From Bacillota bacterium (GTDB lineage: Bacteria; Bacillota; UBA4882; UBA8346), in contig JAAYHS010000079.1 of the NCBI GenBank assembly GCA_012735315.1, forward strand, positions 1 to 53,795: 53,795 nucleotides of DNA, in the 5' to 3' direction. This document shows positions 1 to 53,795 of this stretch, piece after piece. A program made the position numbers and the translations under genes. Position 1 is the stretch's first letter. Every line of letters starts with the position of its first letter. The notes below the pieces were generated by a model. It did no database searches and was not told the DNA's origin. It saw only the letters and a program-made list of their open reading frames with translations.

Positions 1-793
1 AACTCTTCCGGTATTCCCAACGCTGATAAAGATAATCAAAGATCGCCATTATCAATAAGAAAAGACAGATCTTAAGCGCCACTTGATAAATGATCCGCCA
101 CAAAACCATCGCCACGTCAAAAGGAGTTTGACGCGCCATATCTAAAAATAAAAAGAGATGTTGGCGGATGGTTGAATAAGCGAAATAAACCACAATTAAC
201 AACTTGATGATCGATTTGGCCAATTCCAACAAACCATGGGCGCTGAATATCCGTTTCAGGCCACTAACCGGATTTAATTTGCTGAATTTCGGTTTTAGCG
301 GTTCCAAACTAAATATTGCTCCGACTTGGATATAATTAATAACCAGTCCGATAACTAAAGCGCCAAAACCCAGCGGCATAAATATCCTGAAAAAAGCCAG
401 ACAATGGCGGAGCATTAAATTCCCTACATTGGCGTCGCTAAGCTCGGTATTGAGCGCATCCGGAGATAAATATCCTTCGATATAAACGATCAGTTCATTA
501 TAAAACCACTTGCCGAGAAAATTGAGGATCACAAACAGCGCCAACAGCACTACTACCGAGTTCAATTCGTTGCTGCGGGGAACTTGTCCCTTTTTACGGG
601 CTTCCTGTTTCCGCCGCGGAGTCGCCTCTTCGGTTTTTTCCGGGTCGTCCGCGAAAAACTGAAGCTCAAACCGGAACGGAACGGAGCCTATTTTCTCATC
701 CGGTTCATTAATCATCAACCGCAGCCGATTATTGCCGGCAATGAAGGGGATGCGGATTATATTCATAAAAAGGCGTCGACTGATTTCCGACAA
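1..793 (-). CDS. flhB: Flagellar export switch protein FlhB (3' end outside window)
   Basis: FlhB is the substrate-specificity switch of the flagellar type III export gate in the inner membrane. About 264 codons are visible. They carry the conserved N-terminal block ELQFFADDPEKTEEATPRRK, a basic segment, several membrane helices, and the DYLYQRWEYRKS stretch that leads into the cytoplasmic domain. The NPTH autocleavage site would lie beyond the window edge. The start is uncertain: TTG at 793 lies 15 nt after a GGAG; GTG 817, ATG 766 and ATG 715 are alternatives, and FlhB usually begins 10-40 residues before LQFF. It follows fliR (stop 823-825) in the export-gate operon. Confidence 0.93.
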   Translation of the reverse strand, partial: MSEISRRLFMNIIRIPFIAGNNRLRLMINEPDEKIGSVPFRFELQFFADDPEKTEEATPRRKQEARKKGQVPRSNELNSVVVLLALFVILNFLGKWFYNELIVYIEGYLSPDALNTELSDANVGNLMLRHCLAFFRIFMPLGFGALVIGLVINYIQVGAIFSLEPLKPKFSKLNPVSGLKRIFSAHGLLELAKSIIKLLIVVYFAYSTIRQHLFLFLDMARQTPFDVAMVLWRIIYQVALKICLFLLIMAIFDYLYQRWEYRKS

Positions 794-822
794 TTGATAA
801 ATACCCGTCTCCTCCACCTCCC

Positions 823-1611
823 CTAGTGAAGCCGTCTCAGCATTAGACGCATCATTTTAAAAGCATCTCCCGAACTGGAGAAGGTCGCTTCAATTAAAAG
901 AACGAATACCGGGATAAAAAAGATGAGCATGATTAAACCTAAAAGAATCTTGATCGGAAAACCGATAATAAAAACATTCACTTGAGGAATCAATTTGGCG
1001 ATAATCCCCATGGCCACGTCCGCCAAAAAGATAGTCCCCATAATCGGGATTCCGATTTTAAACCCTAAATAAAACATGTTGGAAAAAGCCATTACGAAAA
1101 CACCGACGGTTTCCTTTTTCAACAATAACATTCCCGGCTTAACCACGTGATAGCTTTGAATAAAAGAAGTAATAACCGTATGATGGCCGTCAATCGCTAA
1201 AAAAATCAAGGAGGCCATTATAAAATTCAACTGTCCCAATAGCGGCATTTGAGCGCCGGTAGTCGGATCTAAGATATTGACAATCCCAAAACCCATCGGC
1301 ACATCGAAAAAATGACCGGCTATTTGAATCGCATAAAAAGGCAGATATACCATGTAACCCATGATTAACCCGATTAAAACTTCCTGTAACAAAGTAAAAA
1401 CAACCATTCCAAAGGTAAAATGATGAAAGTCGCCCGCTCCCACAACGAAAGGAGCCACAACCAACGCCAGACCAAATGCCAATACTACTCTGACCTGAGG
1501 CGGAACATTGCGGCTCTGAAAGATCGGCGCGGTCATCATTAGTCCCGAAGCTCTAGCAAAACTCAATAAAATTTGTGAATAGGTAACGCCGAATATTTGC
1601 TCAAAACTCAA
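823..1611 (-). CDS. fliR: Flagellar biosynthetic protein FliR
   Basis: FliR is an inner-membrane subunit of the flagellar export gate (FliPQR core). The 262-aa product is hydrophobic throughout, with about six membrane segments. It carries the family-typical N-terminal region with RASGLMMTAPIFQSRNVPPQ and a C-terminal hydrophobic hairpin ending in MMRLMLRRLH. Length matches the family (about 255-265 aa). Translation starts at TTG with GGGAGG five bases upstream. It sits between fliQ and flhB, the usual order, so it is cotranscribed with the export-gate genes. Confidence 0.96.
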   Translation of the reverse strand: MSFEQIFGVTYSQILLSFARASGLMMTAPIFQSRNVPPQVRVVLAFGLALVVAPFVVGAGDFHHFTFGMVVFTLLQEVLIGLIMGYMVYLPFYAIQIAGHFFDVPMGFGIVNILDPTTGAQMPLLGQLNFIMASLIFLAIDGHHTVITSFIQSYHVVKPGMLLLKKETVGVFVMAFSNMFYLGFKIGIPIMGTIFLADVAMGIIAKLIPQVNVFIIGFPIKILLGLIMLIFFIPVFVLLIEATFSSSGDAFKMMRLMLRRLH

Positions 1612-1626
1612 ATAAATCCTCCCAAA

Positions 1627-1902
1627 TCAGCGAATAAAAGTGAATTGATCCAAATTCCCCAAAATTTTTTCAAAAAAAGATATCAACGTATGTAGCATCC
1701 AAGGTCCGAAAAAAATCATCGACAGCAATACGGCAAGGATTTTAGGAATAAAAGTGAGCGTCTGCTCATGGATTTGAGTCGTGGCCTGAAGCACGCTGAT
1801 TGTCAGACCTACTATCAAACCGACTCCCAGCATGGGAGCGGCTACTATTAAAACGGTAGTCAGCGCCTCTCTAAATAGGGCGATCACAAAAGTATCGCTC
1901 AC
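1627..1902 (-). CDS. fliQ: Flagellar biosynthetic protein FliQ
   Basis: FliQ is a small two-helix export-gate subunit. The 91-aa product has the canonical layout: a helix near residues 15-38 (VLIVAAPMLGVGLIVGL), the conserved loop LQATTQIHEQTLTFIPK, and a second helix to about residue 75. Length is standard (about 89 aa). The start is GTG at 1902, preceded closely by GAGGG. Gene order fliP-fliQ-fliR confirms the identity. Confidence 0.96.
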   Translation of the reverse strand: MSDTFVIALFREALTTVLIVAAPMLGVGLIVGLTISVLQATTQIHEQTLTFIPKILAVLLSMIFFGPWMLHTLISFFEKILGNLDQFTFIR

Positions 1903-1946
1903 GAACCCTCACGGCCTTTCTTTCAATTGGTTTCTCTTCCAAATCC

Positions 1947-2735
1947 TCATTTAAAACTGGCCAACACCGAACGGGTTATCAAATGCCAGCCGTCAACCAT
2001 CACAAATAAAAGAATCTTAAAGGGCAAGGCCACCATCATCGGCGGCAGCATCATCATGCCCATCGACATTAAAGTGCTGGCCACGATCATATCGATTACC
2101 AAAAAAGGCACGTATATTAAAAAACCGATTTGAAACGCGGTCTTCAACTCACTGATGATAAAAGCCGGGATTAAAACCTGAGTCGGTATTTCTTCATAGC
2201 TATTCGGCCGGTTCAACCGGGCCGCCTGGATAAAGAGTTTTAAATCCTTGGTCCGGGTTTGTTTGAACATAAATTCCCGAATCGGCGCCATCCCGCGGGT
2301 AAAAGCCGCCTCCTGGGTCAATTCGCCGTTCAGAAACGGTTGCAAGGTTTCGGTATTTACTCTGCTCCACGTAGGCAACATAATAAAAACCGTTAAAAAC
2401 AAAGCCAACCCGATCAACACTTGATTAGGCGGCATCTGATTGGTCCCAATGGCGGACCGGGTAAATGATAAGATAATCACGATTCTAACGAAAGAAGTGG
2501 TCATGATTAAAATAGCCGGAGCAAGCGAAATCACGGTCAACAAAATGAGTATCTGCAAGCTCTGCGCTATTTCCGTAGGTGTATCGGCCGGCTCAACCCC
2601 CACTTGAATTCGGGGAATGGGAAACGTGGCCGCGTTTTGAACCGCGCCTTGAACCGCTCCTCCGGCAAGGACCACTAATAATATCGCGCTCGTCAAAAAT
2701 ATGTAGCAAAGTTTTCCCAACTTAAACTTTGTCAT
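1947..2735 (-). CDS. fliP: Flagellar biosynthetic protein FliP
   Basis: FliP forms the core pore of the flagellar export gate. From the chosen ATG (2735) the product is 262 aa, with a cleavable signal-like helix (CYIFLTSAILLVVLAGGAVQ), then LTVISLAPAILIMTTSFVRI and the conserved RSAIGTNQMPPNQVLIGLAL. The C-terminal half holds FIISELKTAFQIGFLIYVPF and DMIVASTLMSMGMMMLPP, all FliP hallmarks. The frame stays open to 2819, but the longer N-terminus is atypical. GAGG lies 11 nt before ATG 2735 and only 2 nt before ATG 2744. The start lies inside the end of fliO, so translational coupling is likely. Confidence 0.96.
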   Translation of the reverse strand: MTKFKLGKLCYIFLTSAILLVVLAGGAVQGAVQNAATFPIPRIQVGVEPADTPTEIAQSLQILILLTVISLAPAILIMTTSFVRIVIILSFTRSAIGTNQMPPNQVLIGLALFLTVFIMLPTWSRVNTETLQPFLNGELTQEAAFTRGMAPIREFMFKQTRTKDLKLFIQAARLNRPNSYEEIPTQVLIPAFIISELKTAFQIGFLIYVPFLVIDMIVASTLMSMGMMMLPPMMVALPFKILLFVMVDGWHLITRSVLASFK

Positions 2736-3300
2736 CGTGGTCATGACCTCGCATTTTCCAAGAACGGATTTTCGCCAACCCTTCCCGTAAACGTTGCCGA
2801 GGATTGGATACGCCGTCATCTACCGTTTCCCCGGAGTTCATACTGTTTAACACCGGAATGATCATGCCGGCGAAACGTCCACTCGGCGCATTAAACTCGG
2901 TTCCGGCCGATTTTACAAGTTCTTCGTAAAATTGATCGTCGTCAAATTCTTTCAAGATGTTAACGCCCTGTTCGGCGCTGCCCACTAATAATACTTTACC
3001 GTTAACCAATAATAGATAAAGATGGCGATTGGGTCCTAAGCTAAGACTCTCTGCCACCTTAATATGTCGCCCCTGGGAAAAGCCGAATCTTCCCGCTAAA
3101 AATTTTGTCGCCCAAAAGGCCAATACTACCACGAATATTAATGAAAATAACGACCAAATCCATTGACCGCCGCTAAATTCAGGTCCAAGATCCGCTTCTG
3201 TTCCGGCTAAGGTCGCCTCCGGCAGGAGGAAAAAACCGACAATAGACCCCAGCCAGAAGTTGCTCGCCCGGATAAACCGGTGGTATTTACGCCAATTCAT
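2722..3300 (-). CDS. fliO: Flagellar biosynthetic protein FliO
   Basis: FliO is a small membrane protein that helps assemble the FliPQR export gate. The 192-aa product has an N-terminal hydrophobic signal-like segment (WLGSIVGFFLLPEATLAG), a second helix (IWSLFSLIFVVVLAFWATKF), and then the cytoplasmic FliO domain with VAESLSLGPNRHLYLLLVNG and LLVGSAEQGVNIL. The C-terminus is basic and low-complexity. It overlaps cheY by 4 nt at its start and fliP at its end. FliO is poorly conserved, but position and the LGPNRHLYLL motif make the call firm. Confidence 0.9.
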   Translation of the reverse strand: MNWRKYHRFIRASNFWLGSIVGFFLLPEATLAGTEADLGPEFSGGQWIWSLFSLIFVVVLAFWATKFLAGRFGFSQGRHIKVAESLSLGPNRHLYLLLVNGKVLLVGSAEQGVNILKEFDDDQFYEELVKSAGTEFNAPSGRFAGMIIPVLNSMNSGETVDDGVSNPRQRLREGLAKIRSWKMRGHDHDDKV

Positions 3301-3659
3301 GACAGCACTTTTCGAACAGCTTCCAAAACCCGTTCGGGTTGGAACGGTTTAACGACAAAATCCTTGGCCCCTGCTTGAATGGCATCGATCACCATGGCCT
3401 GTTGTCCCATTGCGCTGCACATGATGATTTGGGCATTGCTATCCAGTTTGCGGATTTCTTTAACAGCCGTAATCCCATCCATGTCGGGCATGGTAATATC
3501 CATAGTCACCAAATCGGGACGGAGTTCCTTATACTTCTCAACCGCTTTGGCACCATCTTCGGCTTCGCCAACAACTTCATAACCGCCTTTACGCAAAATA
3601 TCCTTAATCATCATGCGCATAAAAGCCGCATCATCGACAACAAGTACTTTGTTACCCAC
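3297..3659 (-). CDS. cheY: Chemotaxis response regulator CheY
   Basis: CheY is a single-domain response regulator that binds the flagellar switch when phosphorylated. The 120-aa product has all receiver landmarks: the acidic pair in VLVVDDAAFMR, the phospho-accepting Asp in LVTMDITMPDMDG (about residue 54), the conserved Ser in IIMCSAMG, and Lys in FVVKPF. It lies directly downstream of fliY, whose CheC-like domain is predicted to dephosphorylate CheY-P, so target and phosphatase are coexpressed. The stop overlaps the fliO start by 4 nt. Confidence 0.96.
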   Translation of the reverse strand: MGNKVLVVDDAAFMRMMIKDILRKGGYEVVGEAEDGAKAVEKYKELRPDLVTMDITMPDMDGITAVKEIRKLDSNAQIIMCSAMGQQAMVIDAIQAGAKDFVVKPFQPERVLEAVRKVLS

Positions 3660-3680
3660 CTGAAATTCCTCCTTTAGGAA

Positions 3681-4883
3681 TTATTGAAGTGTATTTGCTC
3701 TTTCGATTGGGCTGATGATATCGGTAATTTTAATCCCAAAATTTTCGTCAATAACCACTACTTCACCTTTGGCGATCATTTTGCCGTTTACGTAAACATC
3801 CACCGGATCTCCGGCCAGTTTATCAAGTTCAATTATTGAACCGATGCCGAGATCCAAGATGTCTTTGATTTTCATCTTGGTGCCGCCCAGTTCCACGGTT
3901 ACCTGTAAAGGAACGTCCAAAATCAACCCGATGTTTCCGGTTTCTTTAACGTTCTTTCCGTTTCCAATAGGACCAAATTGAGCAGGTTGGATCATCACCG
4001 GCGTCTTAACCTCCGTTCTATAATTTATCGGAGCCGGCGCGGGAGAAGCAGCCGCCGGCGGCGTATCGTAAATCGGTTCCGCCATCGGTGGACTCGGTTG
4101 ATTAGGTTGTGAAAGCGGTTGACTCGGTTCCGGGATCGGTTGCTGATCCGCGGCAACCTGATCAATTCTTTCCTCCGCGACCGGTTCAATCGGCGGAGTA
4201 AAACTTGCTGCCGCAGCAGCGGTGACTTGCGTCTCCGCAATCAATTTCTCCGCCAATTCGATAGCTAACTGATAAGGAATGACCAACATCAGTTCACTAT
4301 CAACCAAACCGTCGATTTGTAATTTAAAAGAAACTACCACCACTTCGCTGTCCAAATCAAGATCGCTGATTATCGGTTCTTCGTTGGCCAAATCAACTAT
4401 CTTAATCCGGGGCGGGTCGACATCGATCCGTTGCCCAAACAAGGTAGACAATGAAGTGGCTGCGTTGCCAACCATTTGATTCATGGATTCCCCGACCGCG
4501 CTCAACTCAATCTGTTCCAAGTTTTGTTTCGGGTTGGAACCATCCTTACCCATCATCAGATCGGCGATTATGGCCGCGTCGGCGATTTTCATGATCAGAA
4601 CGTTGCTTCCCACCAAGCCGGCCTTATAATCCACCTCAACCACCACATAAGGAATCGGGTGTTGTTTCTTAAGTTCTCTTTGAGTAGTCAATACAACAGT
4701 GGGAGTATCGATTACCACCCGTTTATTCAACAATTCCGATAAAGCGGTGGAGGCCGTTCCATAACTAATATTGCCGATCTCCCCGAGCGCGTCCTTTTGC
4801 ATCAGGGATAGCTGCGGAGAATCATCCTCACTCCCTTTGAGTAAAGCATTAATCTCTTCCTGGGTAAGAATCTGTCGCTCCAT
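3681..4883 (-). CDS. fliY: Flagellar motor switch phosphatase FliY (CheC-FliN fusion)
   Basis: FliY is a C-ring protein that also dephosphorylates CheY-P in Firmicutes. The 400-aa product begins with the short [15 protein letters not shown] segment similar to the CheY-binding end of FliM. A CheC-like domain follows, with two phosphatase-type motifs: DALGEIGN and SAVGESMN, each followed by a proline about 20 residues later. Next is a Pro/Gln-rich linker (about residues 230-300) and a C-terminal SpoA/FliN domain ([20 protein letters not shown]). ATG 4883 was chosen because AGAGGA precedes it; a GTG at 4895 overlaps the fliM stop. Confidence 0.95.
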
Positions 4884-4891
4884 GATTCCTC

Positions 4892-5872
4892 TCACCCCTC
4901 CCGGACTATCTTTCCAACTTGAACGGCGATCCGATTGCCGGATACCCCCGGAGTGCCTTGAAATTTAACCTGATTGCCGATTCTGATATCCAAAAAACTT
5001 TTAACATATTTGTCAAGCTGAATTACGTCGCCCACATTGATACTCAGCAGTTCGCCAACAGTAATTTCCGCTTTCCCCAGCTCCACCGTCACCCGAACTT
5101 GCGCTTGGTTCAAGCGATGCTGAATATTGGCGATACTTTGAGCGGTAGAGGGTTTGCTGGCTTTGGCGAACCAAATCTGAGCGTTTAAACGATCCAGGAT
5201 CGGCTCGATCACCGCAAAAGGAATACAAATGTTCATCAATCCGAAAGCTTCGGCAACCCTCAGCTCCAACGTTATTAAGACCACCATGTCGGTGAGTGGA
5301 ATAATCTGCGTAAACATTGGATTCAATTCAATCGATTCGAAGACCGGATTCAACTCGGCTACCACTTGCCATACTTCTTTGATGGTCGGAAAAATTCGGG
5401 TCATTACCCGTTTGACGACCGTTTGTTCAATATCCGTCAATTCCCTGATTTTTTCCACCGAATAACCGTAACCGCCCAACAACCGGTCAACCATCGCAAA
5501 AGCTAAATGCGGCGATATTTCAATGACGGCGCTTCCTTCCAACGGTTTCATCGAAATGATCGTCATCACGGTCGGATTATGTAAGCTTTTAGTAAACTCT
5601 TCATAAGTTAATTGATCGATCGACACCACTTGGGCCCTGACCATGCTTCTTAAATAGGTTGACAATGAAGTAGTCAATAATCTGGCGAAGTTTTCGTGCA
5701 ACATTACCAAGGTTCGCAACTGATCCTTGGAAAGTTTGTTAGGCCGCCGAAAATCATAAGGCTTGACCTTACGCTTCTTTTCTTCGGATATTACTTCGTC
5801 GACCTTAATACTCCCGGACGAAAGAGCTTCTAATAGGGCATCGATTTCCGCTTGCGATAAAACCTCGGCCAC
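4892..5872 (-). CDS. fliM: Flagellar motor switch protein FliM
   Basis: FliM forms the C-ring middle layer and receives CheY-P. The 326-aa product opens with the CheY-binding peptide [13 protein letters not shown]. It continues with [20 protein letters not shown] and the CheC-like middle domain ([20 protein letters not shown]), and ends with a SpoA domain ([20 protein letters not shown]). Length fits the family (about 330 aa). It lies between fliL and fliY, with GGAGG before its ATG. Confidence 0.97.
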
Positions 5873-5886
5873 AGTTGGAAAACCTC

Positions 5887-6375
5887 CTACTGTATTACAA
5901 AGTCTTCAAAAAAGACTCTTCTAACTTTACCCTTTGACAAACTTTGGTTGATATTATTAATAATTTCGCTGCGAACTAAGTCTTTCCCTTCTTTTTCGCT
6001 AATTTTCTCTTTGGTTTTCGATGATACGATACTAATTATCAGATCTCTGATCTGAGGAACCCTCTTATTCACCTCGGCTTGGGTTTTTTCCCCATCGGTT
6101 TCCAAAGTCACCTTAATCTTTAAATAGTGCTCAAATCCCTCTTCCGATTTAATATTGACGACAATTTCCTCTCCCAAGGTGACTAAGGGACCGATTTCTT
6201 CATTACGAACCGTCGGTTCCGGTCTGGGATTATTGGTTTGTCTCAGGGTAACAATGATAAAGGTGCCGAAAAAGATAACCGTAATCATAAATGAAAATAA
6301 TCCGATTAAAAGGACATTATTATTTGGAATTTTTCCCGTTGGAAGAGTTGGCATGGTTTTATTATCTTCAGGCAT
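5887..6375 (-). CDS. fliL: Flagellar basal body-associated protein FliL
   Basis: FliL is a single-pass inner-membrane protein that surrounds the stator and supports torque. The 162-aa product has a short cytoplasmic N-terminus and a transmembrane helix (VLLIGLFSFMITVIFFGTFI). Its periplasmic SPFH/stomatin-like FliL domain ends in the typical GKVRRVFFEDFVIQ. It is placed between motB and fliM, as in many clostridial operons. Signals for the start are clear: a GGAGG-type site lies just upstream. Confidence 0.94.
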   Translation of the reverse strand: MPEDNKTMPTLPTGKIPNNNVLLIGLFSFMITVIFFGTFIIVTLRQTNNPRPEPTVRNEEIGPLVTLGEEIVVNIKSEEGFEHYLKIKVTLETDGEKTQAEVNKRVPQIRDLIISIVSSKTKEKISEKEGKDLVRSEIINNINQSLSKGKVRRVFFEDFVIQ

Positions 6376-6426
6376 TCTCCTACCTCCCGTTTGCTTTCTT
6401 ACTTAACGCATCCCGATTATTATCAA

Positions 6427-7149
6427 TTATTTATCATTTATTCTTCTAATGACGTTGCTTCTGGTTCTCCCGGTAATAATTACAATATCAACCCGGCGGT
6501 TTTTGGCGCGGTTTTCTTCATTAATATTAGGAACTAACGGTTGATACTCCCCGTATCCGGCGATTGAAATCAACTCCGGTCGATAACCCACCTTGTTTAT
6601 TAAGTGTTTGGAAACCCGCACCGCCCTGATTGCCGACAATTCCCAATTTGATGGGAATTGAACACTGTTGATCGGAAGATCGCACGTATGACCTTCAATC
6701 CGTAGCGGATAAGCTCTTTCCTTAAGAACATTGCCGACTTGTTCCAAGATCGGGAATGCTTCCGGCAAAATATCCGCCGACCCGATCTTGAAAAACAGTT
6801 TTTCTTTGAAACTGATGGTGATGCCGCGCTCGGTGATGGTAATTTCCGCCTTGCCCCTTAGTTCTTCATTATCGATAATCCGCCTTAATTCTTGATACAT
6901 CTGGTTGAACATCTGGTTATATCTATTAAAATTCGTATCCGATGTCGATACTTGTCCTCTAAACACGCCTTCTCCGCCGCTGAGCGCCCCCCGTAAGGAT
7001 TGGGCGATTTGCACATATTTTTGTTTGTCAATTGTTGAAAAGGCGAATAACGCTACGAAAAAGCAGAGGACCAAAGTAACCATGTCGCCGTAGGTTATCA
7101 TCCATACCGGCGCCCCGGGCGGCGATTCTTCCGGTTTCTTTTTAAGCAA
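6427..7149 (-). CDS. motB: Flagellar stator protein MotB
   Basis: MotB anchors the stator to peptidoglycan and carries the ion-binding aspartate. The 240-aa product has the plug/transmembrane segment PVWMITYGDMVTLVLCFFVA, with the critical Asp at about residue 22. An OmpA-like peptidoglycan-binding domain follows (RIEGHTCDLPIN, NWELSAIRAVRV, NRRVDIVI). Residues near the Asp do not settle whether protons or sodium drive it. The start is TTG, with GAGG four bases upstream; it overlaps the motA end by 8 nt, indicating coupled translation. Confidence 0.96.
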   Translation of the reverse strand: MLKKKPEESPPGAPVWMITYGDMVTLVLCFFVALFAFSTIDKQKYVQIAQSLRGALSGGEGVFRGQVSTSDTNFNRYNQMFNQMYQELRRIIDNEELRGKAEITITERGITISFKEKLFFKIGSADILPEAFPILEQVGNVLKERAYPLRIEGHTCDLPINSVQFPSNWELSAIRAVRVSKHLINKVGYRPELISIAGYGEYQPLVPNINEENRAKNRRVDIVIITGRTRSNVIRRINDK

Positions 7150-7945
7150 TTGACCTCATCCTTTCATCACGGTCGCTTCTGCTTGCGTTTACCGATGAAC
7201 GTTGAGTCGGCGAAAGGAATGCCTTTAATTTTTCTTCCACGATTCTTGGGTTTTCACCCGCTTGGATCGAAAGAATTCCCTCGATCATAATTTGTTTCAA
7301 AAATAACTCCTCGCCGCTTCGTTTCCCCAGTTTACCGGCTGCCGGGATACAAAAGAGATTGGCGAATAACGCCCCGTAGAAAGTAGTGATCAAGGCGACG
7401 CCCATTTTCGGTCCAATGGTTGCCACATCCTGAAGATTAGCCAGCATTTGAATCAATCCGATTACGGTACCAATCATCCCAAATGAGGGGGCCAATGCTC
7501 CCCATGATTCAAAGAACGACTTGGTATTTCTATGCCGTTCCTCCATAAACGACAGTTCAATCTCTAAAATATTCCTGACCAAATCCGGATCGGTGCCGTC
7601 GACAATCAGCTGGATGCCCTTTTTCAAAAATTGATCGTTGGAGTATTGGATCTCATCCTCCAGCGCTAACAGGCCTTCGCGTCTCGCCTTTTTTGCAAAC
7701 TCCACGATCTCTTCGATGACGGCTTGAGGATCCATCTTTTTCGGAAAGAATAGATGTTTCATCGCTTTCACGGCTGACTTGAATTGGTCAAATTTAAAAT
7801 TAACCAACATCGCCATGGTTGAACCGCCGATAGTGATAAAAATCGAAGGCAGGTCAACAAATCCCAACAAAGAACCGTTTTGGGCGATACCAAGACAAAT
7901 AAGGGTAAATCCTCCGATAACACCTATTAAAGTTGAGAATTCCAT
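7142..7945 (-). CDS. motA: Flagellar stator protein MotA
   Basis: MotA is the four-helix inner-membrane stator subunit that conducts ions with MotB and pushes on FliG. The 267-aa product contains the two N-terminal helices (LIGVIGGFTLICLGIA, SIFITIGGSTMAML), the cytoplasmic loop with KKARREGLLALEDE, and the late helices with WGALAPSFGMIGTVIGLIQM and ALITTFYGALFANLFCIPAA. Length is standard. It forms a pair with motB and follows flbD. Confidence 0.96.
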   Translation of the reverse strand: MEFSTLIGVIGGFTLICLGIAQNGSLLGFVDLPSIFITIGGSTMAMLVNFKFDQFKSAVKAMKHLFFPKKMDPQAVIEEIVEFAKKARREGLLALEDEIQYSNDQFLKKGIQLIVDGTDPDLVRNILEIELSFMEERHRNTKSFFESWGALAPSFGMIGTVIGLIQMLANLQDVATIGPKMGVALITTFYGALFANLFCIPAAGKLGKRSGEELFLKQIMIEGILSIQAGENPRIVEEKLKAFLSPTQRSSVNASRSDRDERMRSIA

Positions 7946-7961
7946 TTTGATACCACCTTAT

Positions 7962-8174
7962 TTAGGTTGTACCGTCGTGCTCGGTAAACACTTGTAAACC
8001 TATTTTTCTACGGTACTGTATTATTTTCTCCACCACCACTTCCACAGGTTCCTTCACGACCAGCCTTTTGCCGGTAGTCAAAGAAATCACCGTATCCGGA
8101 GTGGCTTCGATAGTCTCTACTAAATGAGGGTTTATCCATATTTCCTGTTTATTTAATCGGTTCACTGAAATCAT
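7962..8174 (-). CDS. flbD: FlbD family flagellar protein
   Basis: This small protein of the FlbD family (called SwrD in Bacillus) sits in flagellar operons; in Bacillus it raises stator torque. From ATG 8174 the product is 70 aa and starts MISVNRLNKQEIWINPHLVE, then has IEATPDTVISLTTGKRLVVK, both family-defining. The frame is open to 8222, but those 16 extra residues are foreign to the family, while ATG 8174 has GGAG eight bases upstream. It lies immediately before motA-motB, consistent with a stator role. Confidence 0.93.
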   Translation of the reverse strand: MISVNRLNKQEIWINPHLVETIEATPDTVISLTTGKRLVVKEPVEVVVEKIIQYRRKIGLQVFTEHDGTT

Positions 8175-8290
8175 AGCCGTTTCTCCACTAAACTCATTCC
8201 ACGAAACCAAATTTCCATTCATGCATTATTAAGACTTTCCTAAGATTCTCACTATTCCGGTCCCTTTAATCTCTAAAGGTTGCAATTTAT

Positions 8291-8318
8291 ATATCGTCTT
8301 TTTGCTCGATTTCGTTTA
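8291..8318 (-). promoter_or_regulatory. Putative sigma-D (sigma-28) promoter for flbD-motAB
   Basis: On the minus strand TAAA (8318-8315), a 16-nt spacer and GACGATAT (8298-8291) match the flagellar sigma-28 pattern TAAA-N15/16-GCCGATAT in 11 of 12 positions. It lies about 117 nt before the flbD start. Assignment is by pattern only. Confidence 0.55.
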
Positions 8319-8366
8319 GTCCGGATTGTTATTCAATTAAAATATCATTGATCTTTTGCTGTTTTT

Positions 8367-8396
8367 ACAGTACTATTCCCTTCAAACCGACGTCAA
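8367..8396 (-). promoter_or_regulatory. Putative sigma-A-type promoter upstream of flbD
   Basis: On the minus strand TTGACG (8396-8391), an 18-nt spacer and TACTGT (8372-8367) form a moderate housekeeping promoter. It lies between the hairpin downstream of flgE and the sigma-D-like site, so flbD-motAB could have two promoters of its own. The -10 is weak. Confidence 0.35.
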
Positions 8397-8450
8397 GAGT
8401 TTAAGATTCGCTAATTGTTAAATTTATGTAAAATTAATTAAGCCTTATTT

Positions 8451-8480
8451 AACTAGGGGAAGGTTTTCCTTCCCCTAGTT
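8451..8480 (-). terminator. Perfect hairpin between flgE and flbD
   Basis: AACTAGGGGAAGG (8451-8463) pairs perfectly with CCTTCCCCTAGTT (8468-8480) around a TTTT loop, 10 nt after the flgE stop. On the minus strand the stem is followed by AAATAAGG rather than a U-run, so it may attenuate, stabilise or process the mRNA instead of fully terminating it. The rest of 8175-8489 holds only the two promoter candidates listed separately. Confidence 0.6.
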
Positions 8481-8489
8481 AGATTACGG

Positions 8490-10751
8490 TTATCGTTTCA
8501 AATTAACCAATTCCTGCAGCATCTCATCGGAGGTGGTAATCACCCGCGAGTTCGATTGGAAGCCACGCTCGGTCATGATCATGTCCGTAAACTCTTGCGA
8601 GAGATCAACGTTGGACATTTCAATCGTTCCCGGAGTGATCTGCCCGCGGCTGCCCTGTCCCGCTTGTCCGATCTGAGGTTGACCCGAGTTGCTGGACTCC
8701 TCGAACATCGTATCGCCGACCCTGGTCAAACCAGCCGGGTTGGTAAAACTGGCCACCGCTATCTGCGCCAAGTTCTGGTTCATTCCGTTGGAGAAAACTC
8801 CGACGATCCTTCCTGACTTGTCAATGTTGAAACCTTGCAACATCCCCATCGGATAACCGTCCTGGAATGGGGAGTTAAAGTCGGAGATGGCCATCTCGTC
8901 ATTGTCCACGGCGCCGGCATACTGACTAAGGTTGCTAAAATCGGGATTAATAATGACCGGTAAAGCTCCCGGCGGAGTAAAGGTAATCGGCCCGCCGGTA
9001 TAAGATATCAACTCTCCCTCGTTGCTGAATAAGATTCGCCCGCCGCCGAGCGGAGTGTCATACTCGTCAACGGTTGACCAGATCCAAGTATTATCATCCA
9101 CTTTAGTCGCGGTAGTCATTAATATATGATCATTACCAAGCGAATCATAAACTCGAGTCATTGTCATTGCCGGTTCGGGAACTCTTATTTGAACCTGAGA
9201 ACTTTGTCCGCCAACCATCCGGCCTGCGCCAAAAGTTGGAGGGTCGGAGCCGGGATTCATTGGTCCAAAAGTTATTAAGACTCCGTTATCTAAACGAATA
9301 GTAGTATCAGTATCATCGGGATCTGCAGTAGAAGTCGTAATATTGAAAGTGCCGCTGCCTCCACTTTGTACGGAGCCGTTTTTCGTCCTCAAAGTCCAGC
9401 TATAATTGTCGGGTGATGTTTCGGTTACAATAAATTCAAGCACAGTCAGCAACTCATTAGCGGCATTTCTTAACTCATAGGTATATGTTCCCTCGCCGCC
9501 AAAAGCTGAGCCATCAGATATTTCAATGGTATCTGCAGGAATATCTTCCGGAGCGCGCTCAACCACTGTAAATGTGGGTGGACCGGTCATCGCCGAAGGA
9601 GGGTTAATCGTGATATCCGGTGCTCCGGCAACCGTGGATCTAACTATGGTCGTAACATTACTGACATTGTAAACTCCCCGGGAGGAGTCCCAATCAAAAG
9701 TGCCCATACCACCATCAATGATGTCGGTGGTGCCTGCGTGATTGGGATCTTCAACGATCCGCCATTGAAAACGATTGGGAATGGAGGTGGCGGTTATTTC
9801 ATACCGTAGATAAACCGTATTTCCATCCATACCTATTAAAGTCCTATCAAAAGTACCGGGCACACCGGTAAACCCAGTTAACACGTTACTCTGTTGAACT
9901 CCGGTATAGTGCGCTTCAAAGGCGCCTCCCAAAAGTTGACCGACCTGAGGACCCATAATCCAGACCGGGGTTCCATCTGTCGGGGTAACCTGAAAAGCGC
10001 CGCCAGGCGAGTTGCTGATCACCACTCCGTTTTCATTCAAGCGAATAATTCCTTTGTAACCATAACCATCCGTAATACTCCCGTTTTGGACTTCAGCTTC
10101 ATACTCATATTCATTGTACCCGATTTTTTTCAACGAATAGGTGATGGTGGCGCTGTGATCACCGCTGGCGTCCGTTACCGATTGAGTCATATACCGTAAA
10201 AATACATTCGTGTTGGCAGCCAAATTTCCGCTAAACTCAATCCGGGTGGTAGCAATCGGAGCAATGGTCTGCCCAAGCGGAATCCGGATACCGGTAACGG
10301 GCATATTGGTATTGACCACGCCGTTAATATCCGCCATCCAACCCATGACGATCAATCCGTTGGACGGGTTGACCAGCCGTCCGTCGCGCTCCATGCTAAA
10401 ATTTCCCGCCCGGGTAAAATACTGTTTAACGCCGTCACTAAGGATGAAAAACCCGTCTCCCTGGATGGAACAATCAGTGATTTTACCGGTATTCTGCAAG
10501 TTGCCCTGGGTATGCAACACATCAATACTGGCTAAATTCATACCCAACCCGATCTGTAAAGGGTTAATACCGCCCCGGTTGATAGTGGGCGCCGAAGCCC
10601 CGCGCAGGGTCTGGTTTAAAGTATCTTGAAAACTGACCCGGCTGGCTTTATAGCCGACCGTATTAACGTTGGCGATATTGTTGCCGATGGCGTCCATCCG
10701 GATTTGGTGGTTCCGGAGACCGGTGACGCCGGCAAACATTGACCGCATCAT
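8490..10751 (-). CDS. flgE: Flagellar hook protein FlgE, enlarged
   Basis: FlgE polymerises into the hook that joins rod and filament. The 753-aa product keeps the standard ends: N-terminal MFAGVTGLRNHQIRMDAIGN, NNIANVNTVGYKASR and IQGDGFFILSDG; C-terminal EMSNVDLSQEFTDMIMTERG and ITTSDEMLQELVNLKR. The conserved D2 module with MTRVYDSLGNDHIL is at about 525-600. Between 183 and 507 lie three further modules of about 75-100 residues with recurring patterns (YNEYEYEAEV, PNRFQWRIVE, PDNYSWTLRT; twice GPPTF/DPPTF). Common FlgE is 260-450 aa, so this is roughly twice as long. GGAGG lies 10 nt before the ATG. It follows the TIGR02530 gene. Confidence 0.96.
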   Translation of the reverse strand: MMRSMFAGVTGLRNHQIRMDAIGNNIANVNTVGYKASRVSFQDTLNQTLRGASAPTINRGGINPLQIGLGMNLASIDVLHTQGNLQNTGKITDCSIQGDGFFILSDGVKQYFTRAGNFSMERDGRLVNPSNGLIVMGWMADINGVVNTNMPVTGIRIPLGQTIAPIATTRIEFSGNLAANTNVFLRYMTQSVTDASGDHSATITYSLKKIGYNEYEYEAEVQNGSITDGYGYKGIIRLNENGVVISNSPGGAFQVTPTDGTPVWIMGPQVGQLLGGAFEAHYTGVQQSNVLTGFTGVPGTFDRTLIGMDGNTVYLRYEITATSIPNRFQWRIVEDPNHAGTTDIIDGGMGTFDWDSSRGVYNVSNVTTIVRSTVAGAPDITINPPSAMTGPPTFTVVERAPEDIPADTIEISDGSAFGGEGTYTYELRNAANELLTVLEFIVTETSPDNYSWTLRTKNGSVQSGGSGTFNITTSTADPDDTDTTIRLDNGVLITFGPMNPGSDPPTFGAGRMVGGQSSQVQIRVPEPAMTMTRVYDSLGNDHILMTTATKVDDNTWIWSTVDEYDTPLGGGRILFSNEGELISYTGGPITFTPPGALPVIINPDFSNLSQYAGAVDNDEMAISDFNSPFQDGYPMGMLQGFNIDKSGRIVGVFSNGMNQNLAQIAVASFTNPAGLTRVGDTMFEESSNSGQPQIGQAGQGSRGQITPGTIEMSNVDLSQEFTDMIMTERGFQSNSRVITTSDEMLQELVNLKR

Positions 10752-10934
10752 GATAAAATAACCTCCTTTTTATATGGGTATGAGGCGCATTCTCGTGGTT
10801 CGTCGCCGGTCGCGCGTGTCAATTGGATTGATAATTGATCACTGAGCACCTTTCATTGATTTACCTCATCCCTGTTTTCTTCCGCCTCAATCGTTCAGCG
10901 GATTCGGAGGCTCCCTCGTTTAAGAGGTCCAGCC

Positions 10935-11330
10935 TCACTGCTTGACAATCACCGCGCTGTCGATGTTGGTAAAAACATTATCCTTCAAACTGCTTTCATC
11001 AACCGCGGTTATTACGGTGCGATTCTTGATGCTGACCACTAAAGCCATCTGATCCATTAAAATTAATGATTCTTTAGCCCCTTTAGCCTCGGCTTTGTTG
11101 ACGGCGTCTTTCAGCAGGGCCATTTCTTGGCTGCCCAGCGCTATCTGTCTGGTTTCCAAACGTTTCATGGCATGGGCTGAAAACTTAATTCCCGACTGTT
11201 CCGCCAGTTGTTGCTGGAAGATGGTTTCAAACCGGGTTCCGTTTTCGGTTTCGGTTTTGACAACCGGTTTACCCGGAGACGGCGCCACCGGACCAATCTG
11301 GGGCGGCCTGATTACCAACTTTTCATTCAT
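10935..11330 (-). CDS. Flagellar operon protein (TIGR02530 family)
   Basis: This is a small cytoplasmic protein found between flgD and flgE in many Firmicutes flagellar operons; its exact function is not established. The 131-aa product has a Pro-rich N-terminus and the family core: ETIFQQQLAEQSGIKFSAHA, KRLETRQIALG, and LILMDQMALVVSIKNRTVIT, ending in VFTNIDSAVIVKQ. It resembles no enzyme. Conservation of position next to the hook cap and hook genes suggests a role in hook assembly, as inference. About 180 nt without a gene separate it from flgE. Confidence 0.88.
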   Translation of the reverse strand: MNEKLVIRPPQIGPVAPSPGKPVVKTETENGTRFETIFQQQLAEQSGIKFSAHAMKRLETRQIALGSQEMALLKDAVNKAEAKGAKESLILMDQMALVVSIKNRTVITAVDESSLKDNVFTNIDSAVIVKQ

Positions 11331-11348
11331 TTTTCAACTCTCCTCATT

Positions 11349-12209
11349 TCAGATATCCTCATCGTCAGGCGCGATATTCCAGATATCCTTCAATTCGATA
11401 GCGGTTTTTAAATCGCATACATCCCGGTATTCGACTTCGATGTCGTTGCCTTCATCATCGGCCCCGATCACCAGTTTGACGGTGGGGATTCCGTTCCGGC
11501 CTTCGCCAATCTTGGCTCCGGTAACTTTAACCTCATACAAGACATCGGTTTCAACGCCGTCATCGGTATAGTCGCGAACAAATACTTTCTTGCCGACCAG
11601 AGCCTCGGCCTGGGTAAGGGTTCCGGATTTCGCAACCAGGCATTCGGGGGTCAAAAGTTTCATGGTGGTCGTGCCGTTCAATCCGACTACCATTCTTACA
11701 TCGGCGACATAGGCCTGCTTCAACCCCTCGAGATTACCCTCGGAATCCGTTTCCCGGACATAAACCGTTCGCCCGATTAAAGACTTGGCTTCCTCCCAAA
11801 GCCCTTCACTATTTAAAGTTGTTTTGGCGTCTTTGAGCTTCACCTCGCGACCGTTATCAAGTCGTAGATACATCTCGCCGCTGATTTCCCGGGTGGAAAT
11901 CACCTTGCCGTAAACCAATTCCAGTCCATTTTCCCCGGTTACTTCGGCTTTGACATGATTCCCAATCATTAAGGTCGCCTGCTGCATTAGAGAAGCTTTC
12001 GCCACGTTTTGCATCTGTTCCAAAGCGGTGAACTGGGCCATTTGGGCGATGAATTGCTTGTCATCCATCGGATTTAACGGATCTTGGTTTTGCAATTGGA
12101 CGATTAGTATTTTTAAAAACTCGTTTTTCCCAAGCTCATCTCCGGTGTTGCGGGGAGCGTCCGGGGTCACGGCCGTAGTCATGTTATAAACCGAGTTTAC
12201 AGTGGTCAT
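11349..12209 (-). CDS. flgD: Flagellar hook capping protein FlgD, extended
   Basis: FlgD caps the growing hook and is needed for FlgE polymerisation. The 286-aa product has the conserved N-terminal export/assembly region: LGKNEFLKILIVQLQNQDPL, NPMDDKQFIAQMAQFTALEQ and MQNVAKASL. The remainder consists of three repeats starting with a hydrophobic-Gly-x-x-Val motif: MIGNHVKAEV (about 80), LIGRTVYVRE (about 145) and LVGKKVFVRD (about 210), each followed by beta-rich sequence. Typical FlgD is 140-230 aa. ATG 12209 was chosen because GGAGG lies eight bases before it; a GTG at 12218 is in frame. The gene sits between fliK and the TIGR02530 gene. Confidence 0.93.
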   Translation of the reverse strand: MTTVNSVYNMTTAVTPDAPRNTGDELGKNEFLKILIVQLQNQDPLNPMDDKQFIAQMAQFTALEQMQNVAKASLMQQATLMIGNHVKAEVTGENGLELVYGKVISTREISGEMYLRLDNGREVKLKDAKTTLNSEGLWEEAKSLIGRTVYVRETDSEGNLEGLKQAYVADVRMVVGLNGTTTMKLLTPECLVAKSGTLTQAEALVGKKVFVRDYTDDGVETDVLYEVKVTGAKIGEGRNGIPTVKLVIGADDEGNDIEVEYRDVCDLKTAIELKDIWNIAPDDEDI

Positions 12210-12237
12210 CTTTCTCACCTCCTTTATTTAATAATCG

Positions 12238-13782
12238 TTAAGCGATCAAATCAATCACCGTATCCCGCCGAGCCATCGGCGCCTGGGATTCGGTTTCCGG
12301 AGCAGGTTTAGCGGCGACTTCATTCACCGCCTCTCTCCCGTAACCGGTTCTTCCCCCGTTAGCGGCGGCTTGTTGATAACCTGTTTCGCCGTGGTGATTT
12401 CCTACCGACACCATAATCGTGTCGACCCGCATCCCGTTTTCCTCCAGATTCTGCTTGAGTTGCGCCAGGTTGCTTTCGATAATCTCTTTCACCTGTTGCG
12501 ACTCGGCAACGAACTTGGCTGTCACCACCTCGTTCTCAATGCTGACTTTTAATTGAAGCTTACCGAGATGTTCCGGCTTTAAATTAACCTCCATCTCGCC
12601 GCCGCCGTTATTAACCACTACCTTGGCATGTTCGACGAGTTGCGCGAAGAGTTCCTCCCGGTTCACCGGGTTCGCCGATTCGGCTCCGGTGGAAGCCGAG
12701 GTTGATAGCTGGGAAATATTGCCAAAAGACGATTGCGAAATAAGATTCACCATAGGCGTGTCGGTTTTCGTCTCGGAAGCGTCATCCACCGCTAGCTGGG
12801 TCTGGATCACGGCCAGGTTAACCTTGCCGTTTTCCGGCAAAGACTGATCCGGTCGCGCCAAAACCCCACCGCCAACTTGTTGAGTGTCGGGTTCTGCCTT
12901 TAAGAAATTTTCCATAGCTACGTCAAAGACTTGGCTCACCTCTTCGCCCGGCGCGACATTATGAGCAAACTTGCCCGGTTCGGAAACTTGGCCTTTACCG
13001 TCGGGATTTCCATGATTGAAAAGGGATTCCCCTTCGGCTTGGGCCGTATCTCCCGAATTTTGCGGCCAAACTCGGTTCATCAGACTTAAGTCGATGGTTT
13101 CAGCTTCGGAGGAAACTTCCGAGTTTAATTTGAGCTCATCACCGGCAACAGCGGCGGTTGTCGCCTCCGCCACCTTCACGGACGGGAGTTCCGAACCGAT
13201 CTCAAGCGGCTCGGCTGCTTGGAACTGAGTTGCGATCGGAACGGCCTGGATGTTTTCCACCGGCTCGGTTCCAACGAAAACCTCGCTTATTTCAACCATT
13301 TGCACGGTTTCCGGTTGAGTTTCGCCGCGAATCACCGCTTCAACTTCCGCCAAATGCGCCAACAGATCCGACAATTTCATTTGTTCGGTATTAACCGCGG
13401 TTTCATCCGTTTGGTCTTTTTCAGCCGCGGCATCGACAGCCGGGGTTTCCCGTTCTTGAGCGGGGGATGTTTCTTTTGCTTTACCGTCGGCGACCGCTTT
13501 GGCTTTGGATGTTGGTCCGGTCTCCTCTATCGTAGCGGGAGACTGATTAGCCGAATCAACCTCTTTAGCTTCGATCTTAGGTTGGGATCGTTTCGCAACC
13601 GGCCGGGGCTGTCCCGGTTTTTCCCGAAACCGCTCGACTTTAAACTGTTTTTTTGTCGCATTCTCCAGAAACCGTTCAAAACCGTCGGCGCCAAAATCGA
13701 AATTATTGTCGGCTAATGAAGGGTGGGAAAATTTCTGGACCGGTTTAGAAGCGGCCGGGGGAATAAATGACAGTATGGACAT
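12238..13782 (-). CDS. fliK: Flagellar hook-length control protein FliK
   Basis: FliK is the exported ruler that ends hook growth and triggers the FlhB switch. From ATG 13782 (GGAGG seven bases upstream) the product is 514 aa. A long low-complexity Glu/Ala/Thr-rich N-terminal part, typical of the ruler, is followed by the conserved C-terminal Flg_hook domain: ELFAQLVEHAKVVV, MEVNLKPEHLGKLQLKVSIE and QNLEENGMRVDTIMVSV. The C-terminal tail is Ala/Glu-rich. The open frame upstream to 13881 lacks a start signal. Genes on both sides are flagellar. Confidence 0.94.
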   Translation of the reverse strand: MSILSFIPPAASKPVQKFSHPSLADNNFDFGADGFERFLENATKKQFKVERFREKPGQPRPVAKRSQPKIEAKEVDSANQSPATIEETGPTSKAKAVADGKAKETSPAQERETPAVDAAAEKDQTDETAVNTEQMKLSDLLAHLAEVEAVIRGETQPETVQMVEISEVFVGTEPVENIQAVPIATQFQAAEPLEIGSELPSVKVAEATTAAVAGDELKLNSEVSSEAETIDLSLMNRVWPQNSGDTAQAEGESLFNHGNPDGKGQVSEPGKFAHNVAPGEEVSQVFDVAMENFLKAEPDTQQVGGGVLARPDQSLPENGKVNLAVIQTQLAVDDASETKTDTPMVNLISQSSFGNISQLSTSASTGAESANPVNREELFAQLVEHAKVVVNNGGGEMEVNLKPEHLGKLQLKVSIENEVVTAKFVAESQQVKEIIESNLAQLKQNLEENGMRVDTIMVSVGNHHGETGYQQAAANGGRTGYGREAVNEVAAKPAPETESQAPMARRDTVIDLIA

Positions 13783-14007
13783 GGATTCACCTCCTTTCCC
13801 ATAATTAAACGCATTTATCCGAAAGGAATCAACACGTTTAATATAGTTATCGGAAGGTTTCCTCAAATCAATTAGCGGCAATTAATAGGTTTATTATTTT
13901 CAGCGGCCTTTTACGAAGCTTGTCGAAGGAATCGTTTTCGGCATCCGTATTCGAACCCAAATATCAATCTGCATCCGACCGCAACGATTCGGCCGAAGAT
14001 GCCGTTA

Positions 14008-14595
14008 TTAATTTCGATAGTATTTATTCAACCGGTCCTGGGTCAGCTTGGCCAAGTATTCGGCGGGCATATTCTCTAAAATTTTCCGGACTTGACTTTG
14101 TTGCAGCTGATCAAAGATCAGATAAGCCGTTTCTGCGGGCAATTTTTGAATGACCATCGCCGCATTTTTCGGCTTCATGCTTCCGAGGGTCGCTAAATAA
14201 TATTTGAGTTTGGCCTCTTCCTTGGCGCGGGCTTCCATTTGAGCCGCGGTAAGCTTCGCTTGTCCGACTGTTCCGTCACCGCTAGGATGTTCCCGCTCCC
14301 AGGCTAATCTTTCAGCTAAAAAGAGATCCCTTTCTTCTTCCAATTTGGCCAATTCTTCTTGAAGTTTGGCTTCGCGGGCGTTCAATTCGCGTTCCCTCTC
14401 GCTCAGGAGTTTGCTTCTTTTTTTGCCCAATTCATAGTTTTCGGCCAAATCGTTAAGGCCGGGAATAAAACTGAGACCTTGAATAAACAGTTCTTTCACG
14501 TTAATTACGCCCATGAAATTTAAAATGCCCAATATTAAGCCAATCCCGGCCAAGATGATTAGTATTCTGCCGATATTAAAAAAAATCCGGCTCAT
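14008..14595 (-). CDS. MotE/YlxF-like flagellar protein with MgtE-N domain
   Basis: The 195-aa product has an N-terminal membrane helix (ILIILAGIGLILGILNFMGV), a charged coiled coil (about residues 55-105, rich in E, R, K and L), and a C-terminal MgtE_N-type helical domain (LGSMKPKNAAMVIQKLPAET, QVRKILENMPAEYLAKLTQD). This architecture matches the YlxF/MotE family encoded beside fliJ and fliK; MotE helps stabilise the stator in some bacteria. Whether this protein does so is inferred. Its start overlaps the fliJ end by 4 nt. About 225 nt separate it from fliK. Confidence 0.85.
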   Translation of the reverse strand: MSRIFFNIGRILIILAGIGLILGILNFMGVINVKELFIQGLSFIPGLNDLAENYELGKKRSKLLSERERELNAREAKLQEELAKLEEERDLFLAERLAWEREHPSGDGTVGQAKLTAAQMEARAKEEAKLKYYLATLGSMKPKNAAMVIQKLPAETAYLIFDQLQQSQVRKILENMPAEYLAKLTQDRLNKYYRN

Positions 14596-15062
14596 CTCCC
14601 ATGGACCTCCTGATTCGCTACTTGGTCCCGTATATAACGGCCTGTTCCCAACTCATCCAGAAACTTAATTTCCTGGTTTAATTGCTCGGCTTGATAAGCT
14701 TGATAAGCCTTTTCCTTCAGTTTTTCCAAAATCTTTTTCTCTTTCGAGGCTTCGATCAATCTTTGGCGGCGCTCGGCGACTTCCCGTTCGCATTGATCCA
14801 GAGCGAGCAGCGCCAAATCCACCTGACGATTAAGCCAGAGTAAATATAAGTGATAATTATTGGCTTCCGCGGGCTGAATTCGTTTTTGGAATTTTTCCCG
14901 ATAAAGCCGGAGGTGGTCCTCAACTTCATCTTGCCACCGGCACAACTCCAACCGCGCTTTTTCGCGGCGAAGTTCAGCCTCGCGCAACTCTATTTTCCGC
15001 AATTCCTCGACCCGGGTTTTTACTTTTAGAACCGTCTCCAGTTTGAACTTGAATTTAGTCAT
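14592..15062 (-). CDS. fliJ: Flagellar export chaperone FliJ
   Basis: FliJ is the coiled-coil stalk of the flagellar export ATPase complex and carries export chaperones. The 156-aa product is almost wholly alpha-helical and charged, starting FKFKLETVLKVKTRVEELRK, the family's typical opening, with long runs of E, R, L and Q. Length is standard (about 147 aa). It overlaps fliI by 8 nt upstream and the MotE-like gene by 4 nt downstream. FliJ is poorly conserved in sequence, and position supports the call. Confidence 0.92.
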   Translation of the reverse strand: MTKFKFKLETVLKVKTRVEELRKIELREAELRREKARLELCRWQDEVEDHLRLYREKFQKRIQPAEANNYHLYLLWLNRQVDLALLALDQCEREVAERRQRLIEASKEKKILEKLKEKAYQAYQAEQLNQEIKFLDELGTGRYIRDQVANQEVHGR

Positions 15063-16401
15063 GAGCCACTGAATCTCCGATCATTTCGATTAAACGGGAG
15101 GTGGTTTCGGCATAAGAAACTTTTTCGTCAATCCGTTGCTTTAAAAAATCATTGATGGTTTGAATCATGGCAATCGCCTTATCAATCCGGGGGTTGCTTC
15201 CCGGAGCGTAGGCGCCGATATTGATTAAATCCTGATTATCCCGGTAAGTCGCCAAGAGATTTCTTATTTCTCCGGCAGCCCGGTTATGCCCCTCCTTGAC
15301 CAATTCAATCATCAAACGGCTGACGCTGGCCAAAATATCGATGGCCGGATAATGGTTTTGATGCGCCAGCTCCCGCGAGAGAACGATATGCCCGTCTAAA
15401 ATACTACGGACCGCGTCGGCGATCGGCTCGTTCATATCGTCTCCTTCAACCAACACCGTATATAATCCGGTGATACTTCCCTGGTCGGAGGTGCCCGATC
15501 TTTCCAATAAACGGGGTAATAACGCGAAAACCGACGGAGTATAACCCCTGGTCGTCGGCGGTTCCCCCACGGCCAATCCTACTTCGCGTTGGGCAATGGC
15601 AAACCGGGTTACCGAATCCATCATCAAAATGACATCTTTTCCTTGATCCCGAAAATACTCGGCAACAGCGGTAGCCACCATTGCGCCCTTAATCCGGACC
15701 AGCGCCGGCTGGTCGGAAGTAGCGACCACCACCACCGAACGGGCGATGCCCTCCGGACCCAGATCCCGCTCTAAAAAATCCCGAACTTCCCGGCCCCGTT
15801 CCCCGATTAAACCGATTACATTGACGTCGGCATCGGTGTTCCGGGCGATCATCCCCAGTAGCGTGCTTTTGCCGACGCCGCTCCCGGCGAAGATGCCCAC
15901 CCTCTGCCCCCGCCCACAGGTTATCAAGGCGTCAATCGCCCTGATTCCCATGGCTAAAGGAGTATTAATCCGCCTGCGGGCGAGAGGATTCGGAGGGGAA
16001 GCCTGCAATGGATAATATTGACCGCTTAAGATCGGACCTTTGCCGTCGATGGGCCGCCCCAGACCGTCTAAAACCCGGCCCAACAACCCCGGGCCCACTT
16101 CTACCCTCAGTTTTTGGCCGGTGGCGATAATTTCACAACCAGGGCTGATCCCGGTGATCTCTCCGAGGGGCATTAGTAAAACGCGGCCCGCTTTAAAACC
16201 GACCACCTCGGCTGAAAGCGGCTCGGAACCATCAGTTACATTGATTAAACAATGCTCGCCCAGATTAACCGCGGGTCCGTCCGCTTCGATAGTCAACCCG
16301 ACAATCTGACTGACCTTGCCGGTCCGTCTGATCGGATCCAATGATTTAATAGCCGCTAAATATTTCGCGGCGCTAAACGGCTGAATTTCAACCTGGTTCA
16401 T
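15055..16401 (-). CDS. fliI: Flagellum-specific ATPase FliI
   Basis: FliI is the hexameric ATPase that energises flagellar protein export. The 448-aa product has a Walker A (FAGSGVGKSTLLGMI, about residue 165), the catalytic block LIGERGREVRDFLERDLG, Walker B (DVILMMDSVTRFAIAQREVG) and the PPTTRGYTPSVFALLPRLLE stretch shared with F1-beta. The N-terminal beta-barrel is intact. ATG 16401 is preferred; a TTG lies one codon upstream. The gene start overlaps the end of fliH. Confidence 0.97.
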   Translation of the reverse strand: MNQVEIQPFSAAKYLAAIKSLDPIRRTGKVSQIVGLTIEADGPAVNLGEHCLINVTDGSEPLSAEVVGFKAGRVLLMPLGEITGISPGCEIIATGQKLRVEVGPGLLGRVLDGLGRPIDGKGPILSGQYYPLQASPPNPLARRRINTPLAMGIRAIDALITCGRGQRVGIFAGSGVGKSTLLGMIARNTDADVNVIGLIGERGREVRDFLERDLGPEGIARSVVVVATSDQPALVRIKGAMVATAVAEYFRDQGKDVILMMDSVTRFAIAQREVGLAVGEPPTTRGYTPSVFALLPRLLERSGTSDQGSITGLYTVLVEGDDMNEPIADAVRSILDGHIVLSRELAHQNHYPAIDILASVSRLMIELVKEGHNRAAGEIRNLLATYRDNQDLINIGAYAPGSNPRIDKAIAMIQTINDFLKQRIDEKVSYAETTSRLIEMIGDSVAHD

Positions 16402-17491
16402 CAACTTGCCCTACCTTTAGGATCTCTTTCATGATTCCTTCCAGTTGCGATTTGATCCTGGCGTCTACTTTTCCGTGTTCGGTTTCAACAAAACAATTCC
16501 CCGGAGGAACCGTTTGATCCGATTTGATTCCGATCGTTTTCGGTTCACTGAAAACCTCTTGTAAAACCGGAAAATTTTCCTGAATCAACCGTTCATCCTC
16601 GGGATTTATCTTGACGGTAATCGAATTAGCCGTAGCAACTTTGCCGAGAGCTTCTTTAACCAAAGACAAGTATTGTTCGGGATGGCTTTGCAACTCGGAA
16701 CCGATAATTTTTTCGGCTATTCCGGATGCCAATTTTAATAGTTCCGCTTCCGAAGAAGTGATGCGCCGGATCCGCTCCGTTTCGGCTTGATTGAGTAGTT
16801 TTAGAGAATCGGCCAGATTGGCCTCCATTTCTTGCATTGCTTTTGTCAAACCTTCTTGATACCCCGCCTCCGAGCCTTGCCGGCGGGCTTCTCCTTTAAG
16901 CTCTTCAGCTTCTTGTTTAGCCTGATTGATAATGTTTTCCACTTCCAGTTCGGCTTGATTGAGGATTTCAGCCGCTTGCCGTTGGGCTTTCTCGAGGATG
17001 TCGGCCGCCTGCGACCCGGCTTCTTCTCTGATCCGTTCCGCTTCGCTCTTTGCTTGTTCCAAGATACCGGCGGCTGTTTCAGCAGCCGAACCGGTGATAC
17101 TCTCGGCTTTTTCTTGCGCTAAACGCGCCATGGTCTCGGCTTCCCGCTTACTTTGATCGATCAACCGTTCGGCTTCAAGATTGATTTGAAAAAGATCAAC
17201 TTCCTGCTCTTCGGCTGCCGGTTCCTTCGGCTCAACTTCATTTTCAATCTCAGCGGGAGACTCCGCGACGGTGTCCTCGATTTCGGCTTCGTTTTCCTCA
17301 GCTTCGTCGCTTGGCAACAGAGCCTCCAATATTTCTTCCAAAGCGGCCGCCGTCTCGGAATCGGGTTCGGTTGCAAGATTCCGTTCCTCATTTTCTTCCC
17401 GGTTATTAACAAAAAAGGCATCCACATCGACCGGATCCAGCCGACACGGATGAGCCTCGACGCAATGCTGGGACTTAATGATTTTAGACAA
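16388..17491 (-). CDS. fliH: Flagellar assembly protein FliH, extended
   Basis: FliH is the peripheral stalk that regulates FliI and docks it to the C-ring. The 367-aa product ends with the conserved FliH domain: GYQEGLTKAMQEMEANLADS, LASGIAEKIIGSEL, SITVKINPEDERLIQ and DARIKSQLEGIMKEIL. It is much longer than usual (about 210-270 aa). The extra part is an acidic segment (about 30-90) and a long Ala/Glu-rich coiled coil (about 100-205) with 11-residue periodicity. TTG 17491 has GGAGG nine bases upstream and overlaps fliG by 8 nt. Confidence 0.93.
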   Translation of the reverse strand: MSKIIKSQHCVEAHPCRLDPVDVDAFFVNNREENEERNLATEPDSETAAALEEILEALLPSDEAEENEAEIEDTVAESPAEIENEVEPKEPAAEEQEVDLFQINLEAERLIDQSKREAETMARLAQEKAESITGSAAETAAGILEQAKSEAERIREEAGSQAADILEKAQRQAAEILNQAELEVENIINQAKQEAEELKGEARRQGSEAGYQEGLTKAMQEMEANLADSLKLLNQAETERIRRITSSEAELLKLASGIAEKIIGSELQSHPEQYLSLVKEALGKVATANSITVKINPEDERLIQENFPVLQEVFSEPKTIGIKSDQTVPPGNCFVETEHGKVDARIKSQLEGIMKEILKVGQVDEPG

Positions 17492-18494
17492 TCAACTCAT
17501 CCTCCTTGCCTCTGGAAATGATGATCTCTCCGGAGTCTTCGAGTTGCCGTATGACATTAACGATCTTCTGCTGGGCTTCCTCAACGTCGCGCAAGCGCAC
17601 CGGTCCCATGTAGCTCATGTCTTCCTTAAGCAATTCCACTGCGCGTTTGGACATATTGCGGAAAATGAGATTTTTCACGTCCTCGCTGGCGGTCTTCATC
17701 GCCATGGCCAAATCTTTAGCGTCGACTTCACGCAAGAACCGTTGGACGGAACGATTGTCAAGCAGCACAATATCTTCGAAGACGAACATCCGCCGTTTAA
17801 TCTCATCGGCAAGTTCCGGATTTTCCTCAGCCAAGGCTTCCAAGATTGTCTTTTCGGTACCGCGATCAACCCGGTTTAAAATAGCGACTATCGACTCAAC
17901 ACCCCCGGCAATTGTGAAATCTTGCATCACAAACGAAGAAAGCTTCTTTTCCAGAATCAATTCCACCTCGCGGAGCACATCCGGAGAGGTCCGATCCATT
18001 GTCGCCACCCGTTTGGCCACCTCTACTTGTTGCAGCGGCGGCAAAGCCGATAAGATTATTCCGGCTTGCTCCGGTGAAAGATAAGCCATCACCAAGGCGA
18101 TGGTTTGAGGGTGTTCATTTTGGATAAAATTAAGCAACTGACTTGGTTCGGTTTTCCGAGCGAAATCAAACGGTCTAACCTGAAGCGAAGCGGTCAATTT
18201 GCCGATGATGTCATGGGCTTTATGTGAACCGAGCGCCTTCTCCAAAATCTCGCGGGCGGAATCGATTCCTCCCGACAAAATATATTCTTGAGCCAAGCAA
18301 ATTTGATAAAACTCCTCTAAAACCTGGTCTTTAATTTCCGCGGGCACCCGGCGGATATTGGCAATCTCCAGACTTAGTTCTTCGATCTCGTCTTCGCGTA
18401 AATTTTTCATAATCGCGGCCGATATTTCGGAACCGAGCGATAATAACAGGATCGCCGCTTTTTGTTTTCCGGTAAGTTCATGTGGTCTTGGCAC
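17484..18494 (-). CDS. fliG: Flagellar motor switch protein FliG
   Basis: FliG links the MS ring to the C-ring and interacts with MotA to generate torque. The 336-aa product has the three FliG domains: an N-terminal part (LTGKQKAAILLLSLGSEISA), the middle EHPQT motif (IQNEHPQTIALVMAYLSPEQ) and the C-terminal charged torque helix (LDNRSVQRFLREVDAKDLAM, RAVELLKEDMSYMGPVRLRD). Length equals the family norm. It lies between fliF and fliH in canonical order. Confidence 0.97.
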   Translation of the reverse strand: MPRPHELTGKQKAAILLLSLGSEISAAIMKNLREDEIEELSLEIANIRRVPAEIKDQVLEEFYQICLAQEYILSGGIDSAREILEKALGSHKAHDIIGKLTASLQVRPFDFARKTEPSQLLNFIQNEHPQTIALVMAYLSPEQAGIILSALPPLQQVEVAKRVATMDRTSPDVLREVELILEKKLSSFVMQDFTIAGGVESIVAILNRVDRGTEKTILEALAEENPELADEIKRRMFVFEDIVLLDNRSVQRFLREVDAKDLAMAMKTASEDVKNLIFRNMSKRAVELLKEDMSYMGPVRLRDVEEAQQKIVNVIRQLEDSGEIIISRGKEDELIV

Positions 18495-18512
18495 AAGAGT
18501 TCACTCCAGTTT

Positions 18513-20078
18513 TTAAGTTTCCTCGGAGAGCCACGCTTTCAATAGAACAGCGACTTCCTTCGGTTTTTCACGGGCATATTTTTCAATCGCCTGTTGACGC
18601 TCATTTCTAGCTCTTTCTTCCGGAGTAAGTTCAATAGCGGCCGCTTCTTCGGCAGGCAATTTATCTTCCACCAAAGTATCGATCTTCGAACCCACGATTA
18701 CACCTTCAGCGGGAAGCTCTTCTCCAAGAAGTTCTTCCGCTCTTCTGGCTTTCGCCGCCGGTGAACTGCGGCGCGCGATAATGGCAATGGTCAGTAATAA
18801 AACCGTGCCTACAAAAGCGGCGATAATCGCATTCCAAGGTATTTCCAGCGGTTCCGGTTCGGGAGGTTTGGAGAATTCGATCGTTTCCACGGTCAGTTGA
18901 TCGCCGCGTTCCTGCATTATCCCTACCGCGGCGGCGACCGTATTATATACTTTTTCTCTGGTTGCCGCCGGCAAGTTGCCGTCGATCCAGACGCCAACCG
19001 TCAACCTTTTAACCTTTCCGGGAGCGGCAACCCGGAACTCTTCCACTTTACTAATCTCATAGTTGGTGGTGCGTTCCGATTTTTCCGCCTTATACTGAGT
19101 TACTCCCGAATCGGTCGCTTTATATTGAGTGATATTGGTATCGGTTCCGGGAACTCCCACACTTGAGCTTCCCGTTCCCTCGTATGTTTCATATTTTTCC
19201 TGTTCGCTCCGGGGGACTCCTTTGTCCGCAAAAGTCTCACTTTTTTGTTCCTGATAATCCAAATCCAAGTCGGCATTAACCCTTACTACCGCTCTGTTGA
19301 ACCCGAAGACCTTGGAAAGCATGCTCTCGACCCGCCGTTGCACCTGATTCTCATATTCATATTTGGCGCTAAAGACATCGGCGATCGAATCCGGACCGGG
19401 TAATTTTCTTCCATCTCTCCCCGGACGAAGCATCGCGGTCAGATCATTGGCATAATTATCAATGATGGTAACGTTTTCCTTCTTAACCCCGGTACTGGCC
19501 GCGACCAGATTGGCGATGGCATCTACCTGGGTATAAGTAAGCGCGCCCGGGTTTCGTAATTGCAATTGGACCGAGACGGTTCCTTCCGGTTTATCGTCGG
19601 CAAATATGTATTCGGTCGAATCGGGCAGATTTAATAAAATTTTAGCATCGAAGATCCCGTCCAACCGCTGCAAGGTCCGGGTTAATTCACCCGCAATCGC
19701 CCGTTGCCGGTTGATTTGATTGGTAAAATCGGTGGCGCTGAAAGAGCCGCGGTCGAAGATCTCCCACCCGACCACACCCCCGCGGGGTATTCCTTGCTGC
19801 AGCAAGTTGGCCCGCACCGAAACCGCGTTCGGAACCTCGATTCCCCCTCCGGCCGAAGTGCGGTAGGGAATCCGCATTTCTTCAAGTTTAGTGATGATTT
19901 CGCTCCGATCCTGCTCGGTAAGGCGGGAATACAACAGTTCGTAACGGGGGGTTCGGGCCCACCGGACCACGAAAAATATCGCTCCCAATACCAACAGCAG
20001 AACCACCACAACGATCCTTCGCCGGGTGGTATCCATCTTGTTCCAAAGATTTTTGATTTGATTTAAAAACTCGTTCAC
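18513..20078 (-). CDS. fliF: Flagellar MS-ring protein FliF
   Basis: FliF forms the MS ring in the inner membrane, the base for flagellar assembly. The 521-aa product has an N-terminal membrane helix (VVVVLLLVLGAIFFVV) and ring-building domains with YELLYSRLTEQDRSEIITKL, FDRGSFSATDFTNQINRQRA and VNADLDLDYQEQKSE. A second membrane helix (IPWNAIIAAFVGTVLLLTIA, about 400-420) precedes the FliG-binding tail (KPKEVAVLLKAWLSE). A 160-nt gap with no recognisable gene separates it from fliE. Confidence 0.97.
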   Translation of the reverse strand: MNEFLNQIKNLWNKMDTTRRRIVVVVLLLVLGAIFFVVRWARTPRYELLYSRLTEQDRSEIITKLEEMRIPYRTSAGGGIEVPNAVSVRANLLQQGIPRGGVVGWEIFDRGSFSATDFTNQINRQRAIAGELTRTLQRLDGIFDAKILLNLPDSTEYIFADDKPEGTVSVQLQLRNPGALTYTQVDAIANLVAASTGVKKENVTIIDNYANDLTAMLRPGRDGRKLPGPDSIADVFSAKYEYENQVQRRVESMLSKVFGFNRAVVRVNADLDLDYQEQKSETFADKGVPRSEQEKYETYEGTGSSSVGVPGTDTNITQYKATDSGVTQYKAEKSERTTNYEISKVEEFRVAAPGKVKRLTVGVWIDGNLPAATREKVYNTVAAAVGIMQERGDQLTVETIEFSKPPEPEPLEIPWNAIIAAFVGTVLLLTIAIIARRSSPAAKARRAEELLGEELPAEGVIVGSKIDTLVEDKLPAEEAAAIELTPEERARNERQQAIEKYAREKPKEVAVLLKAWLSEET

Positions 20079-20241
20079 ATTGACCTCCCAGAGTTCCCGA
20101 CTAACGTACCTCGGCCGCTCATCGCTCGTTTATAAGCTTCTCGAGCTTTACGGTCGCGAGAATTGTTTAAGATAATTCTTAACCATTAGCGGCAAGCTGA
20201 GAAGATGAGTGGCAAAGCGACGCTCAACTCACGCCTTAAAC

Positions 20242-20544
20242 CTAAATCTGAGTCCGCATAATCTCCTGATAGGCTTCGAGCGCCTTATTTCGGAGTTGCA
20301 TGGTAAACTCAAAAGCCAGTCCGGCCTTTTCCGCCATTACCATGGCCTGATGAAGATATTCCAAATTACCGGTGGCCAGTTGAGTGTTGAGATCCGACGC
20401 TTGGATTTGCAGTTTGTTGACTTTATCCAGAGCCTGCCCCAATATTTGTTCGAAGGAAGCGGAGGTTGCCGGATTCTCTCCGAAAGGTTTGGATTCTTTT
20501 TCAAGTCTAATAAATGTTACCGGGCCGATTGGAGTCGTATTCAC
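20242..20544 (-). CDS. fliE: Flagellar hook-basal body protein FliE
   Basis: FliE joins the MS ring to the rod. The 100-aa product ends with the highly conserved FliE segment: LEYLHQAMVMAEKAGLAFEF, TMQLRNKALEAYQEIMRTQI, with the ALDKVNKLQIQASDL helix before it. Length is standard. The gene follows flgC by about 20 nt and precedes fliF, the common Firmicutes order flgB-flgC-fliE-fliF. Confidence 0.95.
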   Translation of the reverse strand: MNTTPIGPVTFIRLEKESKPFGENPATSASFEQILGQALDKVNKLQIQASDLNTQLATGNLEYLHQAMVMAEKAGLAFEFTMQLRNKALEAYQEIMRTQI

Positions 20545-20562
20545 TTTTCAAAGCCTCCCTTT

Positions 20563-20994
20563 CTATGCCCTGCCGATATCTAAGGCGGCGCGATACATGT
20601 CCTTGGCTGAATTAAAGGCGGTAACATTCGCCTCATAAGACCGGCTCGCCGAAATTAGATTGACCATCTCCACCACCGGGTTAATGTCCGGATAAAGCAC
20701 ATATCCGTCCTCGTTGGCGTCGGGATGGGTCGGGTCATAAACCAAACGCGGCGGTTTTTCATCCGTTTTAATCCGGATCACTTTAACTCCGGCCGGGCGC
20801 GTCACCATTCGACCCTCGGCGTTTAGATATTCATCGATCACTTCCATAAACACCGGCACTTTCCGGGTATACGGCCCGCCCTCTTTAGTTCTGGTGGTGT
20901 TGGCGTTGGCGATATTGTTGGAGATCAAGTCCATTCTTAACCGCTCCGCCGTTAAGGCGCTGGCGCTAATATCAAAATTGCGAAATAGTTCCAT
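20563..20994 (-). CDS. flgC: Flagellar basal-body rod protein FlgC
   Basis: FlgC is a proximal rod subunit. The 143-aa product shows the rod/hook N-terminal motif RLRMDLISNNIANANTTRTK, the FlgC-typical GGPYTRKVPVFMEV, and the C-terminal VVEMVNLISASRSYEANVTA and KDMYRAALDIGR. Length fits FlgC (about 135-150 aa). Only a few bases separate it from flgB. Confidence 0.97.
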   Translation of the reverse strand: MELFRNFDISASALTAERLRMDLISNNIANANTTRTKEGGPYTRKVPVFMEVIDEYLNAEGRMVTRPAGVKVIRIKTDEKPPRLVYDPTHPDANEDGYVLYPDINPVVEMVNLISASRSYEANVTAFNSAKDMYRAALDIGRA

Positions 20995-20999
20995 TTAGG

Positions 21000-21404
21000 T
21001 CATCTCCCTTGAACTGCCGATTTTAGTGTGTCCATTCGCTTTTTCCAGGTTTGTGCGACCGCTTGAAAAAAGAGGGTGTTCTGGGCGTCTTGGGCCATTT
21101 CGAACTCAACGTCGATGTTGTTGGTGTCGTAACGGCTCAAGGTTTTGGTCTCCCTCGTAATCTTAATCGGTCGCAAACCCGGCGGAGGATTGGGGATATG
21201 CATCGGATGGGTTCTGACCATTTCCAATTCATCTTTGTTGAACCGGTCGTTCAAAGCGTCGGCAAAATCAATATCCAGCCTTTTATAAAACGGAGTGTTC
21301 ACATTGGCGATGTTTTGGTTGATTAGTTGTTTGCGGAGCATCGAAGCGTCCATGGCGCGTTCCAGCAGTTTCGACGTCCGGTTTTCCGTAAGTTTTTGCC
21401 ACAT
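21000..21404 (-). CDS. flgB: Flagellar basal-body rod protein FlgB
   Basis: FlgB is the proximal rod subunit and the first gene of the operon. The 134-aa product has MDASMLRKQLINQNIANVNT and PFYKRLDIDFADAL, then the linker typical of FlgB (TNNIDVEFEMAQDAQNTLFF) and QAVAQTWKKRMDTLKSAVQG. ATG 21404 has GAGG eight bases upstream; a GTG three codons earlier is in frame. A sigma-D-like promoter lies about 50 nt upstream. Confidence 0.96.
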   Translation of the reverse strand: MWQKLTENRTSKLLERAMDASMLRKQLINQNIANVNTPFYKRLDIDFADALNDRFNKDELEMVRTHPMHIPNPPPGLRPIKITRETKTLSRYDTNNIDVEFEMAQDAQNTLFFQAVAQTWKKRMDTLKSAVQGR

Positions 21405-21456
21405 CGTTCGCACCTCATCCGATCTGTTTTAACGCTTTCAAAAAACCCTATTTCAG

Positions 21457-21484
21457 TAATCGGATGATGCTTATCTAAAGTTTA
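21457..21484 (-). promoter_or_regulatory. Putative sigma-D promoter for the flagellar operon
   Basis: On the minus strand TAAA (21484-21481), 16 nt and TCCGATTA (21464-21457) resemble the sigma-28 pattern. Spacing is the same as at the flbD site, and 6 of 8 bases match in the -10 block. It is 53 nt before flgB. The remaining upstream sequence, 21485-21689, shows no gene. Readthrough from the upstream DUF1538/PII operon cannot be excluded because no clear terminator was seen there. Confidence 0.4.
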
Positions 21485-21689
21485 GTTTTTTTTGAAACCC
21501 CGTAATAAGCTTGTAATAACTAAGATTTACTTCGCTATCGTCCGGGCAAATCCTGCCAGATTGGAATTTTTTTGAGAAATTTATCTAAAAAATTCAGCTG
21601 GTTCGTTAGTCCTCAACAACATCGATTTGGGCTTCGCGCGCGTCAACAACGCCTGAAAGACAGTTAAACGGCCTAAGGACCAAAGTATG

Positions 21690-22355
21690 CTACCGTAACC
21701 CATAAGTTTGATTCACATCTTGCACAAAGATGATCCCCTGGCCGGGTTCGTCGATTTTAAGCTCTTCCCTGATGGCGGTGGTAAGCGCCTCGGTCAGCTT
21801 ATGCTCGGCTAAAATCAAAACCATTTCTTTTTCCGGCTCAATCTCCATCGCAAACAACTTACTGGTCTCATGAATGCCGGAACCCCTGGCGTTGATGACG
21901 GTTCCTCCCCTAGCGCCCGCTTTCTTGGCCGCGTCAATTACCAATTCTCCCCTGCCTTTATCGACAATCGTAAAAATTGCGTTGTACATCGTACTTTCCA
22001 CACCTCTTTTTCCTCGATAATCACCGGCTTTACAACTGCTAACTCCGTAAATGTTCCTTACTGAAAGGCGAAAGGCTATGCCGTGATTCGGCTTATCGAA
22101 ATTAAACTCCCGGTTAAGGTCCTCAAGGGCTTCCAAGGCGATTTTTTTCTCGGCGAGCATCAGCACGATTTCTTTCCGGACGTCGGATAAAGCCAACATC
22201 TCCAAGATTCGGCTGTCGACAGTTCCCTTGCCTAATAAAATCGTGCCGCCGCAAATCCCGCTTCGCTTGGCGATTCTTACTACTTTACTTCCCAAACCGA
22301 AATTAACGATTACATATATTAATTCAAGTTCTTTGACTTCAACGCTGCTGTCCAT
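21690..22355 (-). CDS. Tandem PII-like protein (two GlnB-like domains)
   Basis: The 221-aa product consists of two PII-like (ferredoxin-like) domains. Domain 1 (about 8-95) has IAKRSGICGGTILLGKGTVD, EIVLMLAEKK and GIAFRLSVRNIYGV. Domain 2 (about 120-218) has KAGARGGTVINARGSGIH, EMVLILAEHK and GQGIIFVQDVNQTYGL. The pattern G-G-T-I/V-x-x-x-[GR]-G-[TS]-G/V is shared with the 116-aa neighbour. A classical GlnB T-loop with the uridylylated Tyr is not seen, so nitrogen signalling is unlikely. ATG 22355 was chosen (GGAGG upstream); it overlaps the DUF1538 gene by 17 nt. Likely role: regulatory subunit of the adjacent transporters, as inference. Confidence 0.85.
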   Translation of the reverse strand: MDSSVEVKELELIYVIVNFGLGSKVVRIAKRSGICGGTILLGKGTVDSRILEMLALSDVRKEIVLMLAEKKIALEALEDLNREFNFDKPNHGIAFRLSVRNIYGVSSCKAGDYRGKRGVESTMYNAIFTIVDKGRGELVIDAAKKAGARGGTVINARGSGIHETSKLFAMEIEPEKEMVLILAEHKLTEALTTAIREELKIDEPGQGIIFVQDVNQTYGLR

Positions 22356-23862
22356 GCTGTTCCAGTCCTCCTTTTTTGGTCTTTGCTTTGAAAACAAGAC
22401 CCAGTATTTCTAAAGCGATAATCGGGGTCATGGCCACCATGGCAATCATTCCGAATCCATCCGCCAAAACATTGGCCCCTTCAATAGCATCGGCGACGCC
22501 GTGAGCAAAAGCCAAGATAAAGGTGGCGGTCATCGGACCGGAAGCGACTCCTCCCGAGTCGAAGGCGATACCCACGAACAGCTTGGGAGCATAATAACTC
22601 ATAATGATCGAGATTAGGAAGCCAGGTAAAAGATAATGCCATAATTGGATTTCAGAAACAAGTATTCTTAACATGGACAACGCTACGGCAAAACCGACCC
22701 CCAACGATAACGCGAGTAATACCAGGCTTCTTTTGACAGAACCGCTGGTTACTTCCTCGATTTGACGCGTTAACACGTAGACCGCCGGTTCGGCTAAAAT
22801 GGTAACCAAACCTAAAATAAATCCGATAATCAGAACCAAAGAATTATTTCCCAAAGATGCCAGGGTATGCCCGGCAACGCTTCCCACATCCATAAAACCG
22901 GCATTCACTCCGGTTAAAAACATAATCAATCCGATCAGGGTGAAACCCAATCCGATGATGACTTTGCGAAAAGCTCTTTTTGACAAATGAAACAATATTT
23001 TTTGCGATACCAAGAAAATTAGTATTAACGGAAGCAACGCTAAAATTGCTTCGAATGCCACCTGCGGCGCTTTTTTTATAAAAGGCCCGATAATCGTGGT
23101 GGTGTTGATGATATCATATTCAAGGGCGGCGCTGATTTGGTCGCTTGTTGAAAAGATGCTCCTAAGCATCACCGGGATAATCGCGCCGCAGGAAGCGACT
23201 CCCACCAGACCGAAACTGTCTTTTTCAGAGGCTTTACTGTCTTTCTTAAGCATGGAAACGCCCAAGGCCAAAGCCAACATGAACGGAACGGTCAAAGCGC
23301 CGGTGGTCGCGCCCGAAGCGTCGAAAGCGATCGCTAAAAATTCCGGCGACGTAAACAAACCGAGTATGGAAATTAAGCCGTATAAAATCGACATTACTAT
23401 GTAAAGCGGAATATTGTAAACTATTCTTACCAAACCGAAGGAAAGCAATGCTCCAATGCCCAGCGACACTATGACAACGATCTCGGCTTTGGAGATCAGA
23501 CCCGAAGTGACCAGGCCCACTTGCCCGGCTAAGATATGCAAATCAGGCTCGGCGACCGATATAAAAAAGCCGAGGATTAACCCAGCGACGCCAACGATCC
23601 AAATTTTATTGGTTTTGGTTAGGGTTTCCCCCATGTAATTACCGATTGAACTAACGCCGATATCCACTCCTAACAAAAAAATGGTCAAACCTAAGATGAT
23701 TAGCAACGCGCCGATAAGGAACCTGATAATTAGAGGAGTTTCGAAAGGGGTCAAGGTGAAGTTCAAGAATAATACGATAATTGTGATCGGAAGCACCGCA
23801 TATAGAACCTCTTTAAATTTGGAAATCAAGACATTAAAAAAAACTAGTCGCTCATTGTTCAT
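22339..23862 (-). CDS. DUF1538 membrane protein, two-domain (putative cation/proton antiporter)
   Basis: The 507-aa product is a polytopic membrane protein made of two homologous DUF1538 halves. Each half has a G-rich helix (LLGVDIGVSSIGNYMGETL; FLTGVNAGFMDVGSVAGHTL), an acidic helix end (FFISVAEPDLHIL; LVTILAEPAVYVL) and the signature AFDASGATTGALTVPFML or AFDSGGVASGPMTATFIL. Members of this family in Halomonas (UmpAB) were reported, as I recall, to work as a two-component Na+(Li+,K+)/H+ antiporter. Ion specificity here is unknown. Its start overlaps the upstream PII-like gene by 11 nt and its end overlaps the tandem PII-like gene, so all are cotranslated. Confidence 0.9.
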   Translation of the reverse strand: MNNERLVFFNVLISKFKEVLYAVLPITIIVLFLNFTLTPFETPLIIRFLIGALLIILGLTIFLLGVDIGVSSIGNYMGETLTKTNKIWIVGVAGLILGFFISVAEPDLHILAGQVGLVTSGLISKAEIVVIVSLGIGALLSFGLVRIVYNIPLYIVMSILYGLISILGLFTSPEFLAIAFDASGATTGALTVPFMLALALGVSMLKKDSKASEKDSFGLVGVASCGAIIPVMLRSIFSTSDQISAALEYDIINTTTIIGPFIKKAPQVAFEAILALLPLILIFLVSQKILFHLSKRAFRKVIIGLGFTLIGLIMFLTGVNAGFMDVGSVAGHTLASLGNNSLVLIIGFILGLVTILAEPAVYVLTRQIEEVTSGSVKRSLVLLALSLGVGFAVALSMLRILVSEIQLWHYLLPGFLISIIMSYYAPKLFVGIAFDSGGVASGPMTATFILAFAHGVADAIEGANVLADGFGMIAMVAMTPIIALEILGLVFKAKTKKGGLEQHGQQR

Positions 23863-24202
23863 CTGCTGAATGCCCCATTCCTAACATGGTTTCCCGATGA
23901 TGTAGACCAAGAATATCGAGCACCGGTATGGTGAAAAGGATACCCGTCCCGGGATCTCTCAGCCTCCCGGCATTTACCAAAGCCTCAATTATCGGATCTT
24001 TCTTATCTTCGGGAGTGAGAATAAAGATAATTTCTTTTGAGGATTCAATTTGCAAATTAAAAAACTTTTTAAACTCATTTTCACCGGTTCCACGTCCGTA
24101 AAAGATCGTGGTCCCAAGGGCGCCGGCTTTTTTGGCCTCTTCCACGAGCCGGTCGGCTTTTCCTCTCTCCACCACGGCAAAAATGGCAATATTTCGCATC
24201 AC
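23852..24202 (-). CDS. PII-like protein (single domain)
   Basis: The 116-aa product is a single PII-like domain: FAVVERGKADRLVEEAKKAG, ALGTTIFYGRGTGENEF, KEIIFILTPEDKKDPIIEAL and the C-terminal GTGILFTIPVLDILGL. It shares the arrangement A-G-x-x-G-T-x-x-x-G-[RK]-G-T with the two domains encoded downstream. It has no obvious Tyr-containing T-loop. It lies between the single-domain and double-domain DUF1538 genes with an 11-nt overlap into the latter. Coupling to transport is inferred from this gene fusion-like arrangement. Confidence 0.86.
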   Translation of the reverse strand: MMRNIAIFAVVERGKADRLVEEAKKAGALGTTIFYGRGTGENEFKKFFNLQIESSKEIIFILTPEDKKDPIIEALVNAGRLRDPGTGILFTIPVLDILGLHHRETMLGMGHSADEQ

Positions 24203-24236
24203 GAAGCGCTCCTTTCAAATTGTGTAGGCTAGCTGT

Positions 24237-24923
24237 CTAGATCCTAACTAAGATACCAAAGAGTAAAACCGAAATAACTGTTCCCAACGAGGTTAGACCC
24301 ACCAAACCAAATCCATTCAATAACGGATCGCTGCTGGCAATGATTTTGGAAAGCCCGATGGCGATCGCCATATTGATCGGAATATTAACCGGCCCCGTGG
24401 TCGCGCTGGCTGAGTCGAAAGCGATACCCACGATTCCCTCGGGAGCAAAATGAGTCAAGATAATTACGGCCACCAAAAGAGGAATGACGACTTTGGCCGT
24501 AGAAATCTGGAAGAGGATTTTCATGATACCCAACGACATTCCGACGCCGAAACCGATGGCTACTACTTGGATCAGCACATTTCTCGGCAAAGCGCCAATC
24601 GTGAGCTCTTCAGCCTCCATAGCCAGGGCTTGGAGCGCCGGTTCGGGGAGAGTAGACAAATACCCTATGAGAAAACCAATTACAATGATTAACAGTTTAT
24701 TATCCAACACCGTAAGGTTTGAACCTACGGATTCTCCCATAGGGATCAAGCATAAGGAAATCCCTTTCAGGAAGAAGAAAAGGCCGGCCAGACTCAAAAA
24801 GTAACCTCCGAAGAATGAATATGGTTTCTGAAGAGGGCTCTTCAAAATTATCAATTGAAATAAAAGCAAACCAAAAATAATGGGACTCAATGACTTAAAA
24901 GCGCCGAACAAATCCTTGAACAA
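24237..24923 (-). CDS. DUF1538 membrane protein, single-domain
   Basis: The 228-aa product is a membrane protein with one DUF1538 unit: GISLCLIPMGESVGSNLTVL, a helix ending in YLSTLPEPALQALAMEAEEL, and the signature AFDSASATTGPVNIPINM. It is half the length of its 507-aa neighbour, as expected if the two form a heteromeric pair. The start is TTG at 24923 with GGAGG ten bases upstream. It is the first gene of the four-gene operon and is preceded by a leader of about 300 nt from a good promoter. Confidence 0.88.
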   Translation of the reverse strand: MFKDLFGAFKSLSPIIFGLLLFQLIILKSPLQKPYSFFGGYFLSLAGLFFFLKGISLCLIPMGESVGSNLTVLDNKLLIIVIGFLIGYLSTLPEPALQALAMEAEELTIGALPRNVLIQVVAIGFGVGMSLGIMKILFQISTAKVVIPLLVAVIILTHFAPEGIVGIAFDSASATTGPVNIPINMAIAIGLSKIIASSDPLLNGFGLVGLTSLGTVISVLLFGILVRI

Positions 24924-24929
24924 TATGAT

Positions 24930-25230
24930 GATTCCTCCTTATATCCTTCATACTTTATAAGTTAATTAATTGACACTACTAGCCGGTTAATCGACGCGAT
25001 CAAGCCTTTTAAAACGTAGTAACCGGTAGATAAAGACGGAATTTTTCGATTCAGATTGTTACCTGTAGATTGGCGGATCCCTGCGGTAGCCGTTATTTAA
25101 CGAATCATTCGGGTTAAAAGACAAAAACCAAAAACCAAAATGACGCTTAAAGAAAAAGGACGGTCTGACCCTCAGAAAAACTTTTGGTAATAGTCTTGTC
25201 ATCAAGCCATGATTCAAGGGCAAAATTGTT
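24930..25230 (-). promoter_or_regulatory. Long 5' leader of the DUF1538/PII operon, structured
   Basis: This roughly 300-nt stretch holds no ORF in either strand that I can support. Transcribed from the promoter at 25265-25237 it would be an unusually long untranslated leader. Near its 3' end CTACCGGTTA (minus strand, about 25029-25020) can pair with TAACCGGCTAG (about 24990-24980) in a 10-bp stem with one bulge. ACTAC within the same segment can instead pair with GTAGT nearer the ribosome binding site, giving two alternative folds. I could not match it to a riboswitch class I know. Confidence 0.4.
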
Positions 25231-25236
25231 TATTAT

Positions 25237-25265
25237 ATTATAACTAAAAGATTAACTAATTCCAA
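25237..25265 (-). promoter_or_regulatory. Putative promoter of the DUF1538/PII operon
   Basis: On the minus strand TTGGAA (25265-25260), a 17-nt spacer and a perfect TATAAT (25242-25237) form a good housekeeping promoter between holA and the DUF1538 operon. Confidence 0.6.
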
Positions 25266-25317
25266 GACCGCAGAACAGCAAACTTTTATTACCATCTTTA
25301 CCGGAAACTAATTAACC

Positions 25318-26310
25318 TCACAGCGCCGTAATCTCCACCACCGCCAACTCCAGTTCCAACCGGGGTTCCCTACGGCCGGTCTTGATCCGGTAATCCGCTT
25401 CCAGCAGGCGGCTTAATATCTTTTGCAGTTCGGGCAAGGTGAAAAAACGCGCCTGGTTAAAACTTTTTTCAGCCACGAAAGGTTTGATTCCCAAAAAATC
25501 AGCCAGAATCCGGGGAGTCATTCCCCTTTTTTGGGCCTCCAAGGCGGCGGCGATATTCCGGAACTGCCGCGACAGGGTAGCCAGTATTTTCAATTCGTTT
25601 TCACCGGAGTTCAGCAGTTCTTCCAAACGCGGCAGTCCCAAACACGGATTTCGGGCGGCCACCGCGTCGATCAATCCGAAGATATCCGGTTCCGGTTCGC
25701 CCGGCAGCAGCGCCTCCAAATCCTTATCGGCCAATTTTCGATTATTACCCGCGAAGGTATGCAACTTCTCGAGTTCGGTTTTGATCCGGAGCGAATCATG
25801 GTCGGACCTTTCACAAATTAGCCGGGCTTGTTCCGGAGTCAGTTCCAAACCCATTTTCTGCGCCCGTTGTTTGACCCAAACCGGCAGATCGGCTTTGGCC
25901 AATTGACTGCAATCAACCGGCGGAAGATGTTTCCGCAGTTCCTGACTGCTCTTTTTCCTGGCGTCAAGCTTCAGGGCGGAGACAAACAAATGGACTCCTT
26001 GGGGCAATTGAGCGAATTTTTCCAAGAGAACTGCCTCGATCGCGGCGGAAGCGTTTTCAAATTCGTCAAGCCAAATAAGGCGGGTGTTTCCAAATAACGA
26101 ACCCGTCTCCAGATGGGCGGTTAATTCCTCCGGCGCGACCGTCCCGGCGTTAATCCGGGTAAAATTAAATTCCCGTTCCGCGGAGGGCAGCATTTTAAGG
26201 GCGACGGCCTCCAGCAGTTCTTCATGGAAAAGCCGCTCCTCGCCCAATAATAAATAGGCCGGAAGCAGCCGTCCCTCATTTAATTGTTTTAAAAATTCCG
26301 CTCGCGTCAT
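25318..26310 (-). CDS. holA: DNA polymerase III subunit delta HolA
   Basis: HolA is the delta subunit of the clamp loader and opens the beta clamp. The 330-aa product has the family N-terminus (LLPAYLLLGEERLFHEELLE), NFTRINAGTV, LIWLDEFENA, the middle region with EPDIFGLIDAVAARNPCLGL, and a C-terminal helical domain (ILATLSRQFRNIAAALEAQK, FFTLPELQKILSRLLEADYR, LELELAVVEIT). Length is standard. Its ATG overlaps the comEC stop (ATGA), so it ends the comEA-comEC-holA operon, a common Firmicutes arrangement. The usual downstream rpsT is absent. Confidence 0.96.
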   Translation of the reverse strand: MTRAEFLKQLNEGRLLPAYLLLGEERLFHEELLEAVALKMLPSAEREFNFTRINAGTVAPEELTAHLETGSLFGNTRLIWLDEFENASAAIEAVLLEKFAQLPQGVHLFVSALKLDARKKSSQELRKHLPPVDCSQLAKADLPVWVKQRAQKMGLELTPEQARLICERSDHDSLRIKTELEKLHTFAGNNRKLADKDLEALLPGEPEPDIFGLIDAVAARNPCLGLPRLEELLNSGENELKILATLSRQFRNIAAALEAQKRGMTPRILADFLGIKPFVAEKSFNQARFFTLPELQKILSRLLEADYRIKTGRREPRLELELAVVEITAL

Positions 26311-28649
26311 CTTTTACCATCCTTAGTCGTTCTGATCAGGATCCGTTCCCGGTAAACCCGGCAATCAATGTTCCCCCGGTAATCGGTACGGAAAACCTTG
26401 GCTCCCAAGGAGCGCAACCGGTTAAGCGTCGCCGCGCCCGGGTGCCCGTACCGGTTGTCCGCGCCGACCGAAATCATGGCCAGTCCCGGTTTAATCTGGG
26501 TCAAAAAAGGAACCCCGCCGGCATAATCGCTGCCGTGATGGCCCACTTTCAATAGCGCGGCGCGGAGCCGGTGAGGGGACCCTTTTAAGAGCAATTCTTC
26601 GCCTTTAAAGGACAAATCTCCTGTCAACAACAGCCGGATTTTTCCGAAGTTGATCAGCAGCACCACCGAACGATCGTTTTCCGACTCAAGGTCTGGGGCC
26701 TCAAGAACTTCCAGAGTGGCGCCCTTCCCCAACTCAAAGCTCATCCCTTTGGCAACGGTTTGCCGTTGACCAAGGGGGTAGTCAAACGCAGCCGCGAACG
26801 CCGCGTGGGCCCGATTATTTCCGGGAGGCGGCAAAAAAACGGTATTGGCCGGAACTTCTTTTAGTACTTCGATGATTCCGCCCCAGTGATCCCGGTGGTA
26901 ATGGGTGAGAAAAACCCGCTCTAAGCGCAGGATTCCGTTTTGGCGCAAATATGGAAGAATCACCCGTCGGCCTCGCCCTACGTCGCCGCCGTCAACCATA
27001 GTGTATCGCCCGTTGGGCGCTTTGATTAAGATCGCGTCCCCTTGTCCCACATCCAAAAAGACGATTTGGAGATAATCGCCTTGATAATTAAAATAATTAG
27101 TCCATACGAGCAGATTCAAAAAAACCAATACCCCTAGCGCCACCGGCCCTGCTTTAAATTGGCGTTTTCTCCGGTCCAAAAGATTCGGACGCAGCGCGTC
27201 GAGGAGAAGCGCCAGACCGAGATAATACCCAATCAACCAAGGCCAGGGCCATGAAGGCGACCAAGAGGCGGCCCAGGGCAATTCCCCGGAATAATTAATA
27301 AAACCGCGCATCAGGTTCAAAAGGGAGTCGATGGCGATCAAGACCTGCCGGCCCAACCACGGCCAAATATTCCCCAGCGTCTCTCCGGCCAAACCGCCGA
27401 TTACCGCGATTTCACCGGGTATGATCAGGATAATATTGGCGAGTGGAGCTATCCAGGAAATCAACTGAAAATAATTGACCAACAACGGCGCGATCATGAG
27501 CTGAGCGCTGAGAGAAGCCAACAACGCCTTCCAGATCAGGCCTGAGTACTTGCGCCGCGCCGGGAAGTACTCCTCCAACAGCGGATAAAGGCAACTGACG
27601 CCGAAGGTGGCTGCAAAAGTCAATTGGAATGAGAGGTCGAATAGATGGCAAGGATTCATGATTAATAAGGTGAGCGCGGCCAGGCTCAACCGGTTTAGCG
27701 GGAGATCGCTGACCCGTAATAAATCGGCGATTTGGACGATCATCAACATGATTCCCGCCCGGAGCGTCGGCGGGTCCATTCCGGTCATCATGATGTAAAA
27801 CCAAACGCCGCCGCCTAGGAGTATTATTCGCAACCGTTTCGGCGCCCGGCATAAACCGAGCAGCAAGTTGATGGTTAAGGCAATAAAGCCGACATGCATT
27901 CCGGAAACGGATAACAGGTGAATCGTGCTGGTGCGCCGCAGATTATTCAAAAAACGGCTATCCTCATCGGCTAGAGGGTCCCCGAATACTATCCCGTGCA
28001 ATAGTCGGAGATTGACCGGTTCCAAAACGGCGGCCCCGAACCGCGTCAGCTTTTGCCTGACCAGATCGCCCCAGATCAATGGAGCGGGCAGGCCAAAACC
28101 CGACTGAAAAACGGGCGTCTCCGCGATCGAAATCAGACCGGTGATCCCGTCGATCTCCGAATAGTCCGGAATCCCCCTCGGTTTGGCAGTGATCGCCTGA
28201 AACTTGCCCTCGATTTTTACGCGCCGTCCATACCAATCGTCGGAATGAACCTCTTTAACAAACCCGATCAAACTTCCCCGAGGTTGTTCCTTCCGGACCG
28301 AACCGTCATCATCCGGCCGGATCACAAACCAATAACCGGTCCGGCCGGCTCTCGGCCGGGAGACGATCGTCCCGGAAACGGCGATCTTTTTTTGGTGAAA
28401 AGATTGGTTATACTCCAGTTGACGGTGATATTCGACGCGGCTCATGCTGAACCAGAAACCGCCCGCGAGAATGCAACAGATTAAAAATAGCCGGTCCCAG
28501 GCGCGTCCGTAAAGGCTCAGGATGGCGGCAACAGCGCCCAAAACGATTCCGGCAAACAGCCAAACCAAAGGCAGGCTTAAGGTTAACGCGGCGATAATTA
28601 TCCCGGCGCAACAGGCGATACAGACATGGACATTATGCGGCGCTTTCAT
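26307..28649 (-). CDS. comEC: DNA internalization protein ComEC
   Basis: ComEC is the membrane channel that takes up single-stranded DNA. The 780-aa product has an N-terminal DUF4131/OB-like part, the polytopic Competence domain (LLHGIVFGDPL, TIHLLSVSGMHVGFIALTIN, YIMMTGMDPPTLRAGIMLMI) and a C-terminal metallo-beta-lactamase-like domain with VFLDVGQGDAILIKAPNGR, FLTHYHRDHWGGI (HxHxDH-type), LLTGDLS and LKVGHHGSDYA. Length is typical. It overlaps comEA and holA by 4 nt each. Confidence 0.96.
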   Translation of the reverse strand: MKAPHNVHVCIACCAGIIIAALTLSLPLVWLFAGIVLGAVAAILSLYGRAWDRLFLICCILAGGFWFSMSRVEYHRQLEYNQSFHQKKIAVSGTIVSRPRAGRTGYWFVIRPDDDGSVRKEQPRGSLIGFVKEVHSDDWYGRRVKIEGKFQAITAKPRGIPDYSEIDGITGLISIAETPVFQSGFGLPAPLIWGDLVRQKLTRFGAAVLEPVNLRLLHGIVFGDPLADEDSRFLNNLRRTSTIHLLSVSGMHVGFIALTINLLLGLCRAPKRLRIILLGGGVWFYIMMTGMDPPTLRAGIMLMIVQIADLLRVSDLPLNRLSLAALTLLIMNPCHLFDLSFQLTFAATFGVSCLYPLLEEYFPARRKYSGLIWKALLASLSAQLMIAPLLVNYFQLISWIAPLANIILIIPGEIAVIGGLAGETLGNIWPWLGRQVLIAIDSLLNLMRGFINYSGELPWAASWSPSWPWPWLIGYYLGLALLLDALRPNLLDRRKRQFKAGPVALGVLVFLNLLVWTNYFNYQGDYLQIVFLDVGQGDAILIKAPNGRYTMVDGGDVGRGRRVILPYLRQNGILRLERVFLTHYHRDHWGGIIEVLKEVPANTVFLPPPGNNRAHAAFAAAFDYPLGQRQTVAKGMSFELGKGATLEVLEAPDLESENDRSVVLLINFGKIRLLLTGDLSFKGEELLLKGSPHRLRAALLKVGHHGSDYAGGVPFLTQIKPGLAMISVGADNRYGHPGAATLNRLRSLGAKVFRTDYRGNIDCRVYRERILIRTTKDGKR

Positions 28650-29242
28650 TTAACAAAGAGATACTCCCGGAACTGTTCCAGTTTGACCGCGCCGATGCCG
28701 GATACTTTTCCCAACTCCTCATAGCTGCCGAATTTACCGTGTTCGGTCCGGTAGCGAATGATCCGCTCCGCCAGCGCCGGACCAATCCCCGGCACGTTCT
28801 CCAATTCCGCGGCTGTAGCCTTGTTTAAATCATAGGGCCCTTGAGCAACTTTCGCCTTGGAAACATTCGAACCGGCAGTGGTCGAAGCGGTCTTGGGGCG
28901 AGCGGTTTTTAAGGGCGCCTCTCCTTTGCGGGGCACATAAATCTGTTCCCCGTCCAAAACATACTCCGCCAAGTTCACTTGATTGAGATCCCCTTCCGGG
29001 AGCGCTCCCCCCGCCTGCCGCAGCGCGTGGTATTTACGAGTCCCCGGTTTTAATTTGATGACTCCGGGTTCGGCCACTGCCCCGCACACATGGACGTAAA
29101 TGAATTCCTCTTCGGCGGTGGCCCGATACTCCTCGGCATACCCTTGATTTTCTCGTTTAAAATAGAGCAAAGCGCCGCCAAGCAACAGCGCCACCAAAAG
29201 TATCAAGGCGGCGATTCTTTGACGATGAGTAAATTCAAACAT
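28646..29242 (-). CDS. comEA: Competence DNA receptor ComEA
   Basis: ComEA binds incoming DNA outside the inner membrane and delivers it to ComEC. From ATG 29242 (AGGAG eight bases upstream) the product is 198 aa: a membrane anchor (IAALILLVALLLGGALLYF), an SLBB domain (YVHVCGAVAEPGVIKLKPG), a Pro/Lys linker, and a C-terminal double helix-hairpin-helix (YDLNKATAAELENVPGIGPA, EELGKVSGIGAVKLEQFREY). It is followed by comEC and holA with overlaps. Confidence 0.95.
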   Translation of the reverse strand: MFEFTHRQRIAALILLVALLLGGALLYFKRENQGYAEEYRATAEEEFIYVHVCGAVAEPGVIKLKPGTRKYHALRQAGGALPEGDLNQVNLAEYVLDGEQIYVPRKGEAPLKTARPKTASTTAGSNVSKAKVAQGPYDLNKATAAELENVPGIGPALAERIIRYRTEHGKFGSYEELGKVSGIGAVKLEQFREYLFVK

Positions 29243-29399
29243 GCCCATCACTCCTAAATAACGGTAAAAATGTTATTCGTTACTTTCCGTTTTTTCCCTT
29301 CTAATACCCTTAAAAAATGTTATGTTATATTTAAAACGTTTTTTTACAGGTAAATCCCATTACGAAAATGAACCCGGAAACAAAAATTTTTTATTTTAA

Positions 29400-29526
29400 G
29401 GTATAAAACCGGGCTAAATTGTCAATCATATAACTGCTCCTTGGAAAGAGACTAATAGATTCTCTCTTTCACGTCGGAGTGAAGCGAGCCGGAATTTAAC
29501 AAATTCACCGGCTCGCTTCTTTTTAA
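29400..29526 (+). ncRNA. Putative small RNA with intrinsic terminator
   Basis: On the plus strand a TATAAA box (29402-29407) without a clear -35 is followed by a stem GAAAGAGA/TCTCTTTC (about 29443-29470) and then a strong terminator hairpin at 29481-29519 with a T-run. No ORF upstream on this strand could use that terminator, because comEA and the genes beyond run the other way. A short independent RNA of about 100-115 nt is the simplest reading; a premature-termination leader for the hydrolase gene at 29777 is the alternative. I could not assign it to a known RNA family. Confidence 0.35.
29481..29524 (+). terminator. Strong intrinsic terminator
   Basis: GAAGCGAGCCGG (29481-29492) pairs perfectly with CCGGCTCGCTTC (29508-29519). 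An inner AATTT/AAATT extends the stem, and TTTTT follows on the plus strand. The reverse strand lacks a U-run after the stem. Confidence 0.75.
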
Positions 29527-29689
29527 ATCCAATTTCCGTCGCGGTTACCGCTCAATAACCTGGCAAATTGTTGCTTGTTATCCTCGATTTACAGCTGGTT
29601 TCCGCATAACTCCCATGTTATACTTGAAGCGCCGCTCGTCCACCCCGGCCTACAGGGGCACGCGGAAGGATGAAAATCGGTTTTTTACT

Positions 29690-29740
29690 CTATGTCTCCG
29701 CGTCTTCGTGGTTATTGGCCACAGAGACACAGAGGCATGG
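29690..29740. repeat. Intergenic inverted repeat of the CCACAGAGACACAGAGG type
   Basis: A 22-nt arm (29690-29711) can pair with 29719-29740 around a short loop. Sixteen positions are Watson-Crick, and every mismatch is a C/T change that stays pairable as G-U in one RNA strand. Similar text (TCTCCGTGCCTTCGTGTCT) recurs at about 41249-41267. The rest of 29527-29689 shows no gene. Confidence 0.5.
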
Positions 29741-29776
29741 AGAAATCATTTTTAAAAGGAAAAGGAGTGATAGGAA

Positions 29777-30490
29777 TTGCTTAACGGTATTAGAAACAGT
29801 AAACCGGCTAAACTAATTTCCGGCTTAATGCTGGCGAGTATAATCCTATCATTTTACGGCGGTATCTTAAGTTTTTCAGCCTTAAATACAGCTAATAACC
29901 GGTCCGGACCAGTAATTAAAACCTCATCTAAAACCTTGACCGGTCAAAAACAAAAAGCATTAACGGTCGCCAATAGGCCAATCCCTAATGAACAAACCGG
30001 TTTGGAGCAATCATCTTCATATTCAGTTTCAAACAGAGAATCCCAACCGCCGGTTCAGAAGAATAAAATTGCCTGGAAACCGGTCCCAAATGCTCAACAG
30101 TCTAAACAGACCGGATCTCCCAACCCTAAATCCGGTCCTAATGTTGATCTTTATCTTTTGGCAAGGGTAATTTATGCCGAAGCGAGAGGGGAACCATTTC
30201 AAGGACAAGTCGCAGTAGGCGCTGTTTTGCTGAATAGACTTAAGGACGCACGTTTTCCGAAAAGTCTGGCTCAGATAATTTTTAAACAGGGCGAATTTTG
30301 TACGGTACGTGACGGTCAGATCTGGAAAACTCCCGACCGGCAAGCCTTGCAAGCGGCCCGGTTGGCGGCGGCCGGCTGGGATCCAACCGGCGGCGCTCTC
30401 TATTTTTATAACCCGGCTAAAACCACTTCGCGTTGGATCTGGTCACGGCCGATAGTGAATCGGATCGGCAATCATAATTTCGCAATCTAA
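29777..30490 (+). CDS. SleB-type cell wall hydrolase (Hydrolase_2)
   Basis: The 237-aa product has a signal-anchor helix (LISGLMLASIILSFYGGILS), a Ser/Pro/Gln-rich linker to about residue 120, and a C-terminal SleB/CwlJ catalytic domain: LLARVIYAEARGEPFQGQVA, VGAVLLNRLKDARFPKSL, and GALYFYNPAKTTSRWIWSRP. The Glu in YAEARGE is the expected catalytic residue. SleB enzymes cleave spore-cortex muramic-lactam peptidoglycan during germination; an N-terminal PG-binding repeat as in SleB itself is absent, so vegetative wall turnover is also possible. The start is TTG after AAAAGGAG. It is a single-gene unit closed by a perfect terminator. Confidence 0.88.
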   Translation: MLNGIRNSKPAKLISGLMLASIILSFYGGILSFSALNTANNRSGPVIKTSSKTLTGQKQKALTVANRPIPNEQTGLEQSSSYSVSNRESQPPVQKNKIAWKPVPNAQQSKQTGSPNPKSGPNVDLYLLARVIYAEARGEPFQGQVAVGAVLLNRLKDARFPKSLAQIIFKQGEFCTVRDGQIWKTPDRQALQAARLAAAGWDPTGGALYFYNPAKTTSRWIWSRPIVNRIGNHNFAI

Positions 30491-30525
30491 AAGGGCTGTT
30501 GCAAAAAGTTTGCAACAGCCCTTTT
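30489..30525 (+). terminator. Intrinsic terminator after the SleB-like gene
   Basis: A 17-bp perfect stem, AAAAGGGCTGTTGCAAA (30489-30505) with TTTGCAACAGCCCTTTT (30509-30525), has a 3-nt loop and begins at the stop codon. Confidence 0.85.
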
Positions 30526-30589
30526 ATTGACAAGAAATAACCATCCCATTCAAAACCTGAATGATTATTAAATTAAGTTTAAATTTTCT

Positions 30590-30618
30590 TTTAGCTTAGC
30601 TTTAATACATGTTATAAT
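30590..30618 (+). promoter_or_regulatory. Putative promoter of the secreted-protein gene
   Basis: TTTAGC (30590-30595), 17 nt and a perfect TATAAT (30613-30618) lie about 98 nt before the start of the gene at 30716. A short AATACC/GGTATT stem follows immediately in the leader. Confidence 0.5.
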
Positions 30619-30715
30619 AATACCATAAAAAAAGGTATTAAACCGGTTGGTAAGGGACGGCGTTTCTTCAATATCACATCTATACCACCCATCGTATCAA
30701 GGAGGATCAGCCAGC

Positions 30716-31450
30716 ATGAAGAAAACTCCGGCTTCAATTTTAATAATGTTGATGATTCTAATAATCTTAAACGTTGGCGCCGCCGGTTCCGATTCAAAAA
30801 CAATCAGGCTCCCTGATAATTATAAAGGAACGGCCGGCATCAAGGTTAACGGCGTCTATCATTATTTGAGCAGCGAGTTGGAACCGGAGGCGGCTACTGA
30901 ATATTCTTATCGGGAAACTTTTGATCAAGAGGCTCAAATCAACGCTCTCCTCGGCAACAATTACTTGGTGTACATACCTTCCATCGAAAAACCCTTGGTT
31001 ACCGGAACGGTAGAATACAATCATCACACTTATCAAAACGGTCGGAAAATAATTACCAACATCGCCCCGCCTCAGAACATTAACGCTCAAAACTTCCGGG
31101 AAGCCGTCGGTCTTTATCTTAATCCGGTGAAAAAAACTTATACCATATCGCTGGTATTAGGTGCCGATGGAGAATCCACCACCTTTGACAAGGCTACCGG
31201 AGAGGTAAAAAGCCGGACCAAAAAAAGGTTTGAATTGGAAAAAATCGAGCTCACTCTTCCCCTTCCCCGAGATCTATCCGTTTTAAAAGGGAGAAAATTA
31301 ATAACCGGCGCGGTAGATACCCCTAATGATTCGCGCCGGGTTTTAAAAAATCAAAAGACGATTGAAGTTACTTGGGAATTTATCGCTTCCGCCGAGTCGG
31401 TGGAAATTCCCCCACAAATAATCGAGCAAATTGAACAAGACGCTAAATAG
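30716..31450 (+). CDS. Secreted protein of unknown function
   Basis: I do not recognise this family. From ATG 30716 (GGAGG ten bases upstream) the product is 244 aa: a signal peptide (SILIMLMILIILNVGAAG) and then a mature, soluble, charged, probably beta-rich domain. Visible stretches include LPDNYKGTAGIKVNGVYHYL, NYLVYIPSIEKPLVTGTVEY and ELEKIELTLPLPRDLSVLKG. No cysteines, catalytic motif or repeat is evident. The upstream extension of the frame to 30647 lacks a start signal. It is a lone gene with its own promoter; no link to its neighbours is apparent. Confidence 0.8.
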   Translation: MKKTPASILIMLMILIILNVGAAGSDSKTIRLPDNYKGTAGIKVNGVYHYLSSELEPEAATEYSYRETFDQEAQINALLGNNYLVYIPSIEKPLVTGTVEYNHHTYQNGRKIITNIAPPQNINAQNFREAVGLYLNPVKKTYTISLVLGADGESTTFDKATGEVKSRTKKRFELEKIELTLPLPRDLSVLKGRKLITGAVDTPNDSRRVLKNQKTIEVTWEFIASAESVEIPPQIIEQIEQDAK

Positions 31451-31506
31451 TATAATTAACTAACGGCTTTAAGCCCCCCTCAAAACAGACCTTTGTTTTC
31501 TGAAAG

Positions 31507-31638
31507 TTAAGTATCGTTTTCAATTCTTTCGATTACCCTTTCCCCCAAAGGCCGTACGGTTCGAATTCTCGTTTTACCATTATCGACGATAGTGATAATT
31601 GACTTGCCCACTTTTACTCTTAATTTTTCCGGTCTCAT
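31507..31638 (-). CDS. Small basic protein, 43 aa, unknown
   Basis: A 43-codon ORF starts at ATG 31638 just after a GGGGGG/GGGA-rich ribosome-binding region. It begins MRPEKLRVKVGKSIITIVDN and ends VIERIENDT. It is highly charged, with alternating hydrophobic residues suggesting a small beta-structure. A near-consensus promoter lies about 75 nt upstream, which favours real expression. No family is recognised. It is convergent with the secreted-protein gene. Confidence 0.5.
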   Translation of the reverse strand: MRPEKLRVKVGKSIITIVDNGKTRIRTVRPLGERVIERIENDT

Positions 31639-31711
31639 TCCCAATCCCCCCCTGTAAATATATAAATAATGGTTCGTTTTTATTTAATATAATTAATAAT
31701 TAACTATGTTA

Positions 31712-31740
31712 ATAATAACATATTATTATTGTTAGTGCAA
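31712..31740 (-). promoter_or_regulatory. Putative promoter for the 43-aa ORF
   Basis: On the minus strand TTGCAC (31740-31735), a 17-nt spacer and TATTAT (31717-31712) lie in an AT-rich stretch upstream of the small ORF. The sequence between 31741 and 31819 contains nothing else recognisable. Confidence 0.5.
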
Positions 31741-31819
31741 GAGTAGGTTAATCAAGTTCGACGGTGAATTTGCGATTGCGGATTCAGTGGTTTTATCAGT
31801 CATAATAATCATCCTTTTG

Positions 31820-32093
31820 CTAGTTTAATGGGTTATTGATGATATATTCACGGATGCGGTTTATTCGAGTTCGTCGCGGATAATATGTTCGTAATAATTG
31901 CGTTGCCAAACCGGGACACCGATACAACCCGCCCCATATCGTTCAAGATCATTTCGCCATTACTGATTTCACCAAATAAATGCAACCGGTCCTTGACGCA
32001 GATGGTGATGAAATACCACCCAGCCCGGGAATAATCATATCCTTGCAGACGGATGGAACGGCGATGGTGGATGGCGGGGTTGTACCGAGTCAT
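31820..32093 (-). pseudogene. Decayed REP-associated tyrosine transposase (RAYT, Y1_Tnp)
   Basis: ATG 32093 follows AGGAG and opens a frame with HHRRSIRLQGYDYSRAGWYF, ITICVKDRLHLFGEI and MILNDMGR, the N-terminal part of IS200-like RAYT transposases. The central part that carries the HxH and catalytic Tyr region is deleted. After the junction another frame reads VPVWQRNYYEHIIRDELE and a third reads NRIREYIINNPLN, the family's C-terminal end. At least one internal deletion and one frameshift have therefore occurred. It cannot be active. Such genes act on short palindromic repeats, and a palindrome patch exists at 39.5 kb. Confidence 0.85.
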
Positions 32094-32188
32094 ATCCTTC
32101 TCCTGTTTGGGGTTTCCATCGGCTTCCTGCAAAAACCTCTAAAAACCAACGCGCAAAGAATTACTCACTGTCACTAATTGTAAGTTCA

Positions 32189-32219
32189 ACAAAACAAAAA
32201 ACCAGCCTTGAGCTGGTTT
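32189..32219 (-). terminator. Terminator downstream of the tRNA genes
   Basis: On the minus strand AACCAGC and GCTGGTT flank a 5-nt loop, followed by TTTTGTTTTG, shortly after the 3' end of tRNA-Glu. Confidence 0.75.
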
Positions 32220-32230
32220 AACCTTTTTTA

Positions 32231-32306
32231 TGGTAGTCCCAACGGGAATCGCACCCGTGTCTCCGCCGTGAGAGGGCGGTGTCCTAGGCCTCTAGACGAT
32301 GGGACC
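32231..32306 (-). tRNA. tRNA-Glu (anticodon CUC)
   Basis: The 76-nt minus-strand sequence starts GGTCCCATCGTCTAGAGGCC and ends with the paired acceptor GGGACTACCA, with CCA encoded. The anticodon stem CCGCC/GGCGG encloses the loop CTCTCAC, giving CTC, which reads GAG. The T arm ACGGGTGCGATTCCCGT is intact. Confidence 0.95.
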
Positions 32307-32450
32307 AAATAAAGCGCAAAGGGAAAAGTGAAAAGGGTAAAACTTGTCTGGGTTGAATTTCTGTTTCCTTTTATATCTAGGACAATCGCTTAAAGGTTTA
32401 AAGGGTTTAATTTTACACTTTGACCTTTTCCCTTTTAACTTTTCTTTTCT

Positions 32451-32524
32451 TGGCTGGGGGAGAAGGACTCGAACCCTCGCTGACGGGGCCAGAACCCGTT
32501 GTCCTACCACTAGACGATCCCCCA
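32451..32524 (-). tRNA. tRNA-Gln (anticodon CUG)
   Basis: The 74-nt minus-strand sequence starts TGGGGGATCGTCTAGTGGTA and ends TCCCCCAGCCA, with CCA encoded. The anticodon stem ACGGG/CCCGT encloses TTCTGGC, giving CTG, which reads CAG. The first pair is U1-A72, typical of bacterial tRNA-Gln. It lies 144 nt before tRNA-Glu; the spacer has only purine/pyrimidine-rich imperfect repeats. Confidence 0.95.
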
Positions 32525-32537
32525 ACGCGCATATTAT

Positions 32538-32567
32538 ATTATACAGTTCCGCCAAACCCCGCGTCAA
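32538..32567 (-). promoter_or_regulatory. Promoter of the tRNA-Gln/tRNA-Glu unit
   Basis: On the minus strand TTGACG (32567-32562), 18 nt and TATAAT (32543-32538) lie immediately upstream of tRNA-Gln, with the start expected about 6 nt before the mature 5' end. A second overlapping TATAAT follows. Confidence 0.7.
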
Positions 32568-32671
32568 GCAAAAAATCTTAGCAAGTTCAGGACTTTTTGC
32601 CGTGACCAAGAAATTCCGCAACCTCTTCGTAAAAGTTATTCATAACCGACAACTAGATCATTTATTCATTA

Positions 32672-34138
32672 TTAATCGGCCAAAACCTCGATTGCCGCCT
32701 TAAGCCGCTTTATCACCCGTTCTTTACCCAAAGCTTGCAGCATCTCGTACATTCCTGGGGTGGCGGTTTTACCGGAAACAGCGACTCGCAGGGGCATGAA
32801 GACATCGCCCATCTTCAGTTCCAACTTTTCAGGCAGCGGGTGTAACGCGGCTTCCAAGTCGCCGGCGGCAAAAGCGTCCGGTACTTTCTCAAGCGTCTCC
32901 AACAAAGCCCGTAACACCCGGAGCGTCGTCGGAGCGTCCAATTTCTTGGGGATCAACATTTCCTTAGGCGGAGCCGGTATTTCTTCCCGCAAGAAGAAAT
33001 CGACCCACCCGGTAATGTCGGTCAACAGCTTCAACCGTTCCTGAACCAACGGCATCAACCGGACCAGATATTCGAATCGTTCCGCCGGGCAAGGTTCGGG
33101 CAATAAACCGTCTTTTTGCAAAAATGGCAAACAGCGCTCGGCCAAGTCCCGCGGCTCCAAGCTGCGAATATAAACTCCGTTGTACCAGTTGAGTTTGTCG
33201 AGCGCGAAACGGACCGGCGAGGCATTAACCCGATCCAGGCTGAACAATCGGATCGCTTCCGTTTTGGAAATCACCTCTTGGTCATTTCCCGGATTCCATC
33301 CTAACAGCAAGAGAAAATTGAACAGGGCTTCCGGCAGGTAGCCCAATTCCCGGTATTCCTTGACGCTGGTCGCGCCGTGCCTTTTACTAAGCTTACCTTT
33401 GCCGTCCGGCGATAAAAAGAGCGAGAGATGGACAAATTTAGGTGGCTCCCAACCGAAGGCCTGATATAACAAAACATGAACCGGTGTGCTGGGCAGCCAC
33501 TCTTCACCCCGTAAGACATGAGTCACTTTCATTAAATGGTCGTCGACCACGTTGGCAAAGTGATAAGTCGGATAACCGTCGGATTTGATTAAGACCAAAT
33601 CTTCGAGAAGATTGTTTTCGAATTCCAAGTCTCCCCGGAGCAAATCTTTGACAAGAGTCTTTCCGGTAAGAGGAGTTTTGAAGCGAATCACCCGCTTCAT
33701 TCCTTCCCGCGCTTCCGGTGAACCGTCCCGGCAATGCCGGTCATATCCCACCTGTTCCTTGGCGCCTTCCTGGGCTTGCCGAAGCTGTTGCAATCTTTCC
33801 GGAGTACAATAACAATAATAAGCCTTGCCTTCGTCGATTAATTGTTGGGCGAAACGCTGATAGATATCCAAGCGTTCCGACTGAAAGTAAGGCCCGTATG
33901 CGCCGCCGACCTCCGGGCCTTCGTCCCATTCCAGCCCTAGCCAGCGGAGGTTTTCCTTGATATCCTCCAACGATCCGGGCACGAACCGTTTCCGATCCGT
34001 ATCCTCGATCCGCAAAATAAATTTACCGCCGCTTTGTTTCGCCAATAGCCAATCGTAAATCGCGGTCCGGGCGCCTCCGATATGTAAATATCCGGTGGGA
34101 CTGGGAGCAAATCTTACCCGATACTCATTTTGACTCAT
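32672..34138 (-). CDS. gltX: Glutamyl-tRNA synthetase GltX
   Basis: GltX charges tRNA-Glu, and in bacteria lacking GlnRS also tRNA-Gln, in the cytoplasm. The 488-aa product has the class I HIGH motif (PTGYLHIGGARTAIYDWLLA), the KMSKS motif as KLSKRHG (about residue 248), the GlxRS signatures FANVVDDHLMKVTHVLRGEE and FGWEPPKFVHLSLFL, and a C-terminal anticodon-binding helical domain. Length is standard. SD GGAG lies about 10 nt before ATG. Directly downstream are tRNA-Gln and tRNA-Glu, its likely substrates. Confidence 0.97.
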   Translation of the reverse strand: MSQNEYRVRFAPSPTGYLHIGGARTAIYDWLLAKQSGGKFILRIEDTDRKRFVPGSLEDIKENLRWLGLEWDEGPEVGGAYGPYFQSERLDIYQRFAQQLIDEGKAYYCYCTPERLQQLRQAQEGAKEQVGYDRHCRDGSPEAREGMKRVIRFKTPLTGKTLVKDLLRGDLEFENNLLEDLVLIKSDGYPTYHFANVVDDHLMKVTHVLRGEEWLPSTPVHVLLYQAFGWEPPKFVHLSLFLSPDGKGKLSKRHGATSVKEYRELGYLPEALFNFLLLLGWNPGNDQEVISKTEAIRLFSLDRVNASPVRFALDKLNWYNGVYIRSLEPRDLAERCLPFLQKDGLLPEPCPAERFEYLVRLMPLVQERLKLLTDITGWVDFFLREEIPAPPKEMLIPKKLDAPTTLRVLRALLETLEKVPDAFAAGDLEAALHPLPEKLELKMGDVFMPLRVAVSGKTATPGMYEMLQALGKERVIKRLKAAIEVLAD

Positions 34139-34171
34139 TAAATATCCACTCCTGAAAAAAATTCATGTATT

Positions 34172-34200
34172 ATCATATCACACCGGAAAATAATCAACAA
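34172..34200 (-). promoter_or_regulatory. Putative promoter of gltX
   Basis: On the minus strand TTGTTG (34200-34195), 17 nt and TATGAT (34177-34172) lie 34 nt before the gltX start codon. Confidence 0.55.
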
Positions 34201-34367
34201 GTGACAGCGGACCATGCCGCAAAAGCATCCTCTCTTCATCCTATCTTGCGAATGGTTTTCGGCAAAAAATAAAAAACAACCGGCCGCCAATTTCTTACAT
34301 TAATACCATCGTTCTTCAACTGGACATTAAACCGGAATCTCTTTATGATTGACTTGAGGTGATGTCG

Positions 34368-34472
34368 ATGCTTTGTCCCCTCTGTAACCGGCATAAATTG
34401 CTACGCGCCGATGGAAAATGGTATTGTCCCCGTTGTTTTCATGTTTACCACCGTTTACCCTTGTATCAATAA
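34368..34472 (+). CDS. Very small zinc-ribbon protein, 34 aa
   Basis: ATG 34368 with GAGG eight bases upstream opens a 34-codon ORF reading MLCPLCNRHK, then KWYCPRCFHVYHRLPLYQ. The two CPxC knuckles (Cys 3, 6, 20, 23) form a compact four-cysteine zinc ribbon. A promoter-like TGGACA-N17-TATGAT (34321-34349) lies just upstream but very close. No family is recognised. Its coding status rests on the paired knuckles and the ribosome binding site. Confidence 0.55.
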   Translation: MLCPLCNRHKLLRADGKWYCPRCFHVYHRLPLYQ

Positions 34473-34622
34473 TCAGAAGTCAGGAGACAGGAGACAGGAG
34501 ATTGTAAGCTAAGCTTCGAGATCTAAATCTTAACACCCTTTCAGGCTAGCTACCGACCTTAAATGTTGACTCCTGATTACTGACTAGACCACTGATCACT
34601 GCCTTTTATGCTGACCACCGGC
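34473..34622. repeat. Degenerate heptamer-type intergenic repeat
   Basis: The plus strand runs through AGTCAGGAGACAGGAGACAG (from about 34479), a tandem of GGAGACA units. At 34566-34615 an inverted-looking relative appears (ACTCCTGATTACTGACT, CACTGATCACTG). The block holds no ORF. Such stretches occur as noncoding filler in other genomes; their function is unknown. Confidence 0.5.
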
Positions 34623-35672
34623 TCACGGCTCCCGACTACTTCTATTTACCCACTCTCTAAAAGTATTCTCCCAATCCCCTTTGGCGATCCCATACTCGGA
34701 AATAATCGCCGTCACATATTCGGCAGGAGTCACATCAAAAGCCGGGTTGAAGACTCTCACTCCCGCCGGGGCTATCGTCACTCCGCCTAAAGACGTCACT
34801 TCCTCCGGCGCCCGTTCTTCAATCGGAATCTCACTGCCGGTCTTCAAACTCAAATCGATGGTTGAGAGCGGAGCGGCCACATAAAAAGGAATATTATGTT
34901 CCTTGGCTAAAATAGCCAGTCCGTAAGTTCCGATTTTATTGGCTACGTCGCCATTGGCGGTAATCCGGTCGGTGCCGACGATCACCGCCTGTACTTTTCC
35001 CATTCTCATTACCGCGGCAGCCATATTGTCCGTAATTAGAGTAACCGGAATATTTTCCCGCATCAATTCCCAAACCGTTAACCGGGCTCCTTGAAGCAAC
35101 GGCCGGGTCTCATCGGCGAAAACGCTGATCCTTTTGCCCTGTTCCACCGCCACCCGGATCACGGCCAGGGCCGTTCCATAAGCCCCGGTAGCCAAGGCTC
35201 CCGCATTGCAATGGGTCAAAACGCTCATGCCGTCCTGAAGCAAATCCGCTCCATGTTCGCCGATCTTCCGGTTTATCCGTTCATCGGCGGCGGCAATCGC
35301 CAGCGCTTCGGCCTCCAATAGCTCAATCAATTCAACGTTTGATTTGCTTTTCGCCGCTTCCAAAACGGCTCGCTGACGGTTCAAAGCCCAGAATAAATTG
35401 ACTGCGGTCGGCCGAGTAGCCGCCAGCTCGGCAATGATCGCTTCGATACGGCCCGGTAAATCGGTTGAATTCTTGTATTCCAAAGCTCCCAATACTACGC
35501 CGAAAGCGGCGGCGATCCCTATCGCCGGCGCGCCTCTAACCCGTAATTTGCGAATCGCTTCGGCTATGACCCGATAATCGGAAGTGGTCAGGTACTTTAC
35601 CTCTCCCGGCAATAAAGTCTGATCGATAAAGGCGACTTTCCCGTCTTTATACTCCAGCGTCTTCCAGGACAT
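34623..35672 (-). CDS. mtnA: S-methyl-5-thioribose-1-phosphate isomerase MtnA
   Basis: MtnA converts methylthioribose-1-phosphate to methylthioribulose-1-phosphate in methionine salvage. The 349-aa product has the family motifs KVRGAPAIGIAAAFGVVLGA, LTHCNAGALATGAYGTALAV, VFADETRPLLQGARLTVWEL, IVGTDRITANGDVANKIGTY and PFYVAAPLSTIDLSLKTG. The catalytic Cys (THCNAG) and Asp (GTDRI) are present. ATG 35672 overlaps the mtnP stop by one base (TGATG), so the two are cotranslated. No mtnB-mtnD genes follow in this window. Confidence 0.96.
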   Translation of the reverse strand: MSWKTLEYKDGKVAFIDQTLLPGEVKYLTTSDYRVIAEAIRKLRVRGAPAIGIAAAFGVVLGALEYKNSTDLPGRIEAIIAELAATRPTAVNLFWALNRQRAVLEAAKSKSNVELIELLEAEALAIAAADERINRKIGEHGADLLQDGMSVLTHCNAGALATGAYGTALAVIRVAVEQGKRISVFADETRPLLQGARLTVWELMRENIPVTLITDNMAAAVMRMGKVQAVIVGTDRITANGDVANKIGTYGLAILAKEHNIPFYVAAPLSTIDLSLKTGSEIPIEERAPEEVTSLGGVTIAPAGVRVFNPAFDVTPAEYVTAIISEYGIAKGDWENTFREWVNRSSREP

Positions 35673-36457
35673 CAATTTTCACCTTCACTATTCTTGCCAC
35701 AGTCGCAATTAAAATCACCTTCAAGAACCGTTGTCAAGCATCCCAAGATTAAATCCCTGAGTTTCCGTTGATTATCGCCCATTACCGTTACTACTTCCTG
35801 GTGGGTCAATGGATGTTTACTCAATCCCGCCGCCCAATTGGTAACGGTGCTGATTCCGGCATAGCAAATCCCTAATTCCCGGGCTAAAACCACTTCCGGG
35901 ACTCCGGTCATCCCGACCACATCTCCACCCAGTTTTCGGAACATTCTGATTTCAGCCGCGGTTTCATAACGGGGGCCTTCGGCGCAAACATAGCAGCCTC
36001 CCGAGTGAACCGGGATCTTACAAGCCGTGGCCGCCCTTTTGATCCTTTCCCGGAGCTCGGGACAATAGGGTTCCGTCATGTCGACATGAGCCCGGAAGGC
36101 GTCTCCCTTTTCGAAAAAGGTGAAAGGCCGCTGTTTGGTAAAGTCCAAAAACTGGTCGATGATCACCATGGACCCGGGCGGATATTTCCGGTTCAAGCTC
36201 CCGACAGCGCTGGTGGCGATGATCCGTTTCACTCCGATTTCTTTTAAGGCCCAAATATTGGCCCGATAGTTCAGCTGATGGGGTAAGAGGCTATGCTCCT
36301 TGCCGTGTCTCGGAATAAAGGCGACCTCCACTCCGCCCGCCTTCCCGATTAACGGCGTCACCGTTCCATAGGGAGTATCGATTTTAATCTCGCGCGTCTC
36401 GTTGAATATTCCCGGTTGGTAAAAACCCGAACCTCCGATAATTGCCAATTCAGCCAT
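35672..36457 (-). CDS. mtnP: S-methyl-5'-thioadenosine phosphorylase (MtnP-type)
   Basis: MtnP splits methylthioadenosine into adenine and methylthioribose-1-phosphate, the substrate of MtnA. The 261-aa product shows the PNP/MTAP family 2 features: LAIIGGSGFYQPGIF, FIPRHGKEHSLLPHQLNYRA, IIATSAVGSLNRKYPPGSMV, GGCYVCAEGPRYETAAEIRM and GMTGVPEVVLARELGICYAG. A related MTIP or purine phosphorylase specificity cannot be excluded from sequence alone, but pairing with mtnA favours MTAP. It starts 8 nt inside the end of the helicase gene. Confidence 0.93.
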   Translation of the reverse strand: MAELAIIGGSGFYQPGIFNETREIKIDTPYGTVTPLIGKAGGVEVAFIPRHGKEHSLLPHQLNYRANIWALKEIGVKRIIATSAVGSLNRKYPPGSMVIIDQFLDFTKQRPFTFFEKGDAFRAHVDMTEPYCPELRERIKRAATACKIPVHSGGCYVCAEGPRYETAAEIRMFRKLGGDVVGMTGVPEVVLARELGICYAGISTVTNWAAGLSKHPLTHQEVVTVMGDNQRKLRDLILGCLTTVLEGDFNCDCGKNSEGEN

Positions 36458-38909
36458 GATTTTTCCTCCCGAATTTCGCGATCTTCTCCCGCAGTTGTTG
36501 TTCGATTTTTTCCGGCAAGCGCACTAACGGTGGAAAATCAACCTCTTGATTTTCATTTCTATCGTTATTTGATCCATGAGCCAATCCTTTTGGCAAATAA
36601 GGCTCCATTTCCAATAAATCGTGCAGCATCACCAAAGCCCCTTCCTTATCGGGAATCCGGCCCTTCGGGGTCGAATCCGGGTCCAATTGCGGATGGGGGG
36701 GCAAAGGCGAACCAACGCAAGAAGGGCAACCGCTTTCGCAAGAACAACTGATGATCAGTTCCCGCGCGGCATTGAACAACTCTTCCACCCGTTCATAGGA
36801 ACGGAGCGCGAAACCCAAGCCGCCCGGATATTTATCATAAACGAACAACGCCGGCGCCCCGAGGTTGGCCAAGTCCACCACCGAGCCGATATCGCTGCCA
36901 TCGCACATCACCAAAAACGGCAATACTTCCGCCAGGACGTTGGCGATGCCCAACAGGCTCTCCACCGGGTCCCGGCCGAACTCTTTCACCAGATGCAAGG
37001 CGGACGGAGGCGGGACTACCCAGAAAGCGTTGGTCTGCATGTTCTGCGGCTCCAGATCGATCTTTCCGAAACCGATACTGTCCCGGGAGCCGAATTTAAT
37101 CTTCCGGAACAAGTACGGTTTGATCATCACTTCCACGCCGCCGAAGCCGGTCTCCGCTTTGCGCCATTTGGACTCCAACTCCTTATCGGTGGTCCGGATC
37201 TGAACTTCGGTCAGCGCTTGGGTGAAGTAGTCCACGTCAAGTTTTTGGACATAGGAAATCCTTTGCGGAACATTCATTTCCTTGACGAAATAGGTTTCAC
37301 CGTCATGGAGGTAAATGGCTTCGGTAAAAATCTGCTGGTAGGCGCTGGCCTCGTCCATGGTTCCGATTACCTTTCCGGGAGTAGTCGAGGTATCGACGAT
37401 ACTAAAGGTATTATCGGAAATATTTCTCAAGTTCACTTCGGCGGCGGGAAAACCGGCGCTGCGCCAGTAAAACCGTTCGGCGGTTCGTTGCAATTGACCG
37501 CCTTCCAGCAATAATTCCAACAACGCCGGAGCGTATTCGCCAAATTGGCGGCAATCCCCAGCCGCTACCGGAGCTTCAAAAGCGGCGCACCGCAGATGTC
37601 CCATCAAAATATGGGGGTTATTGGGGTCAATCACCGCCGCTTCCGGGTTCCGGCCGAAGAAATACCCCGGATGTTTTACCAGGTATTGGTCAATGGGATT
37701 TTGATGCGGGATATAAATTACCAGTGAATCTTCACGGCCTCTTCCGACCCGGCCCGCCTGTTGCCAAGTGGAGGCGATGGTCCCCGGGTAGCCGACTATC
37801 AGGCAAGCCTCCAATTGTCCGATGTCGATCCCCAGTTCCAAAGCGTTGGTGCTGATCACCCCCAGCAGTTCTCCCTCGAACAACTGCCGCTCGATCTCCC
37901 GGCGTTCCTCCGGAAGATATCCGCCGCGGTAGGCCCGGATCTTCTTGGCCAGGCCGGGACTGTGCTTTTGGAGCTGATCCTGAACATAACGATACATTAA
38001 TTCGGTTACCACTCGGGTTTTGGTAAAGGCGATGGTCGGAATCCGGTTCCGGATCAGTTCCGTCATTAAAAAAGCAGCCTCGGAGTTGGCGCTCCTCCGT
38101 TCGGTCTTGGTTTGATCCAAATAAGGCGGGTTCCAAAAGACAAAATATTTCTTGCCGCGCGGCGCTCCGTCCTGATCGATTAAACGCATCGGCAGCCCGA
38201 TCAAGGCCTCGGCATGCTCTTTGGGGTTGTTAATCGTCGCCGAAGTGGCGATGAATACCGGAGAGCCTCCGTAATGGTCGCAAATCCGGCGCAACCGACG
38301 GATTACATTGGCGACGTTGGAACCGAAGACTCCGCGATAGGTATGGAGTTCATCGAGGATTACATATTTCAAATTCCCGAAAAACCGGGACCAACCCGGG
38401 TGTTTCGGCATAATCCCCTGGTGAAGCATGTCGGGGTTGGTCAAAATCAGATTACCGGAGTCGCGCAATTTTCTACGAAGGTTAACCGGAGTGTCTCCGT
38501 CGTAGGTCCCCATCACCGGCGCTTCGCTCTCCCCTTCAAAGAGCCGGAGTAAATTTTTCAATTGGTCCTGGGCCAAGGCTTTGGTAGGGTATAAAAACAG
38601 CGCCTTGGAACGCCGATCCTTAAAGAAGCTTTCAATTACCGGCAGATTGTAACAGAGCGACTTGCCGCTGGCGGTCCCGGTGACGATCACCGTGTGCTCC
38701 CCGCTGCGGATGGCGTTGATGGCCTCCGCTTGATGGGAGTACAACTTGTGAATGCCTTTCTTCCGAAGCAACCGCTCAACTTCGGGAAGCAATGCCGGAA
38801 TCGCCTCGCCGAAAACCGGCTCCCGACCGGGAAGCTCTTGGATGTGGACAATTTGATCCTGGTAATATTGGCTGTTTTTAATTTCGTTTAGAAAGCGTTG
38901 AACGTCCAT
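36450..38909 (-). CDS. MrfA/YprA-like DEAD/DEAH-box helicase with C-terminal Cys cluster
   Basis: The 819-aa product is an SF2 helicase: Walker A VTGTASGKSLCYNLPVIESF, DEAH-like motif II as ILDELHTYRG, SATINNP (motif III), and C-terminal helicase motifs STNALELGIDIGQLEACLIV and GRVGRGREDS. A DUF1998-type region follows with the four-Cys cluster CSCESGCPSC near residue 765, a metal-binding signature of MrfA. Bacillus MrfA (about 750 aa) works with the nuclease MrfB in mitomycin C repair; no mrfB partner is visible here. ATG 38909 has AGG upstream, and that ribosome site can be hidden in a hairpin. It overlaps mtnP by 8 nt. Confidence 0.9.
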   Translation of the reverse strand: MDVQRFLNEIKNSQYYQDQIVHIQELPGREPVFGEAIPALLPEVERLLRKKGIHKLYSHQAEAINAIRSGEHTVIVTGTASGKSLCYNLPVIESFFKDRRSKALFLYPTKALAQDQLKNLLRLFEGESEAPVMGTYDGDTPVNLRRKLRDSGNLILTNPDMLHQGIMPKHPGWSRFFGNLKYVILDELHTYRGVFGSNVANVIRRLRRICDHYGGSPVFIATSATINNPKEHAEALIGLPMRLIDQDGAPRGKKYFVFWNPPYLDQTKTERRSANSEAAFLMTELIRNRIPTIAFTKTRVVTELMYRYVQDQLQKHSPGLAKKIRAYRGGYLPEERREIERQLFEGELLGVISTNALELGIDIGQLEACLIVGYPGTIASTWQQAGRVGRGREDSLVIYIPHQNPIDQYLVKHPGYFFGRNPEAAVIDPNNPHILMGHLRCAAFEAPVAAGDCRQFGEYAPALLELLLEGGQLQRTAERFYWRSAGFPAAEVNLRNISDNTFSIVDTSTTPGKVIGTMDEASAYQQIFTEAIYLHDGETYFVKEMNVPQRISYVQKLDVDYFTQALTEVQIRTTDKELESKWRKAETGFGGVEVMIKPYLFRKIKFGSRDSIGFGKIDLEPQNMQTNAFWVVPPPSALHLVKEFGRDPVESLLGIANVLAEVLPFLVMCDGSDIGSVVDLANLGAPALFVYDKYPGGLGFALRSYERVEELFNAARELIISCSCESGCPSCVGSPLPPHPQLDPDSTPKGRIPDKEGALVMLHDLLEMEPYLPKGLAHGSNNDRNENQEVDFPPLVRLPEKIEQQLREKIAKFGRKNHG

Positions 38910-38918
38910 AAAAAAATA

Positions 38919-38957
38919 CCTCACTCCACTGGGAAGTGATTCGACAATGGAGCGAGG
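38919..38957 (-). promoter_or_regulatory. Hairpin covering the helicase ribosome binding site
   Basis: In minus-strand RNA CCTCGCTCCA (38957-38948) pairs with TGGAGTGAGG (38928-38919), ten pairs with one G-U, around a 19-nt loop. The 3' arm contains the GTGAGG that serves ATG 38909. It could limit translation of the helicase-mtnP-mtnA operon. Confidence 0.4.
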
Positions 38958-39062
38958 CTTCCTGCTTTTTGGGGGGGAAAGTGAGATATCCGATTGTCTA
39001 ACTGTTTATCGGATTTTGGGGGAAAAATAAAGGACCCTCCCGGATAAAGTTTACCTTAAAGA

Positions 39063-39091
39063 TTGTAGCGTTACCGTTATTATGATACAAT
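39063..39091 (+). promoter_or_regulatory. Putative promoter of the small coiled-coil gene
   Basis: TTGTAG (39063-39068), 17 nt and TACAAT (39086-39091) lie 33 nt before ATG 39124 on the plus strand. Confidence 0.45.
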
Positions 39092-39123
39092 ATATTCCAA
39101 AAGTGTTTCGAAGGTGATATTTG

Positions 39124-39390
39124 ATGGATGATAATAAAGTAGCAGTATTACTTGAAGATTTACGGGCGCAATTTCGATTTTTCGGTGAAGGTCTGGATGG
39201 CTTGAGAAATGAATTAAAAGAACTTAGAAACGATACTAATCGCAGGTTGGACAATCTTGAGAATAAAGTAACCAATCTTTCCATGGAGTTCAAAACTTTT
39301 CAAGTTAACAACAAGCAAGAACATGAACAATTGATCCAAGCAATCAAAGAAACCGATACGGAAGTCCGTGAGTTAAAACGGATCAAATAA
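39124..39390 (+). CDS. Small coiled-coil protein, 88 aa
   Basis: The 88-aa product has no membrane segment and is almost entirely helical with heptad spacing: LLEDLRAQFRFFGEGLDGLR, NELKELRNDTNRRLDNLENK, then VTNLSMEFKTFQVNNKQEHE. Small coiled-coil proteins of this kind are common in Firmicutes genomes without assigned function. GAAGGTG lies upstream of ATG 39124; a TTG one codon earlier is in frame. It is a single-gene unit. Confidence 0.75.
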   Translation: MDDNKVAVLLEDLRAQFRFFGEGLDGLRNELKELRNDTNRRLDNLENKVTNLSMEFKTFQVNNKQEHEQLIQAIKETDTEVRELKRIK

Positions 39391-39439
39391 TACTCCGCCT
39401 AAACCCGACTTCGTCCACCATTTCCCCCAACCCACGGCA

Positions 39440-39639
39440 TAAATACCACGGCTGCACACAACCAAGCCCCATGAATGGAGCTAAAATCATTCGGACCCAC
39501 ATCACATCATATTTAGCCGGTTTCAACCGGCTTGGTTTTGACAGCAAAGGGATTTATCCCTTTGATTGGCGATTAATTGACGAAATTTGATTGGCGAATT
39601 GATTGGCGATATTCGATTGACGGCATTTGATTGGCGTTG
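39440..39639. repeat. Palindrome and direct-repeat patch (REP-like)
   Basis: Two short perfect palindromes, AGCCGGTTTCAACCGGCT (39515-39532) and AAAGGGATTTATCCCTTT (39546-39563), stand close together. Five copies of GATTGGCG or a one-base variant follow, starting near 39564, 39589, 39601, 39615 and 39629, about 12-25 nt apart. One more TTGATTGGCGCG occurs at 41078-41089, at the other end of the M48 gene. The pattern resembles REP clusters mobilised by RAYT transposases, a remnant of which lies at 32 kb. Confidence 0.6.
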
Positions 39640-41064
39640 TCACCGGTTGATTTTTTGCTGTAAAGTATCGTATGCCTGTAATAGTTGATTCAGATTTTCA
39701 ATCCGCTTTTCGGGGGTTGGATGGGTGGAGAATACTTTATCAATGGCCCAAATTTTTCGTTGTCGCATATCGATAAATTTCCCCATCACCATATTAAATG
39801 AAAGATAATCCATTCCGGTGCGTTTTAAATGAGACAACGCTACTTCGTCGGCTTCATTTTCTTGTTCACGAGAATACCCCTTCAGTATCATATTGGTCAT
39901 GACTACGGTTAATAATGCTGTTTCCGGATCTTGGTAATTTTCATTTGAAGCTAAAAACAAAGCACTCAAAAACGTAGCCGCCAATGCCCGGCGATAGTTA
40001 ATCACTGAGTGCTTTTTCTCAATATGTCCCATTTCATGGGCAATCACAAAGGCCAATTCATCATCCGACTCGACAATATCAAGCAATCCTTTGGTTATGT
40101 AGATATAACCGTTAGGAGACGCAAACGCGTTAACTTCGGTTGTATCAAGTATCCGGAATTTATAGTCGACATTTTTACGATAAGTATCCTTTATTAATGG
40201 AGCGGCCACCTTTTCGACCCTAGCGATTAATTCCGGATTATTATCAACCCGGTAATAATATTCAATAGAACCGCAACCCTCACTGCCCAACCTTTCTTCC
40301 AACGCCCGATCACTATACGAAAAACTCTTGTAAGTGGGAAAACAAATCGGACAGGGACTGTATTGTTGTTCTTCCGCTTCAGTCCGGGAATTAAAATACT
40401 CGCAATTGCCTTCGGCGGGAGAATGACTGGTGTTTAAAAGGTGATACATTTTACTCGTTTTATTGCCAATTACTTGAACACTATAAGAGCGAACACTCCC
40501 TAAGCTTGGATCTTCTCCCCCCAAGCTAAGATAATTATTGACTAATTGAGACACTGAATTGGCAAATGCCTCTTTCCTTGCGCCGTCACTAAATCCTTCA
40601 CCGCTGTAATTCATTTCGGTTTGATCGATACAGTTAATTACATATAATCCCAGTAAAAGTTGATAGCTTTTTTTGTTTTTTTCTCTTTTGATTTCACTGT
40701 AACCATTAATATCTAAAATCATCAATTGAGTTAATCCTAACTTGGATCCGATTGCGCTTAAGTCTTTCGCGGCGCAAAGATTAGCGGCTTCATAATAACT
40801 CTCCAGCTCATTTGCGCTCATTAGCTCCTTGATTTTTTCGTGGTCAATGAATTGAACCGACTCTTGCTTTTGAATATTTTTAATAAATTCATCAAGGACC
40901 AAGTTTTCAAGCTTATTACCGGCTACTGTGGCAACACCGCTATAATTATTGACTTTGAGCAGACCAATGGTTTGCTTTTCCATTCCGGCCACGGGTAGGG
41001 CTAGGATGGCGGTTATTAAAAAAACTAAGCTAAATGTCGCTATTTGTTTTAAATATTTAATCAT
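39640..41064 (-). CDS. Secreted M48 zinc metalloprotease with Ada-like Cys motif
   Basis: The 474-aa product has a signal peptide (TFSLVFLITAILALPVAG). An N-terminal domain of about 175 residues (TIGLLKVNNYSGVATVAG, LVLDEFIKNIQKQESVQFID) resembles CsgG/curli-type or penicillin-binding-accessory folds, tentatively. A short segment at about 205-237 has KMYHLLN and YFNSRTEAEEQQYSPCPIC, the Ada-type treble-clef motif. The C-terminal M48 peptidase has VIAHEMGHIEKKHS (HExxH, about 343) and the third ligand in ENEADEVALSHLKRTGM. It is likely a cell-envelope protease. Its promoter and a tiny leader ORF lie upstream. Confidence 0.88.
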   Translation of the reverse strand: MIKYLKQIATFSLVFLITAILALPVAGMEKQTIGLLKVNNYSGVATVAGNKLENLVLDEFIKNIQKQESVQFIDHEKIKELMSANELESYYEAANLCAAKDLSAIGSKLGLTQLMILDINGYSEIKREKNKKSYQLLLGLYVINCIDQTEMNYSGEGFSDGARKEAFANSVSQLVNNYLSLGGEDPSLGSVRSYSVQVIGNKTSKMYHLLNTSHSPAEGNCEYFNSRTEAEEQQYSPCPICFPTYKSFSYSDRALEERLGSEGCGSIEYYYRVDNNPELIARVEKVAAPLIKDTYRKNVDYKFRILDTTEVNAFASPNGYIYITKGLLDIVESDDELAFVIAHEMGHIEKKHSVINYRRALAATFLSALFLASNENYQDPETALLTVVMTNMILKGYSREQENEADEVALSHLKRTGMDYLSFNMVMGKFIDMRQRKIWAIDKVFSTHPTPEKRIENLNQLLQAYDTLQQKINR

Positions 41065-41116
41065 CTAAGTTCCTCCTCTTGATTGGCGCGATTTAATTAA
41101 AGTACATAACAATTTC

Positions 41117-41137
41117 TCAAGGGTATTCTTTTCCCAT
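41117..41137 (-). CDS. Six-codon leader ORF upstream of the M48 gene
   Basis: ATG 41137 preceded by GAAGGAGATTTCCT, a near-perfect ribosome binding site, opens MGKEYP and a stop. It lies in the approximately 125-nt leader of the protease mRNA. A site this good in front of so short a frame suggests a regulatory leader peptide or a relic of a longer gene. There is no direct evidence of function. Confidence 0.3.
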   Translation of the reverse strand: MGKEYP

Positions 41138-41196
41138 AGGAAATCTCCTTCAAAAATTTCCAAAATATTTAAACTTTCGGTTTATACGGGAATTCT

Positions 41197-41224
41197 ATTA
41201 TATGAACCACCCAGACCACGTCAA
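41197..41224 (-). promoter_or_regulatory. Promoter of the M48 protease gene
   Basis: On the minus strand TTGACG (41224-41219), a 16-nt spacer and a perfect TATAAT (41202-41197) lie 133 nt before the start codon. Confidence 0.65.
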
Positions 41225-41225
41225 A

Positions 41226-41258
41226 GGCACGGAGAAAAATTCATCGCTTCTCCGTGCC
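41226..41258 (-). terminator. Hairpin after the gsp operon
   Basis: GGCACGGAGAA (41226-41236) pairs perfectly with TTCTCCGTGCC (41248-41258) around 11 nt, downstream of the gspC-like stop. On the minus strand only TTT follows, so termination may be partial. The flanking words resemble the 29.69-kb intergenic repeat. Confidence 0.5.
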
Positions 41259-41344
41259 TTCGTGTCTAACAATTTTAAACTTTCAATATCGCCTTAAAAA
41301 GCCGACGACGAGTTGCGGGAACAAACGCGGAACGGCGAGTTTTC

Positions 41345-41797
41345 CTATTCTTTCAAAAACACCTTTCCCGCGCCGCTTTCATTCCTTACCTCAATATAAT
41401 TGGCCCCAATCGTGATAATCGTCTCCCCTTCCACCGTCGAGCCGGGTTTTACGATCCAGGTCTCCTCGCTCGGATCGCCTTCCAATCCGACCACGGCCCT
41501 GCTCTCGCCGCCCTTCACGATGCCGTAAACCCGCAGCCGCGTGTGAAATATGTTCTCAACGACTTCCTGAACCGCCGTCGGGATTTTTTCAAAGAAAAGA
41601 CCGCCTTCCAGCAACCCTTGGTACCGGGAGAGTTCCCAATCCTGGGTTTTAATCTCAAAGTCGAACTTATTTAACGGGGCCGGCTTCGGCGTGGTCGGTT
41701 GATAATATGAAGCTTCCAATCTGGTGTAAACCGCCCAGCCGAAAACCAAAACCGAGATCGAATAAACAACCAGCCAAATCAATTGCGTTCGCTTCAT
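41345..41797 (-). CDS. gspC: Type II secretion GspC-like protein
   Basis: GspC connects the inner-membrane platform of type II secretion to the secretin. The 150-aa product has one N-terminal membrane helix (LIWLVVYSISVLVFGWAVY) and a homology-region domain (LRVYGIVKGGESRAVVGLEG, VKPGSTVEGETIITIGANYI). It lacks the PDZ or coiled-coil tail of proteobacterial GspC and could equally be called PilP-like. Its start overlaps gspM by 4 nt and it is the last gene of the operon. Confidence 0.78.
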   Translation of the reverse strand: MKRTQLIWLVVYSISVLVFGWAVYTRLEASYYQPTTPKPAPLNKFDFEIKTQDWELSRYQGLLEGGLFFEKIPTAVQEVVENIFHTRLRVYGIVKGGESRAVVGLEGDPSEETWIVKPGSTVEGETIITIGANYIEVRNESGAGKVFLKE

Positions 41798-42324
41798 TGT
41801 TCCGCCTTCTTTTCCACCAGCAACAATTGGAGGATTATCTGATACCTGATTTGCTTGGTTTTTTGATTGGTATGAAGTTGAAGCCGTTTCACATTCAACG
41901 CGAGCCGACTCGTAGCCGCCGTATGTAAAAATCTGGTCAGCGCAGCCGGTTCCGTGGTACCTTCCAAAGCGACCCCAATAATATCCTTCTCCAGTTGGAG
42001 CAGGTTTTTCTGTTCAACGGCCAATCCTATTTCTCCGGCTATATTCTCCACTTCCCTGAGAAGTTCGATCTTAGCCGCTTCCGGATCGGTCTCATCCAAA
42101 AAACGTTTTTGGGCCTTAGCCAGAGCTTCGCTGGCCGCTTTTTGCCGGGCGACGATATTCTGTTCCGAACGCAACAAACGACGGGTTTCTTCCACATCGG
42201 CGCGGTTAACCCCAATCGTGGTCGCGCGATCGATCTGGCTATAAATAAGATTAAAGATCAGCATCGCCAAGACGGCGACCCCAACTATCGACCACAGAAT
42301 TTTCTCCCGCTTAGTCAATTTCAT
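41794..42324 (-). CDS. gspM: Type II secretion GspM/PilO-like protein
   Basis: GspM is an inner-membrane platform subunit that binds GspL. The 176-aa product has an N-terminal membrane helix (ILWSIVGVAVLAMLIFNLIY), a coiled coil (about 40-85), and a ferredoxin-like periplasmic domain (VALEGTTEPAALTRFLHTAA, LNVKRLQLHTN, YQIILQLLLV). The PilO/GspM families share this layout; context decides for GspM. It overlaps gspL and gspC by 4 nt each. Confidence 0.8.
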   Translation of the reverse strand: MKLTKREKILWSIVGVAVLAMLIFNLIYSQIDRATTIGVNRADVEETRRLLRSEQNIVARQKAASEALAKAQKRFLDETDPEAAKIELLREVENIAGEIGLAVEQKNLLQLEKDIIGVALEGTTEPAALTRFLHTAATSRLALNVKRLQLHTNQKTKQIRYQIILQLLLVEKKAEQ

Positions 42325-43724
42325 GGCTTCTTCTCCCCGGGAAGAAACGTTCCTTCCAATTGAAACAGCTCCATCCCGCTTTTATCGGTGGTGATTGTTC
42401 CTTTCAGTTTTAAGGCGCTTAACTCCGGTGTTTGTCGCAATCTTTCCAGAAGGATTGAGACCGAAACGGTGGAACCGGATAAACTTTTCACAACTCCGTC
42501 TTCAATGATTAGATCGGTTATTTGAGTCCGCTCCGGCAGATTCGCTTCCAATACCCGCAAAAATTCCAACTCGAGTCCGCGACGGTTTAACCATTTTTCA
42601 AGGTTCTTCAACTGTCCCGCTTTTTGATTGGCGTCGATTTCAACATCGCGAAGCCGGGTCGCTTTCTCTCGCTGTTCGGCCAACCAAATAGAGTCCTTTT
42701 GATCTCTAATGACCCGAGCTTGAATTCCTAAAATCAAACCGCAGACCAACAACGCCCCGGCCAAGGCGGCTTTAATTGCAGTCATCATCTTCCGGCGTTT
42801 CCGTTCCTGCTGTAACTGCTCTCGTGTTTTAAAGCGCCAATCCTTCCGAAAAAGCCAGGTTTCATCCAAAGCCAAACCGATCAAAGGCGCCAATATGGGG
42901 GTATGATTGCCGGTAATTACTCCCGAAAGTCTGGTTTGGTCAGGTATTACCAACGGAATCCCCAGTATTCCCGTTAATTGACGTGACCACTCCATTTCCA
43001 GCCTGGCCTCGCCGAAAAGCCAAATACGCTCCGGTAACTGAAAATTGGTGGCAACCTGATACGAAGTTAAAGTAAGCCGCGCCTCCTCGGCGAATTCCGG
43101 AAGATGTTTGGAAGGGTTTTCTTTTAAATAATTCTTCCCCATCGGTAAGGCGCGCCGGAAAATGAGTTCCGTATCGGTAAGCGCCACTATTTCTGAACAA
43201 GTATTATTAACGCTTAAATAAATATCCGCTCCCGCGCCCTCAAAAAAATCAAAGTTAAAGGAGAGATAATTCTGAAGTCCGTGGAAATTGAGTCCGGACC
43301 ATTCAACGGTTAAACCGGCATTTTGAAATTGACTCAAATAAGACCCTAACTCGATCTCATTGATTAACGCCAATTTCACTAAAATGTGCTGTTCGGTTTG
43401 TTGAATATTAATAATTCGATAACAGGCTCCCGGTTCGGAACTTTCCATTTCCAACCGCACCGCGGCCTGTAACTGTTCATCCGAAAGAGCAGGCAGAGTC
43501 AGAGTTTTATATTTAACCAAATCTTGGGGCAAAAGCGCTATCACCTTGGTATGGCTAAAAAACTCCTTTTTCCAAATCCCTTTCAACCATCCTTCGGAAC
43601 ACCCCGATTCCGGGGGACTATAAACCGCATAACGGAGCAACTCGCCGCCAGTGTTATGCTGTTTTAATTCCACCGCTACAAAATACTCTTCTCCTAAATA
43701 AACGGCAATCGATGTTTTAGCCAT
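42321..43724 (-). CDS. gspL: Type II secretion GspL-like protein (PilM-PilN fusion)
   Basis: GspL links the cytoplasmic ATPase GspE to the membrane platform. The 467-aa product has an N-terminal actin-like domain (SIAVYLGEEYFVAVELKQHN, VIALLPQDLVKYKTLTLPAL, DIYLSVNNTCSEIVALTDTE), a membrane helix (TAIKAALAGALLVCGLILGI, about 310-330), a coiled coil and a periplasmic ferredoxin-like domain (LEANLPERTQITDLIIEDGV). In type IV pilus systems these parts are two genes, pilM and pilN; here they are one, the T2SS arrangement. It overlaps gspM and adjoins gspK. Confidence 0.88.
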   Translation of the reverse strand: MAKTSIAVYLGEEYFVAVELKQHNTGGELLRYAVYSPPESGCSEGWLKGIWKKEFFSHTKVIALLPQDLVKYKTLTLPALSDEQLQAAVRLEMESSEPGACYRIINIQQTEQHILVKLALINEIELGSYLSQFQNAGLTVEWSGLNFHGLQNYLSFNFDFFEGAGADIYLSVNNTCSEIVALTDTELIFRRALPMGKNYLKENPSKHLPEFAEEARLTLTSYQVATNFQLPERIWLFGEARLEMEWSRQLTGILGIPLVIPDQTRLSGVITGNHTPILAPLIGLALDETWLFRKDWRFKTREQLQQERKRRKMMTAIKAALAGALLVCGLILGIQARVIRDQKDSIWLAEQREKATRLRDVEIDANQKAGQLKNLEKWLNRRGLELEFLRVLEANLPERTQITDLIIEDGVVKSLSGSTVSVSILLERLRQTPELSALKLKGTITTDKSGMELFQLEGTFLPGEKKP

Positions 43725-44908
43725 TATTCCTCTTCCTCTTCTTCAGGAATACTCTGCGGTTCCGGGATCTCCGGGGCCTCGTCGTTAAGTAAAAAACACC
43801 ATAAAAGCGGCCTGATTTTCCATCTAACTAAAGCATCGCCCGGAATCCGTTCCTGAACCGTGTCCAAGTAAAAAGTATGTTTTCCCTTTACAAGCCAAAT
43901 TTGATAACGGACAATCGTAGTGACCGTGGTAAACAAATTTTGAACTCTGAAAGCGGTTTCAGGGGTATTATCCTTATTAAATAACGAATGCAACTCTTCG
44001 ATATTGGAATAGGGCTGTTCCATCCGGTATCTAATGATAATATCGGCCAAATTTTCGTTAAAACCGTATCTTCTGAGAATCAGTTTTAAACTGTCTCTCT
44101 CAATGAAATTAATATTAATGATCCCGTTCACATCGATTATCGGAAGAAGCTCCTCATACTTTTCCCAACTAACCGCGTTTAACTGTCTTAATTCGTCAAT
44201 ACTTTGAAAATACTTTTTCTCACTGGTAATTCGATAATCATTGACGTCGGAGACCATTCGTTCCACCCACATTCGGTCGAAGCCGGCGGATAACAATAAA
44301 TTCTCCAAATATCGATCATTCAAAAGATTGATATTGTATCTCCCAAATACCGTGCAATATGGCTCAACCTTTTGGTAAATCTCCTCGCCGTTTCGAACCG
44401 CCATAACCTCTCGTAATGTGGAAAGAAATCCGTTCCGCGGTTCATAGGGCTGAGTTAAGGTCATATAGTAGTCCCGCTCCGCTCCTTCGTCGTTTAACTC
44501 ATCATCAATGTCGATCCAATCCAACAGGGCATTCGCATCTTTGTCCTTTAAACCCAATCGATTCAGATCATCAAGATTCAAGATATTTAAATTCGGTTTA
44601 CTGCTTTCATCCTCTATTTTGATGGTGACCTCGTAACCTTCCCGCTCAAATTGGATGAATCCATCCCCAAACCATGGTTCATCCATGCTGTCATGAGCCG
44701 TTTCATCTTCGCGCAGCAAAATCAACCGCTCCTGTAAAATCTCTTCCATCAACTGCCTGACCCGGAGGTTCCGTTCCAAATTAACGACCGCCGCCCATTC
44801 GAGTTCGGAACGGTACAACAAAAAAGCCGCGATAACTCCCATCAACGCAAAAATCCAAACCGTTAAAATTAAAACCGAACCACGACAGTCCCGCATAACA
44901 GCCTTCAT
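43724..44908 (-). CDS. gspK: Type II secretion minor pseudopilin GspK
   Basis: GspK sits at the tip of the pseudopilus. The 394-aa product has a pilin-type N-terminal helix (GSVLILTVWIFALMGVIAAF) lacking the usual Glu5 pattern, as GspK does. A large domain follows with DDLNRLGLKDKDANALLDWI, NGFLSTLREVMAVRNGEEIY, and helix-hairpin-helix-like sequence RYGFNENLADIIIRYRMEQP, YSNIEELHSLF. Its acidic tail is low-complexity. Its ATG overlaps the gspJ stop. Confidence 0.9.
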   Translation of the reverse strand: MKAVMRDCRGSVLILTVWIFALMGVIAAFLLYRSELEWAAVVNLERNLRVRQLMEEILQERLILLREDETAHDSMDEPWFGDGFIQFEREGYEVTIKIEDESSKPNLNILNLDDLNRLGLKDKDANALLDWIDIDDELNDEGAERDYYMTLTQPYEPRNGFLSTLREVMAVRNGEEIYQKVEPYCTVFGRYNINLLNDRYLENLLLSAGFDRMWVERMVSDVNDYRITSEKKYFQSIDELRQLNAVSWEKYEELLPIIDVNGIININFIERDSLKLILRRYGFNENLADIIIRYRMEQPYSNIEELHSLFNKDNTPETAFRVQNLFTTVTTIVRYQIWLVKGKHTFYLDTVQERIPGDALVRWKIRPLLWCFLLNDEAPEIPEPQSIPEEEEEE

Positions 44909-45528
44909 TCCTCTTCCTCATCCCGCCGGGTCTTGATCGTAATAGTGAGCGGTCCCAGAGTATTCAGGTCGGTTTTGGCCGTAACCTTAATCAACGCCGG
45001 TAGTCCCGTCCTAGATGACGGTTTCCAGAATAATAACCAGTTCCTCCGCTTAGGTTCAAAATACTCGAAGCGCCATTCAGTGATCCCGGTAAGCAATTTC
45101 CGTTCAACCGGTTCGCCTCCCCAAAAGCCCACCGACCGCCATACCGTTTTTTCATACGCGTCGTAACGGTATTCGATCACTTTTAATCCGGAGCCGCTTT
45201 CGCTCCAAAATGTCAAACTTTGCTCCTCGCCTTGGAATGACTTTTCTCCCGGTAAAAACGGGCCGGAGAAAGTACCTTCAAGATCATTGGTCAGCGTCTG
45301 ATAGATCAATTTCATCTGATGCTGCCCGCGGTATGCCCTGTCGTTTCTGCTCCAAAGGCTAACCCCGTTATATAAAAACTGGGATAAAAATCCCAACAAT
45401 AAAACTGTTAAGGTCAAGGCGGCCAAGACTTCCGCCAAGGTCATCCCCGGTTCCGGGGCAAAAACCGCCGGCGATAATTTATTTTCCCGATTCTTTATAA
45501 CCAACCAGCGTTTTCTGAAATTTTTCAT
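44905..45528 (-). CDS. gspJ: Type II secretion minor pseudopilin GspJ
   Basis: GspJ is a tip pseudopilin. From ATG 45528 (GGAG eight bases upstream) the product is 207 aa, with a prepilin peptidase site G-M-T-L-A-E (PEPGMTLAEVLAALTLTVLL) after an unusually long basic leader of about 28 residues, then the GspJ domain (MKLIYQTLTNDLEGTFSGPF, LTFWSESGSGLKVIEYRYD, EWRFEYFEPKRRNWLLFW). Leaders are usually 6-15 residues. It lies between gspI and gspK with overlaps at both ends. Confidence 0.88.
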   Translation of the reverse strand: MKNFRKRWLVIKNRENKLSPAVFAPEPGMTLAEVLAALTLTVLLLGFLSQFLYNGVSLWSRNDRAYRGQHQMKLIYQTLTNDLEGTFSGPFLPGEKSFQGEEQSLTFWSESGSGLKVIEYRYDAYEKTVWRSVGFWGGEPVERKLLTGITEWRFEYFEPKRRNWLLFWKPSSRTGLPALIKVTAKTDLNTLGPLTITIKTRRDEEEE

Positions 45529-45970
45529 TGCCCCTACTCCATTCAACCGTCAACAAAATAGCGGTGAGCCCGTTCTCCAACTCCTCTTCCCTGGCGATCC
45601 AGCGGTATTTCCGGTACGGTTCGGGAAAATAGTCCGAATTGCCAAGCTCACTACCGTTTATAATCTCGGCAATTTTCCCGATGCCTAAAATTTGCGCCGT
45701 AACCCGTCCCTCAAGCAACCGCCGGGTATGAGCCGATTGCGCGAAAGAAGCCGCCAGAACCGCGCCGGATAAACCCGTTAACGTAAGCGCCATCAAAACC
45801 TCAAACAAAGTCATCCCCGATTGAAACTTGAATCTATCCTTAATTTGACCGGTAATGGCCGCCATTAGCGAAACGAAAGGAATCCCAAATCCACGTTTGC
45901 GTCTCCCGGCGACGGCGCTTGAGCGACGGCTCAGGTTTAAACCGGTAAATCCCGGATTATTTTTTCGCAT
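45479..45970 (-). CDS. gspI: Type II secretion minor pseudopilin GspI
   Basis: GspI nucleates the pseudopilus tip. The 163-aa product has the methylation/cleavage motif FQSGMTLFEVLMALTLTGLS after a long basic leader of about 50 residues (rich in R, K and hydrophobic stretches), and a short GspI-like domain (YRWIAREEELENGLTAILLT, VEWSRGNEKFQKTLVGY). An internal start could shorten the leader. It overlaps gspH by 14 nt and gspJ by 50 nt. Confidence 0.84.
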   Translation of the reverse strand: MRKNNPGFTGLNLSRRSSAVAGRRKRGFGIPFVSLMAAITGQIKDRFKFQSGMTLFEVLMALTLTGLSGAVLAASFAQSAHTRRLLEGRVTAQILGIGKIAEIINGSELGNSDYFPEPYRKYRWIAREEELENGLTAILLTVEWSRGNEKFQKTLVGYKESGK

Positions 45971-46568
45971 AATTCCAAATCACGCTTCCATCCTCTTTTA
46001 ATTCGAATTTGCCGGTATAACGCCTGGTGGCGCAGGTAAGCGAGGTTTCCGGATAGCTGCCGTCGCTCTTAAAAGTTAATTCAAAAAAAACAGCTTTCTC
46101 CGCTTCAAGAACTAAGGCATCTCCACCCTCCGCTCCGTTTTCATTATCCTCATTCTCACCATAGTTGTCGTATCCATCGTCCGCTTCGGATTGTTCAACA
46201 TCCGACACGGTTTCATTTGGCGCGGAAGGATCCGGCAGTTCCGCCTCAGCCGGCAAATCCCACCGGAAATCAAATCTGTCGAAAACCCGCTGAATCTCGA
46301 TTTCGCCAATTTCAAATCGATATCCGTTTTCCGTGAAAGCCGCCACTATCTCGGTTTTTCCGCAAATAGCTTCATCTCGCGCCATTTGAAAATCGGCCTG
46401 CATCAATCCGGCAATCTGATTGAGATAAACCTTCTCTTCTCCGCCTTGAAAACCTGGAAAAACCAACAAACCGACCGCTGCGATGAGAATCAACACCGCC
46501 AATACCTCGAACAGCGTATATCCAAACTGGGAACGGGGGTTAATTTTACCAATTCCCGATATCGGCAT
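45957..46568 (-). CDS. gspH: Type II secretion minor pseudopilin GspH
   Basis: GspH is a minor pseudopilin below the tip. ATG 46568 with AAGGA four bases upstream gives 203 aa. The cleavage region is FGYTLFEVLAVLILIAAVGL, followed by GspH domain sequence (LMQADFQMARDEAICGKTEI, NGYRFEIGEIEIQRVFD, YPETSLTCATRRYTGKF). A 50-residue acidic insert rich in D, E, N and G (about 110-155) is unusual and may bind calcium. The frame extends upstream to 46751 through the gspG gene and is rejected there. It overlaps gspG by 23 nt. Confidence 0.87.
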   Translation of the reverse strand: MPISGIGKINPRSQFGYTLFEVLAVLILIAAVGLLVFPGFQGGEEKVYLNQIAGLMQADFQMARDEAICGKTEIVAAFTENGYRFEIGEIEIQRVFDRFDFRWDLPAEAELPDPSAPNETVSDVEQSEADDGYDNYGENEDNENGAEGGDALVLEAEKAVFFELTFKSDGSYPETSLTCATRRYTGKFELKEDGSVIWNYAKK

Positions 46569-46983
46569 CGTTTCCTTCGCCGCCTTCTTTTTTATCACTG
46601 CCGTAACTAAAGAGATCGTAGCCCTCGGGGTTACGAACGCCGGGGCATATATAACGCAGTTCTTGACCCCAAGGGTCTTTGGGAACCTTTTTGTCATCAA
46701 GATACGGACCGTTCCAATTGTCGGGAATCGGAGGAACGGTCGGCTTTTCAATCAACGCCTTCAGCCCTTGTTCCGTGGTAGGATAACAGGAGTTGTCCAA
46801 ATAATAAGAATTAAGCACGCTTTTTAAAGATTGGATCTGGGCTTGCGCCGCTTTGACCTGGCCTTTTTGGACTTCTCTGATCACATTGGGCGCCACCAAC
46901 GTGAGCAAAGCCGCCAATAAGGTTAGCACTCCCAATACTTCCAACAATGTATAACCCCGTTCGGATCTTTTCCCCTGAATCAT
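46546..46983 (-). CDS. gspG: Type II secretion major pseudopilin GspG
   Basis: GspG is the major pseudopilin that forms the piston-like pseudopilus. The 145-aa product has the cleavage/methylation site ERGYTLLEVLGVLTLLAALL and the diagnostic C-terminal GspG block: YPTTEQGLKALIEKPT, WNGPYLDDKKVPKDPWGQEL and YDLFSYGSDKKEGGEGNDAD, including the calcium-binding loop. This distinguishes T2SS GspG from type IV pilin and anchors the whole locus as T2SS. It follows gspF. Confidence 0.96.
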   Translation of the reverse strand: MIQGKRSERGYTLLEVLGVLTLLAALLTLVAPNVIREVQKGQVKAAQAQIQSLKSVLNSYYLDNSCYPTTEQGLKALIEKPTVPPIPDNWNGPYLDDKKVPKDPWGQELRYICPGVRNPEGYDLFSYGSDKKEGGEGNDADIGNW

Positions 46984-47029
46984 GGTAAACCCTCCTCATC
47001 TAACTTTAACCTGGAAAACACTTCGGGCT

Positions 47030-48235
47030 TTATCCCATCGGGTCGATTTGGGAATTAAGATTAAAGATCGGCACCAAAATCGCGATTGCCAAGATACCGA
47101 TTACTCCAACCATAAATAAGATTAAAAACGGTTCGAATACCGCCAAAAAAACGCTGAGCGACTGGCGGACTTCACTCTCATAAGTGCCGGCAACCTGTTG
47201 CAACATTTCTTCCAAATTACCGCTTTCTTCGCCAACACCGAACATTTCCACTGCCAAAGCCGGGAAAATCGATTTATTGGACATGCTCGCCACTAAAGTG
47301 CTGCCTTGTCTTACCTCTTGGATCACTTCCTTAAGGACCCGATTTAACTCCGAGTTGCCGGAAACATTTCCGGCGATCGAAAACGCGGTAAGCAACGGAA
47401 CTCCGCTTCCGCATAGCATACTTAAGGATAAGCTCATCCGGGAAATCGCAATTTTGGTCAATACATTTCCCAATAAAGGCAGGGTGAGTTTAAGCCGGTC
47501 AAATTTTAAGCCGCCTTCTTCAGTCCGCGTCCATTTCCAGATCCAAAGCCCGCATCCAACGGCCAACAGCAAAAAAACCCACCAAAAATATTGTAAAGCC
47601 TTCCCCAAGAACATTACCATCCGGGTAATCAACGGCAATTCGTTGCCCAAGTCGGCGAAAATCGGTTCAAAGGTTGGAATGACCACAATCACATATAACA
47701 AAAGCACCCCTAAACTGGCGAAGCCCAAGATCGACGGATAAATAAGACTGCTGATGACGTAATTTCTTAAATTAAGCTCCTCTTCCAGATAGCGAATCAG
47801 CCGGTTTAAAACCTTCGGTAAAATCCCTCCGGCTTCGCCCGCTTTGATCATACTGACATAAAGCGGATTAAAGTAGCGCGGAAACTTCTCCAAAGCGGCG
47901 GTAAAAGAGTGTCCCTCATGCAATAAACGGAGTATTTGACTGATAATCTCGTTCATTTCCCGGCTAAACGACAACCGGCTAATGATCGCCAATGCTTTTT
48001 CCAATCCGACGCCCGCGTTTAACAAGCCGGCCAATTGCCGGGTAAATGTCAATCTTTCTTTTCTTGAAAACCGCTTTTTGAAGGGATTTAAACCGGAACC
48101 GGTCGCCGGTTTAATCTCCAAGGGAATTAAACCCTTGTTTTTAAGGATTGTCACCAACTGATCCCCGGATGCGGCCTCAAGTCTTCCCGTTTCAACCAAA
48201 CCGCTGGCATTGGCCGCCTTATAAATAAATTCCAA
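47030..48235 (-). CDS. gspF: Type II secretion inner-membrane protein GspF
   Basis: GspF is the platform protein that couples GspE to pseudopilus assembly. The 401-aa product has two T2SSF domains: KERLTFTRQLAGLLNAGVGL and SRMSLSLSMLCGSGVPLLTA. Membrane helices include ILGFASLGVLLLYVIVVIPT and the C-terminal VFEPFLILFMVGVIGILAIA. IKAGEAGGILPKVLNRL and GVGEESGNLEEMLQQVAGTY are the conserved repeats. Length is typical. It follows gspE by about 20 nt. Confidence 0.95.
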   Translation of the reverse strand: MEFIYKAANASGLVETGRLEAASGDQLVTILKNKGLIPLEIKPATGSGLNPFKKRFSRKERLTFTRQLAGLLNAGVGLEKALAIISRLSFSREMNEIISQILRLLHEGHSFTAALEKFPRYFNPLYVSMIKAGEAGGILPKVLNRLIRYLEEELNLRNYVISSLIYPSILGFASLGVLLLYVIVVIPTFEPIFADLGNELPLITRMVMFLGKALQYFWWVFLLLAVGCGLWIWKWTRTEEGGLKFDRLKLTLPLLGNVLTKIAISRMSLSLSMLCGSGVPLLTAFSIAGNVSGNSELNRVLKEVIQEVRQGSTLVASMSNKSIFPALAVEMFGVGEESGNLEEMLQQVAGTYESEVRQSLSVFLAVFEPFLILFMVGVIGILAIAILVPIFNLNSQIDPMG

Positions 48236-48253
48236 AGCTACCTCCGCTCAAGA

Positions 48254-49939
48254 TCATTGATTTGTTACCCGAATAACCTCGGATAAGGTAGTAATGCCTG
48301 CTCTTACTTTCGCTAGGCCGTCCTTCCTCAAGGTGATCATTCCCTGAGCGACGGCCGCTTCCCGGATCTTCCCGGCGTTGGCTTTTTCCATGATCAACCG
48401 CTCAATCTCATCGGTATTCACCAAGAGTTCAAAGAGGCCGATTTGACCCCGGTACCCGATAAAGTTGCATTTTTCGCAGCCGACTCCCTGTTTTAACCCG
48501 TTGATCTCTTCGTTAATGCCTAAAAGTTCAACCTCAATCGGAGTAGGCTGATAATTTTGAGAGCAATGGGGGCAAATCTGGCGGACCAACCGTTGGGCTA
48601 AAACCCCTCGGACGGTTGAGGCCACTAAAAACTCTTCAATCCCCATATCGATTAACCGGGTAAAAGCGCTCGGCGCGTCATTGGTATGCAAGGTGGCCAA
48701 AACCAAATGCCCGGTCAAAGCCGATTGAATGGCGACATCGGCGGTTTCGCGGTCCCGGATTTCACCCACCAGAATAATATCCGGATCATGCCGGACTATG
48801 GTCCGCAACCCCTGAGCAAAGGTGAAGTTCACTTTGGGGTTTACTTGCATTTGGTTGACGCCCTTCAGTTGGTACTCAACCGGGTCTTCGATGGTAATGA
48901 TCTTGCGGCCGGGCTCGTTCAACCTTTGCAACGCCGCGTATAACGTCGTTGTTTTTCCGCTGCCGGTCGGACCGGTGACTAAAATCATGCCGTGAGGTTT
49001 GGTAATTAGTTTGGAAAACTCCCGTAGATTTTCAGCGGAAAAGCCCAATTCTTCCAAACCCAGCAAGATGTTTTCCCGGTTCAAGATCCGCATCACAATC
49101 TCTTCGCCATACAAGGTCGGCGCCACCGCCACCCTCAGATCAAGGTCGCGTTGGTCGATCCGGACTTTAATCCGGCCGTCCTGAGGAACGCGCCGTTCGG
49201 TAATGTCCATTCCGGCCATTAATTTTATCCTGGAGGCCACCGCCGGGTATAAAGTTTTAGGTGGTGGATGAGTTTCCTGCAATACGCCGTCGATCCGGTA
49301 TCGAAGCCTAACCTCTCCTTCAAAAGGCTCCAGATGAATGTCGCTGGCCCCCGCCTTAACCGCTCCGCTGATGATGGTGTTCACCAAACGAATGATCGGC
49401 GCCTCATTGACCATCGATTCCGGAGCTATGGTCCTAACGTCGCTCTCAACCATACTCTCATACTGATTGAGATCGGTTTCATGAATATCTTCCAAAACCG
49501 CGGCCACCGATTCCAACGAAGAACCATAATACTTTTTTAAAGCTTCCGTGATCTGAGTCGTGGAGGCGACCGCGATTTTGATGCGATAATTTAATAATTC
49601 GCTTAGTTGATCGAACCATTCCAGTTTTAACGGCTCATCGGTCGCCAGAGTGAGCCGGTTTTCTTCCAGCTTAATCGGGATCGCCCGGTAGCGTTGAGCG
49701 TACTTGGGGTTTAGGAGTTTTAAAATCTCGGCGTCCGGATTAAGGTCCAACGGCAAACAATAAGGTAATCCCAATTGAGCGCTAATCGCTTGGGCCAGTT
49801 GTTCCTCATCGACAAATCCCGAATTTAAAAGCAGACTCTCCCAATCGGCGGCTTCCTGATTATGCCTTTCCAGAAGCGTTTCCAATTGATTATGGTCAAT
49901 AAACTCTTTGTCGTAACAAATTTCAGCAAGATTCTTCAT
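48254..49939 (-). CDS. gspE: Type II secretion ATPase GspE
   Basis: GspE is the cytoplasmic hexameric ATPase that drives pseudopilus assembly. The 561-aa product has the N1E domain (LAQAISAQLGLPYCLPLDLN), Walker A (VTGPTGSGKTTTLYAALQRL), the Asp box (RTIVRHDPDIILVGEIRD), Walker B/His box (GHLVLATLHTNDAPSAFTRL) and the tetracysteine zinc site (CPHCSQNY, CEKCNFIGYRGQIGLFELL). ATG 49939 aligns best with family N-termini (MKNLAEICYDKEFID); a TTG at 49981, close after GGGAGG, is an alternative that adds 14 residues. It is the first gene of the minus-strand gsp operon. Confidence 0.95.
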   Translation of the reverse strand: MKNLAEICYDKEFIDHNQLETLLERHNQEAADWESLLLNSGFVDEEQLAQAISAQLGLPYCLPLDLNPDAEILKLLNPKYAQRYRAIPIKLEENRLTLATDEPLKLEWFDQLSELLNYRIKIAVASTTQITEALKKYYGSSLESVAAVLEDIHETDLNQYESMVESDVRTIAPESMVNEAPIIRLVNTIISGAVKAGASDIHLEPFEGEVRLRYRIDGVLQETHPPPKTLYPAVASRIKLMAGMDITERRVPQDGRIKVRIDQRDLDLRVAVAPTLYGEEIVMRILNRENILLGLEELGFSAENLREFSKLITKPHGMILVTGPTGSGKTTTLYAALQRLNEPGRKIITIEDPVEYQLKGVNQMQVNPKVNFTFAQGLRTIVRHDPDIILVGEIRDRETADVAIQSALTGHLVLATLHTNDAPSAFTRLIDMGIEEFLVASTVRGVLAQRLVRQICPHCSQNYQPTPIEVELLGINEEINGLKQGVGCEKCNFIGYRGQIGLFELLVNTDEIERLIMEKANAGKIREAAVAQGMITLRKDGLAKVRAGITTLSEVIRVTNQ

Positions 49940-50168
49940 CAGATTACATCCATCCCGGGAGGCGTTTATTAAAGGGTTCAATCCTCCCAGCCTATTCAGA
50001 ATTCGTCAATTTTTCCTTTTTTCCTGCCTTTTATATAATCTCTTTGAAACTATCACCTTCGGAATTTTACAACGGAATTCCACTAGTTTCCATGCCTTTG
50101 ACCGTTTCCGTTACATCGTTGTAAAAGCGGTACTTACAAAAAAAATTTTTATAAATACAAATATCCAA

Positions 50169-50197
50169 TTGTCATCTTAGAAGGAATAAGATAAAAT
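50169..50197 (+). promoter_or_regulatory. Putative promoter of gspD
   Basis: TTGTCA (50169-50174), a 17-nt spacer and TAAAAT (50192-50197) lie in the 336-nt divergent region between gspE and gspD, leaving a leader of about 115 nt. That region contains no ORF. I saw no equally convincing promoter for gspE on the other strand. Confidence 0.5.
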
Positions 50198-50317
50198 AGG
50201 AAGAAGTTATTATTTTATTCAACAAATATTTATCTCAATGTAAGTAAGTAGGAAATAGAATTGGATTGGGTTTCAATTATACTTGAACCGGTAAAATAAG
50301 TCCATTAGAGGCAAGAC

Positions 50318-52858
50318 ATGTCTGGAAAACCCCATTACATACGCTTAATTCCAATTATATTTCTTATATTAGTGATCTTTCTCCCCACAGTCAATGCGGC
50401 GAACGGCGGGAGGGTATTCGATCTAGATTTCAAGAACGCCGATATTCGCGACGTCTTTCGGACCCTGGCCAGCCAAGAAGGTGTCAGTATCTATATCGAC
50501 AATGATGTAGCGGGTAGAGTTACCATTAGCTTAAATAAGGTGAATTTTCTTGAGGCGTTGTCGATTCTTACCAAAAACAACGGCCTTACCTTTACAAAAA
50601 CCGATAATGTTTATTACATAGAACCGGCGGGAGAACCTCTCTTAAACGTCAAATATGAAGACGGAAAACTTACTCTTGAGGCCCACCGGGTTAAACTCGC
50701 CGCGGTATTGGAGCTGATATCCCAAAAAAGCGGCGTCAGCCTTGTAGCCGCCCCCGAATTGCAAGAGAAAGTTTCAATCCGAATCGGACCCGCCCCTTTG
50801 AAAGACGCGATTGAAGCCTTATTGAACAGAACCAACTGTATCGGTGAAAATATCGGCCAAGTTACGATCGTCCGCAAGAAATCCACCGCTCAATATTCCT
50901 TTACCGTAAATTATCAGGATAACCTTTTAACAGTCGACGCCCGGGATATTCCCTTGCCGGTTATCTGTCGAACGATTACCGAAAAAACCGGGGTCTCAAT
51001 CATCCCCGATCAAAATTTAACCCAAAATATCACCATCTTCTTTCAGAACCTTTCAATCCCCGATAGTTTAACCGTTTTATGCGAACCCAACGGCTTAATT
51101 TTCTTCAAAGAGGGCGACGCTTACCGAATCGCCCGCCGCGATGGGAATTACCGAATCCGGTATCAAGACAATCTGCTTTCCGTTGATTGCGACGGAATTG
51201 ACATCACGGTATTGGCTAAGGAAATCGCGCGGCAAACCGGTATCAATATCATGCTCGACCGGGACGTCCGGGGCGCTGTTACGGCCCATTTTCAAAATCT
51301 CCCGCTATTTCAGGGGCTCACGATTATCATCGAAAACCATGGCTGGATCATTGAAAAACAGCCCACTCATTATATCATCAGAACCGATATCGCTCAAAAT
51401 AGAAACATCCGCATTTTCTACGATCCGGAAACCGAACTTTTTAACGTCGACATTAAAACCGCTCAATTAACTCAGATCCTGGATGAAATGGCCCGGAAAG
51501 CCGGGTTTAACTTGGTGGTATTGTCCCAGGTGAACTGGAGCGTTAATAATATCCGTCTTCAAGGTTACAGTTTCACTCAGGTGATGGATTTTCTCTTTAA
51601 GGGAACCATCTTTACTTATAAGTATATGGATGGCGTCTATCTGGTCGGCGACGGTTTGATTGTCCGGCCGGAAAACAGAGATTTCGCCACGGTGAAGATC
51701 TATCCGATCAAATACATGAAAGCCGAGCTATTACTTAATTCTTTACCTCCGATTTTCCCCCGTTCAAATATCGTCCAGCTTCCGGAGAAAAACGCCTTGA
51801 TCGTGACCGGCCCGGAGCACATTCATCAATTATTCACCGATTATCTGTCTCAGATCGACGTCACCTCCATCGATGATATGACCGAAGTGATTAAGATAAA
51901 ATACCTGAAAGCCGAAGATGTTTTAAAGCTGATTCCGCCGTCGATACCCAAAACCGACCTGGTTGTCTTGAAGGAAGCCAACGCCATCGTAGTTAGAGGA
52001 CCGCAAAGTTTAATCCATCAGGTACAAAGTTTTATCGATAAAATCGACCAAGTGAACCCGTTAATCGTCTTTGACATTATGGTGGTCCAAATATCCGGTT
52101 CCAAAGGGTTTAGCTGGAATCCACCAACTGGAACAGTTGATCTTAGCGGTGGTAAGGAATTAAAGATTGAAGAGGGTGGCATTTTTACGTTTTCAGAAAC
52201 AACAAATACTCAACAAAGCGGTTCATTAAAAGCTCTTTTAGAAACCGGCCACGCTAAAATCTTAGCTAATCCGACGATAACTACTTTAAACGGGTATGCC
52301 GCCAAGTTTAATGTTTCCACCAAACGGAATTATGAAGTAACGACTGCGGAAACTACAGCTTCGGACGGTACTTCCAGCATCGGTCACACGGTAAAAACCT
52401 ATGAATCCGGTTTAAGACTTAGCATCACTCCGTGGGTATCGGCAAACAATCAGATTACCATGGAGATCAAACCGGAATTCAGCGAATTCGGCGACCCTGC
52501 GGAAGGACAAGATCTACCCAGTACTTTTGAGCGTTCGACCGAAACCACCCTCCGGGTCAATGACGGTGAAACCATCATCATCAGCGGTCTCAAAAACACC
52601 CGTAAGGAAAAAACCGTTTCCAAAGTTCCAATCCTAGGACATATTCCGATTATAGGCCTATTGTTTACCAAATACACGACCAAGGATGTTCAGGACGAAT
52701 TCGTAATTGTGATCACTCCGACTCTAGTATTCGATCAAATACCGACTTCAACTGAAAATCAGTTACAGAAGTTTAGTCCGAATGTAAAATTCGAAATCGA
52801 TCCGGACTCGGTGACTGAGGAAGAGAAGAAGAAGCATAAAATTAAAGATAAGAAATGA
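50318..52858 (+). CDS. gspD: Type II secretion secretin GspD with five N0/STN-like modules
   Basis: GspD forms the outer-membrane channel. The 846-aa product has a signal peptide (LIPIIFLILVIFLPTVNA). Five consecutive STN-like modules follow, at about 33-102, 108-186, 196-273, 278-356 and 365-447; modules 3 and 4 share YQDNLLTVDARDI and YQDNLLSVDCDGI. Two KH-like N1-type domains (VKIYPIKYMKAELLLNSLPP; IKIKYLKAEDVLKLIPPSIP) precede the secretin domain with SLKALLETGHAKILANPTIT and VPILGHIPIIGLLFT. Usual GspD has one N0 module. The C-terminus is Lys/Glu-rich. AGAGG lies six bases before ATG. It is transcribed away from gspE-gspC. Confidence 0.95.
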   Translation: MSGKPHYIRLIPIIFLILVIFLPTVNAANGGRVFDLDFKNADIRDVFRTLASQEGVSIYIDNDVAGRVTISLNKVNFLEALSILTKNNGLTFTKTDNVYYIEPAGEPLLNVKYEDGKLTLEAHRVKLAAVLELISQKSGVSLVAAPELQEKVSIRIGPAPLKDAIEALLNRTNCIGENIGQVTIVRKKSTAQYSFTVNYQDNLLTVDARDIPLPVICRTITEKTGVSIIPDQNLTQNITIFFQNLSIPDSLTVLCEPNGLIFFKEGDAYRIARRDGNYRIRYQDNLLSVDCDGIDITVLAKEIARQTGINIMLDRDVRGAVTAHFQNLPLFQGLTIIIENHGWIIEKQPTHYIIRTDIAQNRNIRIFYDPETELFNVDIKTAQLTQILDEMARKAGFNLVVLSQVNWSVNNIRLQGYSFTQVMDFLFKGTIFTYKYMDGVYLVGDGLIVRPENRDFATVKIYPIKYMKAELLLNSLPPIFPRSNIVQLPEKNALIVTGPEHIHQLFTDYLSQIDVTSIDDMTEVIKIKYLKAEDVLKLIPPSIPKTDLVVLKEANAIVVRGPQSLIHQVQSFIDKIDQVNPLIVFDIMVVQISGSKGFSWNPPTGTVDLSGGKELKIEEGGIFTFSETTNTQQSGSLKALLETGHAKILANPTITTLNGYAAKFNVSTKRNYEVTTAETTASDGTSSIGHTVKTYESGLRLSITPWVSANNQITMEIKPEFSEFGDPAEGQDLPSTFERSTETTLRVNDGETIIISGLKNTRKEKTVSKVPILGHIPIIGLLFTKYTTKDVQDEFVIVITPTLVFDQIPTSTENQLQKFSPNVKFEIDPDSVTEEEKKKHKIKDKK

Positions 52859-52884
52859 TATAAATTATGGCGAGGAACAATAGC

Positions 52885-53223
52885 CGCCGCTAATTTTTCC
52901 GGAGGAGAGTCCTTCATCAAATAGCTCAAAGCGCCGGCTTCAATTGCCGCAATTACCTCGCCATCCTCGCAAAAACTGGACAACACGATCACCCGGGTAG
53001 GGATGTTGGCGGCTTTAATGGTCCGGATCAATTGAATTCCACTCCACCCCGGCAGATGAAGATCGATCACGGCCACATCGGGTTCGGTTTTGCGGATCCC
53101 TTCCCAGGCCGCTTCCCCGTCTCCCGCCTCCCCCACTATTTCGATCCCGCCTTGGGTAGCGAGAAAAGCCTTTAACCCTTGACGAACCAAGGGATGATCA
53201 TCCACAATAAAGACTTTGATCAA
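52885..53223 (-). pseudogene. Response regulator truncated after the receiver domain
   Basis: TTG 53223 opens a NarL-type receiver: VFIVDDHPLVRQGLKAF, EPDVAVIDLHLPGWSG (phospho-accepting Asp about residue 54), VIVLSS and LMKDSPPEKLAAAI. After Ile about 113 the frame runs into sequence unrelated to this family: the antisense of the gspD 3' end, stopping at 52759. The LuxR-type HTH output domain is missing. Only about 27 nt separate the broken end from the gspD stop, which suggests a deletion joined the two genes. No sensor kinase is adjacent. Confidence 0.82.
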
Positions 53224-53239
53224 GGCTGCCGCACCATCC

Positions 53240-53377
53240 TTATCGGTTATTCCGTCGCTTCATCTTAAAACTTTGAGCGCCGTAAAAACAAAACACAGCG
53301 GTTAACAAAGAAATAAAAACCAAGACTAAATAAAGAATTATTATTATATTCCGGGTCTTTGCGTATCGGTCGTATCT
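53240..53377 (-). other. In-frame membrane-helix fragment after the flavodoxin-like stop
   Basis: Directly after the TAG of the flavodoxin-like fragment the same frame stays open for 45 codons to TAA at 53240. It reads RYDRYAKTRN, then a hydrophobic helix (IIIILYLVLVFISLLTAVFC) and a basic end (FKMKRRNNR). It has no start codon with a ribosome site. It could be the former C-terminal membrane anchor of the preceding protein, cut off by a nonsense mutation, or an unrelated gene remnant. Confidence 0.4.
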
Positions 53378-53676
53378 CTATTTTAGAGTGGAACCAATGC
53401 GATAAGCTAATTTCATCGTCTGATCATGAGCTTTTCTCTTAAACCTGAAAAGGGTATCCGCCTCAACAATTTTCTTCATTAAAATCCCTTTCATTTCAGC
53501 TTGAATAAAGGCTTTCAGCACATAATGAACTTGCTTTATTTGTTGATCTCGCTTACTCGGGTTGGAACAGGTTACTACCGTAATAAATTTTTTATCCTTA
53601 AAGGGTTTATTCTTTTTAAAGTCGTTTAAGTAATTCAAGGCCAGCTTGGACTTGCCTAGAAACCCGACGGGTACTA
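53378..53676 (-). pseudogene. Flavodoxin/FMN-reductase-like fragment, 5' truncated
   Basis: The frame is open from the IS end at about 53676. It reads IVPVGFLGKSKLALNYLNDF, then FKDKKFITVVTCSNP and LKAFIQAEMKGILMKKIVEA, before the TAG at 53378. The pattern (target loop, then a K-x-[FVA]-x-x-V-T strand followed by a helix) resembles the C-terminal half of flavodoxin-like NAD(P)H oxidoreductases; this is a weak match. The N-terminal FMN-binding half is missing and an IS3-type element occupies its place. Confidence 0.5.
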
Positions 53677-53795
53677 TGTCAATAAAAAGTACAACCTAAA
53701 CTGGGACAGATTCCCATTACCCAGTTTTTGCCAAGGAGTTTTTTAATTGAGCGTAATAATACTCTTCATATTCTTGCGGTGATAGATATCCACAG
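53677..53795 (-). mobile_element. End of an IS3-family (IS150-like) insertion sequence
   Basis: The last codons of a transposase run in from the window edge: minus-strand GYLSPQEYEEYYYAQLKNSL and a stop at 53717, the C-terminal signature of IS150-type OrfB. About 40 nt beyond the stop a plausible terminal repeat begins TGTCAATAAAAAGTACAACC at 53677, followed by host sequence. The rest of the element lies outside the window. Confidence 0.75.
53717..53795 (-). CDS. IS3-family transposase OrfB, C-terminal end only
   Basis: The 25 visible codons read CGYLSPQEYEEYYYAQLKNS and then LAKTG and a stop. The G-Y-L-S-P-x-E-Y-E motif closes the integrase domain of IS3/IS150 transposases. The upstream DDE domain is beyond the window. 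Confidence 0.78.
   Translation of the reverse strand, partial: CGYLSPQEYEEYYYAQLKNSLAKTG

Follow-up and report, generated by a model that had tools for sequence, protein, structure and literature searches.

The closest described relative of the transporters considered here is UmpAB of Halomonas zhaodongensis, in which two DUF1538 proteins, reported as a heterodimer, carry out Na+(Li+,K+)/H+ antiport and are both needed for it (PMC5484666), consistent with the two-component antiporter cited in the original prediction. UmpAB activity was obtained in E. coli with a two-gene vector that lacked a PII gene of its own, indicating that a dedicated PII protein is not needed for transport itself, and the paper makes no mention of PII or of fused or tandem forms (PMC5484666). 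Transporters that are genetically linked to, or regulated by, a directly binding PII-family protein are known from AmtB-GlnK and SbtA-SbtB, an ammonium channel and a bicarbonate symporter, respectively, both of which are trimers. The DUF606, SMR, and CrcB/Fluc families occur as near-neutral single genes and as oppositely biased gene pairs, with DUF606 also found in fused two-domain forms, and for DUF606 the series from single to pair to fused has been described (PMC3962082). A PII-like fold is also present in the c-di-AMP-binding PstA/DarA proteins of Gram-positives, which are linked to K+ physiology through c-di-AMP.

Here we analyzed a 53,795-nucleotide stretch of DNA from a Bacillota bacterium (the window), in which DUF1538 and PII-like genes stand in a single operon. 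We propose that this operon probably encodes two self-contained modules for monovalent cation/proton antiport, and that a separate PII-like gate belongs to each of them. The window transporters share with UmpAB the same Pfam family, seven predicted transmembrane (TM) segments per unit, and presumably a need for paired units together, but UmpAB is distant and is encoded by separate genes. As with AmtB and SbtA, a PII-family partner is encoded next to the transporter, and its predicted fold matches those of GlnK1 and SbtB; in contrast, the window encodes probable cation/H+ antiporters with a predicted antiparallel dimer core, a tandem PII protein, an altered T-loop, and no canonical ATP-site residues. 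Compared to the DUF606, SMR, and CrcB/Fluc families, the sequence is unrelated, the unit is larger, dedicated PII partners are present, and single and fused forms lie side by side, while in contrast with PstA/DarA the two PII-like proteins matched PF00543 only.

Gene layout, domains, and conserved residues

The operon is isolated on the minus strand and consists of D1, P1, D2, and P2, which carry one, one, two, and two domains, respectively, of DUF1538 (PF07556) or PII (PF00543) (Table 1). Pfam and iterative profile searches confirmed the four-gene 1-1-2-2 arrangement put forward in the original prediction, and the overlaps it described among the last three genes are present between P1 and D2 and between D2 and P2, with a spacing of approximately 35 bp from D1 to P1. 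The TTG start of D1 is preceded by AGGAGG. For P1, the ATG at 24199 is the most likely start, with the GTG at 24202 as an alternative, and P2 most likely starts at the ATG at 22355, which has a GGAGG approximately 10 nt upstream and produces a 17-bp overlap with D2, rather than at the TTG at 22397. By inspection, the operon is flanked by a holA-like ORF on its upstream side and by flagellar ORFs on its downstream side. A sigma-70-like match (TTGGAA-17-TATAAT, 25265-25237) lies upstream of D1, in a scan in which the number of matches was not above chance, and an Rfam scan of the upstream region in the window returned no families, including the Na+, Li+, and c-di-AMP riboswitches.

Table 1. Features of the DUF1538-PII operon in the window
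Feature	Position	Strand	Domain match or analysis
D1, single-unit DUF1538 protein, 228 aa	24237..24923	-	PF07556 2.1e-59
P1, single-unit PII-like protein, 115 aa from ATG 24199	23852..24199	-	PF00543 2e-9
D2, tandem DUF1538 protein, 507 aa	22339..23862	-	PF07556 twice
P2, tandem PII-like protein, 221 aa from ATG 22355	21690..22355	-	PF00543 4.7e-12
Upstream intergenic region	24924..25317	-	promoter scan, Rfam scan

D1 matched PF07556 once (200.8 bits, profile positions 1-211 of 211 covered), and D2 matched it in two stretches (435 bits), corresponding to a first unit at residues 22-236 (D2a) and a second at residues 275-490 (D2b). The window DUF1538 proteins are related to UmpA and UmpB but are not equivalogs, as their scores of 95-151 bits against the NCBIfam models (NF041627, NF041628) do not reach the cut-offs of 490 and 500. 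PF07556 was the sole Pfam family matched by D1 and D2, with no match to the CPA Na_H_Exchanger family (PF00999), and no relative of DUF1538 was found in the PDB, either by sequence or by Foldseek with the D2 model. In that AlphaFold2 model (pLDDT 83, pTM 0.83), each half contains a helix that breaks at AFD..TG, and its AEP motif is followed by a short helix. The DUF1538 and PII signatures singled out in the original prediction occur in every unit, but only approximately, since their letters vary: AFD..TTGP in D1, AFD..TTGA in D2a, and AFD..ASGP in D2b, and GRGT in P1, GKGT in the first half of P2, and ARGS in the second. Across DUF1538 units from the three clades described below, E, P, D, and G residues are invariant or nearly so, and R or K is present in nearly all. 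The Glu-Pro at the end of TM3, the Asp of the broken AFD..TG helix, and the Arg/Lys of TM4 likely form the ion/proton site of each unit.

Against a Pfam cut-off of 25 bits for PF00543, P1 scored 38.1 bits and the second half of P2 scored 46.6 bits. The first half of P2 fell below this cut-off and was found as PII solely by an iterative profile built in this analysis (115 bits). AlphaFold2 modeled P2 as two PII-like domains (pLDDT 78), which Foldseek matched to the PII folds of GlnK1, GlnB, and SbtB with a probability of 1.0. The profile and the fold together rule out chance similarity for this half and bear out the PII fold that had been predicted.

The most conserved stretch in the alignment of the second half of P2, RGSGIHETSKLF.M.IEPEKE, overlaps the lowest-confidence segment of the P2 model (residues 175-186), at the position that the T-loop occupies in PII. 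The second half retains this motif, as ARGSGIHE...IEPEKE, together with the G-x-G of the B-loop; the first half lacks both and is degenerate. In canonical GlnB/GlnK, the B-loop lysine and the C-terminal arginines are ATP-site residues. Here, the canonical B-loop GDGKIF is replaced by PGQGIIF/PGTGILF, in which G-x-G is kept and the lysine is absent, and the C-terminal arginines are missing, with P2 ending in YGLR. The window PII-like proteins thus lack the ATP-site residues of canonical GlnB/GlnK, and the nucleotide sensing suggested in the original prediction is not backed by these residues.

Conservation of the neighborhood and origins of the two modules

A genome scan with D2 alone returned 80 loci, all from Bacillota, and in 80 of 80 a tandem PII gene came after a tandem DUF1538 gene. 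Other layouts emerged when more Bacillota genomes were sampled; a DUF1538 match was present in 138 of the 398 genomes sampled. After removal of duplicates and incomplete loci, 184 complete loci, gathered by DUF1538 alone, were available for comparison. PII units were directly adjacent in 183 of these, usually overlapping, with a median gap of -11 nt from DUF1538 to PII and 97% of gaps within 60 nt. Because this adjacency recurs in loci collected through DUF1538 alone, chance adjacency is excluded, and the neighborhood conservation expected in the original prediction proved to be very strong.

With D and P denoting single-unit genes and DD and PP tandem genes, the most frequent layout was DD PP (111 loci), followed by D D P (22, plus two double copies), D P (17), D D PP (16), D D P P (7), and DD P P (3). 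The remainder comprised three expanded forms, one locus with P-P plus a D-D-P fusion, one DD without PII (L227), and the window, which was the only 1-1-2-2 stack among the 184 complete loci. The apparent D-D-P fusion of L219 is 618 aa long, and its PII part scored below the Pfam cut-off. In single-unit systems, D was accompanied by a single P in 17 of 17 cases and by a tandem P in none; these systems had no consistent metabolic neighbors in common and no nitrogen transport genes nearby. The three D units facing three P units in the window hold as counts, but not as a general rule of matching, since systems with two D units and one P are common; the 22 D D P loci and the two double copies rule out strict matching, leaving a tendency. 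The D D P order was also found on two alphaproteobacterial plasmids, one with an incomplete first D, and as public annotation labels both genes on these plasmids, the adjacency is visible to any looker. No description of a DUF1538-PII partnership was found in the open-access literature searched, although subscription papers may hold one. One text contains both terms in unrelated uses, "PII" being letters in a motif string (PMC7221264), and the Na+-riboswitch paper mentions neither.

In the DUF1538 tree, first, second, and single units were cleanly resolved into three clades, at the smallest possible number of changes. D2a falls among the first units and D2b among the second, while D1 groups with the single units of L109, to which it is 77% identical, and L108, both from genomes of the same class. 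The PII tree is based on few columns, but the single-unit PII clade still separates, with P1 inside. The homology of the tandem halves is supported. Of the three observations that the original prediction had named as evidence against it, namely a missing PII fold, unrelated halves, and an absent neighborhood, all were looked for and none was found. Among 63 four-unit systems, distances between D units correlated with those between P units (0.79-0.83) for all unit pairs, demonstrating joint descent rather than specific pairing. Since the trees place D1 and P1 in an old single-unit lineage and D2 and P2 in the paired-unit lineages, the operon joins two anciently separate modules, and the matched duplication originally envisaged is contradicted.

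Charge bias, topology, and proposed gating

To assign faces, we used a topology model in which each unit crosses the membrane seven times and the AEP segment is re-entrant. Under this 7-TM model, which was drawn up knowing the charge pattern and chosen partly for its fit, the K+R bias was +5.0 for first units (0 to 11, n = 91), -8.2 for second units (-14 to -2, n = 91), and +0.4 for single units (-2 to 3, n = 18), with values of +1 for D1, +7 for D2a, and -11 for D2b in the window. Published values for dual-topology proteins range from -2 to +1, and those for antiparallel pairs are approximately 6-7 in magnitude (PMC3962082). The DUF1538 units therefore display, under the 7-TM model, the near-zero bias of singles and opposite bias of pairs that characterize dual topology. 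Three other models, with six- and eight-TM topologies, gave no comparable charge separation of the unit groups. Based on charge and parity, the two fused units of D2 are most likely arranged as an antiparallel pair, and D1 is predicted to be a dual-topology protein, most likely forming a homodimer whose copies are inserted in opposite directions. DUF1538 would thereby provide a clean evolutionary series of single, pair, and fused forms for dual-topology transporters.

From these data, we infer a physical complex in which each PII-like protein would dock at the cytoplasmic face of its transporter via the conserved flexible loop. In the first module, D1 would be inserted both ways to form an antiparallel homodimer, with an oligomer of P1 as its gate. 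In the second, the two diverged units of D2 would be held in opposite fixed orientations within one chain and gated by the tandem P2, whose second half holds the conserved T-loop-like motif and whose first half is degenerate. A cytoplasmic signal would then cause the PII-like protein to switch transport, comparable to GlnK on AmtB and SbtB on SbtA. A PII-regulated cation/H+ antiporter, as originally predicted, would be the most economical function, and DUF1538, characterized in one paper, would gain a testable mechanism.

Several alternatives bear on the architecture of the modules. It is somewhat unlikely that D1 instead inserts in a single orientation as a parallel homo-oligomer, for instance a trimer on a PII trimer. 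PII trimers do fit transporter trimers (PMC10710835), and near-zero bias is no proof of dual insertion, but first and second units are clearly of opposite bias with the singles between them, in a series like that of DUF606 (PMC3962082). Far less plausible, to the point of being nearly negligible, is an origin of all D and P units by stepwise duplication within the operon; the same families do recur in the same order in a single operon, but D1/P1 group with single-unit systems elsewhere and D2/P2 with fused systems (starred branches in the DUF1538 tree), and the stack is present in no other locus of the 184.

The function of the modules could also differ from the antiporters with PII-like gates that we favor. 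The PII-like proteins might be mainly obligate structural or assembly subunits rather than ligand-dependent gates, consistent with their near-universal adjacency, mostly at 1:1 or 2:2, the loss of canonical nucleotide-site residues, the degenerate first PII half, and the one D-D-P fusion. We regard this as unlikely, given that UmpAB does not require a PII gene of its own for activity in E. coli (PMC5484666) and that second and lone PII units keep a strict motif in a predicted flexible segment at the T-loop place, typical of a switching loop. Another explanation is that a substrate other than Na+ or K+ is transported, such as an organic or nitrogen-linked solute, and that PII signals carbon/nitrogen status as it usually does. 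The one DUF1538 system assayed is a distant relative, PF00543 bears a nitrogen-regulation name, and the D2 model is without a structural relative in the PDB. However, the UmpAB assay, the conserved E/D/R set of the DUF1538 units, the neighbors of single-unit systems, which are not nitrogen transport genes, the Na_H_Exchanger genes next to another PII-like lineage, and the c-di-AMP riboswitch links described below make such a substrate improbable.

A second PII lineage and c-di-AMP riboswitches

In the genome that contains the window, PF00543 was found in three places, corresponding to P1, P2, and one gene adjoining a Na_H_Exchanger gene. For the lineage to which this third gene belongs, a Na_H_Exchanger neighbor was present in each of the 30 loci fetched, among them the one in this genome. 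A profile comparison between the DUF1538-side and exchanger-side PII lineages, a weak test of a sister relation, gave a probability of 50%. A PII-like protein almost always accompanies a cation antiporter family without a fold match in the PDB, and another PII lineage accompanies CPA-type exchangers. It is quite possible, and we suggest it tentatively, that PII-like proteins serve as dedicated gates in at least two families of monovalent cation/proton antiporters that are unrelated to each other, DUF1538 and CPA-type, where they would respond to an ionic or K+-linked signal instead of nitrogen status, and that the window operon preserves two stages of one transporter side by side, a dual-topology homodimer and a fused antiparallel form, each with a gate. 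If so, PII signaling would reach Na+/K+ and pH homeostasis across Bacillota, through transporters that are probably antiparallel dimers.

The exchanger-PII pair lies behind a c-di-AMP riboswitch in four genomes, three of which represent one family. Among 80 DUF1538-bearing genomes scanned, a DUF1538 operon lay directly behind a c-di-AMP riboswitch in one (G207), so this link is a lead rather than a rule. There, the riboswitch is immediately followed by a D D P P operon, and the other c-di-AMP riboswitch copy in the same genome precedes a Na_H_Exchanger/TrkA_C gene.

A PII-like gene beside Na_H_Exchanger

In the window's own genome, the gene for a 397-aa Na_H_Exchanger lies directly downstream of that for a 123-aa PF00543 protein, and this neighbour was common to all fetched loci of the same PII-like lineage (30/30, across Bacillota). 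The pair looks like a second PII-antiporter system. Four genomes (L293, L294, L295, L296) displayed a c-di-AMP riboswitch followed by a Na_H_Exchanger gene and then a PII-like gene. The L212/L258 genome, in which one such riboswitch accompanies a DUF1538 operon, has its other one ahead of a Na_H_Exchanger/TrkA_C gene (L298).

Features of the window and fetched loci
Feature	Position	Strand	Remark
Flagellar-type ORFs (fliG-, fliF-, fliE-, flgC-, flgB-like)	window 16388-21413		downstream of operon; by inspection
Third PF00543 protein of own genome, 123 aa	L262:1456-1827		contig C141
Na_H_Exchanger, 397 aa	L262:214-1407		contig C141, own genome
Tandem DUF1538 gene without adjacent PII unit	L227:3337-4836		sole such case among complete ones
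c-di-AMP riboswitch	L212/L258:4571-4698	-	directly 5' of a DUF1538 operon with the split layout D D P P
Apparent fusion: DUF1538 unit twice, PII-like unit once	L219:5973-8494		single 618-aa frame; tandem PII gene ahead

Unusual and broken DUF1538 loci

In L102 (G004:C107), a frameshift or stops split the tandem DUF1538 gene and the tandem PII gene is intact; the broken gene is possibly a pseudogene or an assembly error. The PII part of the L219 fusion scores under Pfam's cut-off. Expanded forms, with DD and PP denoting tandem DUF1538 and PII-like genes and P a single PII-like unit, were also observed: DD PP PP (L044), DD PP DD PP (L027), an extra PP upstream (L026) and DD PP P (L245).

Surrounding genes

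Upstream of the single DUF1538-PII pair in three loci of one family (L153, L154, L155) is a large ORF of similar size, which in L153 contains PD40 repeats; hutP and mraZ/mraW genes lie downstream of the L153 pair. Upstream of the operon in the window, holA-, comEC- and comEA-like ORFs were recognized by inspection.
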